Shown here: piece by piece, positions 1 to 39,490 of the stretch
Numbering within the stretch: position 1 is the first letter of the stretch
How the letters are laid out: the number at the start of each line of letters is the position of its first letter
Assembly (NCBI GenBank): GCA_027490575.1
Contig: JAIXXV010000042.1
Coordinates: forward strand, 1 to 39,490
Direction of reading: 5' to 3'
DNA length: 39,490 nt
Source: a bacterium
GTDB taxonomy: Bacteria; Patescibacteriota; Minisyncoccia; Phycocordibacterales; CAIZLB01
Notes under the pieces: model-generated
Seen by the model: the letters and a program-made list of their open reading frames with translations, nothing else
The model's database searches: none
Told to the model about the DNA's origin: nothing
Program-made: the position numbers and the translations under genes

Positions 1-1299
1 GTTATAAGGTTTCCAGCTGACTTGTTTGAGGTAACATCTGTTACTAGAAACAACTCTATATTGTCTTTATGGGTTGAAAATCCAGCATTCTCAAACTCTG
101 CTGGTACTATAAGTTTTGACGGAGGTCTTCCAACTCCAGGATTCAACGGTACTCAGGGATCTGTCATAACTTTCACTGCTAGGGCTAAAAAGGCAGGTCA
201 GGCAGAATTCTCATTTGCTAATGCTTCTGTGAGAGCCAACGACGGCTTTGGTACAGATGTGCTAAATAGTAGACAAGGAAGAACAGTGTCAGTAGTTGAT
301 AAAGCTCCTGTTTTGACAGAAGAAACTCCTGTACCACAAGTCCAGACTACAAACCTTACTCTACAGGTTACATCAGAGACGCACCCTTCTCAGGAGTCTT
401 GGTATAGCGATAACAACCCAGTGTTTAAGTGGAAAGTTCCTGCAGGAGCAGATGCTATACAGACTGGTATAGACAACAATGACTCAGGTTCTCCTCGAGT
501 AACATTTAGTCCTGCTATAAGTGAAAGAACTACTAAAAACTTAGAAGAAGGAACATGGTACTTCAAAGTCAGAGCTAGAAAAGATGGAAGGTTTGGCCCT
601 ATCACTACTTATATTGCTAGAGTAGACAAGACTAGTCCGAAGATTAATTCAGTAAAATTTGATTATGATGAAAAAACAAGAGCTCTAAATATCACCGCAG
701 ATGTTGTAGACGAAGTTTCAGGTCTAGACTATTTTGAAATATATGTAAATGACACCCTTGCTAAAAGTATTTCACCTACTGATTTTGTAAATGGTAAATA
801 TAGTCTCGCCGTTGATGTACCCGGAAACAATACAGTTAAGGTTTTGGCGGTTGATCGAGCTGGCAATGTTGCTGAATCATTGGGCAAGTTCTTTGTAACA
901 GAAAGAACATCAGTTCAATCAGAAAATGTTTCCCTTGATGGATTTAAAGAACAAAATATCTTTACAAGAGCTTACCTTTCATTGATTGGATTGTCTCCAC
1001 AGATATATATGTCTATCATCATTGCCTTGATGAGTATTATACTGTTGCTCGTAGTTGTGTATTCTGGTCGTCACTATATCAAGCTAAGACACAGACTAAA
1101 GGTTAGAGCTGCTTTGACTAGAGGTGACAACACTAGAGTGCTACTACTTGTTAAGAGACGTCTAGAAAGACATTTGGAAATATTGCAAAATATAAGACAC
1201 GGTAGAATTCTTACAGATGAAGAAAAAGCTATAAAAGAAGCGATAGAGATAGACTTGGATGAAGTTGATAGAGCTATAGAGGATATTGTTAAGGAGTAG
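1..1299 (+). CDS. C-terminal part of a surface protein: cohesin-like beta domain, Ig-like region, C-terminal TM helix (5'-truncated by the window)
   Basis: Frame 1 is open from base 1 (VIRFPADLFEVTSV...). Cohesin-like VENPAFSNSAGTISFDGG...GQAEFSFANASVRANDG; hydrophobic YMSIIIALMSIILLLVVVYS near the C-terminus. Confidence 0.7.
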   Translation, partial: VIRFPADLFEVTSVTRNNSILSLWVENPAFSNSAGTISFDGGLPTPGFNGTQGSVITFTARAKKAGQAEFSFANASVRANDGFGTDVLNSRQGRTVSVVDKAPVLTEETPVPQVQTTNLTLQVTSETHPSQESWYSDNNPVFKWKVPAGADAIQTGIDNNDSGSPRVTFSPAISERTTKNLEEGTWYFKVRARKDGRFGPITTYIARVDKTSPKINSVKFDYDEKTRALNITADVVDEVSGLDYFEIYVNDTLAKSISPTDFVNGKYSLAVDVPGNNTVKVLAVDRAGNVAESLGKFFVTERTSVQSENVSLDGFKEQNIFTRAYLSLIGLSPQIYMSIIIALMSIILLLVVVYSGRHYIKLRHRLKVRAALTRGDNTRVLLLVKRRLERHLEILQNIRHGRILTDEEKAIKEAIEIDLDEVDRAIEDIVKE

Positions 1300-1392
1300 G
1301 TTTTTCGGGGAGGGTCATCAGCGACAGTGGTTCAGGTATTGAAGATGGCAATTGTTCGTATATATCATATACATAGGATTCGCACGATACAG

Positions 1393-1425
1393 TGCTCGGC
1401 ACGATATGCATAATATTTGCCGAGC
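1393..1425 (+). terminator. Hairpin, possible intrinsic terminator
   Basis: GCTCGGCA ... TGCCGAGC inverted repeat; weak T-tract. Confidence 0.4.
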
Positions 1426-1464
1426 TTTCGTGATAATATATAACCGAACAATCAATAAACCACT

Positions 1465-1992
1465 ATGACCGACATCATCATAAACTATATTGGACTACTA
1501 ACACTCATCGCGGGATTTATCATTGGACTCGGTGCAGTTATTGTCATAGATATACACGGCCTTTTGGCACGACGCTCAGTGTATTGGACTGAGGCTACTA
1601 TTCGCACTCACAAAGTCACAAAGCCTATGATCTGGGTCGGTATATTTCTAGTGCTACTCGGTAGTATTATATTTTACGATTCAAAAGAGATTTTCGGATT
1701 GGCACTTATAAACATACAGCTTTTTATTATTGGTATACTTGTTTTAAATGGGTTTTTCCTCAGCTTTTATGTCAGCCCGTACTTGATAAGGATGGAGAGG
1801 TCAGGAAGGACCGTTGGTACTGAATATGGTGTTAGTGGTAGTGAGGGAGATAATGGTAGAGGGGCTAATTCTGATGACAAACTTTTACCAGCGCATTTAC
1901 AAAAAAAGATATTTTTCAGCTTGATACTTTCTGATATAGGATGGTGGGGAAGCGTCTTGATACTAGTGTGGGTTTTGGTTTCAGGGGTTTAG
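1465..1992 (+). CDS. Multi-TM hypothetical membrane protein
   Basis: 175-aa ORF with several hydrophobic segments. Confidence 0.65.
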   Translation: MTDIIINYIGLLTLIAGFIIGLGAVIVIDIHGLLARRSVYWTEATIRTHKVTKPMIWVGIFLVLLGSIIFYDSKEIFGLALINIQLFIIGILVLNGFFLSFYVSPYLIRMERSGRTVGTEYGVSGSEGDNGRGANSDDKLLPAHLQKKIFFSLILSDIGWWGSVLILVWVLVSGV

Positions 1993-2035
1993 GTTTTATA
2001 TAGAGAACCTGTCTTTATCGTAAAAGAGTAGTTAC

Positions 2036-2890
2036 TTAAACTTCCAAAATCCAACCCTTTACAATATCTTTCAATGATAAGTTTGCAGTAGACACCATCT
2101 TTGGGATTATAGAAGTATCTGTCATGCCAGGAATCGTATTTATCTCTAAGAAGTAAATCTTGTTGTCAGCTGTCACAATAAAATCTGAACGGGATAGATG
2201 TTTTGCTTTGAGATGTTTGTGGATGAGCAAAGCTTGTCTTTGTAGTTCATTTGTAAGTGATATGTCTATTTCTGCGGGACAAACTTCAGTTGCAAGTTTT
2301 TCAGGATTGTATTTATTTTCAAAATCAAAAAATTGTCCCTTAGGTATGATTTCAACTACTGGTAGGGTGATTGTCTCATTCCCATTTTCAATGACACCGA
2401 CTGTAAATTCTCTGCCTTTTATAGGTTCCTCTGTTAGAAAATCTGTCCCTTTGCTTGATGCCAGCAGAGCATCTAATTCTTCTTTTGATGCGCAGAGCTT
2501 GGAAGCAACAGATGACCCTCCATGTCTTGGTTTCGCAAATAGCGGAAAACTCGTTGTCTCTATTGGTGAAAGTATACCGATAGTCTGTGCAATATCTTTT
2601 GTAAATGTTTTATCAATGGCAATAGCGTGAGTGCTAATATCTGAAAATAAAAAGGGAACTTTTAGGTGTCTAAACAACCCTTGAAGGCTACCATCTTCAC
2701 CGCCGAGTCCGTGTATTATCGGTATAGCAGCATCAAAATCTTTAGAATATTTTATAAAGGTATCAGTGTCTTCAGGGAAAGTGAAAAGTGTGGTCTCGGC
2801 AAAGTCTATGAGTTTGCATAAATTGTTGGCTGATCTGATTGAAACCTCTCTTTCACCCGTTTCTCCTCCTGTTATTATGGCTATTTTCAT
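2036..2890 (-). CDS. ddl: D-alanine--D-alanine ligase (ATP-grasp)
   Basis: MKIAIITGGETGEREVSIRSA, HGLGGEDGSLQGLF, FAKPRHGGSSVASK, YFLEINTIPGMTDTSIIPKM. Start reassigned to 2890. Confidence 0.9.
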   Translation of the reverse strand: MKIAIITGGETGEREVSIRSANNLCKLIDFAETTLFTFPEDTDTFIKYSKDFDAAIPIIHGLGGEDGSLQGLFRHLKVPFLFSDISTHAIAIDKTFTKDIAQTIGILSPIETTSFPLFAKPRHGGSSVASKLCASKEELDALLASSKGTDFLTEEPIKGREFTVGVIENGNETITLPVVEIIPKGQFFDFENKYNPEKLATEVCPAEIDISLTNELQRQALLIHKHLKAKHLSRSDFIVTADNKIYFLEINTIPGMTDTSIIPKMVSTANLSLKDIVKGWILEV

Positions 2891-3003
2891 AACCATATGA
2901 TACCAGACTTTTAAAAGATAAAGTGATAAAATATGTAAATGAGCACGACAAAAGAAATCAAAACTGGAGTCGTCCATCAAGTACCAAAGGATATCAACAT
3001 AAA

Positions 3004-3471
3004 ATGAAAATATTATTTGTATGCAGGGGAAATGTCGGTAGAAGTCAGATAGCTGAAGCTTTACTAAAGAGGGAATTGAACGATGTGAAAATTGCAGAGG
3101 TGTCTAATAATCCGCCCGAGAATATAAAAGTTCTGTCAGCGGGGACTTTGCTAAGTGGACCTGAACAAGCAATAGGTGAACTGACCCCAGCAATAGACAA
3201 TGTGGTGGATGTAATGAAAGAGGTAGGTGTAGATGTTTCAAAAAACTTCCGTACTCAAATCACTGAGGAAATGGCAAATGATGCTGATCGAATTATTCTA
3301 GTGGTAGACGAAAGAGACCCTATTCCTGATTACCTTGTAAATAATCCAAAGGTTGAAAAATGGGATGTACTAGACCCCAAGGGGCAGTCCCTTGAGTTTA
3401 CTCGCCAGGTAAGAGATCAGATAAATATTTTTGTTAAGGATTTGGTGGCTGGTTTGCAAAAAGATCTGTAA
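3004..3471 (+). CDS. Low-molecular-weight protein tyrosine phosphatase / arsenate reductase-like
   Basis: MKILFVCRGNVGRSQIAEALL, a CX5R P-loop-like motif. Start reassigned to 3004. Confidence 0.75.
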   Translation: MKILFVCRGNVGRSQIAEALLKRELNDVKIAEVSNNPPENIKVLSAGTLLSGPEQAIGELTPAIDNVVDVMKEVGVDVSKNFRTQITEEMANDADRIILVVDERDPIPDYLVNNPKVEKWDVLDPKGQSLEFTRQVRDQINIFVKDLVAGLQKDL

Positions 3472-3528
3472 GACGATGTCATTGAACACTTGTATGTTAA
3501 TAGGTTTGTCTTTTGCTATACTAAACCC

Positions 3529-3969
3529 ATGAAAAAAGGCGAAGACTATATCGGCGTAAGTGTCATATACCTATGTCACGACGGCAAAGGCAATATACTT
3601 TTTAACAAGCGTAGTCAAAACTGTCGTGACGAAAAAGGTAATTGGGATATTGGAGGCGGGGGATTGGACTTTGGAGATACAGTCGAGGGTACATTGCGAA
3701 AAGAGATCAAAGAAGAATACTGCACAAATGTTTTAAGTTTTGAATTTCTTGGATACAGGGATGTCCACCGGGTCAATGAGGGCAATAAGACTCATTGGGT
3801 CGCATTGGATTTTTTAGTATTAGTTGATAGAGATAGTGTCGGTAATGGCGAACCTCACAAATTTGATAAACTAGGGTGGTTTACATTGGATACTTTGCCA
3901 GCGCCGCTACATTCGCAATTACCAAAGTTTTTTGAGTTGTATAAAGGGAGGGTTGGTTTAGTGATCTAG
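3529..3969 (+). CDS. NUDIX hydrolase
   Basis: GGGGLDFGDTVEGTLRKEIKEEY NUDIX box. Start reassigned to 3529. Confidence 0.85.
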   Translation: MKKGEDYIGVSVIYLCHDGKGNILFNKRSQNCRDEKGNWDIGGGGLDFGDTVEGTLRKEIKEEYCTNVLSFEFLGYRDVHRVNEGNKTHWVALDFLVLVDRDSVGNGEPHKFDKLGWFTLDTLPAPLHSQLPKFFELYKGRVGLVI

Positions 3970-4117
3970 TTTATTTTATCGTTAATTATATTTACACTAC
4001 ATGTAGATAGCTTGATATAAAGAACTCTATGTGGCACTATATTCCTAGAAAAAATGATCGTTTTAGCTAAGGTAAGCATCAAATCGAAACCTAAACAAAA
4101 AAAAGAAAGGTAAAGTC

Positions 4118-4819
4118 ATGTCAAATCCAACGGTCAGTGATAGTGTTCAGTCTGTAGAACCTGCGCCTGTACTGGACTCAAAAGGGGTTCAGATATTGCC
4201 TGGTTCCATTGTCGGTATGAGTGATAGTGAAGGTAGATTTTCAGAGCACCAAGGTCTGGTGGTCTGTCCGCATTCCAATCTTGAGGATGAAGTCTACACG
4301 GTCGGTGTCTACTTCTACAGGGAGGTTGGAAGACATGAATTGCACGACCATAGTCCGAAAAGGCAGGTATTGCGTTTTGATATTTGGGATGAAAAATTCA
4401 AAAACGAAGACAGGTTTAGTCAGACAGATTTTCTGTTTGATGGAGACCGGTGGAAGCAATCACCGCGCGTTCACTTTTTTATGCCAAGTGAGCTAGTTGT
4501 TCATCCTAGATGGGAAATAAAGGTTGTGGTTGAGAGGTTATTCCATAACTATTGGCATCATTATTCACCTCTAGATCCTTGGCCATTAGACCCAAAGCTC
4601 TACATGTGCAACATTGAACATTGTGAGTCTCCGTCAGTTGACAATGCATATTTCAATGTTTGGGGAACCGTTTATCCAGTTCCAATGTGTAGTCAATGTC
4701 ACTTGCAATACAATGGTAAGTGCGGTGATGAGTGGCCTAAGCTCAAAAAAGAGTTTCTGGGCTTAGATGGCATACCTCTGCAAAAAGTTGAATCAGTCAA
4801 GGAATCAACAGTTCTGTGA
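4118..4819 (+). CDS. Hypothetical protein
   Basis: 233-aa ORF preceded by AAAGAAAGG and followed by a strong terminator; Cys/His-rich C-terminus (CNIEHCES...CSQCHLQYNGKCG). Confidence 0.65.
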   Translation: MSNPTVSDSVQSVEPAPVLDSKGVQILPGSIVGMSDSEGRFSEHQGLVVCPHSNLEDEVYTVGVYFYREVGRHELHDHSPKRQVLRFDIWDEKFKNEDRFSQTDFLFDGDRWKQSPRVHFFMPSELVVHPRWEIKVVVERLFHNYWHHYSPLDPWPLDPKLYMCNIEHCESPSVDNAYFNVWGTVYPVPMCSQCHLQYNGKCGDEWPKLKKEFLGLDGIPLQKVESVKESTVL

Positions 4820-4840
4820 GGGCACGTGTCTGTAAAATTT

Positions 4841-4873
4841 AACCCGTCTCGAGTAAAATTGAGACGGGTTTTT
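4841..4873 (+). terminator. Intrinsic terminator
   Basis: AACCCGTCTC-gagtaaaatt-GAGACGGGTTTTT. Confidence 0.85.
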
Positions 4874-4923
4874 ATATACACATTAAAATTTAAACTCCTT
4901 GAAATCTAAAAGAATTATGGCAA

Positions 4924-4957
4924 TAAAAAGACCCCGCGACAACTGTGTCGCGAGGCC
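4924..4957 (-). terminator. Intrinsic terminator for the 4980-5372 gene
   Basis: On minus: CCTCGCGAC acagtt GTCGCGGGGTCTTTTT. Confidence 0.75.
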
Positions 4958-4979
4958 TAAGCTTCCGAATCCAAACTGA

Positions 4980-5372
4980 TTATTTCTCAACCACCACAAT
5001 TCTAGGGTAAATGATTTTCAATGAAGTAGCTCCCGTGTCCATGAATCTTATGAAGTAATCATTGACCACTACGGACACTTTTTTGTAGTCCTCAAGCTTG
5101 TGCACCCCTCCTTCTGTCTCAAGCTTGTCACTGATCTCTGTGCGCCAGTTGGCAATATTGGCCCTTTTGCTATTTGGTACATTCTCAAACCTGATTTGCA
5201 GATAGGGTACTGCCCCCGGCGCATCATTAGGATTGTAAAACATGATGTCCATGTTGGTGACACCTGTCACATCCTCGCTTTGAGACTGTGCCAACGTAGT
5301 GGTTGACCCGAAGGCGATGGCCAGGAAGGCGGATAGTGCCAATACGGCTAGTTTAATAATATTTGATTTCAT
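4980..5372 (-). CDS. Secreted hypothetical protein with signal peptide
   Basis: MKSNIIKLAVLALSAFLAIAFGSTTTLAQSQ. Confidence 0.7.
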   Translation of the reverse strand: MKSNIIKLAVLALSAFLAIAFGSTTTLAQSQSEDVTGVTNMDIMFYNPNDAPGAVPYLQIRFENVPNSKRANIANWRTEISDKLETEGGVHKLEDYKKVSVVVNDYFIRFMDTGATSLKIIYPRIVVVEK

Positions 5373-5594
5373 TCTGAGTGTGCTTTCTTTGTTCGTTTTT
5401 CTTGATGTGTTTTGGTCGCAATTTCAGAGAGTTGAGTCATTCAGCTCGCTGAATCTCGCGACCAATGCCTGCACGACAAGAATTCATGTCTTTTTGTATT
5501 ATAACATAATATAAATGTTTGTCTAGTTATGACTTTTGCGCGCGAAAGTGATTACAAAATGATAATCTGGCGACTAATCTGCTATACTTACCAC

Positions 5595-6338
5595 ATGAAC
5601 ATCAAAAAACTATTCGACTATTCACAACCATTAGTAGCAGCTTCTACATTATTAGCATTGGCAATGATCATAGTGGTCATATACGGCTCTCAAGTTGTAT
5701 ACAGCATAAAGTTGGCAGGGGATACTATCGAGGTGACTGGCTCAGCCAAGACTTCGGTGGTGGCAGATACTGGGCGTCTCACTATAAACATTGAGACAAA
5801 GACTGGTCTAGACGATAAGCAAGCTGGTACCGCTCGTGTACAACGTGGAGTAGACTCAGTAGTGGCGTATCTAAAAACACAAGGGTTCACAGAGATGGAA
5901 ACTCCGGTAGGATTCACAAACACTGACTACTACTATCCTCAAAACGCACCTGCTGTGCAGACAGGCTACACCATATCTCGTTCTGTTGTAGTTAGAGGTA
6001 CTGATCTCGAAAAGATGAAAGTTATGGCAAATGATACTAGCAAGCTAGCCGGATCTGGCTACACAGTAACTACTGGTAGTTTTGAGCTGACATATAGCAA
6101 GCTCGATGAAGTTAGAGTAAGTCTACTTACTCAAGCTATAAAAGACGCGACTGATAGAGCGGGAGCTATTGCTCAGAACTCTGGACGTTCAGTTGGTAAA
6201 CTTAGAAATGCAGTCGGTGGAGTTGTACAAGTTTTGCCACAAGGCGGAGTTGATATAAGTGACTACGGTACATATGACACTGCTAGCATGAACAAGGATA
6301 TCATGGTGACTACTAGAGCGACGTTTGGTTTGAAGTAA
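5595..6338 (+). CDS. SIMPL domain (DUF541) protein
   Basis: IEVTGSAKTSVVADTGRLTINIETKT ... SRSVVVRGTDLEKMKV ... DATDRAGAIAQNSGRSVGKL. Confidence 0.85.
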   Translation: MNIKKLFDYSQPLVAASTLLALAMIIVVIYGSQVVYSIKLAGDTIEVTGSAKTSVVADTGRLTINIETKTGLDDKQAGTARVQRGVDSVVAYLKTQGFTEMETPVGFTNTDYYYPQNAPAVQTGYTISRSVVVRGTDLEKMKVMANDTSKLAGSGYTVTTGSFELTYSKLDEVRVSLLTQAIKDATDRAGAIAQNSGRSVGKLRNAVGGVVQVLPQGGVDISDYGTYDTASMNKDIMVTTRATFGLK

Positions 6339-6354
6339 TAGAAATCAAAAAATA

Positions 6355-6912
6355 ATGAACAAAAAATTAAAGTTTTCAATAATCACCATCATTGCAGTTG
6401 CAGTGCTCGCATTTGGTTATTGGACAATATCGCCATTCTTTATAAAAGTAGTTGTACAAGAAGATTTTCCGATTGATATGGTAGCGAATATGCAGGCGGG
6501 CACAGGGGCCACATCAACAAATGCTATTTTAGGTTCTTACACAGGTGCGACAATGAACCCTACAGACTTTCTAGAAAGGCAAGGTAAATTTGTCGGATAC
6601 GATAAAATTCACAATGGAACTGGTACGGGATCGATATACGTATTAAAAAATGATCAAGGTGAGACGATACGTCTTTTGAGATTTGAAGAAGGTTTTCAAG
6701 TAAACAACGGACCTGATCTTTTTGTTGGTTTTGGTAAAGATGGCAAATACGTGAAGGGGAGTGAAATATCAAAACTCAAAGGTACTGACGGTTCTCAAAA
6801 CTATGAAATACCATCATCAGTAGACCTCAGTCAATATGACAGTGTTTTTGTTTGGTGCAAGGCATTCTCAACTCCTTTCATAAGAGCAGATTTGTCTGAT
6901 ATGCAAAGATAA
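6355..6912 (+). CDS. DM13 domain membrane-anchored/secreted protein
   Basis: GSIYVLKNDQGETIRLLRFEEGFQVNNGPDLFVGFGKDG ... YDSVFVWCKAFSTPFIRADL. Confidence 0.8.
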   Translation: MNKKLKFSIITIIAVAVLAFGYWTISPFFIKVVVQEDFPIDMVANMQAGTGATSTNAILGSYTGATMNPTDFLERQGKFVGYDKIHNGTGTGSIYVLKNDQGETIRLLRFEEGFQVNNGPDLFVGFGKDGKYVKGSEISKLKGTDGSQNYEIPSSVDLSQYDSVFVWCKAFSTPFIRADLSDMQR

Positions 6913-6963
6913 TATACAAAGACAGTTGGAAAAAGTAAATCAAAATACTGTATAATAAGCACT

Positions 6964-7317
6964 ATGAATAATAAAATAATTGCAATAATAATATTAGTAA
7001 TTCTAGGTGTCACTGTTTTTTACTTTGCCAATTCTTATGAAGCTCCATTCAGACCCGAAACACAAGAGCAAGATTCAAAAGGTGGAATCTATGGTGATCA
7101 AGAACAAGTTGGAGCCGATAATCAAAATGGGACATCAACAGTCTCTCAAGCTAAGATAAATATTGATGAGGTCTGTGAGGGCGCTCTTGCTTATATGTCA
7201 TTTCCAGATGGTGAAGCTGCGGAAAAGTTTGTCGCTGATTGTAAAGATGGAAAGCATCCAGAAGTTATCAGACAATATATAGTGGATATGAATCTGGGGA
7301 CTGGGGCGCAGATATAG
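6964..7317 (+). CDS. Hypothetical protein with N-terminal TM/signal anchor
   Basis: MNNKIIAIIILVILGVTVFYFANS. Confidence 0.6.
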   Translation: MNNKIIAIIILVILGVTVFYFANSYEAPFRPETQEQDSKGGIYGDQEQVGADNQNGTSTVSQAKINIDEVCEGALAYMSFPDGEAAEKFVADCKDGKHPEVIRQYIVDMNLGTGAQI

Positions 7318-7333
7318 TTTTTTAAATACACAC

Positions 7334-8071
7334 ATGCCCCACCTAGAAATGCCAACACCAAATCTTCCTGAAGGTCACCCTGACAAGGAATTTTTCAATC
7401 CTATTAAAAAGGAAGCGTTTGAATGGGATGATGAAAACTATGATCAAATACCAGACGATGTGTTTGATATGCTAAGTAGAAATGATATAGAGTTTTTAGG
7501 TAAAGGGACAGAATGCCTTGTACTCACTCTTCCTGATCATCCAGAAAAAGCGATATCATACTCATTTGAAAATAGTTATGAAGACTTTGATGTACTTCGA
7601 GCAAAAACTAGCTTTTATACACATAAGATTTTTAATATACTTTTCCCTCACAACTTTCCAAAGATATTTGCAGCTTTCGGAGCGGATGGCGACAAAAATA
7701 AAGGGACTGTAAGGGAGAGGGTCTTTGATGCGGGCTACGGTGGCCGTAAAATCAATCACCCTTTCATGAAAGTTCATGATTTTTTTAGATTTGTACTAGG
7801 CGTAAGACCTGAGATGTTTATAGATACAAATGATCAAAACTTCGCTTTAAGTGATGATGGTGATGAGTACTATGTTGATCTCATAAGCTCATCTGGTTTT
7901 GGTGAGGGTTCTATACGAAAAGTATTATCCGGTGCTGAAGGACGTATTCTTGAGTACATGGATAAAAACAGAAATGCCTTTGGATTTACAGATGACGATA
8001 TTTCCAAGGTTAGTGGATACATAGGGAGGCTTAGGGAATTCGAAGAAAAGTCACAGCAATCTACTCCCTAG
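7334..8071 (+). CDS. Hypothetical protein
   Basis: 245-aa ORF in the same direction as neighbours. Confidence 0.6.
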   Translation: MPHLEMPTPNLPEGHPDKEFFNPIKKEAFEWDDENYDQIPDDVFDMLSRNDIEFLGKGTECLVLTLPDHPEKAISYSFENSYEDFDVLRAKTSFYTHKIFNILFPHNFPKIFAAFGADGDKNKGTVRERVFDAGYGGRKINHPFMKVHDFFRFVLGVRPEMFIDTNDQNFALSDDGDEYYVDLISSSGFGEGSIRKVLSGAEGRILEYMDKNRNAFGFTDDDISKVSGYIGRLREFEEKSQQSTP

Positions 8072-8228
8072 TAATAACAAACCCGACATATATACCAGCT
8101 ATAGCACCAATACCACTAAACAATATACTTGTGAACGAAAGTAACCCCGAACTGAAATAACCAGCCAGATAGCTACCAAGACTTGAACCAATAAACATAA
8201 AAAGATATATGATGGGTTTTGAATTCAT
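8061..8228 (-). CDS. Small (55 aa) membrane protein, missed by the 60-aa ORF cutoff
   Basis: Minus-strand MNSKPIIYLFMFIGSSLGSYLAGYFSSGLLSFTSILFSGIGAIAGIYVGFVITRE*; convergent 11-nt overlap with the 7334-8071 CDS. Confidence 0.6.
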   Translation of the reverse strand: MNSKPIIYLFMFIGSSLGSYLAGYFSSGLLSFTSILFSGIGAIAGIYVGFVITRE

Positions 8229-8256
8229 GTATTTGAATGTATTATACAGTATAAAT

Positions 8257-8502
8257 ATGCACTATACATATATCCTAAAATGCGCAGACGGAACTTTGTA
8301 TGTTGGTGCCACAAACAACATTGAAAAAAGGCTAAAGGAACATAACACTTCAAAGCAGGGCGCTCATTATACAAAGATAAGGAGACCTGTTGAGCTGGTG
8401 TACAAAGAGGAGTTTGAAACATTATCAGAATCAAGAAAAAGGGAAGCGGAAATAAAGAGAATGAGTAGGGCTGACAAGTTACAGTTAACAGGTATCAGAT
8501 AG
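8257..8502 (+). CDS. GIY-YIG domain endonuclease (UvrC N-terminal-like, YhbQ-like)
   Basis: MHYTYILKCADGTLYVGATNNIEKRLKEHN...GAHYTKIRRPVELVY. Start reassigned to 8257. Confidence 0.88.
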   Translation: MHYTYILKCADGTLYVGATNNIEKRLKEHNTSKQGAHYTKIRRPVELVYKEEFETLSESRKREAEIKRMSRADKLQLTGIR

Positions 8503-8611
8503 CAGTTAACAGGAGCAGGGAATTAAAAAATTCGCGCTCTACAAACATTGTTAACCGTAACAAAATAAGCTATCTGCTAACTGATACCTGTTAATTGATA
8601 ACTGTTAACTG
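8482..8611. repeat. Inverted-repeat element of CAGTTAACAG/GATATCAG/AGCAG words
   Basis: CAGTTAACAGGTATCAGATAGCAGTTAACAGG and downstream GCTATCTGCTAACTGATACCTGTTAATTGATAACTGTTAACTG. Confidence 0.7.
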
Positions 8612-8654
8612 TGTGGTGGTTTTCAAATCACAATAATTAGCGTATACTAATCTC

Positions 8655-8861
8655 ATGGCAAAAAGAGCAGCAACAAATACAAAAAACAGAACATCACGTT
8701 CAAAGAAAACTAAAAAGAGACTAGCTGTTAAAGCAGTTATGCTTGCTACAAAAGCAGCAAAGAAAGCTAAGACAAAAGGTGTCTCAAGAGTTAAAGCTAA
8801 GGCAGGTGTTAAAGCCGGCGTAAAAGCTAAAGCAAAAGTAGCAGCAAAGAAAACAAAATAA
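8655..8861 (+). CDS. Lys/Ala-rich histone H1-like basic protein
   Basis: 68 aa, K/A/R-rich with KAKAGVKAGVKAKAKVAAKKTK tail. Confidence 0.7.
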   Translation: MAKRAATNTKNRTSRSKKTKKRLAVKAVMLATKAAKKAKTKGVSRVKAKAGVKAGVKAKAKVAAKKTK

Positions 8862-8900
8862 TTATCAAACAGTTTGAATCGCTTGCAAAATCGATTCCAA

Positions 8901-8936
8901 ATAAAAACAGCGATCCGAAATGGTCGCTGTTTTTAT
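8901..8936 (+). terminator. Intrinsic (possibly bidirectional) terminator
   Basis: ATAAAAACAGCGA-tccgaaatgg-TCGCTGTTTTTAT. Confidence 0.85.
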
Positions 8937-9012
8937 TTGTCTCACTTTCCGCGTTAGTCCGCCAGTGCATTTTGCATCATATGGCATCAACTCGTAAAGA
9001 GAAAACTATGTA

Positions 9013-10863
9013 TTAGTCGATGAAAGTCAAAGCCTTTCCTTTCGTATTTGCACGGCCAGTTCTACCTATTCGGTGAACATAGTCATCGTGAGTAGAAGGT
9101 AGGTCATAGTTGATAACGTGACTTACGTTAGGTATGTCCAAACCTCTAGCAGCAACGTCAGTTGCTACAAGGATGTTTACTTTATCAGCTTTGAAATCAG
9201 TAATAGCTCTTTGTCTTTGGTATTGGTTTTTATCACCATGGATAGATACAGATCTGTGACCTTTACCTTTCAATGATTCATGTAGTTTTTCAACACCATG
9301 TTTTGTTTTACCGAATACGATAACTCTTTCAAAATCTTCCTGTGAAAGTAGATCATGCAAAGTATCAATCTTGGTCGCAGGGTGTTTAACTCTAACGACG
9401 TCTTGTTCAACATTAGCAGAAGTAGATCTAGTTTTAACAGAGATCATAACTGGGTTTTTAAGGAAACTTGAAACAAGTCTCTCAATCTCAGGTGACATAG
9501 TCGCAGAGAAGAAAAGAGTTTGTCTGTCAGCTGGCATACGTGCCATAAGGTATTTCATATCATCTATGAATCCCATATCAAGCATTCTATCAGCCTCATC
9601 TAGTACAATGTTTTTGAAACCAGATAGGTTCAATGCGTTTCGGTCAACAAGGTCTTTAAGTCTACCAGGAGTACCTATCACAAAGTGATTGTGAGTATGT
9701 AGACTTCTGAATTGTTGTCTGATTGGAGTACCTCCTACATAACATCCAGCATGTATACCAAATCCTTTTGCAATCTTGTACAACTCTTCTGATATTTGTT
9801 GAGCAAGCTCTCTCGTAGGTGCCATGATCAAAACAGACTCTTGTTTGTTCAAAAGTATTTTGTTTATAAGCGGTATCAAGAAGGCCATAGTCTTACCAGT
9901 ACCAGTGTTTGCGATACCAACAACGTCAGAACCTTCAAGTACAACAGGGATAGATTTATCTTGGATAGGAGTCGGGTTAACGTATCCTTTTGCAACGATA
10001 CTTGCTTTCAACTCTTCAGTGATATTGAAATCAGCGAATGTGTGAGTTGGAACATATACGACTTCTTTTTCAGTAACAACATTTTTGTTAATGTATTTTG
10101 ATACATCGATACTGCTACCTTTAAATCCACCACGTCCTCTGCCACCAGAGCTTCTTCCACCACCACCTCCATAACCTCTACCTCCGCCGTAAGACGGTCT
10201 TGAAGAGCCACCATAGGATGGTCTTGATGAGCCTCCTGATGAATATCCACCTCTGTCTCCACCTGATGAGTAACCTCCAGATGAGTAACCACCACGGTCG
10301 CCACCAGATGATCTAGAGCCACCTGATGAGAATCTACTGGCACTTGATCTAAATGATCCGCCAGTTGATCCACCAGAGTAGCTTGAACCGCCAGAGTAAC
10401 TTGAGCCACTTGATCTGTCTGAACTGTAGCCAGAACTTCTTGGAGCTGAACTATATCCAGATCCAGATGATCTTGGTGTAGAACTATAACCTGATGATGA
10501 TCCTCTAGATCCTCCGTATGAAGGTCTATCAGATCCTCTTGATGAGAATGAGCCTCTATCAGAACCTCTGTCTGAACTATAGCCAGAACTTCTAGGCGCA
10601 GAACTATAACCTGAAGTTGAACTTCTAGGGCTTGAGTAAGATGGTCTGTCAGAACTAGTTCTAGTACTTGATGCACTTGAACCAGGTCTTATAGGCGTAC
10701 TTGATGAATATGTTGTTGTTCTTGATCTAGGTGCTGCACTGCTAGCTCTAGGTGAGCTTGAAGCACTTGCTCTAGGAGAACTTTTTGCTGATGAAGCTCG
10801 AGGTGAACTTTTTTCAGAGCCTCTTTTAGAAAAAGAAGCTTTTGCTTTATTTGTATTTGTCAT
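9013..10863 (-). CDS. DEAD-box RNA helicase with ~230-aa SR/GYS-rich N-terminal extension
   Basis: ANTGTGKT, PTRELAQQ, GTPGRLKDL, DEAD, SAT, ARGLDIP, HRIGRTGR motifs. Confidence 0.93.
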   Translation of the reverse strand: MTNTNKAKASFSKRGSEKSSPRASSAKSSPRASASSSPRASSAAPRSRTTTYSSSTPIRPGSSASSTRTSSDRPSYSSPRSSTSGYSSAPRSSGYSSDRGSDRGSFSSRGSDRPSYGGSRGSSSGYSSTPRSSGSGYSSAPRSSGYSSDRSSGSSYSGGSSYSGGSTGGSFRSSASRFSSGGSRSSGGDRGGYSSGGYSSGGDRGGYSSGGSSRPSYGGSSRPSYGGGRGYGGGGGRSSGGRGRGGFKGSSIDVSKYINKNVVTEKEVVYVPTHTFADFNITEELKASIVAKGYVNPTPIQDKSIPVVLEGSDVVGIANTGTGKTMAFLIPLINKILLNKQESVLIMAPTRELAQQISEELYKIAKGFGIHAGCYVGGTPIRQQFRSLHTHNHFVIGTPGRLKDLVDRNALNLSGFKNIVLDEADRMLDMGFIDDMKYLMARMPADRQTLFFSATMSPEIERLVSSFLKNPVMISVKTRSTSANVEQDVVRVKHPATKIDTLHDLLSQEDFERVIVFGKTKHGVEKLHESLKGKGHRSVSIHGDKNQYQRQRAITDFKADKVNILVATDVAARGLDIPNVSHVINYDLPSTHDDYVHRIGRTGRANTKGKALTFID

Positions 10864-11100
10864 TAAATTCTAAGAGGGGATAGATTTACTATCAAACCCT
10901 ATAACCTTCAAGCCATTATGATAAATGTTTCGGCTGATGCTCTCGAAGGTTTTGTTTTCTTAGAATGCGTTTATCGGGAGCTGATATTGCTCAACCTACA
11001 CATTTGCTTAAGGGTTAGGTTTTATAGTTGCTTTCACATCTTTGTGTGTTTGAAGCCACCTAACCCATACCGTGTAAACCAAAGAGATATTTAAGTTACC
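10864..11100 (-). promoter_or_regulatory. Structured 5' leader of the DEAD-box gene
   Basis: Two nested stems: 11012-11019/11059-11066 (GGGTTAGG/CCTAACCC) and 10903-10909/10945-10951 (AACCTTC/GAAGGTT). Confidence 0.45.
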
Positions 11101-11166
11101 TTATGACTATAACAAGGTATGGTGGAAAAGTCAACTTTTCAATTGTTACCAGCCAACTGCTATCTG

Positions 11167-12006
11167 TTATCTGACACTTGCCAACTTCTCAAACCTCTCA
11201 ACCAACGTCTGATTCAAAAACACATCAAGCTCTTCTGGTTTAGTCCAGATATCACAAGCCTCTTGCCATAGGGCGCGTCCTGCTACAAAACCTTTGGCAC
11301 CAGCACCGTAAGCCAACTTGTACTGTTCTAGGAACTCATCAAATGTTGTACCACCAGTAAGTAGTACCCAAGGAACTTCACCTACAACTTCTGTTGTTTC
11401 TTTACTTTCATCTGCACTACCTGGATACGGTATCTTCCATACATCTGGCACGACACCCTTAGCGACAGTGTCTCTCAAAGTATCATTGATATCTGAAGTA
11501 GGGTGATTGTCTGTGCTGTACAGTACGAATTCTAAGAAAAGAGGGAGGTCATGGTCATGCGCATCAAGTAGTGCCTTTGAAGAAGTCTCGAGTTGTTTTT
11601 CCCAAGAGTCTACATTTTTGTTTGCATATATAAGTATCTTCATTGCAGTTGCGCCTTCGCTTACAATAGACTCACCTGTATACATTAGCTCAGTAATACG
11701 CTCACCAGCCTCATCTGTATATCCAGTTTTTTCAGTAGGAAGTAAGAATGGCACTTTTAGCCCAAGCTTCTTGTATGCAGGTAAACCATAGTCTTGATCT
11801 ATAAGCACGCCTGTAAACTTATCAGACAAAGCCTTTATGATTTTTTCTTTGAGGTCTGTAGCTTGTTCGTCAGTAACTTCTGACTCGCTAGCCTTTTGCA
11901 TCATTTTCTTAAAACTTCCTCTATGATCGAAAGCCAATATCTGGAAAATACCTTTTGCATCTGACAGGGCTGAAAGTTTCTTTTGTATCTCTGTATTTGT
12001 ATTCAT
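11167..12006 (-). CDS. DUF2090 / IolC C-terminal-like class I aldolase family protein
   Basis: FQILAFDHRGSFKKMM, GVLIDQDYGLPA, WKIPYPGS, WVLLTGGTTFDEF, GFVAGRALWQEA. Confidence 0.7.
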   Translation of the reverse strand: MNTNTEIQKKLSALSDAKGIFQILAFDHRGSFKKMMQKASESEVTDEQATDLKEKIIKALSDKFTGVLIDQDYGLPAYKKLGLKVPFLLPTEKTGYTDEAGERITELMYTGESIVSEGATAMKILIYANKNVDSWEKQLETSSKALLDAHDHDLPLFLEFVLYSTDNHPTSDINDTLRDTVAKGVVPDVWKIPYPGSADESKETTEVVGEVPWVLLTGGTTFDEFLEQYKLAYGAGAKGFVAGRALWQEACDIWTKPEELDVFLNQTLVERFEKLASVR

Positions 12007-12074
12007 ATTTATATAAATGATATTTGTTACTTTATCATTATATCACAGGCACAGTTAGCAGGTGTCATCTTCTA

Positions 12075-13316
12075 CTATTGAGCCACTTCAGTCTCTGCTG
12101 GCTTTTCTCTAAAAATCACTGAAATGCTTTCCGGCTCTACATCAGACACTGTTATAAAAGAGGGAACATTGAGCATATCATTTGTGACAGGTATACGGAC
12201 GTTGCCAGCCTTGAAGTCCCTAGCGTCTATGCGCACCTCGAGCTTTGTACCATCTATGAGGTTTATATCACGGCTTTTACCTTGCAGTATGACGTCAACT
12301 TGTCGCTTACTCGTTTGGTTATCTATCTCAAGAGTACTTGGAAGAAGTTGGAATGATAGCGGTACAGAAAATTCCTTCTTGATAACACCTGTCTGTATAT
12401 ATAGAGTGAGCCAAAGTACTGAAGCAATGACAACAGAAAGAACCTTTGGCCAAAAGTTCTGAACAAAGAAGTATTGCCAAAAGTTTGTATGCTTAGATTC
12501 AGTCTCACCAGTCAGTTTTTTCAATGATTCTCGCAGAACCGCCTCTGATCCTATAGAAGTCGACTTTCCGATTTCGTAAATACTAATAGTGCCTCTCTCT
12601 TCTGATATCGCTATAGCTACCGCATCTGTATCTTCTGTGATACCAGCCGAAGCACGGTGCCTTGTACCTACTTTTCTAAAGCTAGAAAAGTCTCTAGCAA
12701 GAGGTAAGTGAACTCCGAACATTTTCACAAGATCATTTTCAATGATAACAGCGCCATCGTGACCAGCAGAGTTTTTATCAAATATACTAAGTAGTAGCTC
12801 TTTTGTTATCTTTCCATCGAGCATTTGGCCACCTTCGATGATGTCATCAATCTCTTGCTTGCCAGGGAAAACAAAGATGGCACCAATCTTGTGCTCAGAC
12901 ATATACATGATTGCATCTGAAAGTTCGCCTGCCACACCCTTACTTATGTTCTTAGTTCTACTAAAGAGATCCTTTTGTCCTGTTAGTATCCATTTGAAAA
13001 ACTTTCGTATCTCTCTCTGAAATACTATTGCAATGATGATGAATGTAAGTGTCGACAAAGGTTGCAATATAGAACGCGTAAGCGAGAGGTTGAGATTTTG
13101 TGAAAAAAGACTCACCGAAACAAGGAGTAGGGAAATACCCACAAGAAAATACGACCTTGTCTGTTTAACAAAAAGAAGCACTACATATATGATCAAAGAA
13201 ACGATCAAGATATCTGTAGCCTCTCTCATTGTAAAACTATCAAGGGCAAATGCTATGTTTGTAAATATATTTGAAACTGAAGCGAGTTGACTGGAGAAAA
13301 TGTAATCCGTGAACAT
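12075..13316 (-). CDS. Membrane diadenylate cyclase (CdaA/DisA_N) fused to a YbbR (CdaR-like) domain
   Basis: Three hydrophobic segments, then DGAVII and GTRHRASAGI catalytic motifs, then a TM helix and YbbR-like KEFSVPLSFQLLPSTLEI...VDVILQGKSRDINLIDGTKLEVRIDARDFKAGNVRIPV. Confidence 0.88.
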   Translation of the reverse strand: MFTDYIFSSQLASVSNIFTNIAFALDSFTMREATDILIVSLIIYVVLLFVKQTRSYFLVGISLLLVSVSLFSQNLNLSLTRSILQPLSTLTFIIIAIVFQREIRKFFKWILTGQKDLFSRTKNISKGVAGELSDAIMYMSEHKIGAIFVFPGKQEIDDIIEGGQMLDGKITKELLLSIFDKNSAGHDGAVIIENDLVKMFGVHLPLARDFSSFRKVGTRHRASAGITEDTDAVAIAISEERGTISIYEIGKSTSIGSEAVLRESLKKLTGETESKHTNFWQYFFVQNFWPKVLSVVIASVLWLTLYIQTGVIKKEFSVPLSFQLLPSTLEIDNQTSKRQVDVILQGKSRDINLIDGTKLEVRIDARDFKAGNVRIPVTNDMLNVPSFITVSDVEPESISVIFREKPAETEVAQ

Positions 13317-13514
13317 GTTTTTGTGTTTTTAGTGTTTATCTAGAATACCTAAAGCGGTATTTATATTGCTAATAATCAAAATTACCTATGTTTTGAGGTA
13401 TTTTACGGTAACTGATAATACTATAGCAATTCTATGGCTAAAATGCTCGTTATATTGCTATTGACAAATATATAGTATGGTAGTATAATATATAGGTTAA
13501 ATAATAAACAAATT

Positions 13515-14195
13515 ATGAAAAATACTAAAACAAAAATATCAGTTATATCTAGTCTTTGTGTTATCGCTCTGTTTGCTATCTTTTTTGGATCAGTAAGCTT
13601 TGCTTCAGCTCAGACAGTATATGTTATAGATGCAAATGGTAACCTGGTAGATGCGAGTAGTGCCCAAGCGCAACAATATCTAGGTGCGCTAAACGGTACT
13701 AATGTAAATGTGCCTGGTGTTAATGGAAACACTAATGGTAATGTCGGTAATACTAGTAATAGAAATACTTCACCTTCAGCTCAAACTGGATTTGTCCCAT
13801 ATCCTTACTTGCAATACCAATATTTTCCATCAGCAGTTTCGTACTATAACGGTACAAACCAACCAACATCTTACTCAAATCAAAATACTTCTCAGTACGG
13901 TAACCAATTTGGAACTCAATACGGTTCTCAAATAGGTGCGCAAGGTTTTGGTCAAAACTTTGGTCAAAACGGACAAAATCAAGTTGCACCAACAACTTCA
14001 TATGTCTCTTATCCAACACTTAGATATGTGTACCATAATCCTGCTCAAAATGCAGCGTCACAAACAAAGTTGTATGGAAGTGCTGGTGTAAATACATCTA
14101 GAACAATTACTGCAACTCAATCAGTCGTGACTGCACAAAATCAACCTATGACTTTTGGAGGCGGAAGTGGATTTGTGATGGTATCTGAAAACTAA
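13515..14195 (+). CDS. Secreted Q/N/Y-rich protein with YP-x-L-x-Y-x-Y motifs
   Basis: Signal peptide, FVPYPYLQYQYFP, YVSYPTLRYVYHNP, C-terminal GGGSGFVMVSEN. Confidence 0.7.
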   Translation: MKNTKTKISVISSLCVIALFAIFFGSVSFASAQTVYVIDANGNLVDASSAQAQQYLGALNGTNVNVPGVNGNTNGNVGNTSNRNTSPSAQTGFVPYPYLQYQYFPSAVSYYNGTNQPTSYSNQNTSQYGNQFGTQYGSQIGAQGFGQNFGQNGQNQVAPTTSYVSYPTLRYVYHNPAQNAASQTKLYGSAGVNTSRTITATQSVVTAQNQPMTFGGGSGFVMVSEN

Positions 14196-14303
14196 TATTG
14201 TTGCCGAGGCTATGAATATGTTATCGATTCAAATCTATTAGCATAATCAAGTAAATCAACTTCGATTGATATATATAGTCAATTGTGATATAAAGCGAGT
14301 GTT

Positions 14304-15026
14304 ATGACATCAAAAAAACATGTCAAAAAAGCACTCGCTTTTGTCATTGCTGTGGTTTTTATACCAGCAATGGCTCTTTCTGTTGGCGTATTTGGTGAAG
14401 CTAATGTACTTGGTTTGGAACTTGGTGTTAAAAAGGCATCAGCTTGTTCGATCGGCTATGACTATGGATGTGGCAATGACTATGGTTGCGGTGGTGGTTG
14501 CGGCGGTTACAATACTGGTGGTTACAACTATGTACAATATCCAAACTTGAGCTATGTATACAACCAAAATCCAGTAAATCAGAGCAATGGTGGGGGATAT
14601 AACTATGTACAGTATCCAAACTTGAGCTATGTATACAATCAGGATCCTTCAAGGCAAAATGCTGGTAGTAGCTATAACTATGTACAATACCCAAGTCTAA
14701 AGTATGTGTACTATCAAGATCCATCTAGGAGAAATGCTATGGATGACTATAACTACACATATACTCAGTATCCAAATCTGAAATACGTATATTACGGACA
14801 AGGTGCTCAGGGTTCACAGGTATCAGGCTCTTCTCAGAATGGTGTCGCAAGAAACTCTCAACCTCAAACAGATTGGATGTCAGTATTTTCTAATCCAACT
14901 CAACCTCAGTACAACTATGCAAATGCTGGATACGGATACGGCATGGGTAATGTGTACGGCATGGGCAGCGGGTACAATAGCGGATACGGTACAGGTGGAG
15001 GATTCACAATGGTTTCTGGATTCTAG
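14304..15026 (+). CDS. Secreted tandem-repeat protein (YNYVQYPxLxYVYxQxP), related to the preceding gene
   Basis: Four repeats YNYVQYPNLSYVYNQNP / YNYVQYPNLSYVYNQDP / YNYVQYPSLKYVYYQDP / YTQYPNLKYVYYGQ; C-terminal GTGGGFTMVSGF. Confidence 0.75.
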   Translation: MTSKKHVKKALAFVIAVVFIPAMALSVGVFGEANVLGLELGVKKASACSIGYDYGCGNDYGCGGGCGGYNTGGYNYVQYPNLSYVYNQNPVNQSNGGGYNYVQYPNLSYVYNQDPSRQNAGSSYNYVQYPSLKYVYYQDPSRRNAMDDYNYTYTQYPNLKYVYYGQGAQGSQVSGSSQNGVARNSQPQTDWMSVFSNPTQPQYNYANAGYGYGMGNVYGMGSGYNSGYGTGGGFTMVSGF

Positions 15027-15115
15027 GTGATTAAGTATTGTTTAAGTGATTGATTATCGTCCGACAATTTGAGTGCTGTTTTTTTAAATCAATACTCGTA
15101 TGTTATAATCGTTTA

Positions 15116-16528
15116 ATGAATAATAATTCTCCGTGGTTGCATCAGTTGCAAAGAACTAGAGGTATAGATAAGTTGATGAGCGATGTGCAAACTGATGTAG
15201 CGGTAGTTGGTGCTGGTATTGCTGGAGTGATGACAGCATATTTTTTGCTAAAAAATACAGACAAAGAAGTTACTTTGATAGAAGCGTACAGAGTTGCTCA
15301 TGGTGCAACGGGTCACAATGCTGGGCAGATAGTAGTAGAATTTGAAAAAGAATTTCACACCTTGGTAAGTGAACATGGTTTAGATAAAGCGGCCCATGCT
15401 GAAAAGATGGTCAGAAGTGCATGGGTGCTTTTAGATGAGATATATCAAGATGCCAACCTTGAAACTCCAATGTCATCGTTTATGGGTTACAACGGGTACG
15501 CGACCGTTGATCGTATTATAGAAGAGTTAAAAAACAATGCACTAAGGATAGAATCTGATATACCAGTTTTTCCGATATATATAGATGAAAATGCGATGGG
15601 CTTAGACCAGATACCACATGAGTACAAGAGCTTATACAGTCTAGTTCCGCAAGAAAACATTTTGTCACTTTTGGAGACTAAAGACACACAGTACATAGGT
15701 GTAATGTCAGAGAGAAAAGGATGTGTTAATAGTGCAATGCTTGTAGAGGAAGTGGCTGGATATCTTTTGTCAAAATACGCAGGTAGGTTTTCGCTTTTCG
15801 AAGAGAGTCCTATTTCAGAAGTGGTACTAGAAGAAAACGGTGGTTATTTAAAAGTTGAAGGTCAAAAACTTAATGCTAAAAAAATCATTTTATGTACAAA
15901 TGGATTTGAGAAATTTTCAATAAACAATACGGTTGGTGAAGAGATAGACACAAAGTTTCATCACATGGTTATAGGCAACATTGGGTATATGGCAGGATAC
16001 TTGGAAGAGCTAGATCATCCTCCTATGGCACTTCAGTATCATGATGTTAAGCAGATAGAGGGTGGACACAAAGAGTTGGCATATCAAGAAAATCCTTATC
16101 CATATGTTACAAGACGACCTTTTGAGCTTGAGCCAGACATAAAGCACAACTTAGTTTGCGCTGGTGGCCCTGAACAAAACATTGAGGACACTACTGTGTA
16201 TTCTCACTCCGCTGCTTTTATGGATAGAGCGCTTGATGATATCGAGGATTTCTTGCAGGAGACTTATGAAAATGCTCCTAAGGGATATATTGATTTTAAA
16301 TATAAATGGCATGGCTTGATGGGGTACACTCCTACAAATATGCGGGTTATAGGTGAAGAGCCTAAAAACAAAGTATTGATGTATAATCTAGGGTGCAATG
16401 GTGTAGGTATACTTACATCTATATATGGAGCAAAGAGAATTTCACAGATAGTTAGTGGAGAAAAGCTTCCCATATCACTTTTTGATCCAAAGGATAGTTA
16501 TGGTATCAAGACGACTGACTTGGATTAG
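15116..16528 (+). CDS. FAD-dependent oxidoreductase (DAO family)
   Basis: DVAVVGAGIAGVMTAYFLL (GxGxxG), VTLIEA, GATGHNAGQ. Start reassigned to 15116. Confidence 0.85.
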   Translation: MNNNSPWLHQLQRTRGIDKLMSDVQTDVAVVGAGIAGVMTAYFLLKNTDKEVTLIEAYRVAHGATGHNAGQIVVEFEKEFHTLVSEHGLDKAAHAEKMVRSAWVLLDEIYQDANLETPMSSFMGYNGYATVDRIIEELKNNALRIESDIPVFPIYIDENAMGLDQIPHEYKSLYSLVPQENILSLLETKDTQYIGVMSERKGCVNSAMLVEEVAGYLLSKYAGRFSLFEESPISEVVLEENGGYLKVEGQKLNAKKIILCTNGFEKFSINNTVGEEIDTKFHHMVIGNIGYMAGYLEELDHPPMALQYHDVKQIEGGHKELAYQENPYPYVTRRPFELEPDIKHNLVCAGGPEQNIEDTTVYSHSAAFMDRALDDIEDFLQETYENAPKGYIDFKYKWHGLMGYTPTNMRVIGEEPKNKVLMYNLGCNGVGILTSIYGAKRISQIVSGEKLPISLFDPKDSYGIKTTDLD

Positions 16529-16588
16529 TTTCTTGGATAAAGAAAATCTAAATTTAAAAATAAATAAACCTTAAGAATAAATCAAAAT

Positions 16589-17215
16589 ATGCTAGAACTT
16601 TTTTTAGGTAAAATAGAATTCATACAACCATTGATTACCACTCTAGGTATTTTTTCTTATCTTTTGGTAATGCTTTTGGCAAGTTTGGAATCTGTACCAG
16701 TATTTGGAACATTTACTCCAGGCACCTTGATGCTATTGATGGTTGGGCTTATCGCATCACAGGGTCAAATATCACTTGTACTAGTAGTGATATTTGCAAC
16801 ACTCGGTGGTGTTATTGGTGATAGTGCCGGATATTATCTAGGTAGGTATGGTCGTGGTTTTATAAAAGACAATGAGGGGATACTTAGAACAAGCCACCTA
16901 GAACAAGGTAAATCATTTTTCAATAAACATGGTGGCAAGAGTGTTTTTATAGGACGGTTCGTTGGGCCACTCCGACCAATCATCCCATTGATTGCAGGTA
17001 TGACAGAGATGAATTTTAAAAGGTATATCATTTTAAATATAACAAGTGCTTTTCTTTGGGCATTTTTATATGTGAACCTTGGATACTTTTTCGGACAACA
17101 GATAAAGTTCATGGATAGTATTATTTCTCGGTTAGGTTTGGCAGCTACTCTGCTCATAGTGTTAGTTGCTGGATATGTATTTTACAGAAACAGAAAAAAG
17201 AGTTTGGGTATATAA
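16589..17215 (+). CDS. DedA family membrane protein
   Basis: LESVPVFGTFTPGTLML, GDSAGYYLGRYGRGF, FIGRFVGPLRPIIPLIAGMTEMNFKRY. Confidence 0.9.
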   Translation: MLELFLGKIEFIQPLITTLGIFSYLLVMLLASLESVPVFGTFTPGTLMLLMVGLIASQGQISLVLVVIFATLGGVIGDSAGYYLGRYGRGFIKDNEGILRTSHLEQGKSFFNKHGGKSVFIGRFVGPLRPIIPLIAGMTEMNFKRYIILNITSAFLWAFLYVNLGYFFGQQIKFMDSIISRLGLAATLLIVLVAGYVFYRNRKKSLGI

Positions 17216-17261
17216 GTGTTTTTAGAATAATTTTATTTTCTGTTAATGTTGATTAGATATA

Positions 17262-17903
17262 TTGGACGGTATGATTTTTAAATGTTTATTTCGAGGGCGA
17301 AGTGGTGCATGCTTTAGTCCGCGCCATAATCCGCACAGGCAGAAAGGTATCATAGGTTTGTTTTTGATACTGGCATTGGCTAGCTCTACCGGCATGGCGG
17401 TACTTCACGTCATAGAGTCCAATACTCCTTATATATACCTAAAGCAGTATAGAGAAGGTAAGGACAGGTCTATAGCATCGACAAGGGCCTGTAGGGACTA
17501 TGTCATAGATATGTTTCGACAAAATATAGAATACGATGTCACACTTTCCAAATACGGTGAGGGTGAGATGTTGAGGTTTGATAGTAGGTATGTGAGCTCG
17601 GTGGATGGAAGCGTGACTGCTGTCGCGGGCGATGTGTTTGCAGGTAATGCGCGCTTTAGTGCTGATTTTATGTGTGAACTTGTAAGTGTCGATAGTGGCG
17701 AAGGTGAGGTAAGTTTTGTAGTCAGTGGCAAGGATTTGCTTTCTGAAATATCTACCGAAATAGAAACCGTGTTGGAGATTCGCAAACATAACTCAGTGGG
17801 CGATGAAAGTCTCGTGGTGGTGAGTACAACTAATCTTGGCTGGATAGACTCTGTAAACAGGAATAGTAAGTATATAAAAGTTTTATTTTCAAGAGAGATT
17901 TAA
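17262..17903 (+). CDS. Hypothetical membrane-anchored protein, possible pilus-assembly (PilX-like) component
   Basis: Basic N-terminus then QKGIIGLFLILALASSTGMAVLH; lies upstream of a prepilin-like gene. Confidence 0.5.
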   Translation: MDGMIFKCLFRGRSGACFSPRHNPHRQKGIIGLFLILALASSTGMAVLHVIESNTPYIYLKQYREGKDRSIASTRACRDYVIDMFRQNIEYDVTLSKYGEGEMLRFDSRYVSSVDGSVTAVAGDVFAGNARFSADFMCELVSVDSGEGEVSFVVSGKDLLSEISTEIETVLEIRKHNSVGDESLVVVSTTNLGWIDSVNRNSKYIKVLFSREI

Positions 17904-17987
17904 TTATTGGCAATATACGTTGATTGGTAAATTTATTTTTATTTTATTTTTTCATAATCTGTCTTTTGTAAGATGTGAAAGTCGGGG

Positions 17988-18060
17988 CAGATATCAGATA
18001 TCAGTTAGCAGTGGGCAGTTAGCAGATAACAGTTGCCTGGCAAATTAAGAATTAATAATT
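17988..18060. repeat. Dispersed CAGTTAGCAG/CAGATATCAG repeat copy plus AATTAAGAATTAATAATT
   Basis: CAGATATCAGATATCAGTTAGCAGTGGGCAGTTAGCAGATAACAGTTGCC; the 18-mer recurs inverted at 35746-35763. Confidence 0.6.
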
Positions 18061-18067
18061 TAAAATA

Positions 18068-18559
18068 ATGATGAAAAATAAACATGTAAAATATCGGCTA
18101 GTTCACAGAGCGGGAGGGTTTACTCTACTGGAGGTCCTGATGGTTATTGGTATACTCGCAATACTTTCTGGTGTTGTACTTTCGGCAATCAATCCAAGTA
18201 GGCAATTCAAGATAGCTAGGGACTCACAGAGAACTTCAAATGTCACCACCATACTAAATGCTGTCGGTCAAAACATGACTGATCATGGTGGAAACTTTGT
18301 TTGCGAGGGTGTGCTGGTGGACATACCAAACTCAACAACGACATTGGCTAGTGACGGCAATGGAAACTTGGACATAGCACCGTGCTTGGTACCAGACTAT
18401 GTGTCAATGTTGCCAAACGACCCGTCTATGGAGTCCGCATACTTTACTGATGAGACTGATTACAATACAGGGTATCAGATCACAAAAGATGTTGAAGGTA
18501 GGATCAGCGTTATGGCTCAAGGTGAAGTGGGGGATAGACAGATAGTGGTGACTAGGTAG
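18068..18559 (+). CDS. Type IV pilin / pseudopilin-like protein
   Basis: GGFTLLEVLMVIGILAILSGVVLSAINPSRQ prepilin signal. Confidence 0.85.
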   Translation: MMKNKHVKYRLVHRAGGFTLLEVLMVIGILAILSGVVLSAINPSRQFKIARDSQRTSNVTTILNAVGQNMTDHGGNFVCEGVLVDIPNSTTTLASDGNGNLDIAPCLVPDYVSMLPNDPSMESAYFTDETDYNTGYQITKDVEGRISVMAQGEVGDRQIVVTR

Positions 18560-18569
18560 TGCACATAGA

Positions 18570-18602
18570 AAAAATCCCGGCACTTGCATGCTGGGATTTT
18601 TT
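18570..18602 (+). terminator. Intrinsic terminator
   Basis: AAAAATCCCGGC-acttgcat-GCTGGGATTTTTT. Confidence 0.85.
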
Positions 18603-18635
18603 GCAATAACTATCAAAGTTTGTTAGAAACTAAAT

Positions 18636-19046
18636 CTAGACGAAAAACTTTACCATTACATATGAAGCTGTACCACAAAGAAACATTCCCCAAAGTATAT
18701 CTACAAATACTACTTTGATAGGCCAAGTAGTTAGTAGGGCATGGTTGGTGAATTCGTACACTGCATATGTTACAAATCCGAACACTGCTCCTATCCATAG
18801 GGCTGATATTGCAGATCCACCAGCTTTTGGTATTACAAAGTAGATGATACCTATGGCTATGGCAACATATACAAGTATCGCTGATACTATGATAGGGTCC
18901 ATTTTACCTTCGGCTCCTATACGTAGTATTGGTCTAAGGTTGTTTATATAGAAGTCTTTGGCTATAACTGAAAGCCAGACATAGTCTAAAGCGAGCATGA
19001 AGACTAGTGCTATAACGATTTGTTTTATGGTTATGAGTATTGGCAT
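18636..19046 (-). CDS. DUF2177-like family membrane protein
   Basis: LDYVWLSVIAKDFY ... GAVFGFVTYAVYEFTNHALLTTWPIKVVFVDILWG. Confidence 0.75.
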   Translation of the reverse strand: MPILITIKQIVIALVFMLALDYVWLSVIAKDFYINNLRPILRIGAEGKMDPIIVSAILVYVAIAIGIIYFVIPKAGGSAISALWIGAVFGFVTYAVYEFTNHALLTTWPIKVVFVDILWGMFLCGTASYVMVKFFV

Positions 19047-19263
19047 GTTTAATGATTTAGATTGTTAAGCGGCTTTTTTAGTGTTTTCCTAATGTTTACT
19101 CGGGGCTCACAGGGGAGCCTACTGGTCTTATTTTTAAACTGTCTCAGGGTATATTTTACAAGCTTTTCATGTAAAAAGATATATGTTAGTATACTCACAT
19201 CCGAGCGTTTTTAAGGCCAAAACCTTAAACCCGATTCGGAGAACATTAGACAACCAAATACAT

Positions 19264-19589
19264 TCCCCTGTAGCTCAGCGGTAGAGCAATCGACTGTGTA
19301 GGTTAACGCAGCTTCCGGTACGAAAGTCCGGTCGAAAAATAAGGTGAATTGCTGGAAGCCCATACTACGGTATGGGTAATCAGCAGCCAAGCTTAGCAAT
19401 AAATTGCTTTGAAGGTTCAGAGACTATCCCTAGCGGGAGTAGTCGTACGAAATGCACAATGCAAGCGTTCGACGAAGCGCCTTACGTCTAAACATCCATG
19501 TGGTGCATGACGATGATATAGTCCACACTGTCAGTAATGATGGATAAAGTGTAATCGATTGGTCGTAGGTTCGATCCCTACCGGGGGAG
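19264..19589 (+). tRNA. tRNA-Asn(GUU), exons 19264-19297 and 19552-19589, split by a group I intron
   Basis: Joined TCCCCTG TA GCTC AGCGGTA GAGC A ATCGA CTGTTAA TCGAT TGGTC GTAGG TTCGATC CCTAC CGGGGGA G folds as a full cloverleaf; anticodon GTT; CCA not encoded. Confidence 0.93.
19298..19551 (+). ncRNA. Group I self-splicing intron in the tRNA-Asn anticodon loop, no homing endonuclease ORF
   Basis: P AATTGCTGGAAGCCC (~19348), P5 CCCATAC/GTATGGG (19359-19365/19370-19376), Q AATCAGCAGCC (19378-), R GGTTCAGAGACTATCC (19414-19429), S GATATAGTCC (19515-19524). 5' exon ends in U, intron ends in G; IGS GCAG (19308-19311) pairs with exon CUGU. Confidence 0.95.
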
Positions 19590-21164
19590 CATAGAAGTGA
19601 TTTTAGACTCGGAAGAAGCTTTTGCCGCATTGGCAAAGGCTTTTTTCGGTTCGAAAATATTTTTAGACGAAGTTAGTCTTTCGTAGAGCTTTCGAACTGG
19701 CTCGTGCAATGTGTATGTGACTTCACCATTTTTTAACGTTATATCCTTGAAAATTGACTTAAGTAACATACGTTTTTCCTCGGCAGTACGTTCTTCATTT
19801 TTGTATATAGTTTTTGCCTTACGAGCCAATTCAAGGATATTAATGCCCAATTCAAAATACTTTGCCTCTTGAGTCTTGAGTTTGTTGATCTGATCAATAA
19901 TATCTTTTTGCTCGGACTGAAGTCTAATATTCTTTTCTTTCCAAAACACATCAGTAATGATTCCAGACAATCGGTCGTCATATAGACGATCAATCTTGTT
20001 CTGTAGACCTCTGTAACCACCCTCAAGGTTATCTAAGACTTCTTTCTTATATTTTATCTCGTCCTGATGGCTCTGGCGGATTCTCAAAACAATCTCTTGT
20101 GCTTCTTCATCTGTTATTGTTTCAAAAACTTCCATGACACCAACTAAACTTTCCTCTATAACTTCCTGTCTGGTGTATTTCTTCTGAGTACATCCATTAT
20201 AGTGAGTACAGTGACAATACACATGACCTTTCTGAACTTCGCTTGTAACCATTCCCTTACATTCACCACACTCAACCATCTTTGAGAACAAAAACATGTG
20301 CTTGGAATAGAATGGGGACTTTTTTCGTAAGCGTATCTCCTGTATCAAGTCAAACTCTTCTTGAGTACGCATTCTTTCATGTTTACCATTCTCATTTAGG
20401 ACCACACCATTATGGATCAAAACTCCATGGTAAAAAGGGTCCTTAAGAAATGACTCGATCTGACTCTTGTATATTTTTTTTCCGTAGCGTGAACGCAATC
20501 CTGAATCATAAGCGGCCTTAACTAACTTTTTCATCGTATATTCTCCAGTCATATAAAGCTCGCTCAGTCTCTTCCATAGCGGAAATGTTGCATCATCAGA
20601 TACGAATACTCGCTTACCCTTCTCTCCGATGCATTTATAACCAGCCTTGTATGCACCATGATAATATCCCATTAAAACTTTCTCCCTGATACCTTTTTTT
20701 GATTCTTCCGAAAGGTTTGCAATATATTTTTTGGCTATTGCGATCTCAATGTCCCATCTAAACTTTTCATCTGATTTTGCGTTTTTATGTATTACTAGGT
20801 TTTGTTTAACAAAATGAATCTTTCTTGAATCATCTTCCTCAATCCAATCATTGGCTACAATAGCGTCATAATAGTTTCTAGTAAGCCTGTCGACCTTTTC
20901 AACAACAAGGTTTTGTATATTGTTATCGACAATATACTCGATCATCTCGTTAAATATTTTTCTTAGTTTTTTACCACTGGCACTTTCAGAGGCAGCAAAA
21001 ACTTTTACTATCTTGTAGTTTTTTCTATCTGTATATTCAGTAAGAAGACGCTCTTGTGATGGCAAAGAGTAGCCAGTTTCTTCCTGTTCTTTTGTGGAAA
21101 CCCGACAATATATTGCGGCTGTGTTGTCATCTGCAACATTTTTTATAATTGTTTTATTTTTCAT
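19578..21164 (-). CDS. Large serine recombinase (integrase): resolvase N domain, Recombinase domain, zinc ribbon, coiled coil
   Basis: AAIYCRVSTKEQEETGYSLPSQ; VVEKVDRLTRN; CGECKGMV...CHCTHYNGC. The last codons lie inside the tRNA-Asn 3' exon. Confidence 0.93.
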   Translation of the reverse strand: MKNKTIIKNVADDNTAAIYCRVSTKEQEETGYSLPSQERLLTEYTDRKNYKIVKVFAASESASGKKLRKIFNEMIEYIVDNNIQNLVVEKVDRLTRNYYDAIVANDWIEEDDSRKIHFVKQNLVIHKNAKSDEKFRWDIEIAIAKKYIANLSEESKKGIREKVLMGYYHGAYKAGYKCIGEKGKRVFVSDDATFPLWKRLSELYMTGEYTMKKLVKAAYDSGLRSRYGKKIYKSQIESFLKDPFYHGVLIHNGVVLNENGKHERMRTQEEFDLIQEIRLRKKSPFYSKHMFLFSKMVECGECKGMVTSEVQKGHVYCHCTHYNGCTQKKYTRQEVIEESLVGVMEVFETITDEEAQEIVLRIRQSHQDEIKYKKEVLDNLEGGYRGLQNKIDRLYDDRLSGIITDVFWKEKNIRLQSEQKDIIDQINKLKTQEAKYFELGINILELARKAKTIYKNEERTAEEKRMLLKSIFKDITLKNGEVTYTLHEPVRKLYERLTSSKNIFEPKKAFANAAKASSESKITSMLPR

Positions 21165-21204
21165 AGTGTTTTGATGTTAGCTTACTTAAAACTATTAATA
21201 AAAT

Positions 21205-21478
21205 TGTGCATGAACAGGGTTACCCCTATGATGCTCTGGAGTGTTTTTAGTTTTCTTGTGCTCTGAGAAGCCCCCGAAAACCCGGAATATCTAACAAGAA
21301 GATGGAATACACGATGCGGACCCCCTTCAGAAGACTCATAGACCTATGGTCATTACACTTTTAGAGTCTTCCTATTTGTCCCATCCATATTCGGAGATTA
21401 TGCGATACAGATCAGACGGCTGGGCAGTAACCCTGAGAACTGTTTTCCCAGCTTTCGCATCTGTACCTCATAGATCCC
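21205..21478 (-). ncRNA. Candidate structured RNA between a small ORF and the recombinase gene
   Basis: Stems 21407-21412/21459-21464, 21419-21424/21447-21452, 21425-21428/21439-21442, 21330-21337/21364-21371; distal pairing 21215-21223/21427-21435. Confidence 0.5.
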
Positions 21479-21715
21479 TTATTTATTTGCCAACACATTG
21501 ATGTGTACAGTGTATGCTGGTTCTAATGGAGCATTTTTTACCTCTCTGCCCGCTAAAAGAGGGATTTCCTTGTGTTGTGCTTGGGATTTGAGTTTTGCTT
21601 TTTGTTCATCTTTATGATCAAGACGTGCAAGTAAATCAAAAAACTTTACGATTGATTGATCGACAACGCTTTGATTTTCATTTTTAGCAATATCTTGATT
21701 CATAGAATAAAACAA
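21479..21715 (-). CDS. Small hypothetical protein (probable start at the internal MNQDIAKNENQ Met)
   Basis: 78-aa ORF between two structured intergenic segments. Confidence 0.5.
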   Translation of the reverse strand: MFYSMNQDIAKNENQSVVDQSIVKFFDLLARLDHKDEQKAKLKSQAQHKEIPLLAGREVKNAPLEPAYTVHINVLANK

Positions 21716-21830
21716 ACCTACTCTGTCACCAGATTGGCAGGACGCTTTGCCGTTCTAGAAACAGAGTAGGTTCGGCGTCCTGAACCGTGGATAGGAAAAA
21801 CCCTATCCGATTTCAATTATCGGATAGGGT
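21715..21830. promoter_or_regulatory. Pseudoknot with overlapping alternative hairpins and a terminator
   Basis: Stem 21715-21726/21761-21772 (12 bp); loop-to-3' pairing 21738-21745/21775-21782 (8 bp); terminator stem 21801-21811/21819-21829; competing GGATAGG 21789-21795. Confidence 0.55.
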
Positions 21831-21857
21831 GTTTTGTGCGGTGCCGCATGAAGTATG

Positions 21858-22745
21858 CTATTTTGTTAACAACTCTAAATACTCCCTGTGAAGTTTCTTA
21901 AGTGCGTTATGAATCGTTTTATCGGATATTCTTTTTTGATATGGTAATCCGCTATTTTCCCATCTTGCGTACTCATTTCTAAACTCTCCAATTTGATTTT
22001 TAAGAAAGTTATTTGAATCAAAGTCACCTTCGACAATACGCTCACTCACCTTAACGTTTCCCATATTTTGAAATATCCTAAAAGCACATATCTTAAATGC
22101 TACATTCTTGGGTAAATGCTTTCTTCTCAAAGTAAGAATATCGATAATATTGTTGGCTTCTTCAAGTTTTTTCGATTGCTCCTTAGTTGCCTTAGTGTTT
22201 TTCACAAAAAATAGACGCACTCTTTCCCTAAGAAAATTGATATCAGATGTAGATATTTTTACTCTTAATAGTTCATTCGGGTTATGTTTAAAAAGCTCAA
22301 ATAGGCACGGATTAGCAAAAATTGTATCCTCGGCAGGCTCCTTATATAAAATAAAGTATTCAACTATAGGATAAAAATTGTATGACCAACCTTGAGGAAC
22401 GAGTATGTTGTTGTAAATAAGCTTGTGCAAGACATCTTCAACCTCTGGGTGGTCCCATAAATATCTAGATGCAACACCTAGATTCCAATTCTTGGGCATA
22501 AAAGGACCGTAACCGTAGTCAGAGTCGATTAGGTCTATTTTTGGGTTTAGTACAGGAATACCTGCGAGTTTTCGGACGGTAGAACATATTTTAGTAAAAG
22601 CCTCAATTTTTTCATCGGAAGTTAAAAACAAGTGCCAATCCACCAAGTCTTCATAGTGTTGCTCTTTTCTATCAATAACGTCTTTATGCATGAAGTTTCC
22701 CGATCGATTAGGAATCTTCTTCCTTTGTTTTTTGCGTCCATCCAT
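21858..22745 (-). CDS. Hypothetical protein of the mobile element
   Basis: 295-aa ORF followed by a strong terminator; no recognised domain. Confidence 0.7.
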   Translation of the reverse strand: MDGRKKQRKKIPNRSGNFMHKDVIDRKEQHYEDLVDWHLFLTSDEKIEAFTKICSTVRKLAGIPVLNPKIDLIDSDYGYGPFMPKNWNLGVASRYLWDHPEVEDVLHKLIYNNILVPQGWSYNFYPIVEYFILYKEPAEDTIFANPCLFELFKHNPNELLRVKISTSDINFLRERVRLFFVKNTKATKEQSKKLEEANNIIDILTLRRKHLPKNVAFKICAFRIFQNMGNVKVSERIVEGDFDSNNFLKNQIGEFRNEYARWENSGLPYQKRISDKTIHNALKKLHREYLELLTK

Positions 22746-22789
22746 GACACAAATGTAGCAAATTGAGGGTTACTTATAAACCCCTTTCT

Positions 22790-22921
22790 GGCGTTTAATA
22801 ACGCTAGAAAAACGCTGTCCGTAGCTGTTAATACTGCTAGATAACTGCTATGGCTCCGCTGTTAATACTGCGAGGAAACAGCGGAAGCTATTCCCTGATA
22901 ATACAGGGAAATAACAGGGAA
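22790..22921. repeat. Tandem array of four ~33-36 bp degenerate hairpin units
   Basis: GGCGTTTAATAACGCTAGAAAAACGC / AGCTGTTAATACTGCTAGATAACTGC / CCGCTGTTAATACTGCGAGGAAACAGCGG / TTCCCTGATAATACAGGGAAATAACAGGGAA. Confidence 0.75.
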
Positions 22922-23059
22922 AAGAGTGATTGTGATTCTATGACACTTGCTCTTGATTATGTCAATATATTATGGTATTGTCCCACCAGAACCGCACCTT
23001 GAAAGATGTCGGTTTTCTCAGTTTTCCACAACAACCAACAACCCAAATAGGAGGACCTT

Positions 23060-24232
23060 ATGTCTCAAAAAAATCAAAACTTCGGAGAGCCGATAGATCG
23101 GCTTCTTCGTAGCTACGAAGTCACAATGCAGTTTCTCTCTTTCGTGATTGAAATCTTCACAAAGGGACAGACGGGTCAGTTCACTGACCCTTTCTGGAAT
23201 CGGATCTTAAACGGTCCAGTCAAACATTGGCAAAGTTTTCGTAATGCTTTGCTCAAAGTTCACACTGATGGATTTGACGTTGAAAAATACGTTGGACCGA
23301 CACACGATAGTCATCCTCAAAACATGAAGGGGTTCGAGTTCACCCAGTCACGCTTGATGGCAATGCGTGTTGCTGAGTGGACAAAATCCTCTCGCAGAGT
23401 TTACCGTGTGCCAAAGGACCTTCAGTTACTGCTGGCAGCGACAAGTCTCGAAGACGTCGACTGGTCCATGATCAAATGGCCTTTTGAATCGCTACTCATT
23501 TCTCTCGAGGAGCCGTTGGTTTTTCGAGGGAAGACAATCGATGCTATCTTGATTGCGAGAGAAACTGTTTTTGGTCATGAAGTCATGGCTATCGAAACGA
23601 TTGCCACTGATTTGCCGACTATGGAGTCAGTTTTCATCGGTGATCAACGTTCAAGGATCGAAAAGGCGATCCAAAAGGGCGACAAGGCTTCACTGGATTA
23701 TGCAAAAGAAAAACTTGCATCCGCCATCAAGAATCGCATGAATGGTGGCGGCGAAATATGGCTGACAAAAAAAGCCTGTTTCGAACCCGGAGGATTCGCT
23801 TCGAGATTTGAAGAACTTGATCTCGGAGAGGCAGATGAAACCTCAGCTTCAAAGGTGGTCTTCAGGATCGTCTTCGGGTTGATGCTCTACCTGCAATCTC
23901 GTCCAACAACGGAACTTATTCCAAAAGGATGGGAGACGTCAACGTTTGAACGGCGAGAAGGTCCGAGTCGTGTAATCAGACTTGCATCGGAGGTTTGTGT
24001 GGTAAAAAGCATCTACTCACTGACTAGTGCAGAACGAGAGGTGCTTGAGCCAATTCTTCGTGGTGGTTATGTGGAGGTTGCTCCGCACCATCGTGAGGGT
24101 CACTGGCGTCGTCCACCCGGAAAAGGATATGACCCGAATCATCCAAAGACAGTATGGGTCCGTCCGACAATCGTAAGGCGTGACAAACTGGCTGATGGAG
24201 GATTGCCTCTCGGTAGCACTGAGGTCGTCTGA
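23060..24232 (+). CDS. Hypothetical cargo protein with C-terminal HHREGHWRRPPGKGYDPNHPKTVWVRPTIV motif
   Basis: 390-aa ORF with RBS-like AGGAGG (23050-23055) and a downstream terminator. Confidence 0.75.
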   Translation: MSQKNQNFGEPIDRLLRSYEVTMQFLSFVIEIFTKGQTGQFTDPFWNRILNGPVKHWQSFRNALLKVHTDGFDVEKYVGPTHDSHPQNMKGFEFTQSRLMAMRVAEWTKSSRRVYRVPKDLQLLLAATSLEDVDWSMIKWPFESLLISLEEPLVFRGKTIDAILIARETVFGHEVMAIETIATDLPTMESVFIGDQRSRIEKAIQKGDKASLDYAKEKLASAIKNRMNGGGEIWLTKKACFEPGGFASRFEELDLGEADETSASKVVFRIVFGLMLYLQSRPTTELIPKGWETSTFERREGPSRVIRLASEVCVVKSIYSLTSAEREVLEPILRGGYVEVAPHHREGHWRRPPGKGYDPNHPKTVWVRPTIVRRDKLADGGLPLGSTEVV

Positions 24233-24253
24233 TATCCTTCATCTACAACATTA

Positions 24254-24296
24254 ACAAGCCCCTTCCATGTTCAATCCGTGGTTGAGGGCTTTTTTA
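24254..24296 (+). terminator. Intrinsic terminator
   Basis: AAGCCCCTTCCA...TGGTTGAGGGCTTTTTT. Confidence 0.7.
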
Positions 24297-24316
24297 GTTC
24301 ACGAAAATGAACTGGC

Positions 24317-24748
24317 TTAGATGTCGAGGTTTCGAGATTGCTTCACAAGTTCCTTGTTGCTCTCGACAAGGTCGTTTAATGACCCAGTAACCTCTTCTAT
24401 CTCTTTCTGGCTCTTCCACTGCTTTCCTCGCTTTTCCCTGAACAGCTCTATAAACTTGGTAATCTCATTGATAGCAACACGCTTAACGGTCGCATTCTCG
24501 ATAGTGTCTTCTGACAGCTCCTTAACGTATGCAGATGCCTTAAAGACAGCAAGATCGTAATGAGAGAGATCAAACGATGTGGGCTGGTGAGTCTTGTGCT
24601 TCAAAAAATAATAGATACCAAAACCGATCAGAGCTAGGTTGAATACGTTATATCCAACAGCTTCAGAGCTGGACCAGTTGCCCAGACTTTTATATGTGCC
24701 AGTAATAAATGGCAACAAGGCGATTAAAACGCCGTAATACTTCTTCAT
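24317..24748 (-). CDS. Hypothetical membrane protein
   Basis: 143 aa, two N-terminal hydrophobic segments and a charged C-terminus. Confidence 0.6.
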   Translation of the reverse strand: MKKYYGVLIALLPFITGTYKSLGNWSSSEAVGYNVFNLALIGFGIYYFLKHKTHQPTSFDLSHYDLAVFKASAYVKELSEDTIENATVKRVAINEITKFIELFREKRGKQWKSQKEIEEVTGSLNDLVESNKELVKQSRNLDI

Positions 24749-24811
24749 GATTACTATAGGTGAACGCTATTAATAATCAGTAGGACCTAAATGTAGTGAC
24801 TTTATACAGAT

Positions 24812-24960
24812 GGGTAGCCAAACTGGTTCACCCACTATTCCTCAAATCGCACAAAGGCGGTCTGATTTGTGGCAGCTTAACTACCCGTCAGTATCCGCAA
24901 ATCAGACGAAAATGCCTCGTGTGTGCAGAGTTTGAGGAATAAAAACTATTGTGGGTGAAC
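24812..24960. ncRNA. Candidate structured RNA / regulatory element upstream of the restriction operon
   Basis: Perfect stems 24826-24835/24951-24960 (10 bp), 24836-24846/24931-24941 (11 bp), 24861-24869/24898-24906 (9 bp); GGGTAG 24812-24817 complements loop CTACCC 24881-24886. Confidence 0.55.
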
Positions 24961-25037
24961 ATAATAAATATAGCATAAACTGAGCTTAAAGTTAATTGGC
25001 AAAGTCAATCAAAGTAAAGTATACTAAAAGCACGTAT

Positions 25038-25223
25038 ATGAAAGCCGAGAACGATTTTTACACTACAGTCGAATTGGCAGAAATGCTGAAGATGAACGTA
25101 ATGACGATCTACCGATATATCAAATCGGGCAAACTTGTTGCACACAAGTTCGGTAAAGAATATCGAGTTTCAAAGATCGAACTTGATCGCTTTCTAAAAT
25201 CAACAAAGACACATGGCAAATAA
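25038..25223 (+). CDS. Excisionase-family helix-turn-helix DNA-binding protein
   Basis: FYTTVELAEMLKMNVMTIYRYIKSGKLVAHKFGKEYRVSKIELDRFL; start may be upstream at 24996. Confidence 0.85.
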   Translation: MKAENDFYTTVELAEMLKMNVMTIYRYIKSGKLVAHKFGKEYRVSKIELDRFLKSTKTHGK

Positions 25224-26850
25224 TCCTCCACAAAATAAAAAAAGGCTCAATGACTGCTCACAAGATGAGTTGATCGATATTATTAAGCAACTGCGAAAAA
25301 GAAAGCGATACGGTCTAGTTTGGGAAGAAAAACCTGAGCGTGTTGTGGACCAATGCAAAAAAGAGTTACCTGTACTTGATCAAGATCAAGACATGGCTAT
25401 CGAGAAAAATCCAGCAGGAAGAACTAACTTGATGATCGAGGGTGACAATTATCATGCCCTGTCAGTACTCAACTACACTCACGCTGGAAAGATAGATGTA
25501 ATCTATATCGACCCTCCTTACAACACTGGGAGCAACGATTTTATGTACAACGATAGTTATGTCGACAAAGAGGATAGCTTCCGACACAGCAAATGGCTTT
25601 CATTCATGAACAGTCGCCTCACTTTGGCGAAAGGTCTGCTTTCAAAAGATGGCATTATTTTTATATCAATTGACGACAATGAAGTCGCACAACTAAAACT
25701 ACTATGCAATGAGGTTTTTGGTGAACAAAACTTTGTAGGAACAATTACTTGGGAAAAACGTACAAAAGCTCAGAACACGAAAACTGCCAGAGATATGTTT
25801 CAGACAAAGACTGAGTACATACTCGTATACAAAAAAAGTACCGATAAAATCAGATTCAACCTCGAGGTGTCTGGAGAAAAGGTATACGACCTTGAAGATA
25901 AAAAAGGTCTATATAGACTTAAACATGTAGAAGAAATGTCTGCTGTCGGTATGCGAGGAAGACAAACCATGGTTTTTGATATCAATGGAGTATCTCCCAG
26001 AAAAGGATATCAGTGGAAAATCGGAAAGGATCAAATAGAAGAGTATAAAGCCAGAAAAGATATTGAGATTATAGATGGAAAGGTGTATTTAAAGATGCGA
26101 CCTGATGACGAGATTAATCAGAAGTTCCTACCATTTTGGTCACACTTCTTCGAGAAAGATACATACGGCACAGCCGAAAAAGGTAAAACTGAACTTAATG
26201 AAGTATTAGGAACCAACGAACACGGATTCGAAACAGTGAAGCCAGTGAACCTGATTAAGAAATTGCTATTTCATATCAACAGGGGTAGAAACGAGGTTGT
26301 CCTAGACTTTTTCGCAGGTAGTGGCACAACAGCTCAGGCAGTAATGGAACTCAACAAGGAAGATGGTGGTTCACGACAATTTATATTGGCAACAAACAAT
26401 GAGAACGGTATTACAGAAAAGATAACTTACCCACGAATAAAAAAGGCTTTCTCAAAGAGCGTCAACAAAGACTCTGTATCAGCAAACCTCAGATACTTCC
26501 GAACATCCTTCGTGACAAAGAATGATGTATCAGACGACACACGCCGTGAACTGGTCCGAAGATCAGTTGAGATGATTTGCGTACGTGAAAATACATTTAC
26601 AAAGAAGTATGACAACAAAGACTACAAGATATACAGCGATGGAAAAGTTTCAACGGGAGTGATCTTCGACCTCGACAGCATCGAAGAGTTTAAAGAGAAA
26701 ATTGATAAGCTAAAGTTACCTGCTCGACTCTATGTATTCTCACTCTCGAATGATACTTACGAGTCTGACTTCGCAGACTTGGAGGTAAGGCATAAGCTTT
26801 GTGCTATACCTGAGTCAATATTAGAAGTGTACCGTAAACTCTTTATATAA
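25213..26850 (+). CDS. mod: Type III restriction-modification DNA methyltransferase (Mod, beta-class N6-adenine)
   Basis: VIYIDPPYNTGSNDF (motif IV) precedes VVLDFFAGSGTTAQAVME (motif I). Confidence 0.92.
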   Translation: MANNPPQNKKRLNDCSQDELIDIIKQLRKRKRYGLVWEEKPERVVDQCKKELPVLDQDQDMAIEKNPAGRTNLMIEGDNYHALSVLNYTHAGKIDVIYIDPPYNTGSNDFMYNDSYVDKEDSFRHSKWLSFMNSRLTLAKGLLSKDGIIFISIDDNEVAQLKLLCNEVFGEQNFVGTITWEKRTKAQNTKTARDMFQTKTEYILVYKKSTDKIRFNLEVSGEKVYDLEDKKGLYRLKHVEEMSAVGMRGRQTMVFDINGVSPRKGYQWKIGKDQIEEYKARKDIEIIDGKVYLKMRPDDEINQKFLPFWSHFFEKDTYGTAEKGKTELNEVLGTNEHGFETVKPVNLIKKLLFHINRGRNEVVLDFFAGSGTTAQAVMELNKEDGGSRQFILATNNENGITEKITYPRIKKAFSKSVNKDSVSANLRYFRTSFVTKNDVSDDTRRELVRRSVEMICVRENTFTKKYDNKDYKIYSDGKVSTGVIFDLDSIEEFKEKIDKLKLPARLYVFSLSNDTYESDFADLEVRHKLCAIPESILEVYRKLFI

Positions 26851-26854
26851 AAAC

Positions 26855-29146
26855 ATGAAACTAAAAACCTATCAAATAAATGCGGTACAAAAACTTTACA
26901 CCAAATCACTTGGTCTCTTAACCAAGAATGGTATTCGAAATGCCGTTTTCAAAGCACCAACAGGATCAGGTAAAACAATAATGATGGCAGAGTTCCTGTC
27001 TCAGATGGCAAAAGCTGAGTTGCCTAATAAATATGTTTACCTTTGGATCTCAAGTAACAACCTGCATAACCAAAGTAAGGAAAAACTAGCAGGATACCTT
27101 ACAGACTCTCGCTACGCTTTTTCTCTTTTGGATGAAGTGACCGATACACAGTTTGAAGAGAATCAGGTTGTGTTTGTAAACTGGGAGAGTCTTACAAAAC
27201 AGGATAAAACAACTGGAGAGTTTATAAACACTCTCATGCAGGATACGGAAACGGACCGAAGTCTTCCAAGTCTTGTTACTGCAAGCAAAGAAGCGGGACT
27301 AGAAATCATCTTGGTAGTTGATGAAAGTCATTACCACTATTGGTCAAAGAAATCACAGGAATTGGTCCAGAGTGTTATCGGACCAAAACTCATCATTGAG
27401 GTTTCTGCTACCCCTGCGATCATCCCAACACCTGAAGAACTCGAAGCTGAAGATGCGGCGTTTATTTCTGTTAAGTTCGAGGATGTAGTTAATGAGGGAA
27501 TGATTAAAACATTTCCGATCATTAACGAGGCAATCTCAAAATATAGCGATTTTCAGAACACTGCCGACGAAGTGATCATAGATGCCTCAATAATCAAGCG
27601 TAAACAGCTCGTAGAGGCTTATAGAGCAGAAGAAACGGAGGTAAATCCGCTACTTCTGATCCAATTGCCGAGCGAATCACAATCTACCAGTGCTTTGGAC
27701 AAATCAAAGCTCGAGGAGGTAGAAACCTTATTGAAAGATAAGTACGGCATTACTGTTGCAAACGGCAAGCTAGCTGTTTGGCTTTCTGAAAGAAAAGATA
27801 ATGTTGAGGGTATTGAGAAGATTGATTCAGAAGTAGAAGTTTTGATATTCAAACAGGCTATTGCTCTTGGTTGGGACTGTCCTCGTGCTCAGATACTCGT
27901 GATGTTCCGTGATATTAAGGTTGAGCAGTTCGAGATCCAAACTATCGGTCGTATCATGCGTATGCCCGAGGCTAAGCATTATGACAATGATGTTCTCAAT
28001 CAAGCATACGTCTATACAAACATTGACCGTGTTTCTGTTGCTCAGGACGGCACAAGTGAAAACTACTTTAAGATTCACAGAGCTATGAGAAGTGATTTAT
28101 ACAAAGACATCAATCTTCCTTCTGTGTACCTACGTCGAATAGACTTTGGTGATCTGACACTTTCCTTCAGAAAACTATTCATTGATGAAGCTAATAAATA
28201 CTTTGGAATAAAGTCTAGCGATTCTACTAAGGTTGCAAAAGGAAAAGCTGATGAAAAACTAGAGCTACTTCCTCAAGAACTCACAAAGACAATTATCTCT
28301 GATGCAATAATTGAGAACCTTGATGAACAAGTTAAGAAAGAAATATTTGGTCTAGGTAAAGCAACTTTCGGCGTATCACCTGATGAGATTAAGCGAAGCT
28401 ACGAGATATTTGCAAAAGCTACCTCTTTACCATATGCACCTGTTCGCTCGCACACAAAAATCCAGCAAGCAATATATGATTGGTTTGATAAGGTCCTAGG
28501 GTACGAAAAAGTAAGTCGTATAGAGATACAGCGAATTGTTGTGTGTTCAGTAAATAATCAAAAGATATTTAAACAAATAATTGAAGCTGCAAAGAATCGA
28601 TTCAAAGAGGTTTCTAAGGAAGAACAACAAGCTAAACAGCAAAAGAAAGAAAAAGTATGGAACGTACCAGAGGTTGATTACTTCGGTGAGAACTATGAAC
28701 TGGTATCTGCTTCAAACTGTGCGACTGTTTTCGCTTTGGATACAACTAAAACACTTTTGAATAAGAAGCGATCGTCTCAAGAATCGAGCTTTGAAAAGTT
28801 ACTAATGGGATCTAAAGATGTAACTTGGTGGTATAAGAATGGCGAAGCAAAAGAAACTTACTTTGCCGTTGCATATACTGACCCGGACACTGGATACAAC
28901 CGATCATTCTATCCAGACTATATCGTTCAGTTTAAGAGCGGCGATATCGGTATTTATGACACTAAGTCTGGAATGACAAGAACAAGTAAAGAAACATCTT
29001 CTAAGTCTGATGCTCTACAAAAGTATGTGTCAAAAAATAAAAAACTTGTAGGTGGAATTGTCTCTGAAAGTTCTGCTGGCTGGTATGTATTCGCTGGTAC
29101 AAAATACAATGCGGACCTTAAAGACTGGGAACGTCTAAAAATATAA
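26855..29146 (+). CDS. res: Type III restriction enzyme Res subunit (SF2 helicase plus C-terminal nuclease-like motif)
   Basis: FKAPTGSGKTIMMAEF, VVDESHYHYWS, IQTIGRIMRMPE; C-terminal YPDYIVQFKSGDIGIYDTKSG. Confidence 0.92.
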   Translation: MKLKTYQINAVQKLYTKSLGLLTKNGIRNAVFKAPTGSGKTIMMAEFLSQMAKAELPNKYVYLWISSNNLHNQSKEKLAGYLTDSRYAFSLLDEVTDTQFEENQVVFVNWESLTKQDKTTGEFINTLMQDTETDRSLPSLVTASKEAGLEIILVVDESHYHYWSKKSQELVQSVIGPKLIIEVSATPAIIPTPEELEAEDAAFISVKFEDVVNEGMIKTFPIINEAISKYSDFQNTADEVIIDASIIKRKQLVEAYRAEETEVNPLLLIQLPSESQSTSALDKSKLEEVETLLKDKYGITVANGKLAVWLSERKDNVEGIEKIDSEVEVLIFKQAIALGWDCPRAQILVMFRDIKVEQFEIQTIGRIMRMPEAKHYDNDVLNQAYVYTNIDRVSVAQDGTSENYFKIHRAMRSDLYKDINLPSVYLRRIDFGDLTLSFRKLFIDEANKYFGIKSSDSTKVAKGKADEKLELLPQELTKTIISDAIIENLDEQVKKEIFGLGKATFGVSPDEIKRSYEIFAKATSLPYAPVRSHTKIQQAIYDWFDKVLGYEKVSRIEIQRIVVCSVNNQKIFKQIIEAAKNRFKEVSKEEQQAKQQKKEKVWNVPEVDYFGENYELVSASNCATVFALDTTKTLLNKKRSSQESSFEKLLMGSKDVTWWYKNGEAKETYFAVAYTDPDTGYNRSFYPDYIVQFKSGDIGIYDTKSGMTRTSKETSSKSDALQKYVSKNKKLVGGIVSESSAGWYVFAGTKYNADLKDWERLKI

Positions 29147-29149
29147 TAT

Positions 29150-30010
29150 ATGAGTAAGGACGCAGCCAAAACTATAGCCGAAGAAATAATTGAACGAAGT
29201 GGAAACTCTTTTCATTCTAAAGTCGTCAAAAAACTAAGAGAATGCGGATGGAATGTTTTGGTCAGTCCTCATTATAGCGACAACTTTACAGACAAGCCTC
29301 GAGAGATAGATATTATTGCTGAGAAAAAGTTTGATGTTAACGGTTTTGTGCATGGGTGGCTTGGAACTTTAAATGTGAGGTTATTCATCGAATGTAAGTA
29401 TATAAATGGAGAAACCGTGTTTTGGTTTGATACTAAAGATCAAGATCGTGCAATCGATAGAATCATGCGTGATACAAGCATGGAACATCCAAGCAAGAAT
29501 GTGATGATTCAAAAACATCACTATTATCAGGACGTGCCTGTGGCAAAACTTTTTTCATCTGATAAAAGTCGGGGTGAAGATAATGAAATAATAAGTAAAG
29601 CTATAAATCAAAACTTAAACGCAACAGTTTACTATCGAAACAGAGGCGACCTTAAGCTTGTGAAAACCCCGCACGGTTACATAGAAAATATTCTTAGCCA
29701 TGTATCTTACCCATTAATAGTGGTAAACACACTTGAAAAGTTCCATTCAACAGATATGGATGGCAGTGGAAAAATATCACCCATAAATGAACCGTTCCAG
29801 CTTGAGGTCAACTACGCTTATACCGATAAGGACAGAAACGCACACAGTGAATATTTTTTAATTGATGTGACATCTTTGGACAAACTTCCAGACTTTTTAG
29901 ATAAAACAATTGAAAAAATGGATGTTCCTGCCATATCAGAGAAACTATCTTGGGACGAAAAAGTGAGTCGTAGAAACAATAGAGCTGATATACAAAACTT
30001 TTACGATTAA
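29150..30010 (+). CDS. PD-(D/E)XK nuclease-like protein
   Basis: GNSFHSKVVKKLRECGWNVLVSPHYSDN...REIDIIAEKK...RLFIECKYI. Confidence 0.65.
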   Translation: MSKDAAKTIAEEIIERSGNSFHSKVVKKLRECGWNVLVSPHYSDNFTDKPREIDIIAEKKFDVNGFVHGWLGTLNVRLFIECKYINGETVFWFDTKDQDRAIDRIMRDTSMEHPSKNVMIQKHHYYQDVPVAKLFSSDKSRGEDNEIISKAINQNLNATVYYRNRGDLKLVKTPHGYIENILSHVSYPLIVVNTLEKFHSTDMDGSGKISPINEPFQLEVNYAYTDKDRNAHSEYFLIDVTSLDKLPDFLDKTIEKMDVPAISEKLSWDEKVSRRNNRADIQNFYD

Positions 30011-30016
30011 AACCAT

Positions 30017-31261
30017 ATGAAAAAGGACGCAAAAAATCAAAAAACAAAAGATGAGGTTGTCGTCAAGATAACCAAGAAAGGTTACGGTCTCAAGCATATG
30101 GGTAGAGATGTTACCTATGAGGGATTTAAAGATACCCTGAAAGAGGTTGAGGGTGTTGGTAAAATGCCAAAGTTCGTTGTCAAAGACGGAAGTTTTGTTG
30201 TCGGTAAAAACATTTTAGACTCACTTCTTTTTGTTTTTGGAAAAGACAAGTTCACACTTAAAATATCCAAGACAGCCAAAGAAAGCTCTGTGGTAAAATC
30301 AAAAGGAATATCAAACATAACTCTCACATTTATCGATCTTAAAAAGCTACAGGACCAGTGTCTTACTGAGACAGCAGACATTAAGAATGATGTTGTGGTT
30401 AAGTTATTCAGTAAACTATTTCCAAAGCATTACAAAGAAACAACCTCATCTTTCTACCGAGCTGGTTCACTAGAGAGATGGATACCCGCTGACGGAAATG
30501 TCGCATTATCGATTGGTGATAAAGAACGAATCAGAAAACTGTATTCAAAAGCTATTGTGGGTGGTTTAAGTACAGCAGGAGGATCATCAGTAGAAATCGC
30601 AAAAGAAAAAGCTGTGTTCCAGCTTTCAACACTCGAGGCTTATGCAGATGCTTTGGAAAAAAGAATAAAGAAGTCTTCAACCTCAACAAAGAAAGATGAG
30701 GCAGATTGGCAGAAATACATTAAAGAACACATAACAAATATCAAAGAAGAGTATATCCAAAAGTTCGAGAAGCTAAATATTGGTGGTATTGATCGTGCAA
30801 GCTTTCCTGATTTTCTGCTTCTAACTCAGGACAATTTTATTGATGTTCTTGAGATTAAAACACCAAATACTCCGTTAGTGTCATACGACTCAAATCATCA
30901 AAACTATTACCTTTCAACAGAGGTTTCGAAAGCGGTAGCTCAGGCAGAAAAATACATTGAGCAAGTAAGTAAGAAGTCGCTAGAGGTCGAAAACTACCTT
31001 ATGAAGACCCTTAAGATGCCTTTGGGTATAGTAAGACCGCAGGGGTTGGTCCTAGTTGGATCAGATGCCAATCTGTCTAAGCAAACTAACCCTGATAAGG
31101 CTCGACAGGACTTTAGACGCTTGAGAGGAGCGTATAAGGATATCAAGATCGTAACTTACTCAGAGCTACTTTCAGGGCTTAGAAACCGCATTGGCGTATT
31201 AAAGAAGCTCACCAAGATTAAAACTCCTCGAGCGAAAGGTAAAGCCAAAATAAAGAAATAA
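30017..31261 (+). CDS. Shedu-like (DUF4263) nuclease-domain protein
   Basis: FPDFLLLTQDNFIDVLEIKTPNTPLVSYDSNHQNYYLSTEVSKAVAQAEKYIEQV ... PQGLVLVGSD. Confidence 0.75.
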   Translation: MKKDAKNQKTKDEVVVKITKKGYGLKHMGRDVTYEGFKDTLKEVEGVGKMPKFVVKDGSFVVGKNILDSLLFVFGKDKFTLKISKTAKESSVVKSKGISNITLTFIDLKKLQDQCLTETADIKNDVVVKLFSKLFPKHYKETTSSFYRAGSLERWIPADGNVALSIGDKERIRKLYSKAIVGGLSTAGGSSVEIAKEKAVFQLSTLEAYADALEKRIKKSSTSTKKDEADWQKYIKEHITNIKEEYIQKFEKLNIGGIDRASFPDFLLLTQDNFIDVLEIKTPNTPLVSYDSNHQNYYLSTEVSKAVAQAEKYIEQVSKKSLEVENYLMKTLKMPLGIVRPQGLVLVGSDANLSKQTNPDKARQDFRRLRGAYKDIKIVTYSELLSGLRNRIGVLKKLTKIKTPRAKGKAKIKK

Positions 31262-31268
31262 TAAAGTT

Positions 31269-31374
31269 TTAGGCAATCTTAGCCAGCAGTTTAGAGCTTT
31301 GTTCCAACATAACACTAGGAAATGGATAGCTTTCAAGCCAGTTTATGGTTCTAAAGTCGTCCTGTAAGGCGAGC
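31269..31374 (-). pseudogene. Displaced C-terminal coding tail of the element's serine recombinase
   Basis: Minus strand from the core: CTC GCC TTA CAG GAC GAC TTT AGA ACC ... = L-ALQDDFRTINWLESYPFPSVMLEQSSKLLAKIA*; in frame with the recombinase across GAGC. Confidence 0.75.
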
Positions 31375-31378
31375 TTGT

Positions 31379-31411
31379 GAAAATAACCATATTTTTAATG
31401 GTTATTTTTTG
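31379..31411 (+). terminator. Hairpin; inferred original tRNA-Asn terminator
   Basis: AAAATAACCATATTTTTAATGGTTATTTTTT. Confidence 0.75.
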
Positions 31412-31451
31412 TTACCATAAATTAAGTTCGAACCTGATATACTTTAAAGCA

Positions 31452-32093
31452 ATGAAAATCAATTTTACTTACAACAGAGAGAAAGACATCTCTTGTCTTC
31501 TGACTTACGGAAAGACCTCGCTCAATTCCCAAACCAAAACAAAGGTATATGAAAAACTGGTAGAGGAGTTTGGAGAAAACCTTACCAAACAAAACACTTC
31601 CATTTTTATAGACAAGTATTTACTGGATAAAAATATTAAAGTGGAAGAATACGTTTTAAGCTACGAAAAAGACTGGCTAACTATTGCAAGTATATTTCAA
31701 AAAAGATGTGAGAGTGTGTTCAAGGTTTCCTTGCCACGTGATGTAACTGCTTACCTTACAGTAAACACGAGATGTCCCTATGATATTGGTGAAAATTATT
31801 TTTTTGTTTCAGTCTCCACAGACTCCATGAGAGGAACGGTAATGCATGAGCTGTTTCATTTTTATACATGGTACAAGTTTGGTGAAAAATGGGAACAAAA
31901 AATAGGAAAGCAGAAATACAATGATATCAAAGAAGCACTTACAGTTTTGTTAAATATTGAGTTTAAGGATTTATTTAAAGACGGAATTTATGACGGTGGC
32001 TATCAACAGCACCAAGAATTGCGGGAAAGGATATTAGACATCTGGCAAGATAGCAAAGACATAGATAAGCTGTGGAGTGAGTTAGTGTTATAA
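31452..32093 (+). CDS. Putative HExxH metallopeptidase-like protein
   Basis: GTVMHELFHFYTWYKFG. Start reassigned to 31452. Confidence 0.65.
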   Translation: MKINFTYNREKDISCLLTYGKTSLNSQTKTKVYEKLVEEFGENLTKQNTSIFIDKYLLDKNIKVEEYVLSYEKDWLTIASIFQKRCESVFKVSLPRDVTAYLTVNTRCPYDIGENYFFVSVSTDSMRGTVMHELFHFYTWYKFGEKWEQKIGKQKYNDIKEALTVLLNIEFKDLFKDGIYDGGYQQHQELRERILDIWQDSKDIDKLWSELVL

Positions 32094-32152
32094 CTTACTT
32101 TTGCATCAACAAGGTTCGAACATCCTCCCACGTTCGGAGCAAATTTGACAGT

Positions 32153-32191
32153 CTGAAAAGAACGTGATATATTTTGTCACGTTCTTTTCAG
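32153..32191. terminator. Hairpin terminator
   Basis: CTGAAAAGAACGTGA-tatattttg-TCACGTTCTTTTCAG. Confidence 0.75.
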
Positions 32192-32252
32192 TAATGGCCA
32201 GTCGGTTTCAGGAGGAACCCAGGTGTGCCAAACAATACACCGAATAAATAAA

Positions 32253-32474
32253 ATGAAACTGGATTTACTTGATTATGTTTGGGTTCAGCTCACTGATGAG
32301 GGCTTAGCTGCTTTCGATGAGCAAGACCGAGCTTATTTGACAGACAAGGAGAAGTGCGATGGGTGGTATCAGTTCACACTTGGTGATCTCATTCGAAGTT
32401 TTGGTTCAGTTACTCATGTTGGTAAAGGAACCCCTTTCAAGGAAAACACTGTTCATTTCGTCCAACCTTTCTAA
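32253..32474 (+). CDS. Small hypothetical protein
   Basis: MKLDLLDYVWVQLTDEGLAAFDEQDRAYL..., followed by a terminator hairpin (~32473-32526). Confidence 0.6.
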   Translation: MKLDLLDYVWVQLTDEGLAAFDEQDRAYLTDKEKCDGWYQFTLGDLIRSFGSVTHVGKGTPFKENTVHFVQPF

Positions 32475-32681
32475 ACTCGCCCGAACCACGGAGTCACCCT
32501 CCAGTTCGCTGGCGGGTTTCTTTTTTATAAACAAGTTTAGTATCTTGTAATTCTTGTATACCACTGAGTGTTAAATGAAAAGAAGTTACTAAACCTGTAA
32601 CCTTAAGAATAATTAAGATTTTTATCAAGTTGTCACTTATATATTGCTAAGAAAAAATATCAGTCGTATAATTTAAGCAAC

Positions 32682-33029
32682 ATGTATATCGTAACAATTT
32701 CACACATTATTAATGTTCTTGTAGCCGGTACAATGGCCACACTTTTGATCATAAATGTGCGTCATATGGCAAAGGTTTTTGGAGAGGTTACTCCTGCTCG
32801 TCAAATTCTATCATCGCTGTATTTGGCCATTGCCACAGCATCTCTGGTTGCATTGATTGCTCCTCAATTTAGTATTTTAATTGCACTGGTACTATTTCCA
32901 ATTCAAATATTTTACAAACTTTCAACCCTCATAACTGTATCTAATAAAAGCAATCCTGTAATTTGGTGGAACCTGGTGATTTCAATAGTGCATGCTGTGT
33001 CACTTTATACTATTTTGTTTTATGTATAG
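32682..33029 (+). CDS. Hypothetical membrane protein
   Basis: 115 aa, several hydrophobic segments. Confidence 0.6.
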   Translation: MYIVTISHIINVLVAGTMATLLIINVRHMAKVFGEVTPARQILSSLYLAIATASLVALIAPQFSILIALVLFPIQIFYKLSTLITVSNKSNPVIWWNLVISIVHAVSLYTILFYV

Positions 33030-33037
33030 TATTCTCC

Positions 33038-33532
33038 TTACACCCGCTTTTTATTGATCTCCGTTTCAGCTTTGCGCGCAAGTTCTAGGAAGATACCAAT
33101 CTGTTCTAAAGAGAGCGATCTTGGTTTGGTATCTTTGATACAGAAAACTCCAACAGCATGACCTGAATCAAAATCAAGTAATGACTGACCTGCGTAAAAT
33201 CTAATGTAAGGGTGTCCTATAACCATTGGATTATTTTTAAAGCGTTCATCTTCCAGCGTATCATTTACGATAAATAAATCCTTGACGACTAATGCATAAG
33301 CGCAAAATGAAATTGCTCTATCAGCTTCTGTTTGATCCAGGCCTGTGCATGATTTGAACCACTCTCTTTTTGAGTCTAATATTGTTATTGTAGAAATAGA
33401 TACGTCGAGGAGTCTTGTGGCTTCTTTTGTTATAGAATCAAAACGTGATTCTGGTTGTGTATCCAATATTGCCATTCTGTGAACTGCTTCTAACCGCTCC
33501 TTCTCATCAGTAGGAATCGGAAATGTATTCAT
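33038..33532 (-). CDS. Stand-alone GAF domain protein
   Basis: ERLEAVHRMAILDTQPESRFDSITKEATRLLDVSISTITILDSKREWFKSCTGL...FCAYALV. Confidence 0.88.
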   Translation of the reverse strand: MNTFPIPTDEKERLEAVHRMAILDTQPESRFDSITKEATRLLDVSISTITILDSKREWFKSCTGLDQTEADRAISFCAYALVVKDLFIVNDTLEDERFKNNPMVIGHPYIRFYAGQSLLDFDSGHAVGVFCIKDTKPRSLSLEQIGIFLELARKAETEINKKRV

Positions 33533-33545
33533 AAATGTTAAGACG

Positions 33546-34007
33546 TTATTTTATAAGTGTTTCAATTCCAACAAACATTTTTATTTCATCATCTGATCCT
33601 AGTACGGGTGTTATATGAAGTTTGACATCGTAGTTCGATCCATCCTTCTTTTTATTTGTTAATGAAACCTCAATTGATTTCTTCTCTACTTTAATTTTAT
33701 TCCACATATCAGAATAGAATTGTTTTGACATTTGACCACCCCATAGTGATGGCTTTTGTCCAAGAATCTCACTGAGTTTGTATCCAGTTATAGACTCTGT
33801 GACAGGGTTGGCATAGATAACAGTCCCATTTGGATCAGTGACAACAACCTGATCATTAAAACCTTTGAATATAGAATTTACGACACCACATCTAACACAC
33901 TTTATCTCATATTCTCCTGTGTAAGTATTTTCACGTGCTAAAAGTCTTTGACACTCTTTGCATCTAAACCCCTCAGCACATTCATTGTTGTTAGTTTGTT
34001 GATCCAC
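33546..34007 (-). CDS. Zinc-ribbon (Com-like) plus PAS domain protein
   Basis: FRCKECQRLLARENTYTGEYEIKCVRCG then DPNGTVIYANPVTESITGYKLSEILGQKPSLWGG. Confidence 0.85.
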   Translation of the reverse strand: MDQQTNNNECAEGFRCKECQRLLARENTYTGEYEIKCVRCGVVNSIFKGFNDQVVVTDPNGTVIYANPVTESITGYKLSEILGQKPSLWGGQMSKQFYSDMWNKIKVEKKSIEVSLTNKKKDGSNYDVKLHITPVLGSDDEIKMFVGIETLIK

Positions 34008-34137
34008 TAGTTGCTTTGTGGACCTCTTGGGTCTCTTATATATAATTATATAACTAAATATTTTCTAGTCTATGTATATATCCACCTTGCACTGCACCGT
34101 GTGCATTTTAAGCATTAAACCTGATATAATCATTTAA

Positions 34138-34793
34138 ATGCAAAAAGAGACGCAAACCGAGACGGAAAACAGAATGGAAAACAAAGTTATAATATTCGAT
34201 TTCGACGGTACTATCGCAGACTCATTGGACACTACTGTGAACATTTACAATAAGTTGGTGGGGGGTATCACCGATCACCAATCACAAAAAATAACCTTGC
34301 GCACATGAGGTCCATGAGTGTTATAGACTGTGTTAGATATATGCACTTTCCACTGATGCGATTGCCATTTGTTATGTCTATGGCAAAAAAGGAATTTAAT
34401 AAAATGATTGCCGGAGTAAAACCTTTCGATGGGATCAGAGAATCACTGGTCAGTTTGAAAGAGAAGGGGTATAAACTTTTTGTACTGAGCTCAAACTCAA
34501 AGGAAAATATAGAAACATTTTTAAAAAACAACGACATGGATGTATTTGAAGAAGTGCACTCAGTAACAAATATATTTGGAAAAGGGAGTCTGATAAAAAA
34601 GCTAGTCACTGTAAATCATTGGGACAAAAATAACGTCATATATGTAGGTGATGAAGTTAGGGATATACATGCAGGACAAAAAGCTGGGGTAAAATCAGTT
34701 GCAGTTACATGGGGATACAATACAGAAGAATTTCTTAAAAAAGAAAATCCAGATGTTGTACTCAGAAATATTTCTGAAATAAGTAGCTTGTAA
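34138..34793 (+). pseudogene. HAD-superfamily (phosphoglycolate phosphatase-like) hydrolase with a -1 frame break at a G6 run
   Basis: MENKVIIFDFDGTIADSLDTTVNIYNKLVGG in one frame; YHRSPITKNNLAHMRSMS...LFVLSSNSKENIETFL...VIYVGDEVRDIHAGQKAGVKSVAVTWGY in another. Confidence 0.8.
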
Positions 34794-34867
34794 GGTTCAA
34801 GAAAAAAAGCATTTAGTAAAGTGGGAAAAAGCAGGCACAACCTAAATACAAACTAACTAAATACAGA

Positions 34868-34897
34868 AAACACCTAGCGCATGGAGCTAGGTGTTTT
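34868..34897 (+). terminator. Intrinsic terminator
   Basis: AACACCTAGC-gcatgga-GCTAGGTGTTTTT. Confidence 0.8.
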
Positions 34898-34962
34898 TCG
34901 GCACTATATCTTAAAGTGTATTGAGTCTATGGCTCTATATACCCCAACTTAGCAGAAACTAT

Positions 34963-35214
34963 TTATATAGTTCTGAAAGTCGATGGCATAGTTATACTTT
35001 CGTTTCCAGATCCATCTCTAACATACACTACATAGTAGTAAGTTGTGTTAGACATAAGTCCACCTATTGTTGTTGTTGAATGATTTGTATTCAAGTCAAT
35101 GTTCATTATTTGATTTGGACCTGAGATATTTACATTACTTGAAGCAGATGCTTCAGTCATTGGTATTGGTGAAGTACTATAGTAAACAAGCGCAGATGCA
35201 GTTTCATTAGTCAT
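34963..35214 (-). pseudogene. Fibronectin type III-like fragment
   Basis: TNETASALVYYSTSPIP...HSTTTIGGLMSNTTYYYVVYVRDGSGNESITMPSTFRTI; no N-terminal context, abuts the divergent 35257 gene. Confidence 0.5.
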
Positions 35215-35256
35215 AAGACTTATTGTAGCTGAGCTGAATTGGTGTACAATACAGTT

Positions 35257-35712
35257 ATGAATTTTAGAGCATTAGACATAGAGCTTATACATTTCTTTAG
35301 ATATATTTCAGAACCTCTGGCTAGATTCGGTCTATTTGTCTGTTTCTTTTGGTTTGGAATCCTGAAAGTGCTGGATTTAAGCCCTGCTTCGCCATTGATT
35401 GAGGATTTGTTTAGCCAGACTATCGGCTTTATGTCTTTCCCGGCCTTCATGATTTTGTTCGGACTTTTCGAAGTTGCAATTGGTGTAATGTTTTTGATCA
35501 AAGGGTGGGAGAGGGAAGTTATACCCCTGCTGTTTATACATATGCTTACTACCTTTATGCCACTTTTCATGGTTCAAGAAGCTACATGGTCTGGTTTCTT
35601 GGTGCCCACACTTGAGGGCCAATACATCATAAAAAACCTCGTGATCATAGCTTCTGCTGTTGCGGTTGCTGCTCATCTTCACCCTGTACCAAAAAGACAC
35701 CGAAACGGCTAA
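35257..35712 (+). CDS. DoxX/DUF417-like membrane protein
   Basis: RFGLFVCFFWFGILKVLDLSPASPLIEDL...FGLFEVAIGVMFL. Start reassigned to 35257. Confidence 0.65.
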   Translation: MNFRALDIELIHFFRYISEPLARFGLFVCFFWFGILKVLDLSPASPLIEDLFSQTIGFMSFPAFMILFGLFEVAIGVMFLIKGWEREVIPLLFIHMLTTFMPLFMVQEATWSGFLVPTLEGQYIIKNLVIIASAVAVAAHLHPVPKRHRNG

Positions 35713-35750
35713 TAGCTAAGAAAATTTGCAGTCCAACCAATTCTTAATTA

Positions 35751-36164
35751 TTAATTCTTAATTTTCTCCTTACACTTAGGGCACCTACAACCATACGGCT
35801 TTATATGCGTATCAAAATATGATTTGCCATAATCATATGAAATCTCTTCACCTGCTTTTATGTTTTTGTATGCATGTATGAAAACTCTGTTTTTGTGAAT
35901 GTTTACTTCTGCATTAGGTCTGCATGAGTGATTGATATATCGAGCGGTATTTTTTCTATCTCTGCCATCGAGTGTTAGTCGCGAGTGAACTTCAAAAAGG
36001 TACTTACTATTATTTGTATATTCTTCTTCTGGAGAAATGACTCTACCAACGTATTCTATGATACATGTATTTTTTGGAATATCTTCACCAGCAAAAAGAC
36101 CCAGTCCTGCATTTGATTTTTTTACCAATAATTTCTTCACCGCCGGTTCATACTTTCTTCTCAT
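35751..36164 (-). CDS. SET domain protein (lysine methyltransferase-like) with Cys-rich C-terminus
   Basis: KKSNAGLGLFAGEDIPKNTCIIEYVGRVI ... ARYINHSCRPNAEV ... AGEEISYDYG ... GCRCPKCKEK. Confidence 0.92.
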   Translation of the reverse strand: MRRKYEPAVKKLLVKKSNAGLGLFAGEDIPKNTCIIEYVGRVISPEEEYTNNSKYLFEVHSRLTLDGRDRKNTARYINHSCRPNAEVNIHKNRVFIHAYKNIKAGEEISYDYGKSYFDTHIKPYGCRCPKCKEKIKN

Positions 36165-36233
36165 TTTCTTTCAGTTATTTGATTTAATTATTTATACACT
36201 TTGATTATATACACAATATTGTATCATAAGTGA

Positions 36234-36860
36234 ATGTTTGGACTGAACAAAGAAGAACTCTCTATACTGAAAAAGCTAGATACTCCTATAAAGATACAAG
36301 ACTTCCTCGATTCTCTTGCTATCAATTGGGAAAAAGGCGGTGATACCAATATGTCACCTAGAAAAGTTTTGCGACTTCGAAAAGCTCATTGTTTTGAAGG
36401 AGGACTACTTGCTGGTCTCGCACTATATATACACGGACATAGACCACTAGTGCTTGAACTAAAGACTCCGGGTGAAGCAGGTCACATCATCACATTGTAT
36501 AAGGTCAATGGGCTATGGGGTGCCATCAGCAAAACCAACCACAACGCACTGCGCTTCCGAGATCCGGTGTACAAAAATATTAGGGAACTTGTCATGTCAT
36601 ATTTTCATGAATGCACAAATGATAAAACTGGTAAAAAAGTCTTGAGAAGTTATTCAGGCCCTTTTGATTTGGTCAAAAGATGGGGCACTGACTGGATTAC
36701 CACAGAAGACGACCTGTACCATATGGCCGAAGAAATATTTGATGCGCCTAGTATTGAAATCATACCTGAAGAAAATCTCAAATATATAAGAAGGGCAGAT
36801 AAATTTGAAATAAAGGTGGGGCGACTAACTGAGTGGAAATCAAAAGACAAGGGTGTATAA
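36234..36860 (+). CDS. Conserved hypothetical, possibly transglutaminase/papain-like
   Basis: RLRKAHCFEGGLLAG ... AGHIITLYKVNGLWGAISKTNH: candidate Cys/His residues. Confidence 0.5.
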   Translation: MFGLNKEELSILKKLDTPIKIQDFLDSLAINWEKGGDTNMSPRKVLRLRKAHCFEGGLLAGLALYIHGHRPLVLELKTPGEAGHIITLYKVNGLWGAISKTNHNALRFRDPVYKNIRELVMSYFHECTNDKTGKKVLRSYSGPFDLVKRWGTDWITTEDDLYHMAEEIFDAPSIEIIPEENLKYIRRADKFEIKVGRLTEWKSKDKGV

Positions 36861-36867
36861 TTAGTAT

Positions 36868-37353
36868 ATGAAAAACAATACAATTATCATCATTTTACTG
36901 GCGGTAGTTTTGTTAATGGGATTTGTGATTTATCAAAATCCAGAGTTTAGAAAAGCCCTCGGGGTAAATGGCGGATCATCACTTGAAGACTCTGTTGCAA
37001 GTACCACAACCGATACGGCTTCAACCATAACGACAAATTCACTTATATCAGTAGAAAGCTTGTCTGAAGGGGACACGATCACAAGTGGGCAGATTGTAAC
37101 CGGCAAAGCGAGAGGTCCGTGGTTCTTTGAAGCCTCGTTTCCAGTCAGGGTCTACGATGCAAACAGCAATGAGCTCGGTGTAAACCTAGCCACAGCAGAT
37201 AGTGATTGGATGACAGAAGACTTTGTTCCGTTTACCGTCAATCTAAGTTTCGCTACACCCACGACTCCTACGGGCAAGATTCGATTTGAAAAAGACAATC
37301 CTTCAGGGGAAACCCAGCTTGACGATAGTTATGAAATAAATATAAATTTCTAA
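36868..37353 (+). CDS. Membrane-anchored Gmad2 (Ig-like) domain protein
   Basis: N-terminal TM; GQIVTGKARGPWFFEASFPVRVYD. Confidence 0.8.
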   Translation: MKNNTIIIILLAVVLLMGFVIYQNPEFRKALGVNGGSSLEDSVASTTTDTASTITTNSLISVESLSEGDTITSGQIVTGKARGPWFFEASFPVRVYDANSNELGVNLATADSDWMTEDFVPFTVNLSFATPTTPTGKIRFEKDNPSGETQLDDSYEININF

Positions 37354-37478
37354 AGTAAACTCCTGTGCCAGACCACATTAGCGTGAACGCGAATTTCTGA
37401 ATTTCTTCATAAATTAAAAATAAAATTAAGATATAGGTTACAAATATAAGTTATAAGCAAATCTAAAACAAAAATAAA

Positions 37479-37847
37479 ATGAATATCATTTTCAAAAGTC
37501 CTCATATGGAAATTACTTCAGCAATAAAAGCATATGTAGAGAAAAAACTAATCTCACTAAATAAATTTTCTTCAGAGGGTGCTATTTTAGAAGTTGATTT
37601 AGGAAAAGTAAATAATCATCATAAGCATGGGGATGTATTTAAGGCGGAGCTAAACTTTACATCTTCTGGAAAATTGACTAGAACAGAAGCAGTTTCTGAA
37701 GATATGTATTCTGCAATAGATGTAGCACAATCAGATATGCTAAACGCTTTATCTAGTAAAAAGGACAAGAAGCAAACGCTTTGGAGAAAGGGTGCCTCAC
37801 GTATAAAGGAGTTCGCTAGAGGGTTGTCTAAGAAGAAGAGAAGGTAG
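37479..37847 (+). CDS. hpf: Ribosome hibernation-promoting factor (HPF/YfiA family)
   Basis: MNIIFKSPHMEITSAIKAYVEKKLISLNKF ... EDMYSAIDVAQSDMLNAL. Confidence 0.88.
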   Translation: MNIIFKSPHMEITSAIKAYVEKKLISLNKFSSEGAILEVDLGKVNNHHKHGDVFKAELNFTSSGKLTRTEAVSEDMYSAIDVAQSDMLNALSSKKDKKQTLWRKGASRIKEFARGLSKKKRR

Positions 37848-37960
37848 GTTATGTTAGTTGTCTGGACGCGCCGCATCATTGTTTCCACATCACGGTCTCA
37901 ATGCGTTTTATATTATATAATGTATTTTATATTATGTTTCAGCATGATATTATATTAGGT

Positions 37961-39490
37961 ATGAAGCGTTTTTATAAATTACTATTCTTATCTGCACTTT
38001 TTGTAGTTGTAGCAAATGCCAACAGTGTTTTTGCTGATGACCTGTCTAGCTGTGGAACTATATCTACTCCAGGAACATACAACCTGACTCAATCAATAAG
38101 TTCTGTTGGTGATTGTATTACTATATATACAGACGGTGTAATTATTGACGGTGGAGGGTTTACTGTAACAGGAAATATTAATGGTAACGGGCCGGATAAC
38201 ACAAATGGTTATACATTTAGTTTATCAAACATATTTGTGATAGGTAATGTATCAGCAAATGGTGGTCTGGATTCCCAAGGTTCTGTAGCTGGAACAGGAG
38301 GAGAGATTAGTATCTCTGGATCAACGGTTTCTGGTACAGTACAAGCAAGCGGAGGAGGCGATGCAGGTTATGGAGCGGGAAGCGGAGGAGGGATAACTAT
38401 AACATCATCAACTGTTTCTGGTGCAATCACAACCAATGGTGGTGAGGCTGGAGATGGAAGCGTCGGAGGAAATGGAGGTACTGTCACGGTAGAATCTTCT
38501 TCAGTGGTGGCAACAATAAATGCAATTGGTGGATCTGATAATGTCGGTACTTACGGATCAGGAAATGGAGGAGATATTACTATATCCTCATCAACTTTTT
38601 CTACCATAATTGCAGTAGGTGGTAATGATAATACAGGGGTGTATCAATCAGGGAATGGAGGAACTGTTACAATTACAAATCCAGGAACTCTAAACATTTC
38701 AGCCAAAAGTATATATGCAAATGCAGGATCAGATAGCGGTGGCGGGGTAGGTACAGATGGTGTTTTGAATCTTAACTACTCTGCCTTGGTAACTAGTGGC
38801 TCAACATACTTTTCTCAACTTAGTGATATTCGTCTCAATAGTGTAAGTCAAGGTTCGTGGTCCGGTGGCACCTACAACCCACTTTCTCCTGGAAATTTTT
38901 CTTCATGCGGTATCATATCATCTTCAGGAACATATACTCTAACAAGTAACATCGGCAGTGGAGGAACTTGTATTCAAATTCAAACAAACGGTGTAACTAT
39001 TAACGGTGGAGGGTTTACTGTGACAGGAAGTATTGATGGAAGTGGAGGTTCTGAGGAAGACGGTCACAACTTTACGCTATCAAACATAAGAGTTACAGGG
39101 TCTGTTTATTCTAGTGGTGGTTCAGATGACAATGTTGACGGTGCTCAGAACGGAGGGTCTATTACCATAGCATCTTCAACGATTCTTTCGAATATCTTTA
39201 CAGATGGAGGAGTTGACAATGGGTATGGTGGAGGAAATGGAGGGTCTATAACTGTATCCTCATCAACGTTTGCTGGTATTTACGCACGAGGAAATGATGA
39301 AAGTACAGGTTCTTATCCATCAGGAAGCGGAGGGTCCATCACAATTACACATCCAGGAACTCTTGATCTTTCGGGTAAAAATATATACGCATCAGCAGGA
39401 ACAGATAACGGAGGAGGGGCAGGTTCAGAAGGTGTGCTCTATCTAAACTATGGAACCCTTGTAACAAATCAGTCCACATTTTTTTCTGGA
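37961..39490 (+). CDS. Secreted beta-repeat surface protein, 3'-truncated by window end (absent from ORF track)
   Basis: MKRFYKLLFLSALFVVVANANSVFADDLSSCGTISTPGTYNLTQSI...; second in-frame copy SSCGIISSSGTYTLTSNI at ~38900; open to the window end. Confidence 0.85.
   Translation, partial: MKRFYKLLFLSALFVVVANANSVFADDLSSCGTISTPGTYNLTQSISSVGDCITIYTDGVIIDGGGFTVTGNINGNGPDNTNGYTFSLSNIFVIGNVSANGGLDSQGSVAGTGGEISISGSTVSGTVQASGGGDAGYGAGSGGGITITSSTVSGAITTNGGEAGDGSVGGNGGTVTVESSSVVATINAIGGSDNVGTYGSGNGGDITISSSTFSTIIAVGGNDNTGVYQSGNGGTVTITNPGTLNISAKSIYANAGSDSGGGVGTDGVLNLNYSALVTSGSTYFSQLSDIRLNSVSQGSWSGGTYNPLSPGNFSSCGIISSSGTYTLTSNIGSGGTCIQIQTNGVTINGGGFTVTGSIDGSGGSEEDGHNFTLSNIRVTGSVYSSGGSDDNVDGAQNGGSITIASSTILSNIFTDGGVDNGYGGGNGGSITVSSSTFAGIYARGNDESTGSYPSGSGGSITITHPGTLDLSGKNIYASAGTDNGGGAGSEGVLYLNYGTLVTNQSTFFSG

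Follow-up and report, generated by a model that had tools for sequence, protein, structure and literature searches.

The 39,490 nt stretch analysed here (the window; contig JAIXXV010000042.1 of a Patescibacteriota genome of 772 kb in 42 contigs, GCA_027490575.1) carries a mobile element. Between two genes of this element, at 21715-21830, lies a cluster of nested inverted repeats, which raises the question of which strand carries the corresponding RNA structure and what it does. The first-pass annotation saw a switch-like region, acting on the minus strand as the terminator of a 295-aa gene and the leader of a small ORF, or on the plus strand as an independent transcript. The minus-strand reading is the best supported: a terminator of the 295-aa gene (T1) is followed by the small-ORF leader, which contains an attenuator-like structure.

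The element encodes a large serine integrase (19578-21164, minus strand), and the 3' end of this gene overlaps the 3' end of an intron-interrupted tRNA gene. Upstream of the integrase, the minus strand carries, in this order, a structured RNA (21482-21389), the small ORF (ATG at 21703), the pseudoknot, T1 and the 295-aa gene (21858-22745). The tRNA gene at the integration site (19265-19591) is split by a group I intron (RF00028), and group I introns also adjoin the integrase in three other loci (L014, L015 and L030). Defence-like cargo is found at 24996-31261 (an HTH gene, a type III methyltransferase, a type III restriction helicase, a 286-aa gene and an SduA (DUF4263) homolog). A LOOT RNA (RF03000) is encoded in the related element L014 (4361-4482, plus strand).

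The 295-aa gene is an orphan. It has no usable relatives in the genome contigs, plasmids and phages searched, and 384 genomes from the phylum gave a single marginal partial match. At the DNA level, searches of the same genome and of the family returned self matches and one marginal match only. A scan of 21000-23200 for sigma70-like promoters lists no minus-strand match of this type within 21000-22300.

The small ORF, annotated at first pass with 78 aa, is indeed a gene, since ORFs of the same family precede related integrases, but the family alignment makes ATG 21703 the most likely start, which gives 74 codons (21479-21703, minus strand). It is the first gene of the integrase operon. While single-sequence patterns found no integrase in the genome contigs, whole-genome searches revealed a clade of relatives at 35-58% identity. 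Five loci found via the integrase (L013, L014, L015, L016 and L043) encode a member of this small family (the FFDLLA family, FFD..LA..D..D) upstream of it. Used as the lone query in the phylum, the 78-aa ORF gave weak partial matches only, and genus searches around three of the relatives added no new family members. In L013, L014, L015 and L016, the coding region of the small ORF itself contains a strong hairpin past the FFDLLA codons, with the loop TTTCAGCTC or similar; in L015, the loop of this hairpin also matches the downstream sequence GGAGCTGAAACTAAA.

All stems named at first pass are present in the sequence. The core of the main stem, P1, is a perfect 12-bp helix (21715-21726, AACCTACTCTGT; 21761-21772, ACAGAGTAGGTT). 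Read on the minus strand, the P1 stem lengthens to 15 pairs (21774-21760 with 21727-21713; 13 Watson-Crick and two G-U), and the hairpin at 21713-21774 (-35.2 kcal/mol) ends 9 nt before the ATG. The intervening nucleotides (21704-21712) form a T-rich tract, TTTTATTCT. This tract is imperfect, but nine of the 12 nt preceding the ATG are T, so that the window has the hairpin and U-tract of an intrinsic-terminator attenuator. P1 is missing from the terminator scan that lists T1 because its loop exceeds the limit of that scan. The 8-bp helix P2 (21738-21745, CAGGACGC; 21775-21782, GCGTCCTG) makes the structure a pseudoknot: on the minus strand, 21782-21775 (CAGGACGC, just 5' of P1) pairs with 21745-21738 (GCGTCCTG, in the P1 loop). 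With the 12-bp core, the connecting segments L1, L2 and L3 measure 2, 15 and 11 nt. As duplexes, P2 has -13.8 and P1 -22.3 kcal/mol; the competition between them that we consider below is argued on steric grounds. T1 (21796-21830, minus strand) has a stem of 12 bp rather than the 11 bp first counted (21830-21819 with 21811-21800, followed by TTTT). It is terminator-like on both strands, with a U-run on each (-18.9 kcal/mol on minus, -19.3 on plus).

Two further hairpins were thought to compete with these stems. GGTTC/GAACC (21769-21773/21782-21786) and GGATAGG (21789-21795) do exist in the sequence. The former, however, is too weak to exclude P1 (-5.3 kcal/mol on minus and -7.4 on plus, against -32 and -29 for the P1 hairpin). 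The GGATAGG hairpin is likewise weak compared to T1 (-11.9 on minus and -11.1 on plus, against -18.9 and -19.3 kcal/mol), and it cannot prevent T1 termination on the minus strand because CCTATCC is transcribed after the U-run of T1; competition is thus possible on the plus strand only. Neither hairpin is evident by eye in the relative L066.

The arrangement before the small-ORF ATG was compared across the six family loci. A hairpin of at least nine Watson-Crick pairs that ends at most 20 nt from the ATG, with at least six T in the last 12 nt, occurs in four of them (the window, L043/L066, L015/L068 and L016/L067). L014 has a weaker hairpin 20 nt from its ATG, and L013 has none. Across 1.12 Mb of related DNA, the background rate is 25 of 1227 non-overlapping ORFs (2.0%), or 17 of 697 (2.4%) when an intergenic gap is required; four of six then corresponds to P of about 3-5e-6, for a test that was framed after the loci had been viewed.

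These loci would also be compatible with plain tandem terminators, in which case P1 is a second intrinsic terminator or a translation-blocking hairpin, and the P2 complementarity is a functionless product of chance. Two of the four loci (L067 and L068) fit this well, having hairpin, T-tract and ATG with loops of 5-7 nt and no P2. On the other hand, P2 is improbable by chance in each of the two loci with this helix. Given P1, shuffling yields p values between 0.004 (with 16 nt of upstream sequence) and 0.012 (with 40 nt) for the window and 0.0007-0.003 for L066. In addition, the loop lengths of the two pseudoknots match. We therefore consider tandem terminators with a fortuitous P2 a doubtful explanation, albeit one to be taken seriously.

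The recurrence in L066/L043 is one of architecture. The window reads CAGGACGC CG AACCTACTCTGT (15 nt) GCGTCCTG (11 nt) ACAGAGTAGGTT TGTTTTATTCT ATG, and L066 reads TCAATGGGG GTG TCCGTTAATCGCT (14 nt) CCCCATTGA (8 nt) AGCGATTAGCGGA TTTTT ATG. For P2, L1, P1, L2 and L3, the lengths are 9, 3, 13, 14 and 8 in L066/L043, compared to 8, 2, 12, 15 and 11 in the window. Order and lengths agree, while the sequence differs throughout. What recurs is thus the pseudoknot and not a terminator alone, the latter being the outcome named at first pass as speaking against a switch. A descriptor scan of both strands of the 1.12 Mb gave three matches, all with a T-rich tail: the window and L066, each at the small-ORF ATG, and an AT-rich repeat. 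This third match (L067, 1398, minus strand) lies beside a dnaJ-like gene and was rejected. Four first-order shuffles gave 3, 0, 2 and 3 matches, none with a T-rich tail. P2 is carried by two examples only, and its support is an architecture recurring in two loci with unalignable sequences, not counted covariation. That a second element forms the same fold at the corresponding position from a sequence unrelated to this one suggests an RNA gate by which the element is kept silent. A 9-mer, CCTACTCTG, is shared with L066 and L119 and was discarded, as a rough estimate puts such a recurrence within chance expectation for 1.12 Mb. L066 also contains, at about 4970-4748 (minus strand), a leader with TTGACA-16-TAAAAT and several hairpins. 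The loop TCTCACGA of one leader hairpin matches TCGTGAGA of a neighbouring terminator-like hairpin, which is another mutually exclusive pairing.

Most likely, the P1/P2 region is a terminator/attenuator that shields the integrase operon against read-through, P2 being a putative modulator. The leader of this operon, formed by the small ORF and the integrase, would end with 21782-21704 (minus strand). Transcripts from the 295-aa gene would reach T1 and then P1, the 3' arm and T-tract of which extend up to the small-ORF ATG. P1 would terminate transcription and, in read-through RNA, would keep the ribosome start site closed, leaving the integrase operon silent as long as the element is integrated. 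In both the window and L066, a terminator-like hairpin is already present further upstream, so that the transcript arriving from there could end without P1. The lack of a sigma70-like match on the minus strand within 21000-22300 also favours this reading. Since P2 is just 2-3 nt away from the foot of a stem that has at least 12 pairs, full P1 and full P2 are unlikely to coexist, and P2, which pairs the sequence just 5' of P1 with the P1 loop, probably opens the P1 base next to the T-tract. By this steric argument, P2 would act as an antiterminator, under some form of control: its formation would weaken the terminator and allow transcription and translation to pass. For the account as a whole (P1 as terminator and closure of the start site, P2 opening P1, the operon off in the integrated element), we estimate a probability of roughly 0.6. 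Closure of the start site would involve GTAGG (21721-21717, in the 3' arm of P1), the sole Shine-Dalgarno-like sequence seen, which is fully paired in an ensemble model of the full leader. At 13 nt from the ATG, it is a poor Shine-Dalgarno sequence, and it is still mostly paired once the 5' arm is removed in silico, so that a translation block is suggested only weakly.

Leader attenuators and intrinsic terminators that close a downstream start resemble this region in having a terminator-like hairpin and a T-tract just before the start codon, and possibly a competing pairing. Here, in contrast, the second pairing is a pseudoknot, made by the P1 loop with an upstream sequence, the T-tract directly adjoins the ATG, and no leader peptide, tRNA or ligand motif was recognised. 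For the tnp gene of ISPpu9, the 5' UTR is reported to be folded, and it was suggested that this UTR is opened by an antisense RNA, exposing the ribosome-binding site (PMC8450116). In both cases, mRNA structure limits the expression of a mobile-element recombinase (as proposed here for the window). The antisense RNA, however, is a feature of ISPpu9, while the structure in the window heads an operon of a small ORF and a serine integrase and adds a terminator-like tail and a pseudoknot.

The nested inverted repeats might instead function as DNA, being a binding or recombination site (cruciform, attachment site or site of an excision factor). They are close to an integrase within a mobile element, and small ORFs beside integrases often encode excision factors. 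The integration site, however, is 2 kb away, next to the tRNA gene at the 3' end of the integrase. The T-tract is strand-specific and placed at an ATG, and the two pseudoknots have their architecture in common but not their sequence, unlike a protein site. This makes a DNA-level function improbable. We also rank low a separate plus-strand transcript that would span about 21710-21830, terminate at T1 and possibly be antisense to the 295-aa gene. T1 is terminator-like on that strand too, the distance between a -10-like TAGAAT (21703-21708) and P1 agrees with that in the promoter-led RNA class described below, and L066 likewise has ACCTACTCTG after a promoter-like sequence. But the promoter scores just 8/12, reading of the L066 sequence revealed no counterpart on that strand at its pseudoknot, the model of the promoter-led class (R2) has no match at this place, and the recurring T-tract and ATG lie on the minus strand; such a transcript is accordingly very improbable. 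The preQ1 and SAM-II riboswitches are likewise H-type pseudoknots located close to a terminator or a start codon, and the likeness to an attenuator noted at first pass is supported. The stem here differs from theirs in having 12-15 pairs. A ligand-binding riboswitch controlling the operon is hardly to be expected, as there is no meaningful Rfam match up to E = 10 and no conserved ligand-binding core is shared by the two available pseudoknots.

Two further RNAs from related integrase modules are supported by covariation. A rod-like RNA, with a 30-pair rod, is encoded between the small ORF and the integrase (21389-21482, minus strand) and is also present in L070, L069 and L120. A model built on three elements (R1) found the fourth, L120 (E = 3.9e-14). 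Across the four sequences, pairing holds in 95.8% of cells, and both sides have changed in 14 of the 30 pairs, which is above all 500 shuffles; this holds for an alignment that was fitted to the structure. Rfam has no meaningful match at 21150-21900 or at 24780-25010.

The second RNA is a promoter-led pseudoknot leader class. As a MAFFT alignment misaligned its P1 arms, a covariance model built from L130 and L075 (R2) was used instead. R2 matches L066, L114, L122 and, weakly, L072. Among five sequences, again in an alignment fitted to the structure, 19 of 27 pairs are changed on both sides. Pseudoknot pairings with AAGGGG../..CCCTTT occur directly before integrase-type ORFs in L111 (9441-9523, plus strand) and L113 (upstream of 8472, minus strand). 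Other members are followed by a small ORF, which in several cases has a hydrophobic stretch. In the window, 24960-24812 (minus strand; upstream of a 143-aa ORF) is probably a member, as judged by architecture only (promoter-like TTAACT-17-TATATT, P1 GTTCACCCAC/GTGGGTGAAC and a 14-nt pseudoknot pairing). An R2 search of 70 sources at E <= 1 returned no match in the window, neither there nor in the 21715-21830 region.

More speculatively, a yet undescribed set of pseudoknotted leader RNAs might control these integrase modules, with P2 as a signal-dependent antiterminator at the small ORF that licenses excision or transfer; we regard this as a tentative extension that is rather less likely than not. 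To our knowledge, little is known about how mobile elements are silenced in the reduced genomes of Patescibacteria-type organisms. The proposed recurring RNA gate and the two further structured RNAs provide concrete sites at which the control of excision and horizontal transfer can be tested.
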